From Bacteroidia bacterium (GTDB lineage: Bacteria; Bacteroidota; Bacteroidia; Bacteroidales; Prolixibacteraceae): DNA of 64,000 nt. Both the position numbers and the translations under genes were made by a program. Numbering within the stretch: position 1 is the stretch's first letter; each line of letters opens with the position of its first letter. Positions 1 through 64,000 of the stretch are shown piece after piece. The notes below the pieces were generated by a model that did no database searches, was not told where the DNA came from, and saw only the letters and a list, made by a program, of their open reading frames with translations. The stretch is taken from the NCBI GenBank assembly GCA_026391315.1, contig JAPLDT010000019.1:1-64000 (forward strand), written 5' to 3'.

Positions 1-2
1 AC

Positions 3-89
3 AGTACCGCTTTTGTTCTTTTTCTGGCGTATAAACATTTTGGATGGAAATTGGGACACCCAAAATTACAAAAAACCAGGCGTAACTAA
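3..89 (+). other. possible C-terminal end of a gene cut by the window start
   Basis: The third forward frame is open from the window edge to a TAA at 87-89. It reads a hydrophobic stretch (STAFVLFLAY) followed by a basic tail (KLQKTRRN), as at the end of a membrane protein. Frame 1 is also open to position 108, so the reading frame is not certain. The upstream part is outside the window and no family can be named. Confidence 0.25.
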
Positions 90-141
90 TTGTCTATCAA
101 TGTCAATTTTTTAAACCCGAAAAAACCGCGGAAAACAGGAA

Positions 142-166
142 TGGTGCAGATTGCAAATCTGCACCA
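142..166. repeat. perfect 11-bp hairpin, intergenic
   Basis: TGGTGCAGATT (142-152) and its exact reverse complement (156-166) flank a 3-nt loop. A third copy of one arm (ATCTGCACCAATGG) starts near 172. No T-run follows, so it looks like an intergenic palindromic repeat rather than a terminator. Positions 90-234 otherwise hold A/T-rich direct repeats (AATTCGT) and no convincing gene. Confidence 0.6.
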
Positions 167-234
167 GCGACATCTGCACCAATGGCGTTCGTGTAATTCG
201 TTTAAATTCGTAAAATTCGTATTGCCCACGGGCA

Positions 235-726
235 TTAAGGAAACAACTCCCCTATCACCTTCCTCCCACTCTCCGACTTAAAATTTATCTCCACAAACTT
301 TTTGACTCCTTCCGCGGAAACCTCCTCCTCAACCGCATTCACCAGAAAATCGGCTTCGACCAGGAGCTGAAAGTCGATGTCGTCAATCGCCGAAAAAGTG
401 TGATGCTTGCTGATGATAAACCAAATCCGGTCAACAACTTCCGGGCTAACCGGAATAGATTCAAGAATCGCCCTGGCTACCGGCGGACCCTCCTGCTCCT
501 GCAACTTTCCATCGCAATAGCCATATTTTGCCTCTGCAACATGGATTCCGATGTCGTGCAAAACGGCTGTCAGCTCGAGCACAAACTGCTTCGCCGGATT
601 CAAACCCTCCAGACGACCCAACAATTGGGCATAGCCAAACACCTTGAGTGAATGCTCTATTCGTTTCTGATCTCCCCTGTTTCTCCGGATCATCTCCTGT
701 AAAGCGATCGCTACCTGATTATCCAT
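235..726 (-). CDS. HD-domain phosphohydrolase-like protein
   Basis: A 163-residue soluble protein with the HD-superfamily metal-binding pattern: His25, His57-Asp58 (LHDIGIH), His107-His108 and a likely last ligand at Asp126. HD proteins hydrolyse phosphate esters or nucleotides; the substrate here is unknown. It lies downstream of uvrB on the same strand and its ATG (724-726) overlaps the uvrB stop codon (719-721), which points to translational coupling. A nucleotide-pool role next to DNA repair would be a guess. Confidence 0.75.
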   Translation of the reverse strand: MDNQVAIALQEMIRRNRGDQKRIEHSLKVFGYAQLLGRLEGLNPAKQFVLELTAVLHDIGIHVAEAKYGYCDGKLQEQEGPPVARAILESIPVSPEVVDRIWFIISKHHTFSAIDDIDFQLLVEADFLVNAVEEEVSAEGVKKFVEINFKSESGRKVIGELFP

Positions 727-2746
727 TTTTTCTCTCTTTTAACAATTTTTGCATGGCAAACATCTCATCGCGTAACCTGGCTGCCTCAATAAAATCAAGC
801 TCTTTGGCGGCTTTCTCCATCTCCTTCTTCGTCTTCAGGATAGCCTGTTCCAGCGCTTCGGGTTTCAGATAGGCCAAAACGGGATCCGCAGCATAATCGA
901 TCGTTTCGGGTGGCAGGTATGGCCGTGCCCCAGGCGCTTTGGCTGCCCTGTATTCCAATCCGATGATCTCCCTTGTAGGCTTGATGATGGCTGTCGGAGT
1001 AATGCCGTTGGCCAGGTTGTACTCGTGCTGCTTGTTTCTTCTGTAATTCGAAGAGTCGATCGTTCTTTGCATCGAATCGGTGATCTTGTCCGCATACATC
1101 AGCACCCTGCCATTCAGGTTTCGTGCCGCACGGCCTGCAGTCTGGGTCAACGAACGCTCCGAACGAAGGAATCCTTCCTTGTCGGCATCCAATATGGCAA
1201 CCAGCGAAACTTCAGGCAGGTCAAGCCCTTCACGCAGCAGGTTGATACCCACCAACACATCAAAACTCCCCTTTCGAAGCTCTTCCATGATCTCCACCCG
1301 CTCCATGGTATCCACATCCGAGTGGATGTAGCGGCATTTGATGTTGATTCGGTCGAAGTATTTGGATAGCTCTTCTGCCATCCTTTTGGTCAGGGTAGTG
1401 ACAAGAATCCGCTCATTCTTTTCTATCCTGAGATGTATCTCGTGAATCAGGTCGTCTATCTGGTTGTGCGCCGGCCTTACCTCTATGATCGGATCGAGCA
1501 ATCCGGTCGGGCGAATGATCTGCTCCACAATGACCCCTTCACTTTTCTGAAGTTCATAATCGGCCGGGGTTGCGCTGACAAATACCAATTGTGTCGCGAC
1601 AGCCTCAAACTCATCGAATTTCAACGGCCGATTGTCAATGGCCGCCGGTAGCCTGAAGCCATAATCCACCAAAGTGGTTTTTCTCGACCTGTCACCACCA
1701 TACATGGCGCGGATTTGCGGCATGGTGACATGACTTTCATCGATGATCATCAAAAAATCATCCGGGAAGAAATCGAGCAGACAGAACGGTCGGGAACCCG
1801 GCACGCGTCCATCAAAATACCTGGAATAATTTTCAATACCCGGACAATAACCCAACTCCCGGATCATCTCCAGGTCATAGTTGACCCTGTCTTCAATCCG
1901 TTTCGCTTCGGCATGTTTGCCACTCTCCCTGAAAAAATCAATCTGCCTTACCAGATCATCCTGAATCTGCCGGATGGCCGATTTTGTACGATCCTTGGTA
2001 GTGACAAAAATATTGGCCGGATAGACCGAATAGTGCTCATGCGTTTGAAGCAGGGCGCCAGTTTCGGGATTAAAAGAAGAGATCTCCTCCACCTCATCGC
2101 CAAAAAACTGGATCCTGACCGCATCATCCGCGTAAGCCGGAAAAATATCTACAGAATCTCCCTTCACCCTGAAATTACCCCGCTGAAAATCAACGTCGGT
2201 TCTGGAGTACATGGCATCAACCAGTTTTCGGAGCATCACGTTTCTACCCAGTTGCTCTCCCACTTTGACATGAGTCACGTTGGCATGAAAGTCGTCCGGA
2301 TTACCAATTCCATAAATACAGGAGACGGATGAGACCACCACGATGTCCCTTCTTCCTGATAACAGGGAGGAGGTGGCAGCCAACCTCAGTTTTTCGATCT
2401 CTTTGTTGATGGCCAGATCCTTCTCAATAAAAGTATCCGTCACCGGAAGATAGGCCTCGGGCTGGTAATAATCGTAATAGGAGACAAAATACTGGACCGC
2501 GTTCTCCGGAAAGAACTGTTTCATTTCACCATAAAGCTGAGCCGCAAGGGTTTTGTTGTGACTAAGAATTAAGGTTGGTTTCTGAACCTTCTCGATCACA
2601 TTGGCCATGGTAAAAGTCTTTCCGGATCCCGTCACACCCAGGAGTGTCTGGTAAGGAACACCCGAAAGGATACCCTCGCTCAGCTGAGCGATCGCCTGCG
2701 GCTGATCACCTGTAGGAATGAAGTCGGCGGTTATCTTGAATTGCAT
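719..2746 (-). CDS. uvrB: UvrABC excinuclease subunit B
   Basis: UvrB is the damage-verifying helicase-like subunit of nucleotide excision repair; it is loaded by UvrA and recruits UvrC. The 675-residue length is normal. Visible motifs are the Walker A GVTGSGKT (residues 37-44), the beta-hairpin segment YYDYYQPEAYLP that inserts behind the lesion, the DESH box, helicase motifs in LLREGLDLPEVSLV and QTAGRAARN, and a C-terminal UVR motif (about 635-670) that binds UvrC. The ATG fits the family N-terminus. The HD-domain gene follows with overlapping stop and start codons. Confidence 0.97.
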   Translation of the reverse strand: MQFKITADFIPTGDQPQAIAQLSEGILSGVPYQTLLGVTGSGKTFTMANVIEKVQKPTLILSHNKTLAAQLYGEMKQFFPENAVQYFVSYYDYYQPEAYLPVTDTFIEKDLAINKEIEKLRLAATSSLLSGRRDIVVVSSVSCIYGIGNPDDFHANVTHVKVGEQLGRNVMLRKLVDAMYSRTDVDFQRGNFRVKGDSVDIFPAYADDAVRIQFFGDEVEEISSFNPETGALLQTHEHYSVYPANIFVTTKDRTKSAIRQIQDDLVRQIDFFRESGKHAEAKRIEDRVNYDLEMIRELGYCPGIENYSRYFDGRVPGSRPFCLLDFFPDDFLMIIDESHVTMPQIRAMYGGDRSRKTTLVDYGFRLPAAIDNRPLKFDEFEAVATQLVFVSATPADYELQKSEGVIVEQIIRPTGLLDPIIEVRPAHNQIDDLIHEIHLRIEKNERILVTTLTKRMAEELSKYFDRINIKCRYIHSDVDTMERVEIMEELRKGSFDVLVGINLLREGLDLPEVSLVAILDADKEGFLRSERSLTQTAGRAARNLNGRVLMYADKITDSMQRTIDSSNYRRNKQHEYNLANGITPTAIIKPTREIIGLEYRAAKAPGARPYLPPETIDYAADPVLAYLKPEALEQAILKTKKEMEKAAKELDFIEAARLRDEMFAMQKLLKERKNG

Positions 2747-2786
2747 ACTTTAATTTTCATTTAAAAAAAGATAAAGAATTCAATCT

Positions 2787-2970
2787 AAGGATAAAGGATA
2801 AAGTAAAAAGGATAAAGTAAAGAACGCTGCGATCATGATTTCAGCCAATAATCAAATAATATTTTTAAACCAAATAACGCCTATCGTGCGGGGCTCACTT
2901 TATCCTTTTAACTTTATCCTTTATCCTTTATCCTTTATCCTTTATCCTTCCCCTTTTTAACTTTATCCTT
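2787..2970. repeat. inverted repeat with GGATAAA-type arms and a shared core
   Basis: The left arm is a short array of AAGGATAAAG units and the right arm is an array of CTTTATCCTT units reaching the stop codon of the next minus-strand gene. Between them is a core that starts AAAGTAAAGAACGCTGCGAT at 2814 and runs through TCATGATTTC. Nearly the same core recurs at 45721 and, in the other orientation and with different arms, near 44550 and 53405. The gap lies between uvrB and a HAD gene, both on the minus strand. Confidence 0.75.
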
Positions 2971-3574
2971 AACTCCTCAGTGTATAAAACGGGGTAACGT
3001 CAGTTGCCATCATCCCGGCTGTTTCGGCAGCCCTGATTCCGAGCGGACTATCTTCAAAGACCTGACAGAACTCCGGCGCCACACCAATCAGTTCGGCTGC
3101 TTTTAAAAAGGTATCGGGATGTGGTTTGTGATTCTCCACATCCTCGGCCGTAACGATGTGTTCGAAATTATCAAGCACACCGGCGAGTTCAAGCGTTTTT
3201 TTGGCATAGAACTTCGTTCCTCCCGTTCCGCACGCCATTGGAAGTTTGCCGGTATACTCACGGATTATTTTAATCACCGGCTTAATAGGCTCAGCTTTGT
3301 AAATATTCTGCAGAAAGTGGTACTCTTTTTTGTTGGCAAACTCCTGCGGATCAAAATCCAATCCAAATTTTTCCTTAAGCAGGCAACTCGTCTGATAGGC
3401 AGGTATTCCGCTCATACTAAAGAAAAGCTCGGAGGATATTTCAAAACCGTATTCTGCGGCAGTTTCCTGATAGGCAATAAGATGGATGGACATGGTGTCT
3501 GAAATTGTACCATCTATATCGAATATTAAACCTTTGGCTTTGGGATCGACTGCTAACTCTCGTATTTCTGTCAT
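2969..3574 (-). CDS. HAD-superfamily phosphatase (beta-phosphoglucomutase-like)
   Basis: The protein has the HAD catalytic motif DIDGT (Asp19 nucleophile and Asp21 when numbered from the start chosen here), a cap domain, motif II GTGGTK, the Lys of motif III (NHKPHPD) and the acidic motif IV in FEDSPLGIRAA. This is the layout of beta-phosphoglucomutase-like phosphatases acting on small phosphosugars; the substrate cannot be read from sequence. The frame is open 24 codons further upstream (to 3646). The ATG at 3572-3574 fits the family N-terminus, and a TATTTTTG promoter box lies about 20 nt upstream on this strand (3594-3601), inside the longer reading. Confidence 0.8.
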   Translation of the reverse strand: MTEIRELAVDPKAKGLIFDIDGTISDTMSIHLIAYQETAAEYGFEISSELFFSMSGIPAYQTSCLLKEKFGLDFDPQEFANKKEYHFLQNIYKAEPIKPVIKIIREYTGKLPMACGTGGTKFYAKKTLELAGVLDNFEHIVTAEDVENHKPHPDTFLKAAELIGVAPEFCQVFEDSPLGIRAAETAGMMATDVTPFYTLRS

Positions 3575-3733
3575 CGGATAAACTCGTTTTGGGCAAAAAT
3601 AACTATTTAAGAGCTTTGCCGCTGCATCCAATTCCATAAACTTCACTGCAAAGGGGAAATACCAATCCTACTTTCCGGATAATTTGCTAATTTGCATCTT
3701 CAAAATCAACCATCAATTTAATTCGTTTCCACC

Positions 3734-4126
3734 ATGCAAACTCATGAACTTTATCTCCCCATGCTCATTCCATTGTGGGGAATTTTTATTGGTATAGCAC
3801 TGGTAGTCATAGGATTTGTTGACAAGAAACCGGCCTTTACCTATTCCGGATGGGGCCTGCTCATCGTGGTTGGATTGATCTCTCTTTTTTACAACTTGTT
3901 TCAGATTAACCCAGCTTCTTACCAGGAAAACAGTCAAATGAGAGAAACTGCCGCTATTCTGGTCAAAGCAGGCTATCTGAATCTGGCAGGTTCTGCACTT
4001 GCATTGTGTTCCATGCTGTTTTACCGTTACAAAAACAGGAGATACCTTTTGATGGCCGTTCTGACTATCCTATTCTTTGCCATCCAGTTTTTTCAGTACT
4101 ATGGCCTGATTCAGAAACCAAAGTAA
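3734..4126 (+). CDS. small integral membrane protein, unknown function
   Basis: A 130-residue protein with four hydrophobic segments (about 8-28, 38-55, 78-95 and 103-121) joined by short polar loops, so most of it is in the inner membrane. I do not recognise a family. It is divergent from the HAD gene and 37 nt upstream of another unknown membrane-anchored gene on the same strand, so the two may be co-transcribed. Confidence 0.65.
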   Translation: MQTHELYLPMLIPLWGIFIGIALVVIGFVDKKPAFTYSGWGLLIVVGLISLFYNLFQINPASYQENSQMRETAAILVKAGYLNLAGSALALCSMLFYRYKNRRYLLMAVLTILFFAIQFFQYYGLIQKPK

Positions 4127-4163
4127 AGATTCAACGTATTTTAATTATTGAAAATGACAATTT

Positions 4164-4697
4164 ATGGCTAATGATATCAATGGTTTTTGGGAGATCTTAA
4201 AGATCACCCTGCCGGCTTTGATCGTCTTCATCACCGCCTATTTTCTATTCCGCGACATGCTTGAAAATGACAAGCGTCGACGGGAGTTCGAATTCAGGGT
4301 ACTGCATGCCAAGGAGATGACACCTGTAAAGCTTCAGGCATACGAGCGCCTGACACTTTTTCTTGAAAGAATTTCGCCCGAATCGATGATGATCAGGCAT
4401 TCACCTCAGGATTTAACGGCCGGGCAGTACCATCAGGTTCTTCTTACTACAATCCGGCAGGAGTTTGAACACAATCTTTCCCAGCAAATCTATGTTTCTA
4501 CCATCCTTTGGGAGACCATCCGGGGAGCAAAGGAGAAGTTGGTGACAATCATCAACCGTTCGGCTGAGGAGGTTGATCCCAAAGGTGCCGGTTATGAGCT
4601 GAGCAAAAAAATCTTCAGCAATTACCAGGATGAAGATCCTTCACCGGTGGCCCTTGCCTTGTCAGACCTCAAAAAAGAGGTTGGGAAATTTTTGTAA
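4164..4697 (+). CDS. membrane-anchored protein of unknown function, Bacteroidota-type
   Basis: A 177-residue protein with one N-terminal transmembrane helix (about residues 11-30, LKITLPALIVFITAYFLF), then a charged, probably helical cytoplasmic domain. The order of a single membrane anchor, a basic KRRREFEF stretch and a YERLTLFLERI segment resembles a conserved hypothetical family of Bacteroidota, but I cannot name it with confidence. The gene follows the small membrane protein and precedes a 28-bp inverted repeat. Confidence 0.65.
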   Translation: MANDINGFWEILKITLPALIVFITAYFLFRDMLENDKRRREFEFRVLHAKEMTPVKLQAYERLTLFLERISPESMMIRHSPQDLTAGQYHQVLLTTIRQEFEHNLSQQIYVSTILWETIRGAKEKLVTIINRSAEEVDPKGAGYELSKKIFSNYQDEDPSPVALALSDLKKEVGKFL

Positions 4698-4710
4698 CAA
4701 GATGATATCG

Positions 4711-4810
4711 TTCACGCAAAGTACGCAAAGGAAGACGCAGAGAACGCAGAAATAGATACAATCAATCTTCTTTGCGACCTTCGCGTCTTCCTTTGCGTAC
4801 TTTGCGTGAA
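4711..4810. repeat. 28-bp perfect inverted repeat (GCAAAG units)
   Basis: The arms at 4711-4738 and 4783-4810 are exact reverse complements and consist of TACGCAAAG-like units. The loop is 44 nt and continues the pairing imperfectly. The transcript would fold into a very stable hairpin between two genes on the same strand. No poly-T tract follows directly, so a role in RNA stability or as a repetitive element is as likely as termination. Confidence 0.8.
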
Positions 4811-4875
4811 ATTCTATCTTAACTAACTATCATTAAATATTTTGTAGTCAATAGAATCCTTTAATCGTCAATTAT

Positions 4876-6984
4876 ATGGATCCCCGTTATATTACCAAAA
4901 CTATCAACTTGCAAATAGGCGACCCGGAACAGAAAAGAGCAGAAATCCTGAGCTATTTTAAAAAAACCTACAGTCTGGATGAACATCTCTTTGAAGTTTT
5001 CGCCGATACCTCGGCCATGTACCGGACCGCCGATCCTTTGCGTCATCCGTTAATTTTCTATTTTGGCCACACGGCAGCATTCTACATCAACAAACTGGTA
5101 ATTTCCAAAATTTTGGAAACGCGGATCAATCCGAAATTTGAATCGATGTTTGCCATCGGAGTGGACGAAATGTCGTGGGACGACCTCAACCAAAGCAACT
5201 ACAAATGGCCAACCATTGAGGAGATTAAAAGCTACCGGAAACAAGTCTATGAAATAGTTGTCAATCAAATAGAAACGCTCCCCATTCAAGTACCCATCCG
5301 TTGGGAAGACCCCATTTGGATCATCCTGATGGGCATCGAACACTCGCGTATTCACATTGAGACCTCCTCTGTCCTGATCCGACAGCTTCCGCTGGAATTT
5401 CTCAAACCCATTCCGGGATGGATAACATGTACTTCCATCGGTGATGCGCCCAAAAATAAGTTACTGCCGGTTAAAGGCGGAACAATTAACCTTGGTAAAC
5501 ACTTCAACGATCCATATTACGGCTGGGACAACGAATACGGTACCCACCAGGCTATGGTGGATTCATTTGAAGCCTCCACGTTCCTCTGTTCCAACGGAGA
5601 GTTTCTCGGTTTTATTAAAGATGAGGGTTATCAAAAAGAACACCTTTGGACAGCAGAGGGGTGGAAATGGAAATCATTTACAAAGGCTGAACATCCTTTG
5701 TTTTGGAGAAAAAAGGGCGACAACTATCAATTAAGATTGGTTTTCGAAGAGATCGATATGCCCTGGAACTGGCCGGTAGAGGTCAATTACCTGGAAGCCA
5801 AAGCATTCTGCAACTGGAAAATTGAGAAGACCGGGTTGCCAATCCGGCTGATGACAGAGGAGGAGTGGTATATCCTGCGCGATGGGGCCAATGTCCCCGA
5901 CCTGCCCGATTGGGAGACCGCGCCAGGCAACATCAACCTGGAACATTTTCAAAGTCCATGTCCGGTAGATTTCTTCAAAACCGGCGATTTTTACGACCTG
6001 ATCGGCAATGTCTGGCAATGGACAGAAACGCCCATTTCAAGCTTCGAAGGATTCAAAATCCATCCTTATTACGATGATTTTTCAACACCCACTTTCGACA
6101 CACGCCACAACATGATCAAGGGCGGATCATGGATATCAACCGGGAATGAGGCTATCCGGGCTTCCAGGTATGCATTCAGACGTCATTTTTATCAACATGC
6201 CGGGTTTAGGTATGTCTCATCTTACCAGGAAGTTGTCATCAAAGACGACAATTACGAAACTGATCCTGAAGTTATCCTTCATTGCGAATCGCACTATGGA
6301 ACCTCCCCGCTCGGCGTTCCCAACTTCCAGAAGGTCATCGCGGATTTCTGTACAAATCTTAAACTTTCCAATCAGCAGGGATGCGCACTGGATCTGGGCT
6401 GCAAAACGGGCCGGACCACCTGGGAGCTGGCCCGCACCTTCGACAATGTGACCGGAGTTGACCTTTCGGCCAGAACCATAAAGGTTGCCTCCCAGCTTCA
6501 GGAACAGGGCAGGTTCAATTACATTTTTCCTGACGAGGGTGAAGTATATGATTACAATCAGGTGACCCTGGATGATTTCGATTTGAAACCACTGGTCAAC
6601 AAAGTAAAATTTTTGCAGTCTGATTTTGCCAATCTTAAAAATGTCTTCAGCGGTTATGACCTTATTCTTCTTAACGACATCCTGGACCGGATTTATCAGC
6701 CCAAAGAGTTGATTTCAAATCTGTACAAGAGGATCAACGACAAAGGCATTCTTGTGATAGCAACAGCCTACGACTGGGACGAAAAACAGACCAAACCCGA
6801 AAATTGGTTGGGTGGCTTCCGCAGTTCAGCCGAACCTGTCAGGGGGATAGAGACACTGGTTGAGCTACTTAAAGAGCATTTTGTCAAAACTAATGTAACC
6901 ACCACGCTTCCATCTGTATTTAGGGTCAACAAACGTAAATCAATATTGAAAGAGGTGGAGGTGACTGTTTGGCAGAAGCGCTAA
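4876..6984 (+). CDS. ovoA: 5-histidylcysteine sulfoxide synthase / mercaptohistidine methyltransferase (OvoA)
   Basis: OvoA makes the thiol-histidine ovothiol A: an iron- and oxygen-dependent sulfoxide synthase joins Cys to the C5 of His, and a SAM-dependent domain N-methylates the product. The 702 residues show an N-terminal DinB-like iron site with HSRIHIE (His156, His160, Glu162), a formylglycine-enzyme-like (SUMF1) middle with GNVWQWTETP and KGGSWISTGNEA, and a C-terminal methyltransferase with the SAM loop LDLGCKTGRTTWEL (from about residue 504). Length and domain order match full OvoA rather than EgtB, which lacks the last domain. Repeats flank it on both sides, so it looks monocistronic. 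Confidence 0.88.
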   Translation: MDPRYITKTINLQIGDPEQKRAEILSYFKKTYSLDEHLFEVFADTSAMYRTADPLRHPLIFYFGHTAAFYINKLVISKILETRINPKFESMFAIGVDEMSWDDLNQSNYKWPTIEEIKSYRKQVYEIVVNQIETLPIQVPIRWEDPIWIILMGIEHSRIHIETSSVLIRQLPLEFLKPIPGWITCTSIGDAPKNKLLPVKGGTINLGKHFNDPYYGWDNEYGTHQAMVDSFEASTFLCSNGEFLGFIKDEGYQKEHLWTAEGWKWKSFTKAEHPLFWRKKGDNYQLRLVFEEIDMPWNWPVEVNYLEAKAFCNWKIEKTGLPIRLMTEEEWYILRDGANVPDLPDWETAPGNINLEHFQSPCPVDFFKTGDFYDLIGNVWQWTETPISSFEGFKIHPYYDDFSTPTFDTRHNMIKGGSWISTGNEAIRASRYAFRRHFYQHAGFRYVSSYQEVVIKDDNYETDPEVILHCESHYGTSPLGVPNFQKVIADFCTNLKLSNQQGCALDLGCKTGRTTWELARTFDNVTGVDLSARTIKVASQLQEQGRFNYIFPDEGEVYDYNQVTLDDFDLKPLVNKVKFLQSDFANLKNVFSGYDLILLNDILDRIYQPKELISNLYKRINDKGILVIATAYDWDEKQTKPENWLGGFRSSAEPVRGIETLVELLKEHFVKTNVTTTLPSVFRVNKRKSILKEVEVTVWQKR

Positions 6985-6991
6985 GATATTA

Positions 6992-7154
6992 TTACACAGA
7001 GTTTCACAGAGAAGCACAGAGTTGCACAGAGAATGATTTCTAAATGTTTGAAGGGTTTGAAGGGTTACGGTATTTAGACACATTAAACTCCATAAAAAGT
7101 TTAAACATTTTTTTCTCCGTGTAACTCTGTGCTTCTCTGTGAAACTCTGTGTAA
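6992..7154. repeat. inverted repeat with CACAGAG units, convergent-gene junction
   Basis: The left arm starts TTACACAGAGTTTCACAGAG at 6992 and the right arm ends with its complement at 7154; about 32 bp pair without a mismatch and more with a few. The loop contains a TTTGAAGGG direct repeat. It sits between ovoA (+) and the peptidase gene (-), where it could terminate both. The CACAGAG unit recurs at 8975, 48697, 49474 and 50479. Confidence 0.8.
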
Positions 7155-7158
7155 CTTT

Positions 7159-8469
7159 TTATTTCATCCAACCCTGCAAAAGATCAATCGTCTTCTGCTT
7201 CAACGGCTCCGGCATGTTGGAAATCCGGCTCCTGTGGCTGCCGCCGGGCTGATAAATTTTCACCACACCCGGATTCTTTCCTCCCGTAGCTGCTGAGGCC
7301 GACCAGGGATCGATGCCACCATAAATCAGCAGAACTTTGGTTGCTTTGCTCCTCAGATAGCGGTCAGTCTCCTTGCTCATCTCAGGGTCGTAGGGAAAAA
7401 TCTGATCTTTCTCCAGGAACAGTTTTTCGATGTATCCGCTCATATCCCTGGTCTCAATCACTTTTCTAAAAGGTCTTGTATCATAAGCATAATAGCCAAG
7501 CTGCCGGTGCGCCTGGACGAAGAAGGGTGCGGTTGCCTTTCCACTCTCAATGTCGAAATAGCTGCATGAACTTATTTTCTGAAAAAAATCAAATATGATT
7601 TTGTCTGTGGATGTGGTAGCAGGTATCTCTTTTACCGAGTGTCCCCACTGCCAGAAGGAGAAAGAAAGCTCCAAAACAGAATAATCATATATCTCTCTTT
7701 CAGGAGTTTTAAAATGGAAGTTTTTCTCTTTGCAGAGTTGTTCAAACATCGGCATCAGACGATCTTTCCGCCGAAGCACCTCCATTTGAAATGCCTTGAC
7801 CATTTTTCGTTCACTTCTGGTTGCAACCTCTTTCTCTATGAAATGCGGATGACGCGCCTCCTCTACCGAAAAATTAAGCGGAGCGACAAAAGGCACCGAA
7901 ACCTCCACGTCGTCAGGATAAAGCATGCGGTGGTAAAGGGTGGTTTCCCCCCCTTTGCTGATGCCTGTATTCACCCACTTCTGACCGTAAATCTTTTTAA
8001 ATAACTCCACCACATGGTGCTGGTCGGCGGCCGCATTTTCGACTGTCAGGTCGACCCAATGGATGGAATCAGGCACCGATTTACCAAAAAAACGGTGCTC
8101 AACAAAAATCTGATTGGCCTTCAGGATGGGACACAACTCATCGAGGTACCTTTTCCCGAATGCGTAAGCTCCACCGTAACCCTCTGTCACAAAAACAACC
8201 GGGCTTTCATATGAGAGGTGTGAAACGAAAACCCTTTGCAGAAAAAATCCCTTGTCGGGATGTTCATGGTCAACCAATTGTTTGACATTGACCACATAAG
8301 CTTCACTGAAAAACTGATTCTGCTCCATTTTTTCTACCGAGACAATATCGGGCAATGCCTTGATCCGATCCTGAAGCGATTGCGCGACAAGAGATACAAA
8401 AGAGATAAATAGAAATAACGATAATAGGGCTGAACGCCTCAATGCTAATTTGAATTTTGATTGAAACAT
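7159..8469 (-). CDS. secreted S37-type (PS-10) serine peptidase
   Basis: A 436-residue alpha/beta-hydrolase-fold peptidase of the S37 family, whose known members are tripeptidyl aminopeptidases. A signal peptide ends near VAQS (about residue 30). The nucleophile is Ser171 in GISKGGET, the acid lies in YGGIDPWSA (about 385) and the His in GGSHRSRI (about 405). The oxyanion region VTEGYGGAYA precedes them. It is probably exported and trims peptides in the periplasm or at the cell surface. The neighbours give no further clue. Confidence 0.8.
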   Translation of the reverse strand: MFQSKFKLALRRSALLSLFLFISFVSLVAQSLQDRIKALPDIVSVEKMEQNQFFSEAYVVNVKQLVDHEHPDKGFFLQRVFVSHLSYESPVVFVTEGYGGAYAFGKRYLDELCPILKANQIFVEHRFFGKSVPDSIHWVDLTVENAAADQHHVVELFKKIYGQKWVNTGISKGGETTLYHRMLYPDDVEVSVPFVAPLNFSVEEARHPHFIEKEVATRSERKMVKAFQMEVLRRKDRLMPMFEQLCKEKNFHFKTPEREIYDYSVLELSFSFWQWGHSVKEIPATTSTDKIIFDFFQKISSCSYFDIESGKATAPFFVQAHRQLGYYAYDTRPFRKVIETRDMSGYIEKLFLEKDQIFPYDPEMSKETDRYLRSKATKVLLIYGGIDPWSASAATGGKNPGVVKIYQPGGSHRSRISNMPEPLKQKTIDLLQGWMK

Positions 8470-8486
8470 ATTATTGATTAAAGAAT

Positions 8487-8665
8487 TTAAACTGCCCCTA
8501 CCACAGATTACACAAATTACACAAATAAATGGAGAATTTAGAAGTTTGAAATGTTTGAAATGTTAAAACCCCATAAACCCTTCAAACAATTTTTAACCCT
8601 TCAAACTTTAAAGTTTGGAGTCACATTCTCCCCTTCTGCTCCATGCTCTATGCCCAATGCACTAT
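8487..8665. repeat. intergenic repeat patch (ACACAAATT and TTTGAA units)
   Basis: This 200-nt gap holds ACCACAGATTACACAAATT, a unit that reappears reversed at 48040-48080 in the his operon. It also holds an imperfect hairpin of TTTGAAATG units against CTTCAAACA units, and an array of GCTCTATGCCC-like units at its end. No gene is apparent. Confidence 0.6.
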
Positions 8666-8670
8666 GCCCT

Positions 8671-8940
8671 TCACAGCGAAATAACCCCCTCAATCTCCCC
8701 TGCCTTCTTATAAATCTCCAGCACCTCGTCCGGGTTTTTCATCTCTTGTTTGCATGAAAGGGCAATAAACCGGATGTCTTTGGAGGTACGGTAAGTGATT
8801 TGATCTTCGTGCAGAAACAGTTTTTTTACCAATTCCAGTTTCACTTTGTCATTGGGTACAATAAACTTAAAAAAATAGATCCCCGGCCACTTCTGCTGTG
8901 CCCAGAGGATCGTCTTTGCCTTTTCTAACGCTTCATCCAT
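8671..8940 (-). CDS. DUF493 (YbeD-like) family protein
   Basis: A small protein of 89 residues from the ATG at 8938-8940. The frame opens two codons earlier with TTG, but MDEALEKAK matches the usual family start. It shows the ferredoxin-like alpha/beta pattern of DUF493, with WPGIYFFKFIVP as the first strand and a C-terminal NPDEVLEIYKKAGEIEGVISL helix-strand. The role of the family is unclear (E. coli YbeD resembles an ACT-type regulatory domain). Confidence 0.75.
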   Translation of the reverse strand: MDEALEKAKTILWAQQKWPGIYFFKFIVPNDKVKLELVKKLFLHEDQITYRTSKDIRFIALSCKQEMKNPDEVLEIYKKAGEIEGVISL

Positions 8941-8974
8941 ACACAATAAATTAACTTATTCTCAACAAATTAGG

Positions 8975-9073
8975 TTACACAGAGTCGCACAGAGAAATCA
9001 CAGAGTTACACAGAGCATAATGGATATTTTCCTCTGTGTAACTCTGTGACACCTCTTTTTTTCCTCTGTGTAA
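8975..9073. repeat. inverted repeat with CACAGAG units
   Basis: The left arm begins TTACACAGAG at 8975 and the right arm ends CTCTGTGTAA at 9073. It is a shorter copy of the element at 6992-7154. It lies between two minus-strand genes. Confidence 0.75.
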
Positions 9074-9138
9074 TATTTTTTTCAACCACGATGTTGTTTT
9101 GGCGTATTCCAAAATCGAAATTCCAAAATCGAAAATTT

Positions 9139-10443
9139 TTACCAGATCATCTCCACAAACCCCTTCAACCGTCGCCTCACACCGTCCCTCCCCTGGGCAT
9201 CTACCACATAGAAATAAACCCCGGCAGGCAAGAGATTGCCATTAACACGGCCATCCCAGGCGGCAATCTCCGACTCAGCGGGAATGTAGTTGTTGGAAGA
9301 AAAATGATGTACCACCTTTCCCCAGCGGTTCACTACCGTGAGGTCGAGCGATTCGAGTGATCTGGTTTTGATGATCATTTTGTCATTGACACCATCCCCG
9401 TTAGGGGTAAAGACCGGCGAAACTTTCACCAGAGAGGTGTCTACAATGATGTAATCGGGCAGATAGAAGGTGTCGCGGCAGGTCAGGGCCTGCACGGTTT
9501 TGGATGCAACCAGTTTGACTTTGTATTTCCCCGACAGCTCATATGTGTAAAGCGGATTGGCATCGTACAATACTGCCTGAAACGAGTCAATGGCGGCAGT
9601 GCCGCCACCCATCAACCCGAGAATGCTTTTGTCCTTGAAAAGATACCATTCGAACTTGCCGGCATCGCTGTTTTCGCTCAGATTTTTGAAATCTATGTTG
9701 GCCGGGGCCTGGGGAAATGAATATTGCGGATCGTTCTGCTGCGGAGTACTCCATGAAAATTTGGCAACCGGAATCGGCGAGGTATAGCTAACCTCCGCGC
9801 TCTTCATGCATCCTGCACGGTCGGTTACTTCCACCCGGTAAACCGTATTTTGGGAGGGAGGTTGCAAGATGGTGGGATTCTGAATGGAAGCGAGGTATTG
9901 AGTTCCAACATACCACCGGTAATGGTAATCAGAACTTATGACAACTACCTTTCCCGATGTGAGATCGTAGTACTGATAGGTGGAACCGGTTGCCGAAGAG
10001 GTTAGTCTCAAACTGGTGCAGGTAGATTCTGCGATGGCCGCGACGGGCTTGCTCCAGCCATTCAAAACCCATGCCCGAAATTGATAATTCTGGCCATTTT
10101 CGGTAAAGGAGACCCTGTAACAGCCGTTCGAAAGACGACTTATAATTGAGGTTGTCCCTGTTTCGTTCGAAAAACTCACGAATTTCAATGTTGCCGGATC
10201 AAACTTTTCCCATAGAAAGGAGACAGTCGCACTGGCCGATTTTGCAGTGAGCGAACCGATGTCGGCACCCTCCTGGGTACAAAAGAAATAGATCGGATCA
10301 TTGACCGGAAAGGTTGGATAGGCTGTGTTTTCTTTGTAGTCGGCATTACCCGATACAAGCGATTGCGCCTGCAGGTTTCCTGGTAAGATCGTTATCAAAA
10401 CCAGTAGCAAAAGCGACAAAAAGAAGATTGGAGTCCTGAACAT
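9139..10443 (-). CDS. secreted protein with gliding-motility/T9SS type B C-terminal domain
   Basis: A 434-residue exported protein. The signal peptide ends near LQAQS (about residue 27). The middle has Ig/PKD-like beta-sandwich segments. The C-terminal 90 residues form the CHU_C/gliding-motility domain: SPVFTPNGDGVND, then VVNRWGKVVHHF, AAWDGRVNGNLLPAGVYFYV and a final VEMIW. This domain targets cargo to the type IX secretion system, so the protein is probably surface-bound or released. The cargo part itself is not recognisable. A good promoter lies 30 nt upstream. Confidence 0.85.
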   Translation of the reverse strand: MFRTPIFFLSLLLLVLITILPGNLQAQSLVSGNADYKENTAYPTFPVNDPIYFFCTQEGADIGSLTAKSASATVSFLWEKFDPATLKFVSFSNETGTTSIISRLSNGCYRVSFTENGQNYQFRAWVLNGWSKPVAAIAESTCTSLRLTSSATGSTYQYYDLTSGKVVVISSDYHYRWYVGTQYLASIQNPTILQPPSQNTVYRVEVTDRAGCMKSAEVSYTSPIPVAKFSWSTPQQNDPQYSFPQAPANIDFKNLSENSDAGKFEWYLFKDKSILGLMGGGTAAIDSFQAVLYDANPLYTYELSGKYKVKLVASKTVQALTCRDTFYLPDYIIVDTSLVKVSPVFTPNGDGVNDKMIIKTRSLESLDLTVVNRWGKVVHHFSSNNYIPAESEIAAWDGRVNGNLLPAGVYFYVVDAQGRDGVRRRLKGFVEMIW

Positions 10444-10473
10444 ATTGGAATAATCAAAATGGCAACCAGCTTA

Positions 10474-10503
10474 CAAATTTAAACAACTATCCAACCTGAC
10501 AAA
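10474..10503 (-). promoter_or_regulatory. Bacteroidota-type promoter for the T9SS cargo gene
   Basis: On the minus strand a TTTG (10503-10500) is followed after 18 nt by TAAATTTG (10481-10474), matching the -33 TTTG and -7 TAnnTTTG consensus of Bacteroides-type vegetative promoters. It lies 30 nt before the ATG at 10443. Confidence 0.65.
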
Positions 10504-10517
10504 GAGTTTATTCGCTA

Positions 10518-10615
10518 ATAACTTTTCCAAAGTTTGAAACTTGCAGCAACTTTTCCAAAGTTCAAAACTTTTGCGCTATAAATTTTCCCCAAGTTAGCAA
10601 CTTTGGAAAAGTTAT
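10518..10615. repeat. AACTTTTCCAAAGTT inverted repeat in a divergent promoter region
   Basis: ATAACTTTTCCAAAGTT (10518-10534) is the exact reverse complement of 10599-10615. A further left-arm copy lies at 10548-10562. The element separates two divergent genes, so it is not a simple terminator. A related small palindrome (AACTTTGCCTAAAGTT) forms the loop of the hairpin at 32511-32582. Confidence 0.75.
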
Positions 10616-10649
10616 TCGATTAATCTGCCAAAAGATTCCCCAAGGGGCT

Positions 10650-10657
10650 TATCTTTG
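10650..10657 (+). promoter_or_regulatory. -7 promoter box of the helicase gene
   Basis: TATCTTTG fits the TAnnTTTG -7 element and lies 33 nt before the TTG start at 10690. No clear TTTG -33 box is present at the usual distance. Confidence 0.45.
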
Positions 10658-10689
10658 CATCTGTACCAATTCAAAAAAACAGTTCAATT

Positions 10690-13011
10690 TTGGCTAATTA
10701 TCTTGATAATCTGAACGAGGCCCAGCAACAGGCAGTCAAAAATTTCGAAGGTCCTTCCCTGATCATCGCCGGTGCAGGTTCGGGTAAAACGAGGGTTTTG
10801 ACCTACAGAATTGCCCATTTACTTCAAAACAAAGTACCACCATCTTCTATTCTTGCGCTGACTTTTACCAACAAGGCAGCAAGGGAGATGAAGGAAAGGA
10901 TTGCCAGCGTCGTAGGTCCTCAGGTGGCCAGATATCTTTGGATGGGAACTTTCCATTCCATCTTCTCCCGGATCCTTCGGGCAGAGGCCTCACTGATCGA
11001 TTATCCTTCGACTTTTACCATTTACGATACCCAGGATGCCAAGAGCCTGCTGAGGACCATTATCAAAAGCATGGCGCTGGAAGAGAATACCTACAAACCC
11101 TCCGTCATCATGGGGCGCATCTCGGCTGCCAAGAACAATTTGGTCCTTCCTGCCGGATACAGGCAAAATGAGGTGGCCCGCGAAAACGACCAGGCAGCCC
11201 GCATACCCCGCACCGGTGAAATCTATGAAGAGTATGTGCGGCGCTGCAAAAATGCAGGGGCGATGGATTTCGACGACCTTCTGCTGATGACCAATGTGCT
11301 TTTCAAACGGTTTCCGGAGACCTTGCTGAAATACCAGCATCTCTTCAAATACATTTTGGTGGATGAGTACCAGGATACCAATTTTTCCCAATACCTGATC
11401 GTAAAAAAACTGGCTGAATTGCACCACAACCTGAGTGTCGTTGGCGATGATGCGCAAAGCATCTACTCCTTCCGGGGAGCCAGAATTGAAAATATTCTCA
11501 ACTTCAAAAACGACTATCCAGATTTCAAGGTATATAAACTGGAACAAAATTACCGCTCCACCCAGACCATCGTTAACGCTGCCAACAGCATCATCTCCAA
11601 AAACAAGAACCAGCTTCAGAAGACAGTTTACAGTGAAAATGATGCCGGCGCCAAAATCAAGGTACTCAATGCCCTGAACGACCAGGAGGAGGGTTTTCTG
11701 GTCGTCAATGAAATATTCCAGAAACGAATGGCGGAACACGACAACTATTCCGACTTCGCGATTTTGTACCGCACCAATGCGCAATCAAGGGTGTTCGAAG
11801 AGGTGCTTCGCAAACGGAACATCCCCTACAAAATTTATGGGGGTCTCTCCTTTTACCAAAGAAAGGAGATCAAGGATCTGCTGGCCTATTTCCGACTGGT
11901 GATCAACCCAAAAGACGACGAGTCGTTCAAAAGGGTGATCAACTATCCCGTCAGGGGAATCGGCGCCACTACCATCGGAAAGCTGGAGGAGTATGCCAAT
12001 CAAAGTGATACGAGCATGTTCGCGGTTGCCACGGATCCGCTTATGCTGCAAAAAGCAGGATTGAACGGCGGAGCCTCTAAAAAAGTAACGGAATTCGTCA
12101 CCCTGATTGACGCTTTCGCTGAACGTTCGCTGACCATGGAAGCCAACGAAATGGCACAAAGAATCGCGACCGAAGCTGGCATTCTTTCTGAGTTGTACCA
12201 GGACAAGTCGCCCGAAAACATCAGCAGGTATGAAAATACCCAGGAACTTCTGAACGCCATACAGCAGTTTACCATCAGCGCCATCGAAGAGGGTCACTCG
12301 GCGTTGCTGGCCAACTTTCTGGAGGAGGTTTCACTCCTGACCGACCAGGACAATGAAAAGACCGAAGACTTCGACAAGGTGACCCTCATGACTGCCCACT
12401 CGTCCAAAGGATTGGAATTCAATAATGTATTCGTAGTCGGACTCGAAGAAAACCTCTTTCCTTCTGGCTTTTCCGGAACCATGACACTGCCCGAACTGGA
12501 GGAAGAGCGCCGGCTGTTTTACGTAGCCCTGACGCGCTCCAAACACCAGGCTTTCCTCTCTTTTGCCCAGCAGCGTTTCAAATGGGGGAAAACGGAATTC
12601 TGTCATCCCAGCCGTTTTATCGGTGAGATTGATCCCCAGTACCTCGACATGCAGAACAGCCGGTTCTTCCAACATCATATCTCCAACGAACCTTCCAACC
12701 TGCATGGTGGATTTAACCGAAATGCCTATCCGTCAGGCGAAAGAAGCGGTTTCACACCACCGAAACCATCCGGAACCCTGGGTGCCAACTATAGAAGTGG
12801 AAATGAAGCGGCGCCTGCCGAAAATTTCGACGCCGCTGATCCAAACTCCCTGCAGGTGGGGATGTTTGTCGAACACCAGCGGTTTGGCCGCGGTAAAATT
12901 GTGGATCTGGAAGGGCTGATGCCTGAAAAAAAAGCAAAAGTTTTCTTTGCCAACGCCGGGGAGAAACAACTGCTGCTCAAATTTGCCAAACTAAAAATAG
13001 TGGACGAATAG
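10690..13011 (+). CDS. pcrA: UvrD/PcrA-type ATP-dependent DNA helicase
   Basis: A superfamily 1A 3'-5' helicase that unwinds DNA in repair and removes proteins from DNA. The 773 residues carry Walker A GAGSGKT (28-34), motif II VDEYQDTN, motif III GDDAQSIYSFRGA, motif V TAHSSKGLEF and motif VI VALTRSKH. The C-terminal segment GMFVEHQRFGRGKIVDLEG is the Tudor-like tail of PcrA. The start is TTG (TTGGCTAATTAT): it gives MANYLDNLNEAQ, the family's N-terminus, and no ATG is near. It heads a co-directional run with DUF4290 and murA. Confidence 0.93.
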   Translation: MANYLDNLNEAQQQAVKNFEGPSLIIAGAGSGKTRVLTYRIAHLLQNKVPPSSILALTFTNKAAREMKERIASVVGPQVARYLWMGTFHSIFSRILRAEASLIDYPSTFTIYDTQDAKSLLRTIIKSMALEENTYKPSVIMGRISAAKNNLVLPAGYRQNEVARENDQAARIPRTGEIYEEYVRRCKNAGAMDFDDLLLMTNVLFKRFPETLLKYQHLFKYILVDEYQDTNFSQYLIVKKLAELHHNLSVVGDDAQSIYSFRGARIENILNFKNDYPDFKVYKLEQNYRSTQTIVNAANSIISKNKNQLQKTVYSENDAGAKIKVLNALNDQEEGFLVVNEIFQKRMAEHDNYSDFAILYRTNAQSRVFEEVLRKRNIPYKIYGGLSFYQRKEIKDLLAYFRLVINPKDDESFKRVINYPVRGIGATTIGKLEEYANQSDTSMFAVATDPLMLQKAGLNGGASKKVTEFVTLIDAFAERSLTMEANEMAQRIATEAGILSELYQDKSPENISRYENTQELLNAIQQFTISAIEEGHSALLANFLEEVSLLTDQDNEKTEDFDKVTLMTAHSSKGLEFNNVFVVGLEENLFPSGFSGTMTLPELEEERRLFYVALTRSKHQAFLSFAQQRFKWGKTEFCHPSRFIGEIDPQYLDMQNSRFFQHHISNEPSNLHGGFNRNAYPSGERSGFTPPKPSGTLGANYRSGNEAAPAENFDAADPNSLQVGMFVEHQRFGRGKIVDLEGLMPEKKAKVFFANAGEKQLLLKFAKLKIVDE

Positions 13012-13092
13012 TCCTGATTGATCGGCAAAATGTTTAACTTTGTCGCATAAAATAAAAATTGCTTTTGCAAGAGCACATAACTGAAATTCACG

Positions 13093-13707
13093 ATGTTCAA
13101 AGATTATAACACCCAGCGTACCAAGATGAAGCTTCCTGAATATGGAAGGGCACTTCACAAAATGGTCGAGCACGTTCTCACCATAGAAGACCGCGATGAA
13201 CGCAATCTTGCCGTAAAATCCATCATCGACATCATGGGAATGATGTATCCTTATCTGCGCGACATCAATGATTTCAAACACAAACTTTGGGACCACATCG
13301 CCATCATGTCTGATTTTAAACTCGATATCGATTATCCGTATGATCCCCCTGTTCCTGAGACTTTCACAGAGAAACCCAAACATATTCCTTACAATCAGTC
13401 GGATATCAGATTTCGACACTATGGAAAAATCATGGAGCAGCTGATTGATAACATCTCTAAAATGAGTGATGAGAATCCTTCAAAAGAGCTGAATACAGAG
13501 CAGTTGGCCAATCAGATGAAGAAATCCTACCTCACCTGGAACAAAGACATGGTGGAGGATGATAAAATCTTTGATGACCTGAAATTGATCTCCAGAGGCA
13601 GGTTGAAAGTCCGCGAAGACTTGCGCCTGCAAGAGGTGACAGACATCATCAAAATCCAGAAAAAGAAGGCAAAAGTTGGCTCCGGACAGAACCGGAAGCA
13701 CAAATAA
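13093..13707 (+). CDS. DUF4290 family protein
   Basis: A 204-residue basic, mostly helical soluble protein. Recognised as DUF4290, a family almost confined to Bacteroidota, from RTKMKLPEYGR near the N-terminus, the central FKHKLWDHIAIMSDF and a lysine-rich C-terminus. Function is unknown. The gene ends 15 nt before murA, so the two are very likely co-transcribed. A TAACTTTG box at 13035-13042 may give it its own promoter. Confidence 0.8.
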   Translation: MFKDYNTQRTKMKLPEYGRALHKMVEHVLTIEDRDERNLAVKSIIDIMGMMYPYLRDINDFKHKLWDHIAIMSDFKLDIDYPYDPPVPETFTEKPKHIPYNQSDIRFRHYGKIMEQLIDNISKMSDENPSKELNTEQLANQMKKSYLTWNKDMVEDDKIFDDLKLISRGRLKVREDLRLQEVTDIIKIQKKKAKVGSGQNRKHK

Positions 13708-13722
13708 ACCACTTCGGTTGCC

Positions 13723-15027
13723 ATGGCAAGATTTATCATCGAAGGAGGAAATTCCCTGGCCGGCGCGTTAACACCGCAAGGAGCCAAGAATGAAGCCCTA
13801 CAGGTAATTTGCGCCACCCTGCTTACCGCCGAAAAGGTCACCCTCTCCAATATTCCCGAAATAAGTGATGTCCTCAAACTGATCGACATCCTTAAAAACA
13901 TTGGAGTATCTGTCGAAAGACTTGCAAAGGGAACCTATTCATTCTGTGCCGATAAAGTAGATGTTGATATCCTTACTTCTCCCCTCTTTTTTCAACAAGC
14001 AGTCACATTAAGGGGTTCGATCATGATCATTGGTCCGATGCTGTCACGTTTCGGAAAAGGAACCATCCCTCAGCCCGGCGGGGATAAAATCGGACGCCGC
14101 AGACTGGATACGCACTTCCGTGGATTTGAATCGCTCGGAGCTCAATTTATTTTTGACGCTGAGAATGCGCTCTTCCGAGTCGAGGCAAAAAAACTGAAAG
14201 GTTGTTACATCCTGCTCGACGAAGCCTCCGTAACCGGGACCGCCAACCTCATCATGGCCGCGGTAATGGCCGAAGGAACCACCACTATTTACAATGCCGC
14301 ATGCGAACCGTATGTTCAGCAACTTTGCCGAATGCTTATCTCCATGGGTGCAAAGATAGATGGCACGGGCTCCAACCTGTTGCACATTCATGGGGTTACC
14401 TCGCTGAAGGGATGCAAACACCGACTGCTTCCCGACATGATCGAAGTTGGAAGCTTTATAGGACTGGCTGCCATGACCTCCTCCGATCTGCTCATCAAAG
14501 ATGTTGCCTACGATGAATTGGGCATCATCCCCGACTCCTTCCGGAAAATGGGCATCAATGTAATCCGGATGGGTGACGATATCCGCGTTCCGGTTCAGGA
14601 TCATTACGAGATAGAGTCATTCATTGATGGCTCGATCATGACCATTGCCGATGCTCCCTGGCCGGGTTTGACACCCGACCTTTTGAGCATATTCCTGGTG
14701 GTAGCTACCCAGGCGAGAGGAAGTGTGCTTATTCACCAAAAAATGTTTGAGAGCAGACTCTTCTTCGTGGACAGGCTGATCGATATGGGCTCCAAAATAA
14801 TCCTTTGCGATCCGCACAGGGCCACAGTAATCGGGCTCGACCGCTCCCACCCGCTCCGGGCTACCCGCATGACCTCACCCGATATCCGCGCTGGGGTTGC
14901 CCTGCTCATTGCCGCCCTTTCGGCCAACGGGATCTCCACCATCGACAACATCGATCAGATCGATCGCGGGTACGAAAATATTGATACCAGGCTAAATGCC
15001 ATTGGGGCTAAAATCAAAAGAGAGTAA
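13723..15027 (+). CDS. murA: UDP-N-acetylglucosamine 1-carboxyvinyltransferase (MurA), Asp-type active site
   Basis: MurA transfers enolpyruvate from PEP to UDP-GlcNAc, the first committed step of peptidoglycan synthesis. At 434 residues it has the substrate-binding GAKNEAL (Lys22, Asn23) and the C-terminal DIRAGVALLIAAL. In the flexible loop the residue matching E. coli Cys115 is Asp121 (QPGGDKIG). Asp at this site keeps activity but stops covalent modification by fosfomycin, so intrinsic resistance of this enzyme is expected. ATG chosen 15 nt after the DUF4290 stop. Confidence 0.95.
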   Translation: MARFIIEGGNSLAGALTPQGAKNEALQVICATLLTAEKVTLSNIPEISDVLKLIDILKNIGVSVERLAKGTYSFCADKVDVDILTSPLFFQQAVTLRGSIMIIGPMLSRFGKGTIPQPGGDKIGRRRLDTHFRGFESLGAQFIFDAENALFRVEAKKLKGCYILLDEASVTGTANLIMAAVMAEGTTTIYNAACEPYVQQLCRMLISMGAKIDGTGSNLLHIHGVTSLKGCKHRLLPDMIEVGSFIGLAAMTSSDLLIKDVAYDELGIIPDSFRKMGINVIRMGDDIRVPVQDHYEIESFIDGSIMTIADAPWPGLTPDLLSIFLVVATQARGSVLIHQKMFESRLFFVDRLIDMGSKIILCDPHRATVIGLDRSHPLRATRMTSPDIRAGVALLIAALSANGISTIDNIDQIDRGYENIDTRLNAIGAKIKRE

Positions 15028-15060
15028 GAAGTTAGGCTGTCAGTTTTCAGCTTTTTATTG

Positions 15061-15101
15061 TGTCAAAATGTCCGAATCAGGGCTATTGGCAAGCTATTTG
15101 A
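15061..15101 (+). promoter_or_regulatory. sigma54-like -24/-12 promoter with upstream box, grpE-dnaJ
   Basis: TGGCAAGCTATTTGA (15087-15101) matches the -24/-12 pattern, with GG at 15088-15089 and G at 15100 separated by ten bases; the usual C after that G is A. Fourteen nt upstream is TGTCAAAATGTC (15061-15072). The same two elements at nearly the same spacing precede htpG. Expected transcription start is near 15113, about 23 nt before grpE. Confidence 0.55.
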
Positions 15102-15135
15102 AGAAGTAAAAACAGATTTGAACAATGGATGAACT

Positions 15136-15732
15136 ATGACAAAGAGAACAGAAGAACACAAAAAATATAGCCAGGACTCAGTACATGCACAGGAAGCACA
15201 ATTAACTGGTGAAACTACAGCACAAGAACAATCCGGCAGTAATGCAGGAGAGGAAATTGTCTGCGTAGAGACGGAATTGGAAAACAAAATAGCTGAACTT
15301 ACAGCCGGTCTTGCCGCTTCAAACGACAAATATCTTCGCCTATCGGCGGAATTTGACAATTTCCGCAAACGTACCCTGAAGGAGAAGATGGATTTGATGA
15401 AGAATGCTTCAGAGTCTGTCATTGTCAGTTTTCTTCCGGTGATGGATGATGTAGAACGCGCTATCAAAGCGATTGAAAACTCCAACAATCTTGAGACGAC
15501 CAAAGAGGGTATTAGCTTGATATACAACAAATTTAAAGATTTTACCAAACAAAATGGAGTAGTCGAAATAGAAGCCAAAGGTTTGGAACTGGACACCGAC
15601 CACCACGAGGCCATTACCAAAATCCCTGCTCCTTCGGAGGAGTTAAAAGGAAAAATAGTCGAGGTCGTTCAGAAGGGTTACATGCTGAATGATAAGGTAA
15701 TACGTTATGCTAAAGTTGTGATTGGAGAATAA
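15136..15732 (+). CDS. grpE: nucleotide exchange factor GrpE
   Basis: GrpE releases ADP from DnaK in the Hsp70 cycle. The 198 residues have an acidic, low-complexity N-terminus, a long coiled coil (about 50-110) with AEFDNFRKRTLKEK, and the C-terminal beta-wing with GVVEIEAKG and VVQKGYMLNDKVIRYAKVVIGE. dnaJ follows after 29 nt; dnaK is not in this window. A four-codon ORF (15125-15139) overlaps the grpE ATG. Confidence 0.95.
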   Translation: MTKRTEEHKKYSQDSVHAQEAQLTGETTAQEQSGSNAGEEIVCVETELENKIAELTAGLAASNDKYLRLSAEFDNFRKRTLKEKMDLMKNASESVIVSFLPVMDDVERAIKAIENSNNLETTKEGISLIYNKFKDFTKQNGVVEIEAKGLELDTDHHEAITKIPAPSEELKGKIVEVVQKGYMLNDKVIRYAKVVIGE

Positions 15733-15761
15733 TATCCAACTTCATCTGTTAAAAGAAAAAA

Positions 15762-16910
15762 ATGTCTAAAAGAGATTATTACGAAGTCCTTGGAGTCTCC
15801 AAAAACGCAACCGCTGAGGAGATCAAGAAAGCCTATCGCCAAAAAGCCATTCAATTCCATCCCGATAAAAATCCCGGGGACAAGGCTTCGGAAGAAAAAT
15901 TCAAGGAGGCTGCAGAAGCTTATGAAATTCTGAGCAGCCCCGAGAAAAAACAACGGTACGATCAGTTTGGTCATGCCGGCATGGGTAACCAGGGTGGATT
16001 CGGAGGTCAGCACATGACCATGGAAGACATCTTCTCTTCATTCGGAGATATTTTTGGCGGTGGCGGATTTAGTGGTTTCGGTGGTTTTGGTGGAGGCGGT
16101 TCACGCGGACAACGTGTCAACCGTGGTTCCAATCTTCGTATCAAGGTGACCCTTAATCTGAGCGAAGTTGCCAATGGTTGTGAGAAAAAATTAAAAGTCA
16201 AGAAATATGTCTCCTGCGACAGTTGTCACGGTAGTGGAGCAAAAGGCGGCAGCGGACACACTACTTGTTCAACCTGCAAAGGTAGTGGACAGGTGACAAG
16301 AATCAGCAACTCCATCTTCGGGCAGATCCAGCAATCATCTACCTGTCCAACCTGTAGCGGCGAAGGAAAGATCATTACCCAAAAATGTGAGAAATGTTAC
16401 GGTGAAGGCTTGATCCAGGGTGAAGAGGTGGTTACGGTTAAAATTCCTGCCGGTGTTGGCGAAGGAATGCAGCTTTCAGTCGGGGGCAAGGGAAATGCAG
16501 CCCGGCGTGGCGGTATTCCCGGCGACCTGCTCGTACTGATCGCGGAGGAGGAACATCCTGAATTGATCAGGGATGAAAACGACCTGATTTACAATTTGTT
16601 CCTTTCATTCCCTGATTTAGCGCTGGGTCTAACATCCGAAATCCCTACCATCGACGGAAAGGTGAAAGTGAAGATAGAAGCCGGTACTCAGCCAGAGAAA
16701 ATTTTACGTTTGCGAGGGAAAGGGATCCCGGATGTAAATGGCTATGGCAAAGGCGACCTACTGGTCAAAATCCACGCCTGGGTACCGCAAAAACTCACTT
16801 CCGAGGAGAAAAAACAACTTGAAAGATTGCAACAACTTCCTAATTTTCAAGTACCTGAAGAAACAAAGGAACGGAATTTCTTTGATCGGGTAAAGGGGAT
16901 GTTTGAGTAG
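15762..16910 (+). CDS. dnaJ: chaperone DnaJ (Hsp40)
   Basis: Class A J-protein that delivers substrates to DnaK and stimulates its ATPase. The 382 residues contain the J domain with HPD at 33-35, a Gly/Phe-rich linker (about 75-115), four zinc-binding CxxCxGxG repeats ([32 protein letters not shown]) and two C-terminal beta domains. It sits in a grpE-dnaJ operon driven by the sigma54-like promoter before grpE. Confidence 0.96.
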
Positions 16911-17018
16911 GTGAAGTGACTCAAGTACTTTAATGAAAATTAAGGTTCATGCAGATTTTTTTATCATATTTTTTTGTTTATTTGCACCTTAGACTGTAAA
17001 TGTCGTTCAAGTAGTTAG

Positions 17019-17441
17019 ATGAGGAAGATTCTATCCATATTATTTGCATCGCTTATCCTGATATCCGGGTTGCATATTTCCATTGCCAAACATTATTGCA
17101 GTGGTGAATCTGCTGCTTTTGAAAAAATCTCGGTTACCGGTGAGTTGGCTACTTGTGGAATGGAAGATCCTAAAGACGAAAAACCTTTACAAGGAGTAAA
17201 TTTCAAGGCTCATTGCTGTGACAATGAGGTCTCCACATTTGTCGTAGATAATAATTACGCTCCTTCTTTTTCCATATTCAAAGTATTTCCACAACCTGTT
17301 CTGCAGGTCTGTCGTAACATTGAAGTTTTTAATCTTCAACAGATTGTTGTATTAAGTCTTTATAACACAAATGTACTTCCGCCAGGTAACTATTTGGCAA
17401 GCGCTGTAAGTTTGCCGGACATTTGTGTATTCCGTATTTGA
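17019..17441 (+). CDS. HYC_CC_PP family exported protein
   Basis: A 140-residue exported protein with a signal peptide (about 1-23). It shows the three features that name the family: His25-Tyr26-Cys27 just after the signal, a CC pair in KAHCCDN, and a PP pair in VLPPGNY. The His and Cys residues suggest metal binding, but the function is unproven. It opens a 15-kb copper/silver resistance region. Confidence 0.75.
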   Translation: MRKILSILFASLILISGLHISIAKHYCSGESAAFEKISVTGELATCGMEDPKDEKPLQGVNFKAHCCDNEVSTFVVDNNYAPSFSIFKVFPQPVLQVCRNIEVFNLQQIVVLSLYNTNVLPPGNYLASAVSLPDICVFRI

Positions 17442-17543
17442 TTTTATAGTGTCAATATGTAGAGCGTAAAGGTTATCAGATCTTTATTGCTTTTGCTTTG
17501 CTATTTTTATTATTAGACACATAAACATCAAATATTCAATATT

Positions 17544-17969
17544 ATGAAAACCATAAAAATCATTTTCCTAGCTATCATGGTAATCTTTTTGGGATCCAAT
17601 TCTTATGCCCAAATGACTGATCATTCCAAAATGAATATGACATCCACCAAAACCGAAACGATCAAAGTTTCAGGCAACTGCGGTATGTGCAAAGATCGCA
17701 TTGAAGCAGCTGCAAAAGTTGAAGGCGTTTCCAAAGCAGACTGGAACAAGGACACCAAGTTATTGACCCTCGTTTACAACCCGGCAATGGTTAAAAGCGA
17801 CGACGTACAGAAAAAAGTCGCTGCGGTTGGTCATGATACAGAGAAATTTAAAGCACAGGATGCGGTTTATGCCAAATTACCCGGGTGCTGCAAAAATCTG
17901 CCTGTTTATTGCCCTCCATTAAAGAATAGCCATGTTGTGGCTATTACAATGCTACCTGATAACGGGTAA
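17544..17969 (+). CDS. periplasmic heavy-metal-associated (HMA) domain protein
   Basis: A 141-residue secreted metallochaperone-like protein. The signal peptide ends at SYAQ (about residue 23). A His/Met-rich linker leads to an HMA domain whose metal motif GNCGMC has Cys46 and Cys49. The end of the domain (GHDTEKFKAQDAVYAKLPGCC) is nearly the same as the C-terminus of the CusB protein at 28000, so the two share origin. The last 25-odd residues continue beyond the usual LPGCC ending and are encoded in a terminator hairpin. Probably carries Cu+ or Ag+ to the Cus pump. Confidence 0.85.
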   Translation: MKTIKIIFLAIMVIFLGSNSYAQMTDHSKMNMTSTKTETIKVSGNCGMCKDRIEAAAKVEGVSKADWNKDTKLLTLVYNPAMVKSDDVQKKVAAVGHDTEKFKAQDAVYAKLPGCCKNLPVYCPPLKNSHVVAITMLPDNG

Positions 17970-17993
17970 GCAGCATGGCTATTCTTTTCCCCT
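17921..17993 (+). terminator. hairpin terminator overlapping the end of the HMA gene
   Basis: AAAGAATAGCCATG (17921-17934) pairs perfectly with CATGGCTATTCTTT (17974-17987), followed by TTCCCCTTTAT. The stop codon of the upstream gene (17967-17969) lies inside the loop side of the structure. Confidence 0.6.
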
Positions 17994-18098
17994 TTATTAA
18001 GTCACACAAGTAAAATGTCATTGATAAATAATCACAAACAAGTGTGATTATCAATATTTTGCGCGTGAAATATATTCTCCAAAAATCGAATTTCCAAA

Positions 18099-19232
18099 AT
18101 GAAAAAATTAATATTAGGTGTAATATGCTTGGTTGGTAGTGCTTTGCTCTCTTCGTCCTGCCAAAAAGCTGGATCAATTGAAACTGACGTTACACCGGTA
18201 AATTTTGATGCCGCTTATGTGGTTAATGGTCAGAGCAATACCATTTCTGTTATAAATCTCTCATCCAACACTGTTGACAAAACCATCAGTTTGCCAATGC
18301 TTCAGAGCAGTTCTGTTACGGGAATGATGGGATCCGGCATGGTGAATATGTGGCCGCATCAAATATCCCTTTCTCCGGATAAAAGCAAGATGGTCATCTC
18401 CTTTCCGGGGAGTGATTTCACCGGAGGTTCAGGAATGATGCTCTCCTCCTTTACATCCGGAAGTATGATGGGCAATCTCACAGCCTCGTTGCAAACTCAA
18501 GGCAAAATACTGATATTGGACGCTGTAACCGGAGCAACCATCAAAGAGCTTACGCTTGATGGAATTGCGTTTAATGCAGTTTACTCTCCCGATGGCAAAG
18601 AATTGTGGACCGCCATTATGCTGCCTGTCGGGAAAGTTAAGGTCTTTGATGCCAACACTTATGCCTTGTCAAGTACCATTACAGTAGGCCAGATGCCTGC
18701 CGAAGTCTCCTTCTCAGACGATGGTAAGAAGGTTTTTGTGGCAAATGGTATGTCAAACAATGTGACGGTAGTCGATGCAATCACCAAACAAATTCTTGAA
18801 ACGACAACTTCTGGCAACTATCCGGTTGGCGCATGGCCAGGGATGGGCGGTATGATGTATGTTGACAACGAAAAAGACCAGACCATCAACATGATGAACA
18901 GTACAACCGGTATGATGACAGGCACGGTGCAGCTTGGATTTACACCCGGGATGGCCGCTGCAAATACGATGATGAACCAGATGTGGGTGACTGATCCCAG
19001 TGGTAATAAAGTTCATGTTTGGACAAATACCAACACCGGATATGTGATGAGTGGAACCATAACCGTGGGAAATGGCGCATCTTCTATTGCTTTTAACAAA
19101 GAAGGTACGACCTGCTATGTAACCAATGAGACAGATGAAACTGTCTCTGTCATCAATGTGGTTACCATGAAGGAGATGATGAAAATTAATGTTGGCAAAA
19201 AACCCAACTACATCGTCCTGAGATATCAATAA
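18099..19232 (+). CDS. methionine-rich YVTN-type beta-propeller lipoprotein
   Basis: A 377-residue lipoprotein with lipobox LSSSC (Cys21). The mature part is a YncE-like beta-propeller of repeated blades with patterns such as AYVVNGQSNTISVINLSSNT, KVFVANGMSNNVTVVDAIT and CYVTNETDETVSVINVVT. The loops are unusually rich in Met and Gly (GMMGSGMVNMWPH, GMGGMMYVD, TTGMMTGT), a composition typical of periplasmic Cu+/Ag+ binders. Its place between the HMA protein and metal-binding lipoproteins supports a copper role. Proteins of this class are usually annotated only as YncE-like. Confidence 0.7.
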   Translation: MKKLILGVICLVGSALLSSSCQKAGSIETDVTPVNFDAAYVVNGQSNTISVINLSSNTVDKTISLPMLQSSSVTGMMGSGMVNMWPHQISLSPDKSKMVISFPGSDFTGGSGMMLSSFTSGSMMGNLTASLQTQGKILILDAVTGATIKELTLDGIAFNAVYSPDGKELWTAIMLPVGKVKVFDANTYALSSTITVGQMPAEVSFSDDGKKVFVANGMSNNVTVVDAITKQILETTTSGNYPVGAWPGMGGMMYVDNEKDQTINMMNSTTGMMTGTVQLGFTPGMAAANTMMNQMWVTDPSGNKVHVWTNTNTGYVMSGTITVGNGASSIAFNKEGTTCYVTNETDETVSVINVVTMKEMMKINVGKKPNYIVLRYQ

Positions 19233-19276
19233 ATGACCGATGATCAAATTAATACACATTATATAAATAGAATATC

Positions 19277-19603
19277 ATGGGAATAAAATTGGGAAATTAT
19301 TCGTTTATAGGACCGCTGGAATCGATTGACAAGATCAATGACAGATCAGGGATGTATGCAATAGTTTGCAAAGTGGGCAATGAAGATTTTTTGTTGGATG
19401 TCGGTGAGAGTTCAAAATTGCGGACACGAATTGAAAATCATGACAAGAAAGAGTGCTGGATTAAACACTGCAATGGAAAATTGACAGTTTTTGTTCACTA
19501 TACACCGTTTTTAAAACAACAGAAAAGAATATTGATAGAACATGAATTAAGGGAACTATTTCAACCAGGATGCAAAACAGAAACAAGTTTATGGTTCAAA
19601 TGA
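19277..19603 (+). CDS. small GIY-YIG-like domain protein
   Basis: A 108-residue soluble protein. SGMYAIVC, then FLLDVGESSKLRTRIENHD, follows the GIY...YIG-x-S-x-x-L-x-x-R-x-x-x-H pattern of the GIY-YIG nuclease fold, and a later IEHELRELFQPGCKTET matches the position of the C-terminal Glu/Asn motif. The catalytic status is unclear because the tyrosine of YIG is replaced (DVG). Its presence in a copper cluster is unexplained. Its stop codon overlaps the next start (ATGA at 19600-19603). Confidence 0.5.
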   Translation: MGIKLGNYSFIGPLESIDKINDRSGMYAIVCKVGNEDFLLDVGESSKLRTRIENHDKKECWIKHCNGKLTVFVHYTPFLKQQKRILIEHELRELFQPGCKTETSLWFK

Positions 19604-19890
19604 AAAAATTTGTTACGCTGATATTACTGACAGTGTCCTTAATTGCTTTCACTGGCTGTGGAAGGCATATTGCCCAGCAAAAAACAGTTAATCAGAATGT
19701 TACTTATCTCTGTCCGATGCACAATATGTATATTACGTCAGCTCCAGGCAAATGTCCAAAATGTGGAATGCAACTGATTTCTTTTGATGATTACCGAAAA
19801 TCAAAATCTGGTACCTCGAACCAAAACAAAATGCCTGATAGTCATACCGGCGTTGGGGGAAGTAGCGGCGGTCATGCAGGTCATCATTAA
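19600..19890 (+). CDS. heavy-metal-binding-domain lipoprotein
   Basis: A 96-residue lipoprotein. The start is taken as the ATG at 19600, which overlaps the previous stop and gives a proper signal peptide with lipobox IAFTGC (Cys20); ten codons further upstream are also open. The mature part has the heavy-metal-binding domain YLCPMHNMYITSAPGKCPKC followed by GMQL, also found at the N-terminus of CusB in this cluster. The tail is His/Gly rich (SHTGVGGSSGGHAGHH). Probably binds periplasmic Cu+ or Ag+. Confidence 0.75.
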   Translation: MKKFVTLILLTVSLIAFTGCGRHIAQQKTVNQNVTYLCPMHNMYITSAPGKCPKCGMQLISFDDYRKSKSGTSNQNKMPDSHTGVGGSSGGHAGHH

Positions 19891-19904
19891 TCTTTAAATA
19901 CAAT

Positions 19905-20224
19905 ATGATAATGAAAAAGTTTTTTATTGGTATCTTAATCGTCGTTATGGTTTCGACATTTTCTTCCTGTATGATGATGATGCCAGGCCACATGGCAGGC
20001 ACTATGCAAGGAGATCACAACCATGAACATTCAAATGGAAAGATCGATCCGGTTTGTGGAAAACAAGTGATCAGTGTCTGGCAGTTTTTAAAAATGATCC
20101 TGGCCACTTTGTACAAAAACAAGAGAATGAAAACCATAAAAAAACTTGGGCAAAGGCAGGCATGATAGGAGGTGCAGTTGCCATGACGGCCATGATGGTG
20201 GTGATGCTGACCCGGGTACTGTAA
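19905..20224 (+). pseudogene. broken YHS-domain lipoprotein (frameshift and internal deletion)
   Basis: The reading frame from 19905 gives a lipoprotein (lipobox FSSC, Cys22; Met/His-rich start; then the YHS opening KIDPVCGK) that changes at about 20065 into an unrelated basic tail and stops at 20165. In another forward frame the continuation reads CLAVFKNDPGHFVQKQENEN and then a hydrophobic helix GGAVAMTAMMVVML to a stop at 20224, as expected for the second half of a YHS domain plus a membrane anchor. About 18 residues of the domain are missing between the halves. A shortened lipoprotein may still be made. Confidence 0.6.
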
Positions 20225-20260
20225 TTTTCAGATACATTTTCTGTAAAAAAACTATGATGT

Positions 20261-23200
20261 ATGTTTAATCGACTCGTCAAATATTTTCTTGAAAACAGGC
20301 TGATTACCTTTATTTTCCTCATCTCTTTCGTGGTGCTTGGAATGGTATTTATGCCGTTCAATTGGAAATCTGAATTCTTTCCACGTGATCCGATTGCGGT
20401 AGATGCCATTCCGGATATAGGTGATAATCAGCAAATTGTAGCTACAGAATGGATGGGGAGGTCTCCCAAAGATATTCAGGATCAGGTTACTTACCCTTTG
20501 ACAACCGCCCTGCTTGGGATCCCGGGCGTTCAAACGGTGCGCAGTACCTCCATGTTTGGAATGTCGTTCATTTACATCATTTTCAAAGACAACGTAGAGT
20601 TTTACTGGAGCAGGTCCCGGATTCTGGAAAAGCTTAACTCACTACCCTCAGGCACCTTACCCGCCGGTGTTCAGCCAACTTTGGGGCCTGACGCGACTGC
20701 ATTGGGTCAGATTTTCTGGTACACCCTCGAAGGGCGCGACCCCAAAAGCGGAAAACCAAACGGAGGCTGGAACCCTCAGGAATTAAGGTCTGTCCAGGAT
20801 TTCTATGTAAAATACGGTCTTTCAACTGCCGAAGGTGTTTCTGAAGTGGCCTCCGCAGGTGGATTTATCAAGGAATACCAGGTCGACCTGAACCCGGAAG
20901 CCTTGAAAGCATTCAATGTTTCGGCGATGGACGTGATGAATGCCGTGCGTAAAAGCAACCTGGACATTGGCGCTGAAACAATGGAATTGAACAATGTGGA
21001 GTACATTATCAGGGGTTTGGGCTATGTCAAAAACCTAGAGGATCTTGAACTTTCAGTTGTTACTGTTCGCAACAATGTCCCGGTACGCATCAAGGATGTG
21101 GCCCGGGTTGCATTTGGCCCGGCAACCCGTCGCGGTGGTTTGGACAAATCTGGTTCCGAAGCAGTTGGTGCTGTCGTTGTTGCACGCTATGGTTCAAATC
21201 CCATGGAGGTAATCAACAATGTAAAGGAAAAGATAAAGGAGATTCAGGCCGGTCTGCCCCAAAAAACTTTGCCCGATGGTACTGTTTCCAAAGTTACAAT
21301 TGTTCCGTTTTACGATCGCACCGGGTTAATTATGGAGACCATCGGAACCCTGGAATCTGCCCTTTCGCACGAAATCCTGATAAGTATTATTGTCATTATT
21401 GTGCTTGTCATGAACCTGAGGGCATCGCTCATCGTAGCCGGATTGCTACCAATTGGCGTATTGATGACTTTTATCCTGATGCGCATTTTTGGTGTAGAAG
21501 CCAATATCGTGGCCCTATCGGGGATTGCCATAGCCATTGGAGTAATGGTTGATATCGGGATAGTGGATGTTGAGAACATTCTCAGGCATCTGGAAATGCC
21601 GGAAAACAGAGGCATCAAAGGGAAGAAACTGATGTCGGTTATCTACCTTGCGACAACAGAAGTTCGGGCTGCTGTTGTCACTTCCATTGCCACCACCATT
21701 GTCAGCTTTTTGCCTGTTTTTGCCATGCAGGCGGCCGAAGGAAAGCTTTTTCATCCGTTGGCATTCACCAAAACATTTGCCCTGATTTCAGCCTTCCTTC
21801 TTGGCATCATTGTTTTGCCCACTTTGACGCATATCTTTTTCAATATTCGTGTTGATACAAAGAAAATTAGCCGTATTTGGAATGGCAGTTTGATGATCGC
21901 AGGTGTTCTTTTTGCTTTGATCTGGCACACATGGCCTGCCCTGGCCCTGACCGCGGTAGGTATCAATAACCTGCTTAGTGAACGCTGGCCGGAACATCGC
22001 AAAGAATTTCCGAATTACATCAACATTGCCATCACCGTGCTGGTGGCATCCTGGTACCTTACCATCGAGTGGCTTCCTTTGGGCGCTCACAACAGCGCCT
22101 TCGTCAACTTTCTGTTTGTTGGCGGAATTATTGCCATCATTCTTGCTGCCTTGATGTCTATGGTCCATTTTTATGAAAACATTATACGTTGGGCACTGGC
22201 ACACAAAAGTAAATTTTTGATCATCCCTGCCGTTACCTTATTGTTTGGACTGTTGGTATGGCTGGGATTCGACAAAACATTTGGTTTTATTGCTGCCGGA
22301 GCCGAAAAATTAGGTTGGAAAAGTTTCAGGCAGACAGCCATTTGGCAGGGACCCTCAAAAACTTTTCCGGGTACGGGAAAAGAGTTTATGCCATCCTTAA
22401 ACGAAGGTTCCTTCCTGTTGATGCCAACCAGCATGCCCCATTCAAGTATCGAAAAAAATCTTCAATACATCGAAACCCTCGACAAGCGACTTTCAGTTAT
22501 TCCTGAAGTGGAAGTAGCAGTAGGCAAGTGGGGACGTGTCAATTCAGCCCTCGACCCTGCACCCGTGCAAATGTTTGAGAATACCATCAACTACCGGTCA
22601 GAATACATTCTCGACGAAAATGGACAGCGGAAAAAGTTTAAAGTAGATAAGAATGGTGATTTTGTTTTGGATTTGCCGAGAATAAGAAATACAGTTGAAA
22701 TAGATAGAAATAAGGTAAAAATAAATGGAAATAAGGCAGAAATAAATGGAAATAAGGCAGATACTGATGGAAATACTATTGAAATAAATGGAAATAAAAT
22801 AGACACCAAAAATATTCAGGAAATTAGGTTTAATAAAGAGAATGAAATTTTTAAGGTTTTGATTGGTGATCATTGGATTCTTGTTAAAAAAGCAGACCCC
22901 AATATTTCAATCTATTTCAATCTATTTCAATCTATTTCAAAGAATATCAATGCATATCTGATTTCTGATAGCAATGGTGAGTATTTCCGTCAATGGCGGC
23001 CTGAGATTAAAAAGCCAAATGACATTTGGAACGAGATTGTAAAGGTGACCAACATTCCCGGATTGACCTCTGCTCCAAAGCTGCAACCCATTGAAGCCCG
23101 ACTGGTGATGCTTTCAACAGGCATGCGTGCGCCCATGGGCCTTAAAGTATTTGGTCCCGACCTGGAATCCATAGAGAAAGGAGGCATGCAGCTTGAGCAG

Positions 23201-24298
23201 GCCTTGAAAGAGGTGCCATCGATCAAAGCATCAGCCGTTTTCTACGACCGCGCCGTTGGTGCTCCCTACCTCGAAATCAAACTCAACCGGGAAGCGATGG
23301 CCCGCTATGGCATGACTGTCAATGATGTGCAGGAGATTCTTCAGGTGGCTGTTGGCGGTATGGCATTGAGCAATTCTGTCGAAGGGCGGGAGCGCTTCCC
23401 CATTCGTGTTCGGTATGCCCGCGAATTGCGCGATAATCCGGATGACCTCAAACGTATCCTGATCCCCGCAATGAACGGCGTACAAATTCCACTGAGTGAA
23501 ATTGCCGATATCGATTACACCCGCGGTGCACAGATGATCAGAAGCGAGAATACTTTCCTGAACGGCTATGTTATTTTCGATAAGAACGAAGGCAAAGCGG
23601 AGGTGGATGTTGTAGAGGAAGCAACAAATTTCCTCCAGCAGAAGTTGAGTTCGGGCACCCTCATTTTGCCTGTCGGAGTATCTTATAAATTCGCAGGAAA
23701 TTACGAACATCAGATGAGGGCTACCAAACGGCTGGCAATTGTCATTCCAATAAGTTTGCTCCTGATATTGTTATTGTTGTTTTTTCAATTTAGAACTTTA
23801 ACAGCTTCATTTATACATTTTTCCGGCGTCTTTGTAGCCTTTGCCGGTGGGTTTATCATGCTGTGGCTGTATGGCCAGGCCTGGTTCCTCAATTTTTCTG
23901 TGGCTGGTATAAACCTGCGGGATATGTTCCAAATGCATCCTATCAACCTGAGCGTGGCCGTCTGGGTCGGTTTTATCGCCCTCTTCGGAATAGCTACCAA
24001 TGATGGAGTAATAATGGGCACCTATATTCATCAGGTATTTGAAGACCGGCATCCTGCTACGGTTCACGATGTACGCGAAGCAGTGGTATCAGCCGGTATG
24101 AAACGTGTACGGCCGGCCATGATGACCACGGCTGTTGCTGTAATCGCATTGTTGCCTGTCTTGTCATCGAATGGCAAAGGCTCTGATATCATGATCCCTA
24201 TGGCCATACCCATGTTTGGCGGCATGGTGATTCAGGTGATGACGGTATTTGTTGTGCCGCTATTTCAGGCGATGTGGAGGGAGAGAGGATTGAAATAA
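20261..24298 (+). CDS. cusA: CusA/CzcA-type heavy-metal efflux RND transporter with repeat-derived insert
   Basis: The proton-driven inner-membrane pump of a Cus-type Cu+/Ag+ tripartite system. Visible features are the first helix (about 14-30), the porter-domain motif EWMGRSPKDIQDQVTYPL, the RND helices with GIAIAIGVMVDIGIVDVEN and the second helix bundle ending with GIATNDGVIMGTYIHQVFE. At 1345 residues it exceeds E. coli CusA (1047). Some of the excess is usual for Bacteroidota, but residues of about 810-900 are a low-complexity insert of NGNK repeats. CusC and CusB genes follow, after a four-helix-bundle gene. Confidence 0.92.
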   Translation: MFNRLVKYFLENRLITFIFLISFVVLGMVFMPFNWKSEFFPRDPIAVDAIPDIGDNQQIVATEWMGRSPKDIQDQVTYPLTTALLGIPGVQTVRSTSMFGMSFIYIIFKDNVEFYWSRSRILEKLNSLPSGTLPAGVQPTLGPDATALGQIFWYTLEGRDPKSGKPNGGWNPQELRSVQDFYVKYGLSTAEGVSEVASAGGFIKEYQVDLNPEALKAFNVSAMDVMNAVRKSNLDIGAETMELNNVEYIIRGLGYVKNLEDLELSVVTVRNNVPVRIKDVARVAFGPATRRGGLDKSGSEAVGAVVVARYGSNPMEVINNVKEKIKEIQAGLPQKTLPDGTVSKVTIVPFYDRTGLIMETIGTLESALSHEILISIIVIIVLVMNLRASLIVAGLLPIGVLMTFILMRIFGVEANIVALSGIAIAIGVMVDIGIVDVENILRHLEMPENRGIKGKKLMSVIYLATTEVRAAVVTSIATTIVSFLPVFAMQAAEGKLFHPLAFTKTFALISAFLLGIIVLPTLTHIFFNIRVDTKKISRIWNGSLMIAGVLFALIWHTWPALALTAVGINNLLSERWPEHRKEFPNYINIAITVLVASWYLTIEWLPLGAHNSAFVNFLFVGGIIAIILAALMSMVHFYENIIRWALAHKSKFLIIPAVTLLFGLLVWLGFDKTFGFIAAGAEKLGWKSFRQTAIWQGPSKTFPGTGKEFMPSLNEGSFLLMPTSMPHSSIEKNLQYIETLDKRLSVIPEVEVAVGKWGRVNSALDPAPVQMFENTINYRSEYILDENGQRKKFKVDKNGDFVLDLPRIRNTVEIDRNKVKINGNKAEINGNKADTDGNTIEINGNKIDTKNIQEIRFNKENEIFKVLIGDHWILVKKADPNISIYFNLFQSISKNINAYLISDSNGEYFRQWRPEIKKPNDIWNEIVKVTNIPGLTSAPKLQPIEARLVMLSTGMRAPMGLKVFGPDLESIEKGGMQLEQALKEVPSIKASAVFYDRAVGAPYLEIKLNREAMARYGMTVNDVQEILQVAVGGMALSNSVEGRERFPIRVRYARELRDNPDDLKRILIPAMNGVQIPLSEIADIDYTRGAQMIRSENTFLNGYVIFDKNEGKAEVDVVEEATNFLQQKLSSGTLILPVGVSYKFAGNYEHQMRATKRLAIVIPISLLLILLLLFFQFRTLTASFIHFSGVFVAFAGGFIMLWLYGQAWFLNFSVAGINLRDMFQMHPINLSVAVWVGFIALFGIATNDGVIMGTYIHQVFEDRHPATVHDVREAVVSAGMKRVRPAMMTTAVAVIALLPVLSSNGKGSDIMIPMAIPMFGGMVIQVMTVFVVPLFQAMWRERGLK
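22690..22960. repeat. GGAAATAAAT/ATTTCAATCT repeat inside the cusA coding sequence
   Basis: The left part holds tandem GAAATAAATGGAAATAAG units (about 22690-22800) and the right part tandem CTATTTCAAT units (about 22905-22940). The same units lie directly after the cusA stop (24290-24325), in the cusC signal-peptide region (24885-24935) and at the 3' end of hisC (45635-45660). The insert keeps the cusA frame open and codes for KINGNKAEINGNK and IYFNLFQSIS. Confidence 0.75.
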
Positions 24299-24443
24299 AT
24301 GGAAATAAATGGAAATAAAGGGGATCAAATGAAATAAGGAAATACATGTTAAAATTCTTCTGAATGTCAAATATTTAGGGTAAATTATAGTAAATAATTT
24401 TCTTATAGAAAGCTCTGGATATATTGAATTAAAGAATCTTGAA

Positions 24444-24803
24444 GTGTATCAAATTTCAAGGCAGCTATCCGCCATAGTATGGAAGATATTCTGCAGAATG
24501 AATTTAGAAGACAAAAAGTATATGGGAGATCAGTTCTTAAGATCGGCAGACTCAGTAGGAGCCAATATTGCTGAAGGTTACGGACGATACCATTATCTGG
24601 ATAAAGTAAGGTTTTATCACAATGCAAGGGGATCTCATTTAGAGGCATTTACACATTGGCTAGAATTACTATCGGAAAGGGAGAAAATTTCTATGGAAGA
24701 ATTTGAAACCATTCGTGTCAAAGCATCAATTCTGCAAATAAAGCTGAATAATTTTATTGCATCTACAACCAAAAAGGGAAGGGAAAAACATGATAAAATT
24801 TAA
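24444..24803 (+). CDS. four-helix-bundle protein (S23/IVP-like)
   Basis: About 120 residues of the four-helix-bundle family related to the protein encoded in some 23S rRNA intervening sequences. Typical segments are LEVYQISRQLSAIVW, FLRSADSVGANIAEGYGRY and LEAFTHWLELL. The given start is GTG at 24444, but ELKNLEVYQ reads in frame upstream as in relatives, and no ATG precedes it before the stop at 24381-24383. The true start may be a rare codon, or the gene may have lost its start. It separates cusA from cusC and overlaps the cusC start. Function unknown. Confidence 0.65.
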   Translation: MYQISRQLSAIVWKIFCRMNLEDKKYMGDQFLRSADSVGANIAEGYGRYHYLDKVRFYHNARGSHLEAFTHWLELLSEREKISMEEFETIRVKASILQIKLNNFIASTTKKGREKHDKI

Positions 24804-26307
24804 GAAACATACTGATCAATTATTAGAAACAATAAAAAGGAATATCGGTGTTCATTCTCAAAAAAACCATGTTCCAAGAAATCTCTTTTTATTTCTATTT
24901 ATTTCCATTTATATCAACCTATTTCAATCTATTACCACATACGCCCAAACTGATTCTCTGCAATATTACCTGGAAACTGCTGCCAAAAACAATCCCACAG
25001 TTTTGCAAAAATTTGATGAATATCAGGCTTCACTGCAAAAAGTACCCCAGGTTGGAAGCCTGCCGGATCCGGAGTTGAGCCTTGGGGTTTTCCTCAGTCC
25101 AATGGAACTGGTTGGTGGAAATCAGGTAGCCGATATCCGTCTGATGCAGATGTTTCCCTGGTTCGGAGTTTTGAAGAATGCCAAAGATGAAATGAGTTTG
25201 ATGGCAAAAGCGAAATACGAAACGTTTCGGGATGCTAAATTGCAGGTCTTCTACGATGTACAACGTACCTGGTACGAATTGAATAAGGTCAAACAGAATA
25301 TCCGCATTTCGGAGAAAAATATAGAGCTACTTCGCACAATTGAAAGATTGGCTGTTGTCAGGTTCAAAGCTGCTCCGCCAGGAAACAGTCCTGCATCAGC
25401 AGGCAATACATCATTTCAGCCCTCCCCAAAAAGTACTTCCAGCGGCACATCCGGCATGAATAGTATGGGAGGCAATTCGGGCAGTTCAGCCTCGGTTCAG
25501 GCCACTTCGTCCATGCCCGGCAACTCCATGGGATCTTCTTCCGGAAGCTCCGGCCTTTCGGATGTCTATCGCATACAAATCGAAATTGGTGACCTGCAAA
25601 ACAACATTGATTTGTTAAAAACCCGGTTAATTACAACAGCTGCACAGTTTAACGGCTTCTTGAACAGACCACAAAATACTATTGTTTCTCTCCCGGATAC
25701 TTTACTGGCCGAAAGATTCCAGCCTTCCTCGTTATCAATATCCGACAGCATTTTAAAAAACAACCCGATGTTGGGTATGCTTCAACTTGAACAGAAGTCC
25801 CTCGAATCCCGCAAGCAAATGGTTACCAGGATGGGCTACCCAATGGTTGGTTTTGGAGTAAATTATTCGCTTATCAATAAAAGTGCAATGTCCACATCGC
25901 CCATGAACGGGAAAGATATGATCATGCCAATGATCACCGCGACTTTGCCAATTTACCGGAAAAAGTATCGGGCAATGCGCGAAGAAACCGACTTTTTGAA
26001 ATCGGCCAATACCCAAAGTTACAAGGCTACTGCTAATTCGCTGCAAACCGAGTATTATCAGGCCATACAGCTGTATCAAGATGCACGGCGCCGGATAAAA
26101 CTCTATGCTGATCAATATTTGCTAGCCTCAAAATCACTCGATATCCTGTTCAAAAGTTTTGCATCATCAGGTGCCAGTCTCACTGATATTTTGCGTGTCA
26201 GGCAGCAGACACTTGATTATGAATACAAACAAACGGAAGCTGTTGCCGATTACAATACCTCAATAGCCTGGCTCAAACGATTAATGGCATTTTCACAAAT
26301 TCAGTAA
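24790..26307 (+). CDS. cusC: outer-membrane efflux protein, CusC/TolC family
   Basis: The outer-membrane channel of the Cus-type pump. The ATG at 24790 follows a purine-rich AAGGGAAGGG and is preferred to an upstream in-frame TTG. The N-terminus is long: a signal sequence ends at TTYAQ (about residue 48), and its hydrophobic core FLFISIYINLFQSI is encoded by the same repeat found in cusA. The mature part has the TolC-like helices, split by a Ser/Gly/Met-rich linker (about 197-260) with SGMNSMGGNSGSS. The 3' half contains LPIYRKKYRAMREE and TDILRVRQQTLDYEYKQTEA, typical of the family. Confidence 0.85.
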   Translation: MIKFKKHTDQLLETIKRNIGVHSQKNHVPRNLFLFLFISIYINLFQSITTYAQTDSLQYYLETAAKNNPTVLQKFDEYQASLQKVPQVGSLPDPELSLGVFLSPMELVGGNQVADIRLMQMFPWFGVLKNAKDEMSLMAKAKYETFRDAKLQVFYDVQRTWYELNKVKQNIRISEKNIELLRTIERLAVVRFKAAPPGNSPASAGNTSFQPSPKSTSSGTSGMNSMGGNSGSSASVQATSSMPGNSMGSSSGSSGLSDVYRIQIEIGDLQNNIDLLKTRLITTAAQFNGFLNRPQNTIVSLPDTLLAERFQPSSLSISDSILKNNPMLGMLQLEQKSLESRKQMVTRMGYPMVGFGVNYSLINKSAMSTSPMNGKDMIMPMITATLPIYRKKYRAMREETDFLKSANTQSYKATANSLQTEYYQAIQLYQDARRRIKLYADQYLLASKSLDILFKSFASSGASLTDILRVRQQTLDYEYKQTEAVADYNTSIAWLKRLMAFSQIQ

Positions 26308-26325
26308 TGCGAAAATTCAAATAAG

Positions 26326-28026
26326 ATGAAAAAAATCTTTTCAAATAAGTACATCCGCTTTAGCCTCATTCTGTTTGGAGGTATTTTTCTTGGCTGGATA
26401 TTATTTCACTCTTCTCCGACCAAAGAAGTAAAGCACGACCATGCGGCAGAAACGACTAAAGAAACAATCTGGACCTGTGCCATGCACCCTCAAATACGAA
26501 TGCACGAACCAGGTAAATGCCCAATTTGCGGAATGACATTAATTCCACTTATCCAAGGCGGTACAACGATCGATCCAGACGCAATTCACATGACAAAAGA
26601 AGCGGCTCAGCTGGCCAACGTCCTTACTTCCATCGTATCAAAACAAAATCCGGTGAAGGAATTACGTCTTTACGGCAAGGTTCAAGCCGATGAGCGGCTT
26701 TTACAAAGTCAGGTGTCGTATCTGCCTGGCCGAATTGAGAAATTGAATGTAAACTTCACAGGCGAACTGGTGCGAAAAGGACAAACATTGGCGGTTATCT
26801 ATTCTCCTGATTTAGTAACCGCTCAGCAGGAGCTGCTCGAAACAGCGGCTACAAAAGAGTCACAACCGGCACTTTATGAAGCATCAAAAGATAAACTTCG
26901 TCAATGGAAACTGACTGATATTCAGATTACATCCATCGAAACTTCCGGTAAGGTGAAAACTAATTTTGAAGTTTTTGCCAATACAACAGGTATCGTCTCT
27001 GCAAGACGCGTCAACACCGGAGACTATGTTTCACCTGGTTCAGTATTGTTTGATGTTGCCGATCTCTCTCACGTCTGGATCATGTTTGATGCTTATGAGA
27101 GCGATTTACCTTACCTATCTCAGGGACAAAAAGCTACATTTACTATTCAGGCCCTACCGGGAGTTGATTATTCCGGAAACATCACTTTTATTGATCCGGT
27201 GCTCGATCCTGTTACTCGAGTGGCAAGGGTTCGTATTGAGGTTGGTAATCAGGGTGGAAAACTGAAACCCGAAATGTTTGCAACCGGTATCGTCAAAGCA
27301 AATCTGAATGAAGATAAGGATAAGCTGGTAATTCCACGCTCCTCCGTTTTATGGACAGGCAAACGCTCGGTGGTATATGTCAAACAGACCAAATCCGATG
27401 AGCCAATTTTCAAAATCCGTGAGATAGAACTCGGCACAATGTTGGGAAACAGTTATGTGGTGATGAGTGGCCTAAAAGAAGGTGAAGAAGTCGTAACGCA
27501 GGGTGCATTTAGTGTTGATGCTTCAGCACAACTCGAGGGCAAACCGAGCATGATGAATCCTGAAGGAGGTAAAGTTTCATCAATGCCCGGGATGGATATG
27601 CCCGGCAATAATAAAGCCGGGGATACTAAAAGCCTGCCTGCTAAGGATATGCCGGGTGATACCAAATCTAAAGATGATAAAAGCATGCCTGGTATGGATA
27701 TGTCTGAAGTAGCAAAACCAACAACAAACGCCCTACCTACCGGGAATGCTAAGTCTCAAACCTTGCAGCACACGATGTTTGGCGTTTCCGGCAATTGTGA
27801 TTTGTGTAAAGCACGGATCGAAACTGCTGCCAAATCAGTGAATGGGGTAGCTTCAGCCGAATGGACAGCAGAGAAAAAACAAGTATCTGTTCAGTTTGAT
27901 CCGACAAAGACAAATTCTGATGCCATTCAGCAGGCAATAGTCAAAGTTGGTCACGATACCGAAAAATTTAAAGCTCCGGATGAGGCTTATAAGAAATTGC
28001 CGGGGTGCTGTTTGTACAGAAAATAA
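26326..28026 (+). CDS. cusB: CusB-type periplasmic adaptor with N-terminal metal-binding and C-terminal HMA domains
   Basis: The membrane-fusion subunit of the Cus pump. After an N-terminal anchor (about 11-28) comes a heavy-metal-binding domain (residues 48-74, TCAMHPQ and GKCPICGMTLIPL), then barrel-sandwich and beta-barrel adaptor domains. A Met/Asp/Lys-rich linker with repeated MPG motifs (about 415-475) joins it to a C-terminal HMA domain with Cys491 and Cys494 in GNCDLC, ending LPGCCLYRK. That HMA domain closely resembles the separate protein at 17544. It may pass Cu+ or Ag+ between chaperone, adaptor and CusA. Confidence 0.88.
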   Translation: MKKIFSNKYIRFSLILFGGIFLGWILFHSSPTKEVKHDHAAETTKETIWTCAMHPQIRMHEPGKCPICGMTLIPLIQGGTTIDPDAIHMTKEAAQLANVLTSIVSKQNPVKELRLYGKVQADERLLQSQVSYLPGRIEKLNVNFTGELVRKGQTLAVIYSPDLVTAQQELLETAATKESQPALYEASKDKLRQWKLTDIQITSIETSGKVKTNFEVFANTTGIVSARRVNTGDYVSPGSVLFDVADLSHVWIMFDAYESDLPYLSQGQKATFTIQALPGVDYSGNITFIDPVLDPVTRVARVRIEVGNQGGKLKPEMFATGIVKANLNEDKDKLVIPRSSVLWTGKRSVVYVKQTKSDEPIFKIREIELGTMLGNSYVVMSGLKEGEEVVTQGAFSVDASAQLEGKPSMMNPEGGKVSSMPGMDMPGNNKAGDTKSLPAKDMPGDTKSKDDKSMPGMDMSEVAKPTTNALPTGNAKSQTLQHTMFGVSGNCDLCKARIETAAKSVNGVASAEWTAEKKQVSVQFDPTKTNSDAIQQAIVKVGHDTEKFKAPDEAYKKLPGCCLYRK

Positions 28027-28087
28027 AGAGCAAAAAACTTGGTAGAGTCGCTTTTTTTCTGTATATTTATAAGAGACATTTGATTTT

Positions 28088-28140
28088 CTCAGGACAATAA
28101 AGACAATCATGACGGTCCTGACTGTCTTTATTGTCCTGAG
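28088..28140. repeat. 18-bp perfect inverted repeat
   Basis: CTCAGGACAATAAAGACA (28088-28105) and its exact complement (28123-28140) flank a 17-nt loop. It lies between cusB and a four-helix-bundle gene on the same strand, and no T-run follows. Confidence 0.8.
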
Positions 28141-28163
28141 ATATTAAAGAGAACCCTCTTCCA

Positions 28164-28736
28164 ATGAACAACCAATACAACCCCGATGGCTTTATCCCCA
28201 AACATGGTGGTTATGAGCGTTTGTTGAGCTACCAAAAAGCAGAAGCCATCTATGACGGCACCTGCTATTTCTGTAAAAAATATTTTCACCCATACGATCG
28301 TACCATCGACCAAATGGTGCAGGCTGCCCGCTCAGGCAAACAAAATATTGTAGAAGGCAGTATGGCCTCCGGTACCTCAAAAGAGATGGAGATCAAACTC
28401 ACCAATGTAGCCAGGGCCTCACTTGAGGAACTCTTGGATGATTATAAAGACTTTTTGCGCAATCGGAAACTACAAATCTGGAACAAGCAACATCCATATT
28501 ATCCTCAATTACACAAAAGAATTACGACACCCAATGCTACTTTTGCTACCTATCAAAAAGGAATTGAAAGTCCCAATCCTGAAGTGTCTGGAAATATGAT
28601 GATTGGATTGATAAACCTCACCTCTTACCTGCTCGCCAAGCAAATCAAAACTTTGGAAGATGAATTCCTCCACTCCGGGGGATTAAGGGAAAGGATGTCC
28701 CAAGCAAGAATTGAGGTAAGGAGGAAACAAAGCTAA
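28164..28736 (+). CDS. four-helix-bundle protein with suffix domain
   Basis: A 190-residue soluble protein. The first 135 residues have the four-helix-bundle pattern (ERLLSYQKAEAIYD, QMVQAARSGKQNIVEGS, SLEELLDDYKDFL). The rest, with NLTSYLLAKQIKTLEDEFLHSGGLRERM, is the suffix domain that defines a distinct long form in Bacteroidota. Function unknown. It is the second four-helix-bundle gene in this cluster and, like the first, sits next to a repeat element. Confidence 0.7.
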   Translation: MNNQYNPDGFIPKHGGYERLLSYQKAEAIYDGTCYFCKKYFHPYDRTIDQMVQAARSGKQNIVEGSMASGTSKEMEIKLTNVARASLEELLDDYKDFLRNRKLQIWNKQHPYYPQLHKRITTPNATFATYQKGIESPNPEVSGNMMIGLINLTSYLLAKQIKTLEDEFLHSGGLRERMSQARIEVRRKQS

Positions 28737-29267
28737 ATCCACCTTCGAAGTTCAAATTGGCCTTCGTTTATGAGCTTAACAGGCTTGAAGTAGAAATTAA
28801 CAGTCCGAAAATTAGTTGACAATTTCTCATCTGACAGGGTGACTAAGAGTGATCCCGTCAGTTTTGAACTCCTCGTCATCGGATCAATAAGTAATGTTAC
28901 TTTCTTCCATATTTTACCTGACATGGGATTAGTGATTGCTATGTCATAATAGCACAAGAGGTTCCGGAAAGTTTGATAATGTTAAAAGACCACCAACTTT
29001 AGCTCCTTCTAATTTTCAGAAAACTTCGATATATCAGTCGCTATAGCTCTTACATTATGTGAATAATGTAACTTCAATCTAAAATTGTGTAACAAATTCT
29101 TAATACAAGTAATCACCTTTGTAAGATTACACACTGAACATTGCAAAAAATGCGCAGGATCAGGTAGTATCTGTGCCGTTGAGTGCAGCAAAATGTAATC
29201 AATTAAAATTCCTTCCGCGTAGAGCCCCATAACGGAGACTCTGCGTAGGGGAAAATTAAAAAACTAA
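28737..29267. other. 531-nt stretch without a confident gene
   Basis: No reading frame here looks like a complete gene. A minus-strand frame (28733-28957) opens only with TTG and has a protein-like composition; it may be a remnant. A plus-strand mini-frame from a TTG at 29085 to 29098-29195 carries a Cys-rich end (EHCKKCAGSGSICAVECSKM). The last 40 nt before the CopB-type gene are A-rich and hold its ribosome binding region. Confidence 0.4.
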
Positions 29268-31457
29268 ATGCTGAAAGTAATGGAACATCAACATCAACCC
29301 GAATCGCCTGCAAAAATGGCAACTGAGGATCATTCAAAGATGGACCATGGCGCCATGCAACATGGAGACAATCCTTCAATGGGAATGGAAGGTCATAATC
29401 ATCATGCCATGATGATTGCAGATTTTAAAAAGCGGTTTTACCTGGTGCTTATTCTGACGGTTCCCATTATGCTGTTATCAGCAATGATACAGAAATTTAT
29501 GGGTGTCGATTGGCAGTTTACAGGCTCTAAATATATTTTACTTGCCTTATCGTCAGTGGTGTTTTTTTACGGCGGCTGGCCCTTTTTTAAAGGATTGGTT
29601 ACTGAAATAAAAACAAAGACTCCCGGCATGATGTTTTTAATCGGCTTTGCCATAACGGCAGCTTATATCTACAGCGTTGCCGTTGTTTTTGGGTTGGAGG
29701 GCATGGATTTTTTCTGGGAACTGGCAACACTAATCCTCATCATGCTTTTAGGGCATTGGATCGAAATGAAATCTATAGCCGGGGCATCAAAAGAATTAGA
29801 GTTACTGGTTCAGTTGATGCCAGCCGATGCTCACATGGTTATGCCTGATATGGTGCATGATGTAAAGACTGATACGCTGAAAGAGAACGATATAATTCTT
29901 GTAAAACCAGGTGAAAAAGTTGCAGCCGATGGAATAATCCTGGAAGGGGAAAGCTACCTGAATGAATCCATGCTTACCGGAGAATCAAAGCCTGTTCAGA
30001 AAATAAAAGGTCAAAAAGTAATAGCTGGTTCAATTAATGGTAATGGATCGCTTAAAGTGACCGTTTCACATGCCTCGAAAGATTCTTACATCTCACAATT
30101 GGTAAAGTTGGTTGATGATGCTCAAAAATCAAAATCCAAAACCCAGTTACTGGCCGACACGGCTGCAAAATGGTTGACTATTATTGCACTTGTTGCAGGT
30201 ATCGGTACATTTTTATTTTGGTTTTTAACAGGGGAAACTTTAGCCTTTGCAATGGAAAGAATGGTTACGGTAATAGTTATTTGCTGTCCTCATGCTTTAG
30301 GATTGGCAGTACCTTTGGTAGTAGCAAAATCAACCGCATTATCGGCTAAAAACGGATTGCTGATAAAAAACAGATCAGCATTTGAAAATTCAAGGAAAAT
30401 TACGACAATCGTATTTGATAAAACGGGTACCCTCACTGTTGGGAAGTTTGAAGTCTCAAAAATCGTTTCCCTGAAAAAAGAACTTAATGAAGATGAAATC
30501 ATTCGGATAGCATCCGCATTGGAACAACAATCAGAGCATCCTATTGCAACCGGCATTCTTCTAAAAGCTAAAGACTTATCTATCGATGTTCCTTCAATAG
30601 AAAACTTTAAAGCCATCACCGGGAAAGGTATTGAAGCTACAGTCGAAGGTAAAAAGGTACTGGTTGTTAGTCCCGGCTATTTGAAAGAAAATAAGATTGC
30701 CGTTCCGGATGAATTCACTTCCAATGATACTGAAACAGTTGTATTTGTAATCATCAATAATGTACTGGCAGGGTACATTGCTTTGTCTGATGAGATTCGA
30801 CCGGAATCAGCCGAAGCTATCAAAACCTTAAAAGAAAATCACATTAAATCAATATTGCTTACCGGTGATAACAGTAAAGTTGCAAAAAGTGTAAGTGACT
30901 CTTTGGGTTTGGATAGTTTTATTGCAGAAGTATTACCCGATGAGAAATTAGAAAAGATAAAAGAACTTCAAAGCAAAGGTGAATTTGTAGCCATGACCGG
31001 CGATGGGGTCAATGACGCACCAGCCCTGGCACAGGCCGACGTTGGCATTGCTGTAGGTTCAGGAAGTGATATTGCAGCGGAAACTGCAGGCATTGTTCTG
31101 GTAAACAGTAATCCAAAAGATATAGTAAACCTGATTCTGTTTGGAAAAGCTACGCATCGCAAAATGATCCAAAACCTGATCTGGGCAACAGGTTACAATA
31201 TTGTGGCCTTGCCCCTGGCCGCCGGAGTACTTTATGCCTGGCACATACTGCTCACTCCTGCCATGGGTGCGGTGCTGATGTCTGCCAGCACTGTGATCGT
31301 GGCCATCAACGCGAGTATGTTGCGATTGAAAGATGAGCCTAAATCGGATATCAAAGCTGAACATCATCCATATGTGAAAGATAAGGCCAAGCCTGAAGTA
31401 AAAACCGGGCACCAACATGTAATCAAGGCCAAGTCTAAACCCGGTTCCAAAAAATAA
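29268..31457 (+). CDS. copB: CopB-type (CPH) copper/silver P-type ATPase
   Basis: A P1B-type ATPase of 729 residues that exports Cu or Ag across the inner membrane. Instead of HMA domains it has a His/Met-rich N-terminus (HQHQPES, HSKMDHGAMQHGD, GHNHHAMM). The transmembrane metal motif is CPH in VICCPHALGLAVP (about residue 340), which marks the CopB subgroup. Also visible are TGES, the phosphorylation site DKTGTLT, the HP motif SEHPIA and GDGVNDAPALAQADVG. A Lys/His-rich tail follows the last helices. A second in-frame ATG at 29280 (MEHQHQ) is an alternative start. Confidence 0.92.
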   Translation: MLKVMEHQHQPESPAKMATEDHSKMDHGAMQHGDNPSMGMEGHNHHAMMIADFKKRFYLVLILTVPIMLLSAMIQKFMGVDWQFTGSKYILLALSSVVFFYGGWPFFKGLVTEIKTKTPGMMFLIGFAITAAYIYSVAVVFGLEGMDFFWELATLILIMLLGHWIEMKSIAGASKELELLVQLMPADAHMVMPDMVHDVKTDTLKENDIILVKPGEKVAADGIILEGESYLNESMLTGESKPVQKIKGQKVIAGSINGNGSLKVTVSHASKDSYISQLVKLVDDAQKSKSKTQLLADTAAKWLTIIALVAGIGTFLFWFLTGETLAFAMERMVTVIVICCPHALGLAVPLVVAKSTALSAKNGLLIKNRSAFENSRKITTIVFDKTGTLTVGKFEVSKIVSLKKELNEDEIIRIASALEQQSEHPIATGILLKAKDLSIDVPSIENFKAITGKGIEATVEGKKVLVVSPGYLKENKIAVPDEFTSNDTETVVFVIINNVLAGYIALSDEIRPESAEAIKTLKENHIKSILLTGDNSKVAKSVSDSLGLDSFIAEVLPDEKLEKIKELQSKGEFVAMTGDGVNDAPALAQADVGIAVGSGSDIAAETAGIVLVNSNPKDIVNLILFGKATHRKMIQNLIWATGYNIVALPLAAGVLYAWHILLTPAMGAVLMSASTVIVAINASMLRLKDEPKSDIKAEHHPYVKDKAKPEVKTGHQHVIKAKSKPGSKK

Positions 31458-31548
31458 TCAATTTTCAAAGAACGGTTGCAGGAATTTTCGATTAACAGGA
31501 AAAACTTAGCGACCAAAATCAAATAGTAATATTTACAAACAAAAAATC

Positions 31549-31740
31549 ATGACCATGAAAGATTCTAAATTAGTGACCAAAGACCCCATCTGCGGAATGA
31601 CCGTGGACGAGGCAACCGCTCTCAGCGCCGAACGCGATGGAAAAATTTACTATTTCTGCTGCGACCATTGCCGGCAAAAGTTTCTGTCCTCACCTGCCGG
31701 TGCTAAGCCGGAAGGTAAGTCTGGATGCTGTTGCGGATAA
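31549..31740 (+). CDS. YHS-domain protein
   Basis: A 63-residue cytoplasmic protein made almost entirely of a YHS domain: KDPICGMTVD (Cys15), then KIYYFCCDHCRQKF, with extra cysteines at the end (GCCCG). YHS domains often accompany metal ATPases and bind Cu+ or other soft metals. It follows the CopB-type gene by 91 nt. A diverged, broken relative lies at 19905-20224. Confidence 0.8.
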   Translation: MTMKDSKLVTKDPICGMTVDEATALSAERDGKIYYFCCDHCRQKFLSSPAGAKPEGKSGCCCG

Positions 31741-31897
31741 AGAACACCCAAGTGGTACAGAACAATGGGCAGGGATAGCGTAACATCTAAAAACGTGTGA
31801 ATGATATAAATTCATTCGTGAATTCTGTAACAGCTTACATCCTCAAAGGACACAACTTTGTTGAATGAATCTTATTTACAATTAAAAAAATTTAAAC

Positions 31898-32365
31898 ATG
31901 AAAACACTACAAAAAATTACATTGTTTATAGCTTTAATAGCGCTGTTCGCATCTTGCCAATCCAGTACAGACGTAGACAAAATTCTTTCAAATCAGGATA
32001 CCAAAAAAGCTATCATCGACAAAATTGCCAATGATAGTAATCTGTCAAAAGAAATGGTGGAGACTATGATGAATAGCAATAACGGTAAAATGATGATGCT
32101 CGAAAATGATAATTTGACCATGTCGGTGATGATGGAAAACCATGTGAAAATGATGAAAATGATGAAAGATGATCCCGCCATGATGAAAAGTATGATGTCC
32201 GATATGATGGAAACATGCAAAAGTGACACTGCCATGTTGTCCTCAATGTGTAAATACATGATGGAAAGCCCGCAAATGATGGACATGCTGCACAAAAACA
32301 TGGGGGGAAAGATGGATATGAAGGGTATGAAGAAAATGGAAGGAATGGATCATAAAACAAAATAG
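31898..32365 (+). CDS. methionine-rich lipoprotein
   Basis: A 155-residue lipoprotein with lipobox LFASC (Cys20). By my count 33 of 155 residues are Met, mostly as MM pairs spaced along amphipathic helices (KMMKMMKDDPAMMKSMMSDMM). Such a sequence suits binding of Cu+ or Ag+ in the periplasm. It has no clear domain. It sits between the YHS gene and a 44-codon membrane gene that starts 8 nt after it. Confidence 0.75.
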   Translation: MKTLQKITLFIALIALFASCQSSTDVDKILSNQDTKKAIIDKIANDSNLSKEMVETMMNSNNGKMMMLENDNLTMSVMMENHVKMMKMMKDDPAMMKSMMSDMMETCKSDTAMLSSMCKYMMESPQMMDMLHKNMGGKMDMKGMKKMEGMDHKTK

Positions 32366-32373
32366 ATTCAACA

Positions 32374-32508
32374 ATGGACGGAATGCATAATGGTTGGGGA
32401 ATGGGGTTTGAATATGGCTGGATGATAGGCTTTTTTGTTCTGGTTATTGTCATTTTGCTGGCTGTTAAGCTGATGAACAAAAACAAAAATTCAAAATCTG
32501 GCAAATAA
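32374..32508 (+). CDS. 44-aa single-helix membrane protein
   Basis: A short gene with ATG at 32374 and TAA at 32506-32508. The product starts MDGMHNGWGMGFEYGW, has one hydrophobic helix (about 17-33, MIGFFVLVIVILLAVKL) and ends in a basic tail. It starts 8 nt after the Met-rich lipoprotein and ends just before a strong hairpin, as the last gene of a transcript would. Short Met/Trp/Gly-rich membrane proteins of this kind are common in copper clusters. Confidence 0.6.
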   Translation: MDGMHNGWGMGFEYGWMIGFFVLVIVILLAVKLMNKNKNSKSGK

Positions 32509-32510
32509 TT

Positions 32511-32582
32511 AAACGGGTAATATTGAGACTTTTAAATAAACTTTGCCTAAAGTTCATTTAAAAGTCTCAATATTACCCGTTT
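32511..32582 (+). terminator. 27-bp perfect inverted repeat, likely terminator
   Basis: Positions 32511-32537 and 32556-32582 are exact reverse complements, and TTTTCAC follows. The 18-nt loop holds a smaller palindrome (ACTTTGCCTAAAGT). It closes the copB-YHS-lipoprotein-44-aa gene set and lies before the copA promoter. Confidence 0.75.
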
Positions 32583-32606
32583 TTCACTTCTTACTTCTTT
32601 CTCAAT

Positions 32607-32614
32607 TATCTTTG
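32607..32614 (+). promoter_or_regulatory. -7 promoter box of copA
   Basis: TATCTTTG matches TAnnTTTG and lies 14 nt before the ATG at 32629, implying a very short leader. No clear -33 box is seen. Confidence 0.45.
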
Positions 32615-32628
32615 CTAAAAATTCTGTT

Positions 32629-34851
32629 ATGTCTTCTATCGTTAAAAAGAGCTTCCCGGTTACGGGACTAGCGTGTGCATCGTGCGCCATTCACGTTGAA
32701 GATGAGTTGAAAGCACACAAAGGTGTTGTTAGCGCATCTGTCAATTACGCCAACTCTTCTGCCTTCGTTGAATTTGAAGGAAGTAAAACCGATGCGGCCG
32801 ATTTAAAGTCAGCCATTCAGTCTATCGGATATGATTTACTGATTGAAGCAGAAGGGGACAGCCAACAGGACGAGATCAAACATTCCCATTATAAAAAACT
32901 AATAGTTAGTACAATAGGAGCTTCCATACTGGCCTTGCCGGTCGTTGTAATCGGCATGTTTCTGATGGATATGCCTTATGCCAACTGGATTATGCTCGTA
33001 TTAGCGACGCCTGTAGTCGGCTGGTTTGGCCGCAGCTTTTTCGTCAACGCCTTCAACCAGGCAAGGCATGGCTCAGCCAACATGGATACGCTCGTTGCCC
33101 TGAGCACCGGTATCTCCTACCTTTTCAGCACGTTTAACACCATATTTCCGGAGATCTGGCACAACCAGGGCATCCATCCACCCGTCTATTTTGAGGCATC
33201 TGCCGTGGTAATTGCCTTTATCCTGCTTGGGAAAGTTCTGGAAGAGAGGGCCAAATCGAATACCTCCTCCGCCTTGAAGAAATTGATCGGACTACAACCG
33301 AAAACTGTCCGGGTGGTGCAAAATGACGGATCAGAACTGGAAATATCCATTTCTCAGGTACAGGAGAACGACAAGCTGCTCGTTAAGCCCGGAGACAAAA
33401 TCCCTGTTGACGGTGAGGTCATCTCAGGCTTCTCTTTCGTAGACGAGAGTACCATTACCGGCGAATCCCTGCCTGTCGAAAAGGAGCAGGGAGCAAAAGT
33501 ATTTGCAGGTACCCTTAACCAGAAAGGAAGCTTCATTCTCACAGCCGAAAAGGTTGGCGGTGAAACCATTTTAGCGCAAATTATCAAGATGGTTCAAGAG
33601 GCGCAGGGCAGCAAACCTCCGGTACAGAAGCTGGTAGATAAAATTGCAGGGATCTTCGTTCCGGTTGTCATGGGAATAGCTGTTCTGACTTTCGTGGTCT
33701 GGATGGTGGCAGGAGGTGAAAATGCCCTCAGTCACGCGCTGCTGGCCATGGTCTCGGTTCTGGTGATCGCCTGTCCTTGTGCCCTCGGATTGGCCACCCC
33801 CACTGCCATCATGGTGGGCATCGGCAAAGGAGCCGAACAAGGTATCCTGATCAAAGACGCCGAAAGCCTGGAACTCGCACACAAAGTCAGCGCCATAGTA
33901 CTCGACAAGACCGGCACCATCAGTGAAGGCAAACCCGCTGTTACGGATATAGCCTGGAATATCCCGGAATCTGAACAGTCTGATCTCACCAAAATGCTTT
34001 TTGCCATCGAGTCGCTGTCGGAACATCCACTGGCCGATGCCGTTATCACCTATTTGGATGTCAAAACGGAAGAGCGGCTGACGCCGGATCATTTTGAGAG
34101 CATCACCGGCAAAGGAGATGTGGCAGTTTTCGAGCAGAAGACCTTCCTGGTAGGGAACAGAAAACTGATGGCCGATTACTCCGTTCAATTGCCGGAAAAC
34201 CTGAAAACCACCATCAAAGATTGGGAAAATAAAGCCAATACAGTTGTCTATTTTGCTGTTGGCGCAGAGCTGGCAGCCATTGTGGCCATTTCGGACAAAA
34301 TCAAAGCCACTTCGGCAGCTGCCATCGCCTCACTTCAGCAGCAGGGAATTGAAGTGTACATGCTTACCGGCGATAATCTTCAAACAGCCGGCGCCGTAGC
34401 CGGGAAAGTCGGACTCAAAAATTTCAGGGCAGAGATGATGCCCTCTGACAAGTTCGATTTTGTGAAAGAGCTTCAGAAGCAGGGCAAAGTTGTGGCCATG
34501 GTGGGTGACGGCATCAATGATTCGCAGGCGCTAGCCCAGGCCGATGTCAGCATCGCCATGGGGAAAGGTTCCGACATTGCGATAGATGTGGCCAAGATGA
34601 CCATCATCTCCTCCGATCTTCAACTGATCTCCAAAGCCATCCGCTTATCCAAACTGACTGTCAATGCCATCCATCAGAACCTGTTTTGGGCCTTCTTCTA
34701 CAACCTGATCGGCATTCCGATCGCGGCCGGAATCTTGTATCCAATATGGGGATTTATGCTCAATCCGATGATCGCCGGGGCAGCAATGGCATTGAGTTCA
34801 GTTTCGGTGGTAAGTAATAGCTTGAGGTTAAAATCTAGGAAACTAATTTAA
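32629..34851 (+). CDS. copA: CopA-type (CPC) Cu+-exporting P-type ATPase
   Basis: A P1B-1 ATPase of 740 residues that pumps Cu+ (and Ag+) from the cytoplasm. It has one N-terminal HMA domain with Cys16 and Cys19 in GLACASC, then the CPC helix ([13 protein letters not shown]), TGES, the phosphorylation site DKTGTIS, the HP motif SEHPLADAV and [34 protein letters not shown] in the last helix is typical of CopA. It has its own promoter and ends 33 nt from a convergent gene. Confidence 0.94.
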
Positions 34852-34884
34852 CCATTGGTCAATTTCATCCTTTAGAGATTCGCT

Positions 34885-37800
34885 TTATTCCACCACATAC
34901 CTTCCTCTGCCGCTCCCCACCAGATTGTCGACCGACACACCGTTCACGGTAATCACCACCGGACCCTTGTGCTTCAGGTTGGGAAACTTGATTTTCACCG
35001 GCTCTTTTCCCCCAAAGTATACTTCTGATTGCCAATAGATGGTTGCACGGCTCTGAATCAACGGATTACTCTCCAGTTCAACTTTGGAGGGATTGTAAAA
35101 CTCCACGGTAGGGCGGTAGAGTTCGATGGGACGCAGCATTTTGTCGTTACTGTTTTGCAGGTTCCATTTGGTGCGTACCCTGGCCAGATTTGGGTCAGAA
35201 CTTCGTGTATTGATGAAAATAACCCCTCCCTGTGCCGCCTCGCCGTACCGGACATACCCCATTCGGCTGTCCAGAATGGTGAGCGAAGTGACTTCACTTG
35301 GTGAGATGGTGTTTACCCTGGGCCAGCCTTCATCGTAAAGGGGCATTCCATCCAGAACAATCAACGCAGGCAAAGGACCGTGCATAAATGAGATGGTAGA
35401 CCGGAGGTAAATATTTGTTGTGGTAATTCTATAGGGATAAACCAGTTTGCGGATGGCCGTTTCCAAGGTTGAAGATGACCAAAGTGGTTCATAATCGAGA
35501 CTCTTAACATTATCTGCCTGGTAGATCCTTTCGTATTCATCCTTGTAGATCTTCTCAGTCTGGTGACCAATGATGGTCACCTCTGCAATTTCAATGGTCT
35601 TCTCCTCCATAGCAATGGGTTGTTCCGAGGCAGGGATACGGTATTCATGGATAGGAAGTAGCGGCTGTTGCAGATGCAATTTGTTGCTTTTAAAATACTG
35701 CTCGTTATAAGGGATACTAAGCATGGCTCCGGTGGCCTTGTTTTTGCTTTTGACATCCGGCATCATGATAACAGATCGTGTTATCTCTGAGAGGGAATCC
35801 AATGGTAGCGAGATTTCTCCCAATCCATCGGTGACCAGATGTCGGGAAGAAGCGCCTTCGAGGGATACAAGATCGAGACTCTTCTCCCGTTTGCTCCTGC
35901 CTTCATAAAGCACCTTCAGTTTCAGCAAGTCATAGTTAATTGGTAGGATGCTATCTGGTTTCATCCGTTTATAATCCCAGCTGATTTTGCTCCAGCCATA
36001 AACCATCAAAATAAGATCGCGCTCCGCGTCTGAAAGATTTTCAAGGCCATAGGCCAAAACTTTCGGTGGCAGATTACCTGGAAAAACCGGATGATAGTTG
36101 AAGGTGTATTCGATGCCGGGAGAAAACAACCTGGGGTCAATTCCTCTCAGCGAGTCGGTTACCGCGATGGAAAAGAATCCTTCGGAAGGCTTCCCCACCC
36201 CGTCAGTGACCGAAATGGATAGTTCTGTTTCCTCTCCTGGATGGGATACCTGAGTTCCAGGCTGTATGCTGAACTGCAAGTGTTTGTCGCTGTTCAGGTA
36301 GATCAACCGCTCTGCAACCGGCTTCATGGAGGGGTCAAACAAGGTGATGTTGGCGACTCCCGAAGGAAGTGAACCCGTGTCCACAATGATTTGCTGCCTT
36401 TTGGTGAGGTTGACCTCCTGAGAGAAGAAGCGGACCATGTTCAGCGTGCCTGCCACAATTACCTTCTCCCCGGTGTACATGCTTGATTGAATGTCTACCA
36501 CCACCGACCTGTTTCCAGCAGGAGCGACTCCCAGGGAAAACCCGGTAATGGTAGGCTCGGGCAATGGCCATCGCCACTGCCCTGCGGCTCCTTTGGTCAA
36601 TTCCACATATAGTCCGGATCTGGCCGTACAGACAAAACTTCCAGGACCAAAAGGACCCGACCGAATGGTATCCAAAATTGAACCAAGACTATTTTTCAAC
36701 AATCCCTCAATCGCTACCGTTTCTCCTTTTTCGTTGGTAGCATTGAATCCGACCCTTTGTTCGATGCCATGAATGAATGAACCTCCCTCCGGTAAAAAGC
36801 GCAGGTCCAGATGAGCCACCTCCGCCGGTACAAAGGCTTCTGCAGTTAGTGGTTTCTTACCAGGATTGTTTCCCGACTCTTTCACTGAGAGATCCACCTG
36901 GAAAGCCTCAACGGGATTATTGTTTTGCATCTGACTGGTGAAGGCGGCAAAATGGTATTTCCCCGGTTCTGCCTTTACAGGGATGGTCATCCAGCCGGAG
37001 GCTGTGGAATTTTCGATTTTAAAGCGTGCACTGTCAGCTAGTACCCCGCTGCTATTGAACAGTAAGGCATACAAATGCACACTGTTGGTACGGAAAACAG
37101 CGCTAAAACGATCCCTGACATAGGCCTGGAAAAAGATGGTATCCCCTGGTCTGTAAATATTTCTGTCAAGATGCACGAACAACTGGTCACCGCAGGAGGA
37201 TTTTTGTCCGGAGGTGAGGATGTTCTCAATGGAGAGGGCTGTCACCACCGTATCAGATTTAAATTTGGTGACCGAATAGGAGAGAAAATCAAACGGCACC
37301 AAATCAGCCATCCGTTCGCCGGCCATCTTTCCTGACCAGGTGACGGTGTAGGGATTGGGGAAAAATCCATTTTTATAGACTGTTACAGTATCTGAAAATT
37401 CGAGGGCTGATTTGTACCGTTGGGACTGAAATCCGAAGAGACCGTTGTAAAGTTCGGCATGGGTGTCTACATAATTGACCAAAACCGGTATGGAAGAATA
37501 GATCCTCATCTGTTTTTGGGTTCTGGAGAACCGGATGTTCTTCTCACTGACGGGAGTGATTTTCATCGTATCCTTTCGCGATGGATCAAGCCCGGCTTGA
37601 AACAATTGAAATTTGGCTTGTTTCAGGGAGTCAGCATAGATCGATCTCAGCAGATGCAACCTTGAACCATAATAAGCCGACAACCTGTTACGCACCCATT
37701 TTTTCAACTCTTTGGAATTACCCTCCAAAGGTTGGAAGTAAGGGCTACCGGTATATCTCAGCATCTCATTTTTTTCGTCATATGAAAAATCCGAAAGATC

Positions 37801-38331
37801 ATAATGGATAAGGTAACCCAACGACTTGTTTTCAATCCGAAGGGATTTGATAGATTGTCCTTTAAGCACATTGGTATTGGGAACCCGGTAGAGATAAAGA
37901 TCCTCGGGATTAAGAATCCGGCAATTGAGGGAATTAATAGTTTCACCAAGAAACAGATTGGTGAAAATCGCATAATTTTTTTCGCGGTTCTTGTCTTTGG
38001 ATTTCACCGTCACCTCATCCAGTTGAATCGGATTTTCAGACATTTTGATGTTGATGGTCAGGTTTTTACCTTCCGCATTAATCATTTGCGATTTTGTCGT
38101 GAAACCGAGAAACGAAGAGATTAACTCATAGACTCCCTCCTGGGGGATGGTCAGTTTGTAGGCTCCCTCTTTGTTGGTCATGGTGCCGATGGTGGTCTTC
38201 GACAAATAGACGGCGGCAAAGGGGATGGTCAGATTGGCATCATCTGTGACAATGCCCTTTACAACGGTTTGTCCAAAAAGATTACCAACAAAATAGAGTA
38301 ACAAGAGTGTGAATAAAACGGGAAGTTTCAT
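34885..38331 (-). CDS. large exported protein with carboxypeptidase-like and TonB-plug domains
   Basis: An 1148-residue exported protein (signal peptide to about residue 20, NLFGQ). A carboxypeptidase-like regulatory beta-sandwich follows (about 22-110, VVKGIVTDDANLTIPFAAVY). The middle has macroglobulin-like segments (HLDRNIYRPGDTIFFQAYVRD begins one). A TonB receptor plug lies near the C-terminus (about 1000-1090, ALIVLDGMPLY and RYGEAAQGGVIFINT). There is no outer-membrane barrel, so it is not a transporter. This domain set is common in Bacteroidota and may act at the cell surface; the ligand is unknown. Confidence 0.7.
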   Translation of the reverse strand: MKLPVLFTLLLLYFVGNLFGQTVVKGIVTDDANLTIPFAAVYLSKTTIGTMTNKEGAYKLTIPQEGVYELISSFLGFTTKSQMINAEGKNLTINIKMSENPIQLDEVTVKSKDKNREKNYAIFTNLFLGETINSLNCRILNPEDLYLYRVPNTNVLKGQSIKSLRIENKSLGYLIHYDLSDFSYDEKNEMLRYTGSPYFQPLEGNSKELKKWVRNRLSAYYGSRLHLLRSIYADSLKQAKFQLFQAGLDPSRKDTMKITPVSEKNIRFSRTQKQMRIYSSIPVLVNYVDTHAELYNGLFGFQSQRYKSALEFSDTVTVYKNGFFPNPYTVTWSGKMAGERMADLVPFDFLSYSVTKFKSDTVVTALSIENILTSGQKSSCGDQLFVHLDRNIYRPGDTIFFQAYVRDRFSAVFRTNSVHLYALLFNSSGVLADSARFKIENSTASGWMTIPVKAEPGKYHFAAFTSQMQNNNPVEAFQVDLSVKESGNNPGKKPLTAEAFVPAEVAHLDLRFLPEGGSFIHGIEQRVGFNATNEKGETVAIEGLLKNSLGSILDTIRSGPFGPGSFVCTARSGLYVELTKGAAGQWRWPLPEPTITGFSLGVAPAGNRSVVVDIQSSMYTGEKVIVAGTLNMVRFFSQEVNLTKRQQIIVDTGSLPSGVANITLFDPSMKPVAERLIYLNSDKHLQFSIQPGTQVSHPGEETELSISVTDGVGKPSEGFFSIAVTDSLRGIDPRLFSPGIEYTFNYHPVFPGNLPPKVLAYGLENLSDAERDLILMVYGWSKISWDYKRMKPDSILPINYDLLKLKVLYEGRSKREKSLDLVSLEGASSRHLVTDGLGEISLPLDSLSEITRSVIMMPDVKSKNKATGAMLSIPYNEQYFKSNKLHLQQPLLPIHEYRIPASEQPIAMEEKTIEIAEVTIIGHQTEKIYKDEYERIYQADNVKSLDYEPLWSSSTLETAIRKLVYPYRITTTNIYLRSTISFMHGPLPALIVLDGMPLYDEGWPRVNTISPSEVTSLTILDSRMGYVRYGEAAQGGVIFINTRSSDPNLARVRTKWNLQNSNDKMLRPIELYRPTVEFYNPSKVELESNPLIQSRATIYWQSEVYFGGKEPVKIKFPNLKHKGPVVITVNGVSVDNLVGSGRGRYVVE

Positions 38332-38436
38332 GGTGGTTATAACAAGATTGAAGGCGATTTAGTAGAGCGAAAGGTAATAATTTAATTTTTGGAAGAGCAA
38401 TTCTATTTAACATTTTTCAAAGCCACCTCCCATCTC

Positions 38437-38565
38437 TATAAGTGGATCAAATCAATATCCTGCCCTCGTCCCCTTCAATAGGGAGTCCCTTCGTCCCTAT
38501 CGTCCTAGTCATCCTCTCGTCCCAGTCTATCCGTCGTCCCCTCATCTCTCATCCACATTTTCTCT
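38437..38565. repeat. pyrimidine-rich CGTCCC repeat patch
   Basis: Upstream of and overlapping the 3' end of the Rrf2 gene is a tract of irregular CGTCCC, AGTCATCC and CTCATCTCTC units. A purine-rich version of the same units lies at 52280-52325 after hisIE. The whole gap 38332-38541 contains no gene. Confidence 0.5.
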
Positions 38566-39024
38566 CGAAAAAGCCAGCGTCTTACTCAGCGTATTCCGGG
38601 CCAGTGATTGGATGGTTTCACCTGCCACCAGTTGGTTGATCTGGTCTCGGATCATGCCATATTGGTGATGCATCGGACAAGGATTGTTCTCATCACAGTT
38701 TTTAAGGCCAAAACCGCAACCAATAAAAAGCTCCTCCCCTTCGATGGCAATGATGAGCTCCTTCAAAGGCAGATCTTTCTTTTCGGGGTCGATAAAGAAC
38801 CCTCCGCCTTTTCCTTTCATGGACTTCACAAATCCCTGTTTGGCCAGGCGTTGAAAAATCTTGGCTGTAAAAAAATAGGGGGCTTCGATCTCACGGGCTA
38901 TCTCAGCCACACCGGGCCGGCGCTCCTTCAGATTCTGTAACTGAATGTAAACCATCCCTCTCAAAGCATATTCTGTCTCTTTTTTAAACACGGACGACTG
39001 GTTTCTAAGTGAATCGAAGCTCAA
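38542..39024 (-). CDS. Rrf2-family transcriptional regulator with three cysteines
   Basis: A 160-residue Rrf2 regulator: winged helix-turn-helix (about 13-75, with GVAEIAREIEAPYFFTAKIF and GFVKSMKGKGGGF), then a cysteine cluster Cys103-x6-Cys110-x5-Cys116 (IGCGFGLKNCDENNPCPMH). This is close to the [Fe-S]-ligating cysteines of NsrR and IscR. Divergent hemerythrin and NO-reductase genes make NO sensing, as in NsrR, the best guess. The start ATG lies 11 codons before the family's usual FKKETEYALR start; a GTG there is an alternative. Confidence 0.8.
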   Translation of the reverse strand: MSFDSLRNQSSVFKKETEYALRGMVYIQLQNLKERRPGVAEIAREIEAPYFFTAKIFQRLAKQGFVKSMKGKGGGFFIDPEKKDLPLKELIIAIEGEELFIGCGFGLKNCDENNPCPMHHQYGMIRDQINQLVAGETIQSLARNTLSKTLAFSRENVDER

Positions 39025-39143
39025 AAATACAAAAAAAACAGATCTATTCTAAATATTAAAAGACCTTTTTATCTTTTATTATAAATATTTTTTATATTTG
39101 CACAGAAAATCTTGGAATAACGGTATCAAAAAGCTACAAAATC
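39025..39143. promoter_or_regulatory. divergent control region of the NO-defence module
   Basis: An A/T-rich region between the Rrf2 gene and the hemerythrin gene. TATATTTG at 39093-39100 is a -7 box for the plus strand. An imperfect dyad, AATATTAAAAGA against TCTTTTATTATAAATATT (about 39050-39090), lies just upstream and is a candidate Rrf2 operator. Confidence 0.45.
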
Positions 39144-39692
39144 ATGGATAGAGCTACACAAAACTTAGAAAATGACCATCAGCACATCTTAAAATTAATC
39201 GCAGTGATGGAGGCAATGGTTACAGCAGAACCAACGATTTCCTACCTGGAGGAGGTAGTCGCACTAATCAGACAATTTGCCGATGGACTTCACCATGCAA
39301 AAGAGGAAACCCTGCTTTTCCCGCTTATGGCAGAAAAGGGCTTCTCACTTCAGCAAGGACCTGTAGCAGTGATGCTGATGGATCATGCCCAAGGCAGAAC
39401 ATTTGTGAAAGGTATGGCTGAAAACATACAAATGTACAAGAACGGAGCAACCGATGCCTTGACATTGATATTTGAAAACATGCTGGGTTATGCCGAATTA
39501 TTGACCAACCATATCGCCAAAGAGAACAACATACTTTTCCGGATGGCTGATAATGTTTTTACTGCTGAAAATCATCAATCAATTCTACATCAGTTTCAAT
39601 TGATTGATGCTGGATCCGATGGTGGCATTTCTGCTAATGATTATATAGGCCGAATTGAAATTCTTGCCAACATATATCTCACAACCAATTAA
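39144..39692 (+). CDS. hemerythrin-domain protein
   Basis: A 182-residue di-iron protein. The ligand pattern of hemerythrins is visible: His12/His14 (NDHQH), His50-His51 and Glu54-Glu55 (HHAKEE), His81 (MDHAQGR), His123 and Glu127 (NHIAKEN). Related proteins help bind or relieve NO and repair Fe-S clusters. It lies 34 nt upstream of the NO reductase gene and divergent from the Rrf2 regulator, so a role in NO defence is likely. Confidence 0.85.
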   Translation: MDRATQNLENDHQHILKLIAVMEAMVTAEPTISYLEEVVALIRQFADGLHHAKEETLLFPLMAEKGFSLQQGPVAVMLMDHAQGRTFVKGMAENIQMYKNGATDALTLIFENMLGYAELLTNHIAKENNILFRMADNVFTAENHQSILHQFQLIDAGSDGGISANDYIGRIEILANIYLTTN

Positions 39693-39726
39693 TTAACAAA
39701 TCATTAATCATCAAAAATTCACCACT

Positions 39727-41964
39727 ATGACACCTAAAAAACTATGGTTAGGCTTTATTGCTGTCATGACCATCTCTTTTGCCGTTCTGATCTACTACGG
39801 CATTGAGATCTACAGGGAAGCACCTCCCATCCCTGATAAAGTAATAACATCGGATGGCACATTACTTTTCACCGGACAGGACATTAAAGATGGCCAGAAC
39901 GTATGGCAATCAATGGGTGGACAGGAAATGGGTACTATCTGGGGCCATGGAGCTTACCAGGCTCCCGATTGGAGCGCAGACTGGCTCCACAAAGAAGCGA
40001 TCTTCATCCTGAACAAACTGGCACTCAAAACTACAGGTAAACCGTACAATGAACAGACGGATGAGATCAAAGCCTCGCTGAAAATAACCCTTCAGCGTGA
40101 ACTGCGCAAAAACAGCTACAATCCGCAAAGCAAAACGATAACCGTCTCAACCGACCGGGCAGAAGCTATTGCTGATAATAGCAATTTCTACCTTGGTTTG
40201 TTTACGAATGATCCGGCCATGCTCAAGCTCAGACAAGCATACAGTATCCCGGAAGATGCGCTGAAAACACCCGAACGGGCAAAGCTACTGGATGCGTTTT
40301 TCTTCTGGACAGCATGGGCGTGTGTCACTCAACGAGTTGGACAAGATATCACGTACACGAACAACTGGCCGTCTGAAGAGCTGGTCGGGAACCATCCCAC
40401 CGGAGCGCTACTCTTGTGGACCGGCTTTAGTGTCATTATGTTACTGGCCGGAATCGGTATGATGGGATTCTACTATGCCCGCAAGAGAGAAGAGAGCGTG
40501 GATGAAATACCAACCAAATTTCCATTGTCCGATTATGTTCAAACTCCCTCTCAAAAAGCAACCGTCAAATATTTCTGGATTGTCTCAGCTTTGTTTCTGG
40601 TTCAGGTAGTTGCCGGGATCATTACTGCACACTATACTGTGGAAGGTCAGGGATTCTTCGGATTTCCGCTGTCCCAATGGCTACCCTACTCCATCTCCCG
40701 GACCTGGCATATACAGATTGCCATTTTCTGGATTGCTACCTCTTGGTTGGCGACCGGACTCTACTATGCTCCTGCCATCTCAGGCGTAGAACCCAAATAC
40801 CAAAAATTGGGCGTAAACGTCCTATTCCTGGCGCTGCTTGTGATCGTCGTGGGTTCATTGGCAGGGCAGTGGATGGGCGTCATGCAAAAACTGGGCTACA
40901 TCCAGAATTTCTGGTTCGGTCACCAGGGATATGAATATGTTGATCTTGGCCGTTTCTGGCAAATCTTCCTCTTCCTTGGACTTTTCATCTGGTTATTCCT
41001 GATGGGAAGAGCCATCTGGCCGGCACTGAAGGTCAAATCAGAAAGCCGCAACCTCTTGATTTTATTCCTTATCTCTTCAATCGCTATTGCTGCATTTTAC
41101 GGAGCCGGATTGATGTGGGGCCGTCAAACGAACCTTGCGGTAGCAGAATACTGGCGTTGGTGGGTTGTTCACCTTTGGGTGGAAGGATTTTTTGAAGTCT
41201 TTGCTGCTGTCGTAATGGCATTCCTGTTTGTCCGGATGCAAATCGTCAAAGCAGCAACTGCAACTACAGCAGTTCTCTTTTCGACCATTGTCTTTTTATC
41301 AGGCGGTATCCTGGGTACTTTCCACCACCTTTATTTTACCGGTACCCCGACCGCTGTCATGGCATTAGGAGCAACGTTCAGCGCGTTGGAAGTAGTTCCG
41401 TTGGTACTGATGGGATTCGAAGCATACGACAATCTCAAATTGAACGGCAGCAACGAATGGATCAGAAAATACAAATGGGCCATCAACTGCTTTATTGCGG
41501 TAGCCTTCTGGAATCTGGTTGGCGCCGGTATCTTTGGTTTCCTGATCAATCCTCCGATCGCCCTTTATTACATGCAGGGGCTTAACACCACCGCCGTTCA
41601 CGGACATGCAGCGCTCTTCGGCGTCTATGGTATGCTTGGGATCGGATTGATGCTGTTTGTTCTGAGAGACATGGACAAAGACGCAATCTGGAATGAAAAA
41701 TGGCTGAAATTTGCTTTCTGGAGCATCAACATCGGTTTAACTTCCATGATATTATTCAGCCTTCTCCCGGTAGGGTTGGCCCAAACACTGGCCAGTGTGA
41801 AGGAAGGATTGTGGTATGCCCGTTCTGCTGACTTTATGCAACAGCCGTATATTTTGACCTTTAAATGGCTTCGAATGATTGGCGACACAATGTTTGCCTT
41901 CGGAACTATTGCACTGGCATGGTTTATTTTCGGACTCAAAACCGGGTGGTCGCTGAAGAAATAA
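39727..41964 (+). CDS. norB: quinol-dependent nitric oxide reductase (qNOR)
   Basis: Single-subunit NO reductase that takes electrons from (mena)quinol and reduces 2 NO to N2O in the inner membrane. The 745 residues start with one helix and a periplasmic domain (GGQEMGTIWGHGAYQAPDWS), typical of qNOR rather than the cytochrome-c-linked enzyme. The heme-copper-oxidase-like core shows SRTWHIQIAIFW, VVHLWVEGFFEVFAAVV (His and the Glu of the FeB site) and GTFHHLYFTGTP. No norC is present. Probably detoxification rather than full denitrification, as no other denitrification genes are seen here. Confidence 0.92.
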   Translation: MTPKKLWLGFIAVMTISFAVLIYYGIEIYREAPPIPDKVITSDGTLLFTGQDIKDGQNVWQSMGGQEMGTIWGHGAYQAPDWSADWLHKEAIFILNKLALKTTGKPYNEQTDEIKASLKITLQRELRKNSYNPQSKTITVSTDRAEAIADNSNFYLGLFTNDPAMLKLRQAYSIPEDALKTPERAKLLDAFFFWTAWACVTQRVGQDITYTNNWPSEELVGNHPTGALLLWTGFSVIMLLAGIGMMGFYYARKREESVDEIPTKFPLSDYVQTPSQKATVKYFWIVSALFLVQVVAGIITAHYTVEGQGFFGFPLSQWLPYSISRTWHIQIAIFWIATSWLATGLYYAPAISGVEPKYQKLGVNVLFLALLVIVVGSLAGQWMGVMQKLGYIQNFWFGHQGYEYVDLGRFWQIFLFLGLFIWLFLMGRAIWPALKVKSESRNLLILFLISSIAIAAFYGAGLMWGRQTNLAVAEYWRWWVVHLWVEGFFEVFAAVVMAFLFVRMQIVKAATATTAVLFSTIVFLSGGILGTFHHLYFTGTPTAVMALGATFSALEVVPLVLMGFEAYDNLKLNGSNEWIRKYKWAINCFIAVAFWNLVGAGIFGFLINPPIALYYMQGLNTTAVHGHAALFGVYGMLGIGLMLFVLRDMDKDAIWNEKWLKFAFWSINIGLTSMILFSLLPVGLAQTLASVKEGLWYARSADFMQQPYILTFKWLRMIGDTMFAFGTIALAWFIFGLKTGWSLKK

Positions 41965-42077
41965 GTGACCAAAGTGACTAGAGTGACTAAAGTTAATAAA
42001 GTGATATTAATGTGGTAATCAAGATATTATAGAAATACTTTAGTCACTTTAGTTCACTCTAGTCACTCTAGTCACTC
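41965..42077. repeat. inverted repeat with TAGTCACTT units
   Basis: Tandem GTGACTAAAG-like units after the qNOR stop pair with TAGTCACTTTAGTTCACTC units ending near 42077. The same unit reappears at 57490-57512 next to the 3' end of mqnA. It may end the NO-defence transcript. Confidence 0.7.
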
Positions 42078-42154
42078 CTCTTTGGTAACAAAAATTTCAC
42101 ATTCACACCTCAACCCTATTATTTTTTTACTTATCATTGCAGAAAGAAATAAAC

Positions 42155-42202
42155 ATGACAAAGATCAACTTCCATTTGGGCCATCACCATCTCTTGCCAT
42201 AA
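42155..42202 (+). CDS. hisL: his operon leader peptide
   Basis: A 15-codon ORF, MTKINFHLGHHHLLP, with ATG at 42155 and TAA at 42200-42202. Four of six successive codons from 42173 to 42190 are His (CAT, TTG, GGC, CAT, CAC, CAT). It is followed by an antiterminator strand and a terminator hairpin directly in front of hisG. This is the layout of a ribosome-mediated attenuator: when His-tRNA is scarce the ribosome stalls on the His codons. The purine-rich AGAAAGAAA upstream may serve as ribosome binding site. Confidence 0.8.
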   Translation: MTKINFHLGHHHLLP

Positions 42203-42285
42203 GGTAAGCTGGAGTTGATCATTCTAAAAATATAGAACAGTTCATTGGCAGGCTTACCTCAAAAGGTAAGCCTGCTTTTATTTTA
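42202..42285 (+). promoter_or_regulatory. his attenuator: antiterminator and terminator
   Basis: The terminator stem GCAGGCTTACC (42248-42258) pairs perfectly with GGTAAGCCTGC (42265-42275) over a 6-nt loop and is followed by TTTTATTTTA. AGGTAAGC (42202-42209), overlapping the leader stop codon, is the exact complement of GCTTACCT (42252-42259) and can take the terminator's left arm. A ribosome finishing the leader would cover 42202-42209 and allow termination; one stalled on the His codons would leave it free and prevent it. hisG starts 15 nt after the stem. Confidence 0.8.
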
Positions 42286-42290
42286 ACTAC

Positions 42291-43151
42291 ATGGAAACAA
42301 CATTACGTATCGCTATTCAAACCAAAGGCCGGTTGAATGAAGAGTCATTGCTTCTTCTCGAAGAGACAGGCATCAAGCTGATTGAAGGAAAAAGAAGACT
42401 GATCTCTTCAGCCAAGAATTTTCCACTCGAGGTGCTCTATCTGCGCGACGATGATATTCCTCAGTGTGTGGCTGATGGGGTAGCCGATGTGGGCATCGTG
42501 GGTAAAAACGAGATGGACGAGCAGAAAAAAATTGTGGAGGTAGTAAAATCCCTTGGATTCAGCAAATGCCGTCTGTCGCTGGCTATACCAAAGGATATCC
42601 AATATCCGGGACTCAACTGGTTCATTGGGAAAAAAATTGCCACCTCCTACCCCTCTATTCTGAAAGATTTCCTTGCTGAGAATAACATTCAATCAGACAT
42701 TCACTTTATTGCCGGATCGGTTGAGATTGCACCCGGCATCGGACTGGCAGATGCCATCTTCGACATCGTCAGCTCAGGCAGTACACTTGTCAGCAACAGG
42801 CTGAAGGAGGTACAGGTTGTGATGAAATCTGAAGCAGTCATGGTGGCCAATCCCTGTCTTTCCAAGGAGAAGCAAGCCATTCTGGATGAACTCATATTCC
42901 GCATCGAGTCGGTAGAGAATGGCAAAGGAAAAAAATATATCCTGCTGAATGCCCCCAACGAAAAACTGGAGCAGATCATCAAGGTACTCCCAGGCATGAC
43001 TTCACCCACGCTCATGCCATTGGCCAAGCCAGGCTGGAGTTCGTTGCACTCTGTCATTGCCGAATCCGAATTTTGGGAAGTTATCGGCAACCTGAAAAGA
43101 AACGGAGCAGAGGGAATTCTCGTATTACCAATTGAGAAAATGATCTTCTAA
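42291..43151 (+). CDS. hisG: ATP phosphoribosyltransferase, long form (HisG)
   Basis: First enzyme of histidine synthesis: joins ATP and PRPP. At 286 residues it is the long form with a C-terminal regulatory ACT-like domain, so no HisZ is needed and feedback by His is expected. Visible segments are the start RIAIQTKGRLNEESLLLLEE, DVGIVGKNE, the PRPP-binding GLADAIFDIVSSGSTL and the C-terminal GMTSPTLMPLAKPGWSSLHS. It lies right after the attenuator and 8 nt before hisD. Confidence 0.96.
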   Translation: METTLRIAIQTKGRLNEESLLLLEETGIKLIEGKRRLISSAKNFPLEVLYLRDDDIPQCVADGVADVGIVGKNEMDEQKKIVEVVKSLGFSKCRLSLAIPKDIQYPGLNWFIGKKIATSYPSILKDFLAENNIQSDIHFIAGSVEIAPGIGLADAIFDIVSSGSTLVSNRLKEVQVVMKSEAVMVANPCLSKEKQAILDELIFRIESVENGKGKKYILLNAPNEKLEQIIKVLPGMTSPTLMPLAKPGWSSLHSVIAESEFWEVIGNLKRNGAEGILVLPIEKMIF

Positions 43152-43159
43152 TAATTACC

Positions 43160-44437
43160 ATGCAAACCTATCGTTATCCGCCAAAAGAGAGCTGGGATCA
43201 GCTTACAACCAGAGCTACTGCAGATTATGCAGCCAAACTTCCAGTTGTGGAAGAGGTCATGCAAAATATTCGCGCCCGGGGCGATGCGGCAGTCAGGGAA
43301 TTTACAACCAAATTCGACAAAGTTCAGCTGGATGACTTCCTGATTTCAGAACTCGAAATTGCGAATGCTGAATCCCAAATAAAACCTGATCTGGCTTTGG
43401 CAATCCGCACTGCTGCGAACAATATCCGCACCTTTCATGAGGCTCAGAAAACAACTGTTCAAAAGGTCGAAACCCAACCGGGGGTGATTTGCTGGCAGAA
43501 AAATATGCCGATCGAAAAGATTGGACTCTATATTCCCGGAGGTTCTGCCCCACTTTTTTCAACTGTTCTGATGCTCGCCCTGCCTGCAATGATAGCCGGT
43601 TGCAAAGAGGTAATTCTTTGTACTCCACCGGATCCATCCGGAAAGGTCCATCCGGCAATTCTATTTGCGACAAAACTTTGTAACGTAAAACGCGTATTCA
43701 AAATTGGTGGAATTCAGGCTATTGGAGCGATGGCTTATGGCACTGAAACTGTGCCGAAGGTGCACAAGATTTTCGGCCCCGGGAACTCCTGGGTTACCGC
43801 TGCCAAACAATATGTTTCCATCAACACCTGCTCCATCGACATGCCTGCAGGTCCATCCGAGCTGGCGGTCGTCGCAGATATCTCGGCCAATCCGGCATTT
43901 GTGGCATCCGATTTGTTGTCTCAGGCCGAACATGGCCCCGACAGTCAGGTGCTCTTAGTCACGACTGAGGAATCATTGCTTGAGAAAGTTCCGGCAGAGC
44001 TTACACTCCAACTGGAACAACTTCCCCGGAAGGAGACTGCCGCATCCGCACTCGGTCACAGCAGGATGCTGCTCTTTGACTCCATGGAGACCGTTATGGA
44101 ATTCATCAATGAATATGCGCCCGAACACCTGATCCTTCAGACTGCCGATGCACACACCCTGGCTGAAAAAGTTACAAGTGCGGGCTCCGTTTTCATTGGC
44201 CATTTCACCCCGGAAAGTGCCGGCGACTATGCCTCAGGAACCAACCACACCCTGCCCACCAATGGATGGGCACGGTCAGTAAGCGGATTGAACCTCGACA
44301 GCTTTTATAAAAAAATCACTTACCAGGAGATCACCAAAGCTGGTTTACAACAACTGGGACCGATCATCGAAACCATGGCCGAAGCAGAACTGCTTCAGGC
44401 GCACAAGAATGCCGTTACAATCCGGATTAAGAAGTAA
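43160..44437 (+). CDS. hisD: histidinol dehydrogenase
   Basis: Oxidises L-histidinol to L-histidine in two NAD+-dependent steps; a zinc enzyme. The 425 residues contain IGLYIPGGSAPLFSTVLMLA, FGPGNSWVTAAKQYV, IDMPAGPSELAVVAD and the zinc/substrate region LLSQAEHGPDSQVLLVT, plus YAPEHLIL and GDYASGTNHTLPT. Length and motifs are normal. It is tightly coupled to hisG and separated from hisC by a repeat-filled gap. Confidence 0.97.
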   Translation: MQTYRYPPKESWDQLTTRATADYAAKLPVVEEVMQNIRARGDAAVREFTTKFDKVQLDDFLISELEIANAESQIKPDLALAIRTAANNIRTFHEAQKTTVQKVETQPGVICWQKNMPIEKIGLYIPGGSAPLFSTVLMLALPAMIAGCKEVILCTPPDPSGKVHPAILFATKLCNVKRVFKIGGIQAIGAMAYGTETVPKVHKIFGPGNSWVTAAKQYVSINTCSIDMPAGPSELAVVADISANPAFVASDLLSQAEHGPDSQVLLVTTEESLLEKVPAELTLQLEQLPRKETAASALGHSRMLLFDSMETVMEFINEYAPEHLILQTADAHTLAEKVTSAGSVFIGHFTPESAGDYASGTNHTLPTNGWARSVSGLNLDSFYKKITYQEITKAGLQQLGPIIETMAEAELLQAHKNAVTIRIKK

Positions 44438-44596
44438 TGTGAAAATTGGAAAATATGAAAATGTGAAAATTAGGGATGGGCAGATGCAAGAATTAAGTAA
44501 ATATTTAACCATAAAAATGTGTAAATAAACGCCGTGGCGTTCTTCATTTCCACATTTTCACATTTCCCAGTTTCCCAATTAAAATAATGATATAGC
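44438..44596. repeat. inverted repeat with TGTGAAAAT arms and a shared core (hisD-hisC gap)
   Basis: TGTGAAAATTGGAAAATATG-type units on the left pair with CATTTTCACATTTCCCAG on the right. The loop starts GGGCAGATGCAAG (44479) and ends GGCGTTCTTCATTTCC (about 44537-44552). Both loop ends recur in the element at 53310-53440. Reverse-complemented, GAAGAACGC also matches the cores at 2814 and 45721. Confidence 0.75.
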
Positions 44597-45652
44597 ATGA
44601 ATTTTAGTCTACAAAATATTACCAGAAAAAACATCCTCACCCTGCAGCCATACTCCAGCGCACGGGATGAGTATACTGGTGAGGCATCTGTTTTTCTGGA
44701 TGCCAACGAAAATCCGTTCAATGCTCCGTACAACCGCTATCCCGATCCGCGACAGTTGGCGTTGAAAAATCAGCTTGGCCTGATCAAGAAGATTTCGCCA
44801 GACCGCATCTTTCTGGGCAACGGCAGCGACGAGCCCATCGATCTGCTTTTCCGCGCCTTTTGCGAACCAGGCATCGACAATGTTGTCGCCATCTCCCCTA
44901 CTTACGGGATGTACCGTGTAGCCGCAGATATCAACAACATCGCCTACCGGGAGGTACCTTTGGAGGAAGATTTCAGTCTCAATGCAGATAAGATTCTTGC
45001 CGCTACAGATTCAAAAACCAAAATGATTTTCTTGTGTTCGCCCAACAATCCTACCGGGAATGCACTTAACCAGACCGAAGTGGTTAGAATCATCAGCAAA
45101 TTCAATGGATTGGTCGTTTTGGATGAAGCCTATATCGATTTTTGTCCGGAGAAAACACTATTGACCAATCTGGAGCAATATCCGAACCTCGTCATTTTGC
45201 AGACCCTCTCGAAAGCCTGGGGCCTTGCAGCCATCCGGTTGGGCATGGCCTTCGCCACCCCCGAAATCATTGCCATTCTCAGCAAAATAAAATATCCTTA
45301 CAACATCAACCAGCTTACCCAGGAAAAAGCATTGAAAATGCTTCAATTGGATGATCAAAAGGCAAAATGGGTGGAGACCATTCTTCAGCAAAAAGCCATT
45401 CTGGCAAAGGAATTGATAAAACTGCCAAATGTTCTGAAACTTTTTCCCAGCGATGCCAACTTCATCCTGGTAAGAACAACCGCGGCCAAAATGATTTACC
45501 AGGAATTGGTTGAGCGGAAAATTATTGTTCGCGACCGATCCAAAGTGGCCCTTTGCGGGGAAGCACTTCGGATTACTGTTGGAACTGAGGATGAGAATAG
45601 GATATTGCTGGTTGCGCTGAAAGAAATTGGGAAAATAAATGGAAATAAGTAG
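44597..45652 (+). CDS. hisC: histidinol-phosphate aminotransferase
   Basis: PLP-dependent aminotransferase converting imidazole-acetol phosphate and Glu to histidinol phosphate. The 351 residues show FLDANENPFNAPYNRYPDP, GNGSDEPIDLLFRAF, CSPNNPTGN, VVLDEAYIDFCP and the PLP lysine in TLSKAWGLAAIRLG. The last residues, KINGNK, are encoded by a GGAAATAAAT repeat unit that continues past the stop codon. Confidence 0.96.
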   Translation: MNFSLQNITRKNILTLQPYSSARDEYTGEASVFLDANENPFNAPYNRYPDPRQLALKNQLGLIKKISPDRIFLGNGSDEPIDLLFRAFCEPGIDNVVAISPTYGMYRVAADINNIAYREVPLEEDFSLNADKILAATDSKTKMIFLCSPNNPTGNALNQTEVVRIISKFNGLVVLDEAYIDFCPEKTLLTNLEQYPNLVILQTLSKAWGLAAIRLGMAFATPEIIAILSKIKYPYNINQLTQEKALKMLQLDDQKAKWVETILQQKAILAKELIKLPNVLKLFPSDANFILVRTTAAKMIYQELVERKIIVRDRSKVALCGEALRITVGTEDENRILLVALKEIGKINGNK

Positions 45653-45837
45653 AAATAAAGATATAAATTGTAATTGGGAAATGGGTGGGAAGTAAGGATA
45701 AAGGATAAAGGATAAAGGATAAAGTGAAGAACGCTATGATCATGATTTCCATTAACCCTTCAAACATTTCAAACCCTTTAAACCTTTCAAACTCATATCT
45801 CATGTCTTATGTCTCATGTCTTATAACTCATAACTGA
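45641..45837. repeat. composite repeat block (hisC-hisB gap)
   Basis: It contains GGAAATAAGTAGAAATAAAG units overlapping the hisC stop, four GGATAAA units (45694-45722), a core AAAGTGAAGAACGCTATGAT (45721-45740) continuing CATGATTTCC, TTTCAAACC units and TCATGTCTTATG units. The core differs from that at 2814 at only a few positions over 28 nt. Unlike the 2787-2970 element, no matching right arm of CTTTATCC units follows. Confidence 0.7.
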
Positions 45838-46962
45838 ATGAAAAAAGTACTATTCATAGATCGCGACGGCACTTTGATCGTCGAGCCGTCTGAGGATTTT
45901 CAGGTCGACAGCCTCGAAAAGCTTGAGTTTCTCCCGGGCGTATTCAGAAATTTATATGCGATCAGCAAATATTTTGATTACGAATTGGTGATGGTATCCA
46001 ATCAGGATGGCATGGGCACTGCGGATTATCCAGAAGAAAATTTTCACCTGGTTCAGGGGAAGGTATTGAAGGCTTTTGAGAACGAGGGAGTCACCTTCAA
46101 AAAGATCTTCATTGATTGCTCTTTCCCTGAGGATAATTCTCCTACCCGTAAACCAGAAATTGGCCTTTTGCAGGAATATTTGGATGATTCGTACGATTTA
46201 GCCAACTCTTTCGTCATTGGCGACAGGCTTACCGACGTGCAAATGGCCAAGAACCTGGGGTCGAAAGCAATTTATTTCGCTCCTGAATCAAGGGCCGATG
46301 ATCTGATCGACAGCAACCTATCCTCCTCCTGCGCCATGGTTACCGAAAGCTGGGAGGAGATATTCATCTTCCTCTCGGAGTTGGAACGCAAGGCATCCGT
46401 CAAAAGAGAGACCAAAGAGACCAACATCTTTGTGGAGATCAACCTGGCTGGCAAAGGCATCGGCAGGATTTCGACCGGACTGCATTTTTTTGACCACATG
46501 CTGCAGCAAATCTCCACACATTCAGGTTGCGATCTGACAGTTCAGGTTATCGGTGACCTTGAAGTTGACGAACATCATACGGTCGAAGATACTGCCATCG
46601 CACTGGGCGAAGTGATTCATAAAGCCCTTGGCAACAAGCGCGGTATCGAGCGATATGGCTTCTGTTTGCCGATGGATGATTGTCTGGCACAGGTTGCAAT
46701 TGACTTTGGCGGAAGACCCTGGCTAGTGTGGGAAGCTGAATTTCAGCGGGAATATGTGGGAGATGTACCGACAGAACTCTTTCATCATTTCTTCAAATCC
46801 TTCTCCGATGCCGCGCGTTGCAATCTGAACATATGGGCAGAAGGCACCAACGAACACCATAAAATCGAGGGAATCTTCAAGGCATTTGCCCGTTCAATAA
46901 AAATGGCAGTGAGAAAGGATCCGTTTCAGGACACACTTCCAAGCTCGAAAGGTACGCTTTGA
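45838..46962 (+). CDS. hisB: bifunctional histidinol-phosphatase / imidazoleglycerol-phosphate dehydratase
   Basis: A fused enzyme for two steps of histidine synthesis. Residues 1-165 are a HAD phosphatase ([14 protein letters not shown]; Asp7 and Asp9 by position) that removes phosphate from histidinol phosphate. Residues about 190-374 are the dehydratase, with [37 protein letters not shown] and [19 protein letters not shown], whose His and Glu residues bind manganese. The 374-residue length matches E. coli-type HisB. Confidence 0.96.
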
Positions 46963-47054
46963 AGGAAAGAGGGGGAGACTGGGGGACTGGGAGAAGGGGC
47001 GATTCCGACTCCCATCATTCGAAATCTAAAATTGAAATTCCATTATTTCTAAAT

Positions 47055-47927
47055 ATGAATACACTTTCAACCAAAGAGACCGCCATCCTGCTGATCCACT
47101 GTCCTGATCAAAAGGGGATATTGGCTGCAGTCACCTCGTTTCTGAATGAAAACAGGGGCAACATTATCTATCTCGATCAGAATGTTGATCGTGCAGAGTC
47201 CATCTTTTTCATGCGGGTTGAGTGGGAACTGGATCTCTTCTCCATTCCAAAGGAGAAGATTGCAGACTATTTCGAAACCCTTTTCGCCAAAAAATATGAC
47301 CTCCGTTTTACGCTTCATTTTTCAAGCGAACGTCCAAGGATGGCTCTTTTTGTTTCAAAGATGTCGCACTGCCTGTTCGATATTCTCTCACGCCAAATGG
47401 CCGGTGAGTGGGAAGTGGATATCCCAATGATCATCAGTAACCATAACGATCTTAAACCCGTCGCTGACAAATTTGGCATTGACTTTTACTGTTTTGCAAA
47501 AGACGGTTCCAACAAAGAGGAACAGGAGGCCAATGAGATTGCCCTGCTGAAGGAAAAACAAATCGATTTTATCGTGCTGGGCCGGTATATGCAGGTGCTG
47601 AGTGACAAATTTGTATCGCAATTCCCGAACAGGATCATCAATATCCACCACTCTTTCCTGCCAGCATTTGCAGGTGCCAAACCCTATCATGCCGCGCATG
47701 AACGTGGCGTAAAAATCATTGGGGCCACCAGCCATTATGTAACAACTGATCTGGATGCCGGTCCCATCATTGCCCAGGATGTAGTGCGCATCTCTCACAT
47801 CGACAGCATCGAGAATCTGGTACGCAAAGGCCGTGACCTTGAAAAAATCGTGCTAAGCGAAGCAGTTTACAAGCACCTTCAACGCAAGATTCTGGTCTTT
47901 AACAATAGAACCGTAATTTTTAATTAA
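47055..47927 (+). CDS. purU: formyltetrahydrofolate deformylase
   Basis: Hydrolyses 10-formyl-THF to formate and THF, supplying formate for purine synthesis and balancing one-carbon pools. The start is the ATG at 47055 (MNTLSTKETAILLIHCPDQKG aligned to the family start); the frame is open upstream into hisB but that part is repeat-derived. The 290 residues have an ACT domain (about 5-85) and a formyltransferase-fold domain with the catalytic Asn-His-Asp set in NIHHSFLPAFAGAKPYHAA and GATSHYVTTDLDAGPI. It sits inside the his operon. Confidence 0.9.
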   Translation: MNTLSTKETAILLIHCPDQKGILAAVTSFLNENRGNIIYLDQNVDRAESIFFMRVEWELDLFSIPKEKIADYFETLFAKKYDLRFTLHFSSERPRMALFVSKMSHCLFDILSRQMAGEWEVDIPMIISNHNDLKPVADKFGIDFYCFAKDGSNKEEQEANEIALLKEKQIDFIVLGRYMQVLSDKFVSQFPNRIINIHHSFLPAFAGAKPYHAAHERGVKIIGATSHYVTTDLDAGPIIAQDVVRISHIDSIENLVRKGRDLEKIVLSEAVYKHLQRKILVFNNRTVIFN

Positions 47928-48130
47928 AAATTACAAATTACAGATTAAAAATTAAGATATAACCCTGAAATTTAATATGATATAAAAACATTCACTTGAA
48001 CTCCATGCACCGGTAATGCTATCAGATGCACTTTCAATTTCCTTTTTAATTTGTGTAATTTGTGCAATCTGTGGTAGGGAGGACTTTAATCTGTGTAATT
48101 TTGTCTGAATCCGTGTAATCTGAGGTAAAA
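47928..48130. repeat. repeat block with AATTTGTGTAATTTGTG units (purU-tlpA gap)
   Basis: AAAAATTACAAATTACAGATT units at the left pair imperfectly with AATTTGTGTAATTTGTGCAA units at 48045-48070 and further ATCTGTGTAATTTTG units. ACCACAGATT-type units of the same class lie at 8500. A CAGATGCA word in the loop (48025) resembles the core end at 44480 and 53338. Confidence 0.6.
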
Positions 48131-48141
48131 AATCAAATCAT

Positions 48142-48690
48142 ATGAAGAATATTAATCGACTTAGTCTTATCACCGTTTCCCTGTTTCTCGTTTCACTCTC
48201 CTCTTTCGCCCAAATCCCTGTCAAAGAGGTACCTACCGAATATGGTTATATTGTAAAAATTGGCGATCAGATGCCTGCTTTCTCCACAACCCTGATCGAT
48301 GGCAGAAAATTCTCTTCAACCGACTTCAAAGGCAAGGTGGTGATGCTGCAATTTACTGCCAGCTGGTGTAGTGTATGCCGGAAAGAGATGCCCTTCATCG
48401 AAAGGGACATCTGGCAAAAGAACAAGAACAACAAAAACTTTGTACTGGTTGGAGTTGACCTGGATGAACCTTTGGAAAAGGTATCAAACTTTCAAAAAGA
48501 CATCAAAATAACCTACCCGATGGCTCTGGATCCGGGTGGTAAAATCTTCGGACTTATCGCCGAGAAAAAAGCCGGTGTAACCCGCAACATCATCCTCGAC
48601 AAAACAGGTAAAATTGTCTACCTGACACGTCTGTACAAAGAGGATGAATTCGCAGAAATGGTAAAAGTCATTGAGACATTACTTAAATAA
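48142..48690 (+). CDS. exported thioredoxin-like (TlpA/AhpC-TSA) protein
   Basis: A 182-residue periplasmic thiol-disulfide protein. The signal peptide ends at SFAQ (about residue 24). The thioredoxin fold carries the active site FTASWCSVCRKEMPF with Cys76 and Cys79. Proteins of this class reduce or isomerise thiols in the periplasm, often in cytochrome c maturation. It has no known link to histidine synthesis, though it sits between purU and hisH on the same strand. Confidence 0.8.
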   Translation: MKNINRLSLITVSLFLVSLSSFAQIPVKEVPTEYGYIVKIGDQMPAFSTTLIDGRKFSSTDFKGKVVMLQFTASWCSVCRKEMPFIERDIWQKNKNNKNFVLVGVDLDEPLEKVSNFQKDIKITYPMALDPGGKIFGLIAEKKAGVTRNIILDKTGKIVYLTRLYKEDEFAEMVKVIETLLK

Positions 48691-48855
48691 AAATATGACA
48701 CAGAGTTTCACAACTTGTCCCGATTTGTCGGGAGAGGAGCACGGAGTTACACAGAGAGCACTGAAAATAAATTTTATATAATTTTTTCTCTGTGAAACTC
48801 TGTGTTACCTCCTGGTGTTCCTCTGTGTAACATTTAATATACTCACAATTCTTGC
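48691..48855. repeat. CACAGAG inverted repeat with nested TCCCGA..TCGGGA hairpin (tlpA-hisH gap)
   Basis: ACACAGAGTTTCACA (from 48699) and GAGTTACACAGAGAG pair with CTCTGTGAAACTCTGTGTTA near 48787-48806 and CTCTGTGTAACA at 48820. CTTGTCCCGATTTGTCGGGA (48714-48733) is a small separate hairpin placed within the left arm. Confidence 0.7.
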
Positions 48856-49473
48856 ATGAAAGTCGCTATTATAAAATACAACGCCGGAAACATACAATCG
48901 GTCGATTATGCCTTGAAAAGACTCGGCGTTGAAGCCGCTGTTACATCCGACCTACATGAGATCCGGGCGGCCGACAGGGTCATTTTCCCCGGTGTAGGCG
49001 AGGCCTCAACAACCATGGCCTACCTGCGTAAACATCATCTCGATGAACTCATCATCGATCTGAAGCAACCGGTATTGGGCATCTGCCTTGGCTTGCAACT
49101 GATGTGCCGCCATTCCGAGGAGAACAACACAGATTGCCTGGGGATCTTTGATGAGACAGTCAAAAAATTTGTACTTCAGCCGGATTTGCTGCCATCTATG
49201 AAGATACCGCACATGGGATGGAATACCATTTCAGGATTTAAAAGCGAGCTCTTTGATCCATCGCTGGAAGAACAGCATTTTTATTTTGTCCACTCCTATT
49301 ATGCCACCATTGGTGCCGACACTGCTGCTATTTGTAGCTATTCGATTCCATTCAGCGCGGCGCTTCAAAAGAACAATTTCTTCGCGGTTCAGTTCCATCC
49401 GGAGAAGAGCGGAACGGTAGGGGCAAAAATTTTGGAGAACTTTCTTCAATTACAAAACTATTCGAATCCTTAA
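48856..49473 (+). CDS. hisH: imidazole glycerol phosphate synthase glutaminase subunit
   Basis: The glutaminase half of IGP synthase; it passes ammonia to HisF. The 205-residue class I amidotransferase has the nucleophile Cys77 in GICLGLQLM and the His/Glu pair in VQFHPEKSG (about 180-183). FPGVGEASTTM is the oxyanion-region signature. Its partner hisF lies downstream after hisA. Confidence 0.95.
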   Translation: MKVAIIKYNAGNIQSVDYALKRLGVEAAVTSDLHEIRAADRVIFPGVGEASTTMAYLRKHHLDELIIDLKQPVLGICLGLQLMCRHSEENNTDCLGIFDETVKKFVLQPDLLPSMKIPHMGWNTISGFKSELFDPSLEEQHFYFVHSYYATIGADTAAICSYSIPFSAALQKNNFFAVQFHPEKSGTVGAKILENFLQLQNYSNP

Positions 49474-49737
49474 CACAGAGAATAATTTTCAGTTTATGGA
49501 AGATTCAGCTAGTACAAATATTCTCTCCTCTGCTTACATTTAAGAGGAAACAATCGGAGTCCACCGAGTTTAAAAATCGCAAGCGATTTTTTTCTCTGTG
49601 AAACTCCTTTTCCCTCAATTCAATTTGCATATTGTTAAAATGAATATTTCTGTAGAATTTCTAATAAAAGAGACAAATTACTCTGTGTAAAAAGACAAAT
49701 CACTCTGTGTAAGTTTTTAACAATTTTAAATCTAGTA
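49474..49737. repeat. CACAGAG repeat block with nested AAAAATCGC palindrome (hisH-hisA gap)
   Basis: Units CACAGAG, CTCTGTGAAACTCC and two copies of GACAAATYACTCTGTGTAA fill this gap. A palindrome AAAAATCGCAAGCGATTTTT occupies 49572-49591, with TTAAGAGGAA 23 nt upstream (49540). The same pair, with the palindrome in reverse orientation, is in the hisA-hisF gap. No gene is seen. Confidence 0.65.
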
Positions 49738-50475
49738 ATGAGCATCGAAATCATACCTGCCATAGATATTATTGACGGGAAATGCGTCAGACTTAGTCAG
49801 GGCGACTACAGCCGAAAAACCATTTACAACGAAGATCCCCTCGAAGTAGCCAAGATGTTTGAAGCTTACGGCTTGCAACGTCTGCATCTGGTTGATCTTG
49901 ACGGAGCAAAGGCCCACCACATTGTCAATCACAAAGTTCTGGAGCGGATTGCCCTGCAAACAACGCTCACCATCGATTTTGGCGGCGGACTCAAAAGCGA
50001 CAGGGACCTGGATATCGCCTTTGAAGCCGGAGCGGACATGATTACTGGAGGCAGCATTGCCGTCAAAGGCCCCGCTGTAATGCACAGATGGATTGAGACG
50101 TATGGATCAGAACGAATCATTCTGGGTGCCGATGTCTTGGATAGAAAAATAGCGGTTAGCGGCTGGACCGAAGACAGCGGCATTGATCTCTTCAGCTTTA
50201 TAGGTGGATGGATGGCGAAGGGAATCGACAAAGTCATCAGCACGGATATCAACCGCGACGGAATGCTCACCGGACCATCCATTGAACTTTACAGGGAGAT
50301 ATTGCAGCGCAATCCGTGTATCTACCTGATCGCCAGCGGTGGCGTTGGTTCGGCACAGGATATCATTGATTTGGAGAAGATCGGCGTACCTGCTGTCATT
50401 GTTGGGAAAGCCATCTACGAAGGAAAAATATCGCTGGAAGAGATTGGCAAAATAAATACGGCCAGATTGTCGTAA
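49738..50475 (+). CDS. hisA: ProFAR isomerase
   Basis: HisA isomerises ProFAR to PRFAR. The 245-residue TIM barrel has the catalytic Asp10 region ([20 protein letters not shown]) and the phosphate-binding DFGGGLKSD and [20 protein letters not shown] carries the second catalytic Asp. Normal length and order within the his operon. Confidence 0.95.
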
Positions 50476-50805
50476 ATATGACACAGAGAACTTATTTCTT
50501 AACAATGAAATACCCATGAGAAAATATTCACACCAACCGAAAATGATTATATGGGTATTCCATCTGGCAATTGAAAAATAAAATTATAAACAGATGAAAC
50601 TACAAATGGCTTTGAAATAATTGCCTGATCAATAGAACTTAAGAGGAATCTCCGAGGACACAAAGAGAAAAATCGCTTGCGATTTTTAAGCTCAGTGAAC
50701 TCTGTTTTTTTTCTCTAAAATTTATATAAAAGAAAAAAATTCAATGTTCACTCTACTTACGATTAATAGACAATTAGTCTCTGTGTAAAAAAAATATATT
50801 ATAAA
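50476..50805. repeat. 330-nt repeat block with AAAAATCGC palindrome (hisA-hisF gap)
   Basis: ACACAGAGAACTTATT follows the hisA stop, and TTAGTCTCTGTGTAAA ends the gap before hisF. In between, TTAAGAGGAA (50639) precedes AAAAATCGCTTGCGATTTTT (50668-50687), the counterpart of the palindrome at 49572. No reading frame of note is present; this is the longest interruption in the operon. Confidence 0.65.
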
Positions 50806-51558
50806 ATGCTGAGTAAACGCATCATACCATGCCTCGACATCCGCAACGGACAGACCGTGAAAGGGATCAATTTTGTGAACATCCGCGAAGTAGGCGACCC
50901 TGTTGAGCTGGGAAAACGCTATTCGGAACAGGGTGCCGACGAACTTGTCTTCCTCGATATCACAGCTACCCACGAAGGACGAAAAACCTTTGTGGAACTG
51001 GTCAAACGCATCGCCTTCAACCTCAATATACCCTTCACCGTGGGAGGTGGAATCAGCGAACTAAAAGATGCGGATGCCCTGCTTGCTGCCGGCGCTGACA
51101 AAATCTCCATCAATTCGTCGGCCATTAAAAATCCAAAGCTCATCGATGAGCTGGCCCTTCACTTTGGCAGTCAGTTTGTCGTAGTTGCCATCGATGCAAA
51201 AGAGGAGAACAACCGCTGGGAAGCCACCATGCACGGTGGACGAATTCCTACCGGGAAAGAGCTCTTCTCCTGGGCAAAAGAGGCCGAAAACAGGGGCGCC
51301 GGCGAAATCCTCTTCACCTCCATGAACCACGACGGAACCAAAAATGGGTTTGCCAACGAAGCGCTCGCTAAAATGTCGGATCTGCTCTCCATTCCGCTGA
51401 TTGCTTCCGGTGGAGCCGGTACCATGGAACATTTCTCTGATCTTTTCAAATTCGGAAAGGCCGATGCTGGACTCGCTGCCAGCATTTTCCACTTCGGTGA
51501 GATCGCAATACCGGATTTAAAGCACTATCTTCGCACTGAAGGGATAAGTATCAGGTAA
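50806..51558 (+). CDS. hisF: imidazole glycerol phosphate synthase cyclase subunit
   Basis: HisF uses ammonia from HisH to turn PRFAR into imidazole glycerol phosphate and AICAR. The 250-residue TIM barrel shows the catalytic Asp11 in [35 protein letters not shown], the second catalytic Asp in [11 protein letters not shown] and [11 protein letters not shown] for phosphate binding. AICAR returns to purine synthesis, which gives some sense to purU in the same operon. Confidence 0.96.
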
Positions 51559-51679
51559 CAAGTGGCACAGAATGTAAAAAAGACTGGGAGAGTGCATCTT
51601 GCAAGTTTGCTACTACGTTTCGGAACAGAAAAATCCTGATAATCTGTAATTTGTAATCTGTAATTTGTAATTCAACACA
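51559..51679. repeat. repeat patch with GTAATTTGTAATCT units (hisF-hisIE gap)
   Basis: AATCTGTAATTTGTAATCTG and a further TAATTTGTAATT stand before the hisIE start (about 51640-51672). The same unit is at 57445-57475 and, reversed, at 47930 and 55215. The left part of the gap has no clear matching arm. Confidence 0.55.
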
Positions 51680-52279
51680 ATGGATATTAATTTCAACAAA
51701 GAAGCATCCGGACTGATTCCTGCCATTATTCAGGATCAGCACACAAACAAGGTATTGATGCTTGGATTCATGAACAGGGAAGCCTATGAAAAATCGGTTC
51801 AGACCGGTCAGGTAACCTTTTTCAGCCGTACCCGGAAACGACTCTGGACCAAAGGGGAAGAATCCGGTAATTTTCTGAATGTGGTCTCCATCACTCCCGA
51901 TTGTGATCAGGATACCCTGTTGATCAAGGCGATCCCGGTAGGTCCCGTTTGCCACACCGGCTCCGACACCTGCTGGGATGAGTCCAATGCGACAGATAAC
52001 TTCTACTTTTTGAAGACCCTGCAAAATTTCATCGCTAAACGAAAGGAAGAGATGCCTGCGGGCTCCTATACCACCTCCTTGTTTAATTCCGGGACTGCCA
52101 AAATTGCCCAGAAGGTGGGAGAAGAAGCGGTCGAAACCGTCATTGAAGCCATGGCCAACAACGACGAACGACTGATCTACGAAGCCTCGGATCTGCTCTA
52201 TCACCTGATGGTGCTGCTTTCGCACAAGGGACTCTCTATTTCAGATCTGGCAACGGAACTGAAGAAGAGGCACAAGTGA
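51680..52279 (+). CDS. hisI: phosphoribosyl-AMP cyclohydrolase / phosphoribosyl-ATP pyrophosphatase
   Basis: Bifunctional HisIE for steps two and three of histidine synthesis. The N-terminal cyclohydrolase has VTFFSRTRKRLWTKGEESGN and the zinc cysteines in TPDCDQDTLL and GPVCHTGSDTCW. The C-terminal helical pyrophosphatase has KIAQKVGEEAVETVIEA and EASDLLYHLMVLL. At 199 residues it is a standard fusion. It is the last gene of the his operon. Confidence 0.96.
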   Translation: MDINFNKEASGLIPAIIQDQHTNKVLMLGFMNREAYEKSVQTGQVTFFSRTRKRLWTKGEESGNFLNVVSITPDCDQDTLLIKAIPVGPVCHTGSDTCWDESNATDNFYFLKTLQNFIAKRKEEMPAGSYTTSLFNSGTAKIAQKVGEEAVETVIEAMANNDERLIYEASDLLYHLMVLLSHKGLSISDLATELKKRHK

Positions 52280-52395
52280 CGAGGAGGCGACTGGGATGAC
52301 GGAGAGACAGGGATGATGGAGAGATGCTCCCTGAGCCTGTCGAAGGGTCGAATTAGATTTCGTATCTATCGGTCCCTGAGCTTGTCGAAGGGCGG
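52280..52395. repeat. GGGATGACGGAGAG patch and two CCCTGAGC(C/T)TGTCGAAGGG repeats
   Basis: After hisIE come irregular purine-rich units (GGGATGACGGAGAGACAGGG). Two direct 19-bp repeats follow at 52329-52347 and 52374-52392, differing at one base and 45 nt apart. This 19-mer is a short imperfect palindrome of a kind found between genes in many bacteria. Confidence 0.7.
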
Positions 52396-52457
52396 AAGTA
52401 CCACATCTAAACTATTATTCCCTGCGTCCTTTGTGTTTAAATTTTAAATTCAAAACA

Positions 52458-53309
52458 ATGAAATCGAAAATTGCCATCATTTTACTGATCACCATAGTTT
52501 TATGTGGAAATCTGCTCGCTGCAGATCCTGTAATTTCATCCATGGATAAGGCCATCATTAAAAATAAACTGGATAAATTTTCCAAAGAGCGTTCCCTTCC
52601 CATTGGCGATCTGGTCCTGAAAATTGGGTTGGACTTTCTGAATACTCCTTATATCGGAAAAACACTCGACAAATCCAAAGTGGAGAAACTTGTCATCAAC
52701 CTTCATCAATTGGATTGTACGACTTTCGCCGAAAACTGCCTGGCGCTTGCCAGAACTGCAAAGAACGACAAGCCTTCTGTCGCCAGGTTTTGCTCTGAGC
52801 TGGAGGGTATCCGCTACCGTGGTGGAAAAATGGATGGTTATGCCAGCCGTTTGCACTATTTCAGCGAATGGATTGCCGACAATGAAAACCGGCACCATGT
52901 TCAATCGATGGCAGCCCAGATGGGAGGGAAAGTACTTCCGCTCAACCTTTTTATTATGAGTAAAAATCCAAAGGAGTATCCTCAACTGATCAATGATCCT
53001 GCTACTACCGCACAAATTCAGGCCATAGAAGAAAAAATCTCCGCTCAAAAATTCTACTACATTCCTGCGGATCAGTTCGAAAGTATTGAAAGCTTAGTCA
53101 AAGATGGAGACATTGTTACACTCACCACCTCTATTCCGGGCGTTGATGTCTCGCATGTGGGCATTCTGCTGAAGAAAGATGGGCATGTCCATCTTCTTCA
53201 TGCATCCTCTGCCGTTATGAAGGTGACAGTCAGCACCGAACCATTTGCCCAGTACCTCACAAAAAGCAAGAGAACAACCGGTGTGATGATTGCCAGACCG
53301 GTGGAATAA
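52458..53309 (+). CDS. DUF1460 (amidase-like, NlpC/P60-fold) exported protein
   Basis: A 283-residue exported protein. The ATG at 52458 gives a proper signal peptide (to about residue 21, LLAADP); nine codons upstream are also open. The DUF1460 pattern is clear: LNTPYIGKTLDKS, the likely nucleophile Cys in LDCTTFAENCLALAR, GYASRLHYFSEWIADN and a later VDVSHVGIL with the likely catalytic His, then LLHASS. Family structures are amidase-like and are thought to act on cell-wall peptides in the periplasm. Confidence 0.85.
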   Translation: MKSKIAIILLITIVLCGNLLAADPVISSMDKAIIKNKLDKFSKERSLPIGDLVLKIGLDFLNTPYIGKTLDKSKVEKLVINLHQLDCTTFAENCLALARTAKNDKPSVARFCSELEGIRYRGGKMDGYASRLHYFSEWIADNENRHHVQSMAAQMGGKVLPLNLFIMSKNPKEYPQLINDPATTAQIQAIEEKISAQKFYYIPADQFESIESLVKDGDIVTLTTSIPGVDVSHVGILLKKDGHVHLLHASSAVMKVTVSTEPFAQYLTKSKRTTGVMIARPVE

Positions 53310-53445
53310 TGTGGAAATGTGGAAATGAAGTTAGAGCAGATGCATGATTTCCGGATATTATTTGAAAAGATAATGATCAAATCGAGCATGTAGCGTTCTT
53401 CATTTCCACATTTTCACATTTCCCAATTTTCACATTAAATAGCTG
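53310..53445. repeat. inverted repeat with TGTGGAAATG arms and a shared core
   Basis: AATGTGGAAATGTGGAAATG pairs with CATTTCCACATTTTCACATT. The loop begins GCAGATGCATGATTTCC (53336) and ends GTAGCGTTCTTCATTTCC (about 53390-53407). Both loop ends match the hisD-hisC element. Read on the other strand, AAGAACGCTAC and CAAATAATAT also match the core at 2814-2880. Confidence 0.75.
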
Positions 53446-53535
53446 TCTTAACTAATTGTTAAATCCCTTACTCTTCCGAAACCTTGCAGGAAGTTAACCA
53501 GTATCATCTATTGAAATCATTAAACAATAGAAAAC

Positions 53536-54162
53536 ATGGCACTTTTAGAACAATTACACAAAAGATATGCAACAAAGAAATTTGACGCATCCAAAAAAAT
53601 ATCATCCCAAGATCTATCCACCTTACTGGAAGCCATTCGCTTGTCAGCATCCTCCTATGGATTACAGGCATACAAAGTACTTGTAGTCGAAAATGAAGCT
53701 ATTCGCAAACAACTTCGTGCGGTAGCGTGGGATCAGTCTCAGATAACTGATGCATCCCAATTGCTCGTATTTGCTTTTGAATCCAATTTTGATGAAAAAG
53801 GGGTAGATCATTTTGTACAAAATATTGCAGAAACCCGCAACATTGATGCGAGTACGCTTTCAGGTTATTCAGATATGATGAAAGGCTCAGTAAAACGGCC
53901 TAAAGAGGAGTTACATAACTGGTTGGGCCGTCAGCCATATATTGCTTTGGGTTTCGGACTGGTTGCTGCGGCAGAGCTGAACATTGATTCTTGTCCGATG
54001 GAAGGATTCGATCCCGACCAATTCGATGAGATTCTCGGATTGAAAGCAAAAGGACTTAAGTCGGTTGTTTTGTTGGCGATAGGTTACCGTTCCAAAGAAG
54101 ATGACTACCAACACCTGGCTAAAGTAAGACGGAGCAACGAAGAGCTCTTTATAACAATCTGA
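53536..54162 (+). CDS. nitroreductase-family NAD(P)H oxidoreductase
   Basis: A 208-residue FMN protein of the nitroreductase fold. The start LLEQLHKRYATKKFDASKKIS gives the FMN-phosphate Arg/Lys residues, followed by RLSASSYGLQAYKVLVV and the C-terminal GLKSVVLLAIGYRSKEDDYQHLAKVRRS. It is close to the NfsB / dihydropteridine-reductase-like group. The natural substrate is unknown (quinones or nitro compounds are usual). Confidence 0.88.
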   Translation: MALLEQLHKRYATKKFDASKKISSQDLSTLLEAIRLSASSYGLQAYKVLVVENEAIRKQLRAVAWDQSQITDASQLLVFAFESNFDEKGVDHFVQNIAETRNIDASTLSGYSDMMKGSVKRPKEELHNWLGRQPYIALGFGLVAAAELNIDSCPMEGFDPDQFDEILGLKAKGLKSVVLLAIGYRSKEDDYQHLAKVRRSNEELFITI

Positions 54163-54187
54163 TTATTTTGTGGTTAAAATAAATATC

Positions 54188-54222
54188 AAATTCCCTGGGT
54201 TTTTAATCCGGGGAATTTTTTT
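54188..54222 (+). terminator. rho-independent terminator of the nitroreductase gene
   Basis: AAATTCCCTGGG pairs with CCGGGGAATTT across an AT-rich loop, with one mismatch, and is followed by a T-run (TTTTTTT). It starts 26 nt after the stop. The following 160 nt up to the next gene hold nothing I can identify. Confidence 0.75.
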
Positions 54223-54380
54223 ACCATGATGCTCAATTTTAAAATGATGTTGTCATTTCAATCTACTACAGGATGAAGGCTTTTCCAATTTGGAGTTTTG
54301 AGTTCTGATAACTATACCAATACTTCTACCTGATTAACATGTCAAATATCCCTTAATCCACCAATCCTATAAATCCCAAT

Positions 54381-54800
54381 TCAGACTCCCTTTACAATGT
54401 TCCAAGCCCAATTGAGCAATATCAATACTATAGCCAGAATTGCTACCCATTTTTTCCTCAATGTATTTTCGAAAAGTCCAAAAAAACGAAACAGGCTATC
54501 TTTCTTTAAAATCAGGTCATAGCTGATCCAAAATGGGATTATAATCAGCGCCGCAAAAATTACAAAGCCCAGCGGATTCCAGTACAGTCCGCCTGCCAGA
54601 TCCCCATGCATCAGCGACATCACCGATCGAGTTGAACCACAGGAGGGACAAGGAATATGAGCAAAATGCCTAATCAGGCAAACGTCGTATTTGCTTCCTA
54701 CCTCTTCCGGTTTCAACCGGCTAACCAGAGCCAACCATCCATATCCGACCAGGCAGGCCAGCGACAAAAAAAGATTTAGACGATTGCGGGTCAACGGCAT
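54381..54800 (-). CDS. DUF2752 membrane protein
   Basis: A 139-residue protein with three hydrophobic helices. The DUF2752 signature HIPCPSCGSTRSVMSLMHGD (Cys-x2-Cys-Gly) is intact and is followed by GLYWNPLGFV. Function unknown. It overlaps the TM2-domain gene by one base (TAATG), a pairing seen in many bacteria, which suggests a joint role in the envelope. Confidence 0.8.
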   Translation of the reverse strand: MPLTRNRLNLFLSLACLVGYGWLALVSRLKPEEVGSKYDVCLIRHFAHIPCPSCGSTRSVMSLMHGDLAGGLYWNPLGFVIFAALIIIPFWISYDLILKKDSLFRFFGLFENTLRKKWVAILAIVLILLNWAWNIVKGV

Positions 54801-55138
54801 TAATAAAGAGCCATCATCAGTTTTTCAGTATTCTTCCTGCGGGTAATACCCATGATCATGACCCAGTCGACCAACATCCAGATACCAAATCCGCCGCAAG
54901 TGATCAGCTTGATAACACCCAAACCAATGTCACCCAGCATAAACCGGTCAACTGCCAAAGGGCCGGTTACCAATGATACAATCAGAATGATGACCGGATC
55001 ATCGAACTGCATAAACTGTAGCATTCTCCAATTAGGTTCATCCATGGCCAACAGGCGTTCTCTGATTTGAAACATCTGATGACCTTCTAAATACTTGGAA
55101 TTGGCCATCAAAAACATGTCCACATTTTGTGCATCCAT
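54800..55138 (-). CDS. TM2-domain protein
   Basis: A 112-residue protein with a polar N-terminal half and a C-terminal TM2 domain: two helices joined by a short turn, VSLVTGPLAVDRFMLGDIGL then GVIKLITCGGFGIWMLVDWV. The DRF and GGFGIW motifs are typical. Function unknown; it is translated together with the DUF2752 protein. Confidence 0.82.
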   Translation of the reverse strand: MDAQNVDMFLMANSKYLEGHQMFQIRERLLAMDEPNWRMLQFMQFDDPVIILIVSLVTGPLAVDRFMLGDIGLGVIKLITCGGFGIWMLVDWVMIMGITRRKNTEKLMMALY

Positions 55139-55199
55139 AGTTTGTATTTTTAATAGTTAATCAGCTTAGGGATCAAGCAGTTTTGGATAACTTTATGAT

Positions 55200-55333
55200 A
55201 AGACAAACAAACTGACATAAAATTACAAATTAAAAATTAAAAATTAAAGATGACCGAGGTCATTCTACTTTCCTCACATTTTCCAATTTTCCAATTTTCA
55301 CATTACTAATCAGCTAATCATCTCATCATCACA
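55200..55333. repeat. intergenic repeat patch (AATTAAAAATT and TTCCAATTTTCC units)
   Basis: Tandem AAATTACAAATTAAAAATT, then CACATTTTCCAATTTTCC and ATCAGCTAATCATCTCATCA. These are arms also found in the his-operon gaps, here in a mixed array with a small GATGACCGAGGTCATTC hairpin between them. Confidence 0.55.
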
Positions 55334-56482
55334 TCATTTCTTAATCAGATCCTTAAATACCTTCTCGAACTTCTCTACTTTTGGTTGAATCACCATTCGG
55401 CAATAGGGTTCACTTTTGTGCAGCCGGTAGTACTCTTGATGGTAATCTTCAGCCACATAGAATTTTGTCTCAGGCTCGACTCTGGTAACGATCGGATGGT
55501 CGAAGACCTTGGCTTTATTGAGGGCATCGATCAGTAATCTGGCAACCTCCTGTTGCTGTTTGTTGTGAAAGAAAATAACCGACCGGTACTGGGTACCTAT
55601 ATCCGCTCCCTGTCTGTCGAGTGTGGTCGGATCATGTACGGTAAAGAACACTTTCAAAATTTCTTCGCAGGAAGTCTGGTGAGGATCGTAAATGATCTGT
55701 GCCACTTCAGCATGACCGGTCTCTCCACTGCAAACTTCCCGGTAGGATGGATGGGCTAAATGACCTCCGGCATAGCCCGAAGTCACCTTCTCAACTCCCT
55801 TTAAATTTTTGTAAATGGCTTCGATACACCAAAAACAACCACCACCCAGAGTAATCGTATCTCTTTCAGCCACATTGGCTGTGGCCATTGCAACTGCATC
55901 GGGTTCAAATTCAAGCGCGATAGAATTCATGCAATAGCGCTTCCCGGTAGGCTTTGGTCCATCGTTGAAAAGATGTCCCAGATGTCCACCACACCTACTG
56001 CACATGGCTTCCGTTCTGTCCATGCCGTAACTGTGATCTGCGTGAAATGTAACACTCTTCGGATCAATTTGTTCGAAAAAACTAGGCCAACCACATTCGC
56101 TGGCGAATTTCGCATCCGACCGAAACAACCGTGAGCCACAGGTGGCGCAATAATAGGTTCCCTTTCCGGTAAAGTCCCAGTATTTTCCGGTAAAAGATCT
56201 CTCAGTCGCTTTGTTTCGCGCAACTTCATACAAATCATGCGGCAGCACCCGTTTCCACTCAGTATCAGAAACGTTCAATTTGGTTTGGTCAGTTCGCGAA
56301 TAATAGGGATTACCCGACTTTTTATCGTTTGTATTGTCCATTTTGTTTTGTTTTGAAGTGGTGTTTAAAGTACCCTGCCGGGGTAGAGATGGAAACGATC
56401 CAGTTGAAAAACTGGTGCTGGTCAAGAAGAGAACCTGACCCAGCAAAAATACCATTGATTGAAATATAAATTTTCTGTTCAT
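55334..56482 (-). CDS. msrAB: exported bifunctional methionine sulfoxide reductase MsrB-MsrA
   Basis: Repairs both R- and S-methionine sulfoxide in proteins. A signal sequence (about 1-30) places it in the periplasm or envelope. MsrB comes first (about 65-185) with zinc CxxC pairs CATC and CSRC, CGWPSFFE and the catalytic Cys in RYCMNSIALEF. MsrA follows (about 205-370) with the catalytic GGGCFWCIEAIYKNLKG and the partner TGHAEVAQ. Substrates may include the Met-rich copper proteins, but that is inference. Confidence 0.93.
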   Translation of the reverse strand: MNRKFIFQSMVFLLGQVLFLTSTSFSTGSFPSLPRQGTLNTTSKQNKMDNTNDKKSGNPYYSRTDQTKLNVSDTEWKRVLPHDLYEVARNKATERSFTGKYWDFTGKGTYYCATCGSRLFRSDAKFASECGWPSFFEQIDPKSVTFHADHSYGMDRTEAMCSRCGGHLGHLFNDGPKPTGKRYCMNSIALEFEPDAVAMATANVAERDTITLGGGCFWCIEAIYKNLKGVEKVTSGYAGGHLAHPSYREVCSGETGHAEVAQIIYDPHQTSCEEILKVFFTVHDPTTLDRQGADIGTQYRSVIFFHNKQQQEVARLLIDALNKAKVFDHPIVTRVEPETKFYVAEDYHQEYYRLHKSEPYCRMVIQPKVEKFEKVFKDLIKK

Positions 56483-56577
56483 AATGTCTTTAGACGATAT
56501 GAACTTTTTACGTGGAAATAGCGGTCAGGTTTTTATACCAGAACATCTTTGTGATTTTTTAACGTGGGCAGAAGATT

Positions 56578-56949
56578 TTAGAACCGCAGAAATCTTCTCT
56601 TCGTGGTTCCTTGCTTGAAAAGGACAATGTCTGCCTTTTCACTGGTAATCAAGCAACCTGTGCTTATTTTATCAAACCAGGGAAGAATTTTTCGGGTAAA
56701 GCTTTCTATTTTGGATGATTCATCAACAATCTCAATAACAACAGGCAATTTTTCGGTGATCTCCCAGAATCTTGTGGAACGGACAACGCTGCTTGATCCA
56801 AATCCCATGACGCCTTTCAGTACGGTTGCACCGGCTAGTCCATATCGCTTAGCAGCAAAGACAAGGGTTTCATACAACAAGGTATGTTTAAATTTATCGG
56901 TCGAACTAATATAAATCCTTAATCTTCGGGCATCAGAATTTGTCTGCAT
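56578..56949 (-). CDS. DUF190 family protein
   Basis: A 123-residue soluble protein of the DUF190 family (PII-like fold), recognised from RLRIYISSTDKFKHTLLYETLV, AKRYGLAGATVLKGVMGFGSS and LPVVIEIVDESSKIESF. These genes often accompany crcB fluoride channels. Here the gene starts 2 nt after the crcB stop, so they form one operon. A regulatory role for fluoride export is likely but unproven. Confidence 0.85.
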   Translation of the reverse strand: MQTNSDARRLRIYISSTDKFKHTLLYETLVFAAKRYGLAGATVLKGVMGFGSSSVVRSTRFWEITEKLPVVIEIVDESSKIESFTRKILPWFDKISTGCLITSEKADIVLFKQGTTKRRFLRF

Positions 56950-56951
56950 AA

Positions 56952-57329
56952 CTAGAGTAATTTAGTGAGAGCATTTCCAAAAAATACAGCTACCAATCCC
57001 AGAAAAACGCTCAAGCCGGTGTAAAGCGCGAAATAAAAGAAATTCCCATCCCTCAGCAAGGTCATGTTCTCATTGGCAAAAGTCGAGAAGGTGGTAAATC
57101 CTCCGCAGAATCCTACTGTCAGAAAAATTCGCCATTCATCGGAGATCATATTTGTTCTTTCAGAAATACCAAAAATCAATCCAATCAGCAAACAGCCCAA
57201 CAAATTGACAGCCATGGTCCCAAATGGAAATGATGAAACAAAACTATTTTGCACCACTCTTGCGGTAAGATACCTTGCCACTCCTCCCAGGAAACTACCG
57301 GAACCTATGATAAACAATGTCTTAAGCAT
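56952..57329 (-). CDS. crcB: fluoride-specific ion channel CrcB/Fluc
   Basis: A 125-residue protein with four transmembrane helices forming a dual-topology fluoride channel. Visible are GSGSFLGGVARYLTA in helix 1, FGTMAVNLLGCLLIGLIFG and the pore motif GFCGGFTTFSTFANE. No fluoride riboswitch is recognisable upstream; the preceding gap is filled by repeats. Confidence 0.92.
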   Translation of the reverse strand: MLKTLFIIGSGSFLGGVARYLTARVVQNSFVSSFPFGTMAVNLLGCLLIGLIFGISERTNMISDEWRIFLTVGFCGGFTTFSTFANENMTLLRDGNFFYFALYTGLSVFLGLVAVFFGNALTKLL

Positions 57330-57344
57330 GTGCGAAGATAAGAA

Positions 57345-57500
57345 TAAAAGTTATGAGATATGAGTTATGAGATATTAGAAAATGTGCAAATGTGAAAATT
57401 GGGAAATGTGAAAATGAGAGGAATGCAAAATGAGTTCGATCATCTTTAATCTGTAATTTGTAATCTGTAATTTTCAACTAAGCTCCAAATACTTTAGTCA
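57345..57500. repeat. composite repeat block (crcB-mqnA gap)
   Basis: Successive units: TTATGAGATATGAG, AAATGTGAAAATTGGG, AATCTGTAATTTGT and TTTAGTCACTTTAGTCAC, the last running into the mqnA 3' end. Each is an arm type used elsewhere in the window, here placed in one array rather than as a clean hairpin. GATCATC at 57438 resembles part of the shared core. Confidence 0.6.
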
Positions 57501-57502
57501 CT

Positions 57503-58252
57503 TTAGTCACTTTTTATCAAGCTCAGAAACAACTCCATCCCCCTTCTTTTGGAGTCATCAAGGTGGTAGAAAATATTCTCTTTGAAATATTCTTGAAATG
57601 GATAATCCGGATATTGCAGAAGATATTCGGCTATAACATCCGGAATATGTACAATTCCATACTCGAGAGCATCCTCAAATTTCAGCACAAAGGCCGGATC
57701 AATCTGTCTGTTGGCCACCCAGCAGGCAAAGACGAAATCAAGTCCGGTATGGGCTTTCCAGGCTTCACCCAGATCATCGACATAGGGGAATTTTGTTTCA
57801 GCTTCAAAAACCCGGTCACCGATGATCACTCCGGCCGTTCTACCTTTGATATCTTCCTGAATATATTTGACACCGCCATTTTGCCAGTGCGGATGGATTT
57901 TCCAGTAATCCCTTGCCAGGATTCGGACCAATTGAACAGATGTTCTTGATTGATAATCCAATACAATAGTTTCAATCTCTTCAATCGGCACCATACTGAC
58001 CAATACAACTGTTCTCACTTTACCCGAGCAAGAGATACAATAGTCTGTTACGATGTTGGCTCCCGGGATCGAAGAGATCTCTGTTACCGGGATAATTCCA
58101 ATGTCAACGTTTCCTGCCTTCAGTTTATCGGCACAGACAGATGGGACATCCAGTGAAAGTTCGACAGAGTCAAGGATAGAAGAGTGTTGAAGCCCGAACA
58201 GAAAAGGCTTGGTATTCAGGTAGGTAATGGCGGATATCTTAATTTTGCTCAT
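57503..58252 (-). CDS. mqnA: chorismate dehydratase (menaquinone, futalosine pathway)
   Basis: MqnA dehydrates chorismate to 3-enolpyruvyl-benzoate, the first step of the futalosine route to menaquinone. The 249-residue periplasmic-binding-like fold shows KISAITYLNTKPFLFGL, DVPSVCADKLKAGNVDIGI, IPVTEI and VLDYQSRTSVQLVRILARDYW. Menaquinol is the likely electron donor of the NO reductase in this window. A TAAATTTG box lies 18-25 nt upstream (58270-58277, minus). Confidence 0.88.
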   Translation of the reverse strand: MSKIKISAITYLNTKPFLFGLQHSSILDSVELSLDVPSVCADKLKAGNVDIGIIPVTEISSIPGANIVTDYCISCSGKVRTVVLVSMVPIEEIETIVLDYQSRTSVQLVRILARDYWKIHPHWQNGGVKYIQEDIKGRTAGVIIGDRVFEAETKFPYVDDLGEAWKAHTGLDFVFACWVANRQIDPAFVLKFEDALEYGIVHIPDVIAEYLLQYPDYPFQEYFKENIFYHLDDSKRRGMELFLSLIKSD

Positions 58253-58347
58253 AATTTCGTTGTAGTCTGCAAATTTACTAAAGTTTGGGAGCTGATTCTC
58301 CGTATGGACAGGTAAAAATTGAACTTCCGTAACACCAAGGAAAATGT

Positions 58348-58355
58348 TACTTTTG
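58348..58355 (+). promoter_or_regulatory. -7 promoter box of purB
   Basis: TACTTTTG matches TAnnTTTG and ends 23 nt before the purB ATG. A matching -33 box at the usual distance is not clear. Confidence 0.45.
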
Positions 58356-58378
58356 TAGTTGAATTGTAAAAAAGTTTT

Positions 58379-59731
58379 ATGATGGAATTGCAGATGTTAA
58401 CAGCCATCTCGCCAGTCGATGGACGTTACCGCGACAAAGTAGCCGAGCTTGGTGATTATTTTTCGGAATTCGCGCTAATAAAATACAGGCTTTTTGTTGA
58501 AATTGAATACTTTATAGCCCTCACAAAGATTCCGCTTCCCCAATTGGCCGACTTCCCGAAACAAACAAAAGCAGGGCTCCGGAATCTGCACCATCAATTT
58601 TCCCTCGAAGATGCAGGCCGCATCAAAGAGATCGAAAAAATCACCAACCATGATGTGAAGGCAGTCGAATATTTTTTGAAGGAAAAATTTGATTTGCTCG
58701 GATTGGATCCTTTCAAGGAATTTATCCACTTTGGACTTACTTCTCAAGATATTAACAACACTGCTGTTCCATGTTCCATTCAGGACGCTATTGAAGAAGT
58801 TTATCTTCCGGCCATGAAAGGATTGGTGGCTAAGCTGGTCGAACTCTCCGACAGTTGGGGCAATATCCCCATGTTGGCCAAAACCCATGGTCAGCCTGCT
58901 TCACCAACCATTTTGGGAAAGGAGATCAAAGTCTTCATCGAACGGTTGGAAATTCAACTGAATCAATTGGTATCCATCCCCTGCTATGCAAAGTTTGGCG
59001 GAGCTACAGGAAATTTCAATGCCCACCACGTGGCTTACCCATCAGTCGACTGGGTCAGTTTTGCCAACCGTTTTGTCTCCAACGCCCTGAAATTGGAACG
59101 GTCGCAAACGACCACTCAGATAGCCCATTACGACAATTATGCAGCCATTTTTGATTGTCTGAAAAGAATCAATACCATCCTCATCGATCTCGACAGGGAT
59201 TTCTGGAGCTATGTTTCCATGAACTACTTCAAACAACAGATCAAAAAGGGAGAGATTGGATCGTCAGCCATGCCGCACAAAGTGAACCCAATCGATTTTG
59301 AAAATTCGGAGGGCAATCTGGGTGTCGCTAATGCACTGTTTGAGCATCTTTCAGCAAAATTGCCTATCTCAAGACTTCAGCGCGACCTGACCGATTCGAC
59401 AGTACTTCGCAACGTTGGCGTACCTTTTGCACACACCTTGCTATCCATTAAATCGACCATGAAGGGCCTTGGCAAGTTGCTGCTCAATGAAGAGACCATT
59501 AACCGTGACCTGGAAGACAACTGGAGTGTTGTGGCAGAGGCCATTCAGACCATTCTCCGTCGTGAGGCCTATCCAAATCCATATGAGGCATTAAAAGACC
59601 TGACCCGTGTCAATCGCAAAATTGATCAAGCTGTCTTTCTTGAATTTATTGACCAGCTATTGGTCTCTAAAGAGATAAAAGAAGAGTTGAGAAAAATTAC
59701 ACCACAAAACTACACCGGAGTAGTTTCCTGA
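58379..59731 (+). CDS. purB: adenylosuccinate lyase
   Basis: Cleaves SAICAR to AICAR and adenylosuccinate to AMP. The 450-residue protein is the E. coli-like type: start MELQMLTAISPVDGRYRDKV, FIHFGLTSQDINNTA, AKTHGQPASPTILGKE and the signature loop SSAMPHKVNPIDFENSEG. Two adjacent ATGs (58379 and 58382) are both possible; the second gives the usual start. The ABC transporter gene follows after 17 nt. Confidence 0.95.
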   Translation: MMELQMLTAISPVDGRYRDKVAELGDYFSEFALIKYRLFVEIEYFIALTKIPLPQLADFPKQTKAGLRNLHHQFSLEDAGRIKEIEKITNHDVKAVEYFLKEKFDLLGLDPFKEFIHFGLTSQDINNTAVPCSIQDAIEEVYLPAMKGLVAKLVELSDSWGNIPMLAKTHGQPASPTILGKEIKVFIERLEIQLNQLVSIPCYAKFGGATGNFNAHHVAYPSVDWVSFANRFVSNALKLERSQTTTQIAHYDNYAAIFDCLKRINTILIDLDRDFWSYVSMNYFKQQIKKGEIGSSAMPHKVNPIDFENSEGNLGVANALFEHLSAKLPISRLQRDLTDSTVLRNVGVPFAHTLLSIKSTMKGLGKLLLNEETINRDLEDNWSVVAEAIQTILRREAYPNPYEALKDLTRVNRKIDQAVFLEFIDQLLVSKEIKEELRKITPQNYTGVVS

Positions 59732-59748
59732 ACCATAAAACATTTAGT

Positions 59749-61569
59749 GTGAAAGGTCTTTACTATTTATTAAAGCGGTTTCTGCCTCCCTACAAAGGGT
59801 ATGTTTTTTTAAACATCCTATTCAACCTGTTGGGCGCCATTTTTGGGGCATTCCAGTTCATTGCACTGACTCCGGTTCTGGGGGTCCTGTTCAATACGCA
59901 ACCTGTTGTCGACAAACCGACACCATGGAGTTTCTCCTTTGGGAGCATAAAGGAAAACCTGCTTTATTACATTAGTGAAATGATAAAAACGAGCGGTAAG
60001 GAGCGGGTTCTCATTCTTCTTGGTTTTTTTATCATTGTAATGGTAATTCTTAAAGTTGGATTCACTTACCTCGCATCATTTGTAATGGTACCCTTGCGGA
60101 ATGGAGTAGTCTGCGACATCAGAAACCAGATATACAACAAGATTTTGTCTTTGCCGCTTGGATTTTTTTCTGAAGAGAGGAAGGGTGACATCATTGCCAG
60201 AACGACTGGAGATGTGCAAGAGGTTGACAATTCAATCTTCAACTCCATTGAGATGATGTTCAAAGATCCAATGATCATCATAATCTCGCTTGTTGTAATG
60301 ATTTACATGTCATGGTCTCTGACTCTGTTTGTGTTCCTGCTGCTTCCTGTTGTGGGATATCTCATTGGCAAAGTTGGGAAAAGTTTGAAAAAGCCATCCA
60401 TGCGCGGACAAAACAAAATGGGAGAATTACTTTCAACCATAGAAGAATCCCTGTCCGGACTACGTATCATCAAGGCATTCAATGCCGAGAAGAAAATGAA
60501 AGCTGTCTTTGCCCGTCAGAACACTGAATATTACAACATCATGAACAACCTGATGTGGCGGCGTTACCTGGCACATCCGATGAGTGAACTATTGGGTACC
60601 ATGGTCATTGTAACGGTTTTATGGTATGGTGGCCGACTGGTTCTAAGCAATACCAGTACTCTTTCGGCACAAGAATTCATCACCTACCTTGTCTTTTTTT
60701 ACAGCATCATCAATCCTGCAAAATCATTCTCAACTTCACTCTATTCGGTCCAGAAGGGTCTGGCATCCATGCAAAGGATCGATATGATCTTACTTGCCGA
60801 AAACAACATCGTTGACAAACCGGATGCAATTGGGGTGAAAGAGTTCCACAAAGATCTTGAGTACCGAAACGTCGGATTCAGATACATTGATGATCAGGTA
60901 CTCAAAAATGTCTCCCTGACCATAGAAAAGGGTAAGACTATTGCGCTGGTTGGTCAGTCGGGTTCAGGAAAATCAACCTTTGTGGACCTGCTCCCCCGCT
61001 TCTGGGACATTCAATCGGGAAGTATACTGGTTGACGGCATTGATATCCGTGATTACAAAATCGCAGATCTGCGCGGCCTGATGGGTAACGTAAACCAGGA
61101 TCCAATCCTTTTCAATGACAATTTTTACAACAACATATCCTTTGGTGTCGAAACTGCCACCATGGAAGAGGTAATATCAGCGGCCAAAGTGGCCAATGCA
61201 CATGAGTTTATCTCCACTTCACCGGATGGTTACCTGACCAATATCGGTGACAGAGGCGGAAAACTCTCCGGAGGACAACGTCAGCGAATCTCAATTGCAA
61301 GGGCAGTGCTGAAAAATCCGCCCATTTTGATTTTGGATGAAGCGACCTCTGCCCTGGATACCGAGTCCGAAAAACTGGTTCAGGAGGCCCTGGAAAACCT
61401 TATGAAGAACCGTACTTCTATCGTCGTCGCACACAGGCTTTCCACCATTAAGAAAGCAGACCTAATCTGTGTGTTTCATGAAGGGAAGATCGTCGAACGG
61501 GGAACCCATGATGAATTACTGGCAGTCAAAGGGATTTACAAAAAGCTGCATTCCATGCAGAATCTTTGA
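59749..61569 (+). CDS. MsbA-like ABC exporter (fused membrane and ATPase domains)
   Basis: A 606-residue half-transporter: six membrane helices in the first 330 residues, then an ATPase domain with Walker A GQSGSGKST (about 402-410), signature LSGGQRQRI, Walker B ILILDEATSALD and the H-loop VVAHRLST. The family includes MsbA (lipid A flippase) and drug or peptide exporters, so the substrate cannot be fixed. The start is GTG at 59749 (VKGLYYLLKRFLPPYKGY). It is probably co-transcribed with purB and ends in a shared bidirectional terminator. Confidence 0.88.
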   Translation: MKGLYYLLKRFLPPYKGYVFLNILFNLLGAIFGAFQFIALTPVLGVLFNTQPVVDKPTPWSFSFGSIKENLLYYISEMIKTSGKERVLILLGFFIIVMVILKVGFTYLASFVMVPLRNGVVCDIRNQIYNKILSLPLGFFSEERKGDIIARTTGDVQEVDNSIFNSIEMMFKDPMIIIISLVVMIYMSWSLTLFVFLLLPVVGYLIGKVGKSLKKPSMRGQNKMGELLSTIEESLSGLRIIKAFNAEKKMKAVFARQNTEYYNIMNNLMWRRYLAHPMSELLGTMVIVTVLWYGGRLVLSNTSTLSAQEFITYLVFFYSIINPAKSFSTSLYSVQKGLASMQRIDMILLAENNIVDKPDAIGVKEFHKDLEYRNVGFRYIDDQVLKNVSLTIEKGKTIALVGQSGSGKSTFVDLLPRFWDIQSGSILVDGIDIRDYKIADLRGLMGNVNQDPILFNDNFYNNISFGVETATMEEVISAAKVANAHEFISTSPDGYLTNIGDRGGKLSGGQRQRISIARAVLKNPPILILDEATSALDTESEKLVQEALENLMKNRTSIVVAHRLSTIKKADLICVFHEGKIVERGTHDELLAVKGIYKKLHSMQNL

Positions 61570-61582
61570 TTCAGTCGGTGAC

Positions 61583-61614
61583 AAAAAAAAGGGAGCAGCT
61601 GCTCCCTTTTTTTT
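61583..61614. terminator. bidirectional rho-independent terminator
   Basis: GGGAGCAGCTGCTCCC is a perfect self-complementary stem flanked by A8 and T8. It lies between the convergent ABC-exporter and HU genes and can end transcripts from both sides. Confidence 0.9.
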
Positions 61615-61629
61615 GTTAGGCGGTCATCA

Positions 61630-61902
61630 TTACTGTACAGCATCTGTCAATTCGTTGCCAGCTTTGAATTTAACGACTTTTTTACCAGCGATTTTAATGG
61701 TAGCACCGGTTTGAGGGTTACGGCCTGTACGTGCAGGACGGTCAGAAACTGAGAAAGATCCAAATCCGACAAGAGCCAGACGATCACCTTGTTTTAAGGC
61801 TTCAGTTGTTGTTTTAACAAAAGCTTCGATGGCTTTTTTGGCATCAGCTTTGGTCATTCCTGCTTCTGCAGCAACGGCGTCAATTAATTGCGCTTTGTTC
61901 AT
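61630..61902 (-). CDS. hup: HU-type DNA-binding protein
   Basis: A 90-residue histone-like protein that bends and compacts DNA as a dimer. It starts MNKAQLIDAVAAEAGMTKAD, has the GFGSFSV turn and the DNA-binding arm with ARTGRNPQTGATIKIAG, and ends KVVKFKAGNELTDAV. Length and motifs are normal for a canonical HU. The 295 nt upstream (61903-62197) are A/T-rich, with no gene up to the tRNA promoter. Confidence 0.95.
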   Translation of the reverse strand: MNKAQLIDAVAAEAGMTKADAKKAIEAFVKTTTEALKQGDRLALVGFGSFSVSDRPARTGRNPQTGATIKIAGKKVVKFKAGNELTDAVQ

Positions 61903-62155
61903 AATTAATAAGGATAATAAATGGTTAATAATTTAGATTTTCCCGAAAGATTTTGCGTTTAATCAGTTCAATTCACCAGCTTTTAACAAAAGTGTAATCA
62001 ACACAATTTCTTCAGAATGAACCCTCATTTGGCCAGATTTAAATAAAAATGATTCAAATGATTTACTTGGACTAATTTCAACACAATTTTCTAAATATCA
62101 AAATTTTCACACACTTTTTATCATAAAACGGAAGATTATTTTTTTTTGGAATTTT

Positions 62156-62184
62156 TTGCCGATTGAAAAAAAGGGTTACTTTTG
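62156..62184 (+). promoter_or_regulatory. Bacteroidota-type promoter for the tRNA pair
   Basis: TTTG (62156-62159) and TACTTTTG (62177-62184) are 17 nt apart, matching the -33/-7 consensus. The tRNA-Ser begins 13 nt after the -7 box. Confidence 0.6.
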
Positions 62185-62197
62185 CAGTCGCTAATAA

Positions 62198-62282
62198 GGA
62201 GAGATGGCAGAGTGGTCGATTGCGGCGGTCTTGAAAACCGTTGTACCGTGAGGTACCGGGGGTTCGAATCCCTCTCTCTCCG
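62198..62282 (+). tRNA. tRNA-Ser (anticodon TGA)
   Basis: An 85-nt cloverleaf with acceptor stem GGAGAGA/TCTCTCC, D-arm, anticodon loop CTTGAAA (TGA), a long variable arm (TGTACCGTGAGGTACC, typical of class II tRNAs) and the T-loop GGTTCGAATCC. The 3' CCA is not encoded. It reads UCA and, by wobble, other UCN serine codons. Confidence 0.95.
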
Positions 62283-62287
62283 CATAT

Positions 62288-62363
62288 ACGGGTGTAGCTC
62301 AGTCGGTAGAGCACTGGTCTCCAAAACCAGGTGTCGGGCGTTCGAGTCGCTCCTCCCGTGCCA
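62288..62363 (+). tRNA. tRNA-Trp (anticodon CCA)
   Basis: A 73-nt body plus encoded CCA. Anticodon stem-loop CTGGTCTCCAAAACCAG gives anticodon CCA. The D-arm is GCTCAGTCGGTAGAGC and the T-loop is TTCGAGT. In the acceptor stem ACGGGTG/CTCCCGT the sixth pair is T-T rather than T-A. It follows tRNA-Ser by 5 nt and is surely on the same transcript. Confidence 0.93.
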
Positions 62364-62640
62364 ATTTTCTCCCCCACGCACAAACCCTCCATTTTTGACT
62401 TTTCGAATCTTTTCGGAGTGGTTTTTTTTAATGAAAAGGATAAAGAATAAAGAATAAAGAATAAAGTAAGAGACATACAGTCAGCACCTTGCAGTCTACC
62501 ATCTCTTTTATCTCATGTCTCATCTCTCATGTATTTTGTCTGCTACCTCTTGTCCTTTTAATCCCCACATTAAGCACTTAGCGGCGTGATTCTCCTTGTC
62601 AAAATTTCAGTATAAGATGCCAGCAGTACAAATGCAATCG
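62364..62640. repeat. intergenic region with GAATAAA and TCATGTCTCATC repeat units
   Basis: After the tRNAs come AAAAGGATAAAGAATAAAG units (62437-62468), a short spacer and TTTATCTCATGTCTCATCTC units, which are arm types used elsewhere in the window. No gene is seen in the 373 nt between the tRNA-Trp and htpG apart from the htpG control region at 62649-62690. Confidence 0.55.
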
Positions 62641-62648
62641 GGAAAAAA

Positions 62649-62690
62649 CTGCCATATAGTCAGCCGGAACCTATTGGCACATGCTTTGAT
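62649..62690 (+). promoter_or_regulatory. sigma54-like -24/-12 promoter with upstream box, htpG
   Basis: TGGCACATGCTTTGA (62675-62689) has GG at 62676-62677 and G at 62688 with ten bases between, as in -24/-12 promoters; the C expected after the last G is A. TGCCATATAGTC (62650-62661) lies 13 nt upstream and is the centre of a 15-nt imperfect palindrome. CTATTGGCA is shared with the grpE promoter. Expected start of transcription is near 62700, 37 nt before the ATG. Confidence 0.55.
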
Positions 62691-62736
62691 CAAACCAATT
62701 GTCAAATGTATTCTTTAACTTAAAATAGCATTGAAT

Positions 62737-64000
62737 ATGAAAGGAAAAATAGGGGTTACCAGTGAAAACCTTTTCCCAATTATCAAGAAATTTCTCTATT
62801 CAGATCACGATATCTTTCTTCGTGAAATCGTTTCCAACGCCGTAGATGCCACCCAAAAGCTCAAAACTTTGGCCTCTGCAGGCAAATACAGTGAACAAAT
62901 TGATGCTTTGAGCGTCAAAGTATCTATCGACAAAGCGCAAAAAACGCTTACGGTGTCGGATAAAGGCATCGGAATGACTTCGGATGAGGTTGAAAAGTAC
63001 ATCAACCAGATCGCCTTTTCCGGGGCAGATGAGTTCCTGAAAAAGTACAAGAACGATGCAAATGCCATTATCGGACATTTTGGTTTAGGATTCTACTCAT
63101 CCTTCATGGTTTCGGAAGAGGTGGAAATCATTTCTAAATCTTACAAGAAGAATTCGAAGGCTGTTCGTTGGGTTTGCGATGGTTCTCCTGAATTTATGAT
63201 GGAGGAGACAGAAAAAGAGAGCGTGGGTACTGATATTATCATGCACCTAAATTCGGATTCTTTGGAATTTTTGGAGGAAACCAGGATTACTGAGTTATTG
63301 AACAAATATTGCAAGTTTCTTCCGGTTCCTGTTGTTTTCGGAAAGAAGAAAGAGTGGAAAGATGGCAAATATGAAGATACCGAAGCCGACAATCAAATCA
63401 ATGATGTAGCTCCTGCCTGGACCAAAAAGCCAATTGACCTGAAAGAAGAGGATTACACCAATTTTTACCATCAGCTCTATCCAACAGCTGATGAGCCACT
63501 GTTCAACATACACCTGAATGTGGATTATCCTTTTAACCTAACGGGAATTCTCTATTTTCCAAAGTTGAAAAACAACTTTGAAGTTCAGAAAAATAAGATC
63601 CAGCTTTACAGCAACCAGGTATTTGTAACCGACTCGGTCGAAGGCATTGTACCTGAATTCCTGACTTTGCTACATGGTGTGCTAGACTCGCCGGATATTC
63701 CCCTGAACGTTTCGCGCTCTTACCTGCAGAATGACTCCAATGTAAAGAAGATCAGCAGCCACATCACCAAAAAGGTAGCAGATCGTCTTCAGGATATTTT
63801 TAAAGATAAGAGAGCCGAGTTGGAAGAGAAATGGAACGATTTGAAGCTGTTTATCGAGTACGGAATGTTGACAGATGAGAAATTCTACGAGAAAGCGTTG
63901 AAATTTTTCTTCTTCACAAATACCGAAAACAAACTCTTTACCTGGGATGAGTACAAATCACTGATTGAAGCCAACCAGACCGACAAGAATAAGAAGCTTG
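62737..64000 (+). CDS. htpG: Hsp90-family chaperone HtpG (cut by the window end)
   Basis: A dimeric ATP-dependent chaperone. The 421 codons in the window hold the GHKL ATPase domain (FLREIVSNAVDATQKLK with the catalytic Glu and Asn, VSDKGIGMTSDEV and GHFGLGFYSSFMV) and most of the middle domain (ADEPLFNIHLNVDYPFNL, QVFVTDSVEGIVPEFL, SPDIPLNVSRSYLQND). The frame runs to the last base; the rest of the middle domain and the C-terminal dimerisation domain are beyond it. Confidence 0.95.
   Translation, partial: MKGKIGVTSENLFPIIKKFLYSDHDIFLREIVSNAVDATQKLKTLASAGKYSEQIDALSVKVSIDKAQKTLTVSDKGIGMTSDEVEKYINQIAFSGADEFLKKYKNDANAIIGHFGLGFYSSFMVSEEVEIISKSYKKNSKAVRWVCDGSPEFMMEETEKESVGTDIIMHLNSDSLEFLEETRITELLNKYCKFLPVPVVFGKKKEWKDGKYEDTEADNQINDVAPAWTKKPIDLKEEDYTNFYHQLYPTADEPLFNIHLNVDYPFNLTGILYFPKLKNNFEVQKNKIQLYSNQVFVTDSVEGIVPEFLTLLHGVLDSPDIPLNVSRSYLQNDSNVKKISSHITKKVADRLQDIFKDKRAELEEKWNDLKLFIEYGMLTDEKFYEKALKFFFFTNTENKLFTWDEYKSLIEANQTDKNKKL

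Follow-up and report, generated by a model that had tools for sequence, protein, structure and literature searches.

Repeat arrays in and beside cusA

The window, the whole 64,000-nt stretch of DNA analysed here, comes from a contig of 144 kb; the genome measures 4.69 Mb and is assembled in 111 contigs, and the nearest relatives of its CusA are found in Bacteroidales-type metagenome-assembled genomes. It carries a set of cus genes on the plus strand. The cusA gene (20261–24298; PF00873, E 6.5e-169) encodes a heavy-metal RND efflux pump of 1345 residues, whose best solved relative is E. coli CusA 3k07. A gene for an S23 protein, the family of the 23S rRNA intervening sequences (24408–24803; PF05635, E 4.8e-20; start codon uncertain), is followed by a cusC-type outer membrane efflux protein gene (OEP, 24790–26307; PF02321; 505 residues from its ATG). 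The cusB-type membrane-fusion protein gene (26326–28026) encodes HlyD_D23, HMBD and HMA domains and has no array in the window copy. Just upstream of the cus genes lies a small ORF (19277–19603), which resembles GIY-YIG nucleases by eye and gave no match in a Pfam search.

Within cusA, two inverted arrays surround a non-repetitive core, an arrangement that we refer to as the cassette. The left array (22686–22800, plus strand) consists of GAAATA units that alternate between 10 and 11 bp, so that each pair spans 21 bp, or 7 codons, and encodes EINGNK-type repeats; TRF delimits it at 22686–22797 (period 21, 5.3 copies, score 112). The right array (22903–22942, plus strand) contains 3.8 copies of TATTTCAATC, a 10-bp unit that is the inverted form of the left-array unit, and encodes ISIYFNLFQSIS (TRF: 22903–22940, period 10, 3.8 copies, 100% match, score 76). 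The core between them (22801–22902, plus strand, about 100 nt) reads IQEIRFNKENEIFKVLIGDHWILVKK and is related to the cores of other long alleles. The loop that contains the cassette is 144 residues long. When compared with E. coli CusA 3k07, it falls in the second half of the periplasmic part, between the positions of residues 639 and 642.

These results refine a preliminary description of the locus. It had taken some 270 nt of cusA, near the start of the second periplasmic loop, to consist entirely of repeat units; two in-frame arrays of the unit types it named are present, while the core of about 100 nt is not repetitive, and the site can now be given by residue. The loop is lengthened as it proposed, by 76 residues over the usual 68-residue loop rather than by about 90, and the left array alternates between 10 and 11 bp instead of repeating a plain 10-bp unit. 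Its statement that the frame is unbroken is confirmed, since the ORF remains open across all 1345 residues despite both arrays. The same units also occur outside the gene, as it had said: the strict pattern GAAATARRTNGAAATA is found ten times in the window and in none of 100 shuffled versions, with six of the ten in cusA and four beyond it.

The cassette shares the palindromic repeat within an unbroken ORF with the Rickettsia palindromic elements (RPE), and its inverted arms resemble the terminal inverted repeats of MITEs. Its arms can pair as RNA in a predicted stem that is not strong (z −1.9, 8/200 shuffles). The cassette itself carries no PF05635 gene, which belongs to the neighbouring element at 24288–24929. 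An AlphaFold model of 391 residues around the loop was poor overall (pLDDT 54, pTM 0.34); in this model, the core is predicted to form beta strands with a local pLDDT near 80.

The S23 element occupies the space between cusA and cusC. Its left arm (24288–24348, plus strand) is a GAAATA-type array of GAAATAAATG units, at the start of which lies the cusA stop codon. Its right arm (24881–24929, plus strand) is in frame in cusC and encodes LFLFLFISIYINLFQSI, which we assigned by eye as the hydrophobic core of the CusC signal peptide. The two arms are predicted to fold as one long stem (z −3.6, 0/20 shuffles). The element therefore has the PF05635 gene and the complementary, stem-forming ends of a 23S rRNA intervening sequence (IVS), but it sits between cusA and cusC and not in an rRNA gene.

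The reading frame is kept in cusA because the spacings alternate between 10 and 11 bp. This alternation holds for all 29 neighbouring pairs of GAAATA units pooled from 13 cusA genes, against only 3 of 20 just after the cusA stop codon (Fisher 1.8e-10), where 8 of 11 non-coding arms have no open frame at all. Differences among the cusA arms are spread nearly evenly over codon positions 1, 2 and 3 (0.33/0.29/0.38), compared with 0.36/0.24/0.40 in the core and 0.25/0.12/0.63 in the flanks; these shares pool all pairs of the 13 genes, and the pairs are not independent. The arms thus appear, from these sequence comparisons, to behave as tolerated filler, in agreement with the tolerance of in-frame repeats claimed in the preliminary description.

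Elsewhere in the own genome, the unit is mainly intergenic. Loose unit matches number 28, against 0 for a reversed control, and strict ones 72, against 1 for the control. The stretches examined contain 34 GAAATA clusters: 28 between genes, two in cusA, one in cusC and three in other ORFs, the last three being single unit pairs only; in these stretches, multi-unit GAAATA arrays within ORFs were found in cusA only. More generally, 32 of the 38 short-unit arrays in 464 kb of the genome are intergenic, although ORFs of at least 100 residues cover 87% of it, and two of the six within ORFs are the cusA arms. Intergenic hairpins at other places of the window (2770–2970, 44420–44560, 45610–45850 and 53290–53450) are built of other units (AAGGATA, GAAAATGTG and others) and share by eye, beside their arms, a short inner motif of the GAACGCT...GATCATGATTTC type or parts of its complement.

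The long loop among relatives

For the comparison with other species, the best 80 of 316 CusA matches in named genomes were kept, and the loop was measured between the motifs QMFEN and RQWR; it could be read in 79 of the 80, no loop being found at L207. It is 68–69 residues long at 67 of these 79 loci and 123–199 residues at the other 12, so that alleles lacking the insert, which the preliminary description advised looking for in related strains, are the common form. Within these best 80 matches, 12 species besides the window carry the cassette at the same site. The plan of two arms and a related core recurs in all 12, in some in degenerate form: EINGNK/EINRNT-type repeats on the left, a IKYDKEKEIFHILVNDKW-type core, whose recognisable residues are kept across species, and YFNLFQSIS-type repeats on the right; at L212, the left unit differs and measures 54 bp. 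In the window and these 12 other assemblies, which come from several projects, the cassette lies within a single contig with its frame intact. Within the genus, the short form is present in G003, G006 and G007. The loops of G005 and G002 are long, at 118 and 119 residues, with neither repeat DNA nor S23, and G001 and G004 gave distant RND matches only.

The preliminary description had held that homologues of similar length and sequence at this site would point to an old protein segment rather than a repeat. Such homologues exist in 12 species, and their cassette is still made of repeats. 'Old protein segment' and 'repeat' are therefore not alternatives here, because the old, recurring segment itself consists of repeats. 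The native short-loop segment GSKYNPEKEGFRVIP finds its best fit in the cassette core in 14 of 15 long alleles, a fit equalled in 3/2000 to 394/2000 shuffles; in the odd one, L209, it fits best elsewhere (623/2000 shuffles). These alignments suggest that a native beta hairpin may have acquired the arms on either side.

Strong matches to a cassette profile (E ≤ 2.1e-9) were found in cusA only across 20 genomes, and the weaker ones are arm-like sequences, most of them with stops. The occurrence of one element in many unrelated genes of the same genome, which marks the RPE, was not found. Pfam searches with the cassettes returned 17 families with one or two weak matches each, the best of which (ElaD-SseL-like_C, E 0.00072) falls below the cut-off of its family. 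We considered whether the cassette could be a general mobile protein module and rejected this, as its strong copies are confined to cusA and the Pfam matches are inconsistent. One weak match outside cusA (G067:C308:24198–24314, L232; E 0.003) covers the cassette core and the right arm and lies in a 90-residue frame without stops. Strict unit pairs per genome vary widely, from two or three in all for L133, L147 and L148 to 34 for G007 and 202 for L143. A TRF screen of 111 cusA loci detected short-unit arrays within cusA in 13, namely 11 with GAAATA-type units, L212 with a compound unit, and G052; eight more have ordinary repeats only, of about two copies.

The long allele is scattered over the CusA tree. 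In a tree built from 105 CusA proteins without their loops, which contains 15 long rows and omits L207, it requires 12 changes (gains or losses), at least 10 of which are forced by well-supported branches, and 13 of 500 shuffled labellings needed as few. A single long-loop clade was rejected (dlnL 1240.6, p-AU 2.6e-6; 14 long against 73 short rows, L010 left out). Trees of the parts of CusA before and after the loop require 12 changes each. The 50 residues on either side of the loop, compared for 10 long rows, are mostly nearest to those of short relatives, as for L148 (92% to L162) and L200 (87.8% to L136); the exceptions, on the right side only, are the own sequence with L009 and L147 with L200. 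We found no support for distant donors having passed on a long block that spans loop and S23, because the part between loop and S23 does not group the long rows (12 changes). Given the likeness of the flanks to short relatives and the 12 changes for each part, we conclude that either short-tract exchange, perhaps between close relatives, or repeated gain of the cassette took place.

S23 genes and their repeat arms

An S23 gene lies just downstream of cusA in 9 of 13 long rows but in only 2 of 65 short rows (Fisher 1.9e-7). The rows comprise the window, the 79 named loci with a readable loop (from the best 80 of 316 matches) and eight loci of G genomes; at least 600 nt downstream were required, which excluded ten rows, two of them long, namely L147, where S23 is present, and L148, whose sequence ends after a left arm. 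Phylogenetically independent pairs gave five changes in the same direction, none in the opposite and two ties (p 0.0625). The exceptions fall on both sides: the repeat-bearing long alleles of L143 and L209 are followed by a junction that lacks S23, and at L149 and L158 the loop is short although S23 is present. A profile search recognised S23 in the flanks of 11 of the 111 cusA loci, and nine of these 11 belong to the 13 array-bearing ones. S23 genes of the cusA type (at least 50% identity, E ≤ 1e-12) were present in 9 of 34 genomes, each time beside cusA on its contig, and the best other S23 locus examined is 43% identical. The cusA arrays are weakly like the S23 arms of the same genome (17/20000 permutations at k=7, 1406/20000 at k=10), and in only 2 of 10 cases are the arms of the own genome the most similar; strong concerted evolution of arrays and arms was rejected, the likeness being only weak.

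The repeats reach further genes of these operons. Relatives without the S23 element join cusA to cusC directly and thereby present empty sites, and L209, L009 and L143, which lack it, have by eye an ordinary-looking CusC signal peptide. At the S23-bearing GAAATA loci that reach cusC, an array lies in the cusC N-terminus in 10 of 11; at the eleventh, L133, it was seen by eye, and L147 ends before cusC. Judged by eye, the right arm provides the core of the CusC signal peptide also at L134, L135, L137, L149, L158, L167, L194, L200 and L212. Further GAAATA arrays lie at the cusC–cusB junction of L200, L194, L135 and L137, and the cusB counterparts of L143, L167 and L322 contain in-frame arrays, which in L143 and L167 lie near residue 420, between the HlyD core and the HMA domain. 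No further arrays at the junction or in cusB were found in any of five short-loop control loci.

Some junctions show other arrangements. L133 and L194 keep the arms, but an internal deletion has shortened their S23 gene beside cusA. The cusA–cusC junction of L143 carries ACCCTGAAAGGGT-type repeats at the site of the S23 element of other long-loop species. At L012, in G007, a small hairpin of another unit, TTAGACACATAAGACACAATAG, follows the cusA stop codon directly and leaves no room for an S23 gene, and the last residues of CusA are read from this hairpin.

The association of S23 genes with inverted arrays extends beyond cusA. Among 39 S23 loci drawn from the own genome, its genus, a second genus of the same family and a further genus of the order, inverted tandem arrays flank 27, against 1 of 46 other ORFs, the control being the window's own ORFs. 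In a wider set of 71 S23 genes, which includes eight beside cusA, 47 lie between inverted arrays, or 55 with a lenient cut, and about a third of the S23 genes examined have no clear arms. The loci examined for arms were L058–L063, L065, L103–L132 and L235–L262; two of the sets are 30 loci each out of longer lists, one of which led to the G052 operon described below. The array unit tracks S23 identity at non-syntenic loci (Mantel r 0.45, 0/2000 permutations; 55 S23 genes passing the lenient arm threshold, 35 syntenic pairs dropped). Pairs of S23 proteins at least 70% identical share the unit in 11 of 14 cases, and pairs under 30% in 0.2–0.3%. Judged from these sequences, the pairing of unit and S23 gene at non-homologous loci is the trace that would be expected of a mobile element composed of gene and arms.

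A second cus operon, from another family of the order (G052, L322; G052:C118:600–9000), contains a different S23 gene between cusC and cusB (PF05635, E 3.1e-27), with a 7-bp array unit, AACCCGA. In-frame AACCCGA arrays are present in all three neighbours: in cusA at residues 591–621, a different site, the usual loop being short; in the cusC N-terminus, as 4.5 copies of 21 bp; and at the N-terminal end of cusB, immediately ahead of the heavy-metal-binding domain. This operon is a selected case, because it was noticed through an S23 match on the cusA contig.

Possible origins and related systems

Our analyses established the anatomy of the cassette, the frame filter, the recurrence of cassette and S23 gene at their two sites on different cusA backbones, the association of the two, the pairing of S23 genes with cognate units and the in-frame arrays of the G052 operon. 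The reading to which we give an even chance is that an operon-resident S23-array element is at work, whose repeats enter neighbouring genes and persist where frame and fold allow. S23 and its repeat would then be one selfish element, and the S23 protein may recognise the hairpin that its own repeat forms, as DNA or as RNA. Slippage, template switching or copying assisted by S23 could place further units in nearby genes of the same transcript, where they would survive only if the frame is held and the site is a loop, a linker or a signal peptide. Short-tract exchange might then carry the resulting alleles from one related cusA gene to another, or insertion might occur repeatedly. Several observations weaken this model: L143 and L209 lack S23, L149 and L158 combine S23 with a short loop, and the long loops of G005 and G002 lack both repeat DNA and S23. 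It is further weakened because a core related between lineages could reflect an old allele that was exchanged no less than fresh seeding, because the same-genome likeness of arrays and arms is weak and the corrected association reaches p 0.0625, and because the G052 operon is a selected case, about a third of the S23 genes examined have no clear arms and the cusA RNA stem is not strong.

A tentative alternative, with a substantial minority of our belief, is that a long-loop allele arose once, long ago, and was spread and lost by recombination between related cusA operons, with S23 as a linked passenger and slippage alone setting the copy number. The related cores agree with this, as does the fit of the native segment to the core in 14 of 15 long alleles, as if the arms had grown around a native beta hairpin, and linked loss or gain of both features would yield the association of cassette and S23. 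However, the loop flanks are mostly nearest to short relatives and the part from loop to S23 does not group the long rows; this alternative would thus need short tracts or close-relative donors each time. It also leaves the cognate arrays at other S23 genes and the G052 operon unexplained. The preliminary description had instead envisaged that an intergenic repeat was inserted into this gene; as one local event, this is not supported. That one of the genome's own GAAATA hairpins recently entered cusA in frame agrees with the 28 intergenic clusters of the unit in the stretches examined and with the lack of the cassette in the congeners G003, G006 and G007, but the two-armed cassette with its related core occupies the same site in 12 further species, among them L133, L147 and L148 with only two or three strict unit pairs. 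Strong profile matches are confined to cusA, and G007, rich in the unit with its 34 strict pairs, nevertheless has a short loop. The cassette common to other species largely refutes a recent insertion, which we now regard as unlikely.

Selection could also have produced a functional protein domain, such as a metal-collecting or partner-contacting extension, whose codons only resemble a repeat. The modelling of the core as beta strands, with a local pLDDT near 80, and its recognisable conserved residues would suit such a domain. The arms behave differently: their differences are almost even over codon positions, the loop varies from 123 to 199 residues, the array DNA (100% identity over 3.8 copies) is more uniform than selection on the protein would require, and the non-coding arms beside cusA have matching units. 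With the overall model also poor (pLDDT 54), we consider a selected domain improbable. Finally, the named cassette records are metagenome-assembled genomes, and repeats are prone to mis-assembly; an artefact of assembly or binning is nonetheless very improbable, given the intact frames on single contigs in the window and 12 other assemblies from several projects and the exact 10/11 alternation.

The S23-array elements might, in a wider and more doubtful reading that we put well below an even chance, constitute a previously unrecognised mobile system of Bacteroidales-type bacteria, in which each subfamily propagates its own unit as inverted arms and copies it in frame into operon neighbours. 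CusA, CusB and CusC of at least two unrelated cus operons would then be its visible record, and neighbouring genes would gain expandable loops, linkers and even signal peptides. That each S23 subfamily is paired with arms of its own unit offers a testable substrate for the S23 family. The cusA case indicates a route from a non-coding hairpin to protein, along which the sequence itself displays both the 10+11 bp frame filter and the sites taken up, namely a loop, a linker and a signal peptide. It also carries a warning for annotators, as a repeat arm can underlie a low-complexity stretch of such a pump and, in some cases, a signal peptide.

The S23-array element can be likened to the REP/RAYT system, in which a protein family is paired with its own palindromic repeat and gene-less copies of the repeat exist. 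S23, by contrast, is a small four-helix bundle, and we know of no transposase motif in it. RPE and their Wolbachia counterparts are described as palindromic repeats within ORFs that keep the frame and occupy the same site in orthologues (PMC3767692, PMC10969869). In these respects, they are like the cusA cassette; by these accounts, however, RPE measure 100–150 bp and occur in many unrelated genes, whereas the cusA arms are arrays of 10-bp units with strong cassette matches in cusA only, and the cusA cassette, unlike RPE as described, adjoins a protein gene with the same arms. The IVS of 23S rRNA is presented as an S23 ORF between complementary, stem-forming ends, patchy in distribution and called selfish or parasitic, and its proteins are said to be without known function (PMC4990558). 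The window element shares the ORF, the complementary ends and the patchy distribution. As far as that source goes, it differs from the IVS in that the window S23 copies reside in protein operons and not in rRNA helices, and in that the ends are tandem arrays of a subfamily-specific unit that is also found in frame in neighbouring genes.

Other coding or tandem repeats are more distant. PARCEL repeats have dyad symmetry, encode protein and have apparently spread by horizontal transfer (PMC2996958); likened to the cusA repeats by their description, they are 25-residue tandem motifs, and the abstract names no S23 gene. Inverted repeats within genes, perfect and up to 284 bp long, are reported for protein-coding genes of Nematomorpha mitochondria (PMC6649704) and resemble the cusA arms, but they are mitochondrial, and that report, in the part bearing on them, names no companion gene. 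The TAACTGA heptamer arrays of Beggiatoaceae, Cyanobacteria and some Bacteroidetes, with up to 43 copies (PMC4679880), are, like the GAAATA arrays, short tandem units and mostly intergenic. According to their description, they comprise one unit in direct repeats, mostly just upstream of start codons, whereas GAAATA forms inverted arms; the term 'S23' is absent from the text of that paper. Text searches of open-licence PMC papers brought up none with a title or abstract opening that describes S23 genes flanked by tandem-array arms.

The Avd protein of diversity-generating retroelements (DGR) is reported to resemble PF05635 (PMC10053308). This likeness, and the outcome of a locally variable protein segment, are shared in outline with the cus S23 system. 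No reverse transcriptase was found beside cusA and its S23 gene: the own genome has one PF00078 reverse transcriptase match, on contig C13 and not on the cusA contig C67. This reverse transcriptase (L324, G000:C13:41916–42488) follows a protein that looks phage-like by eye, the C-terminus of which is, again by eye, of the kind diversified by retroelements.
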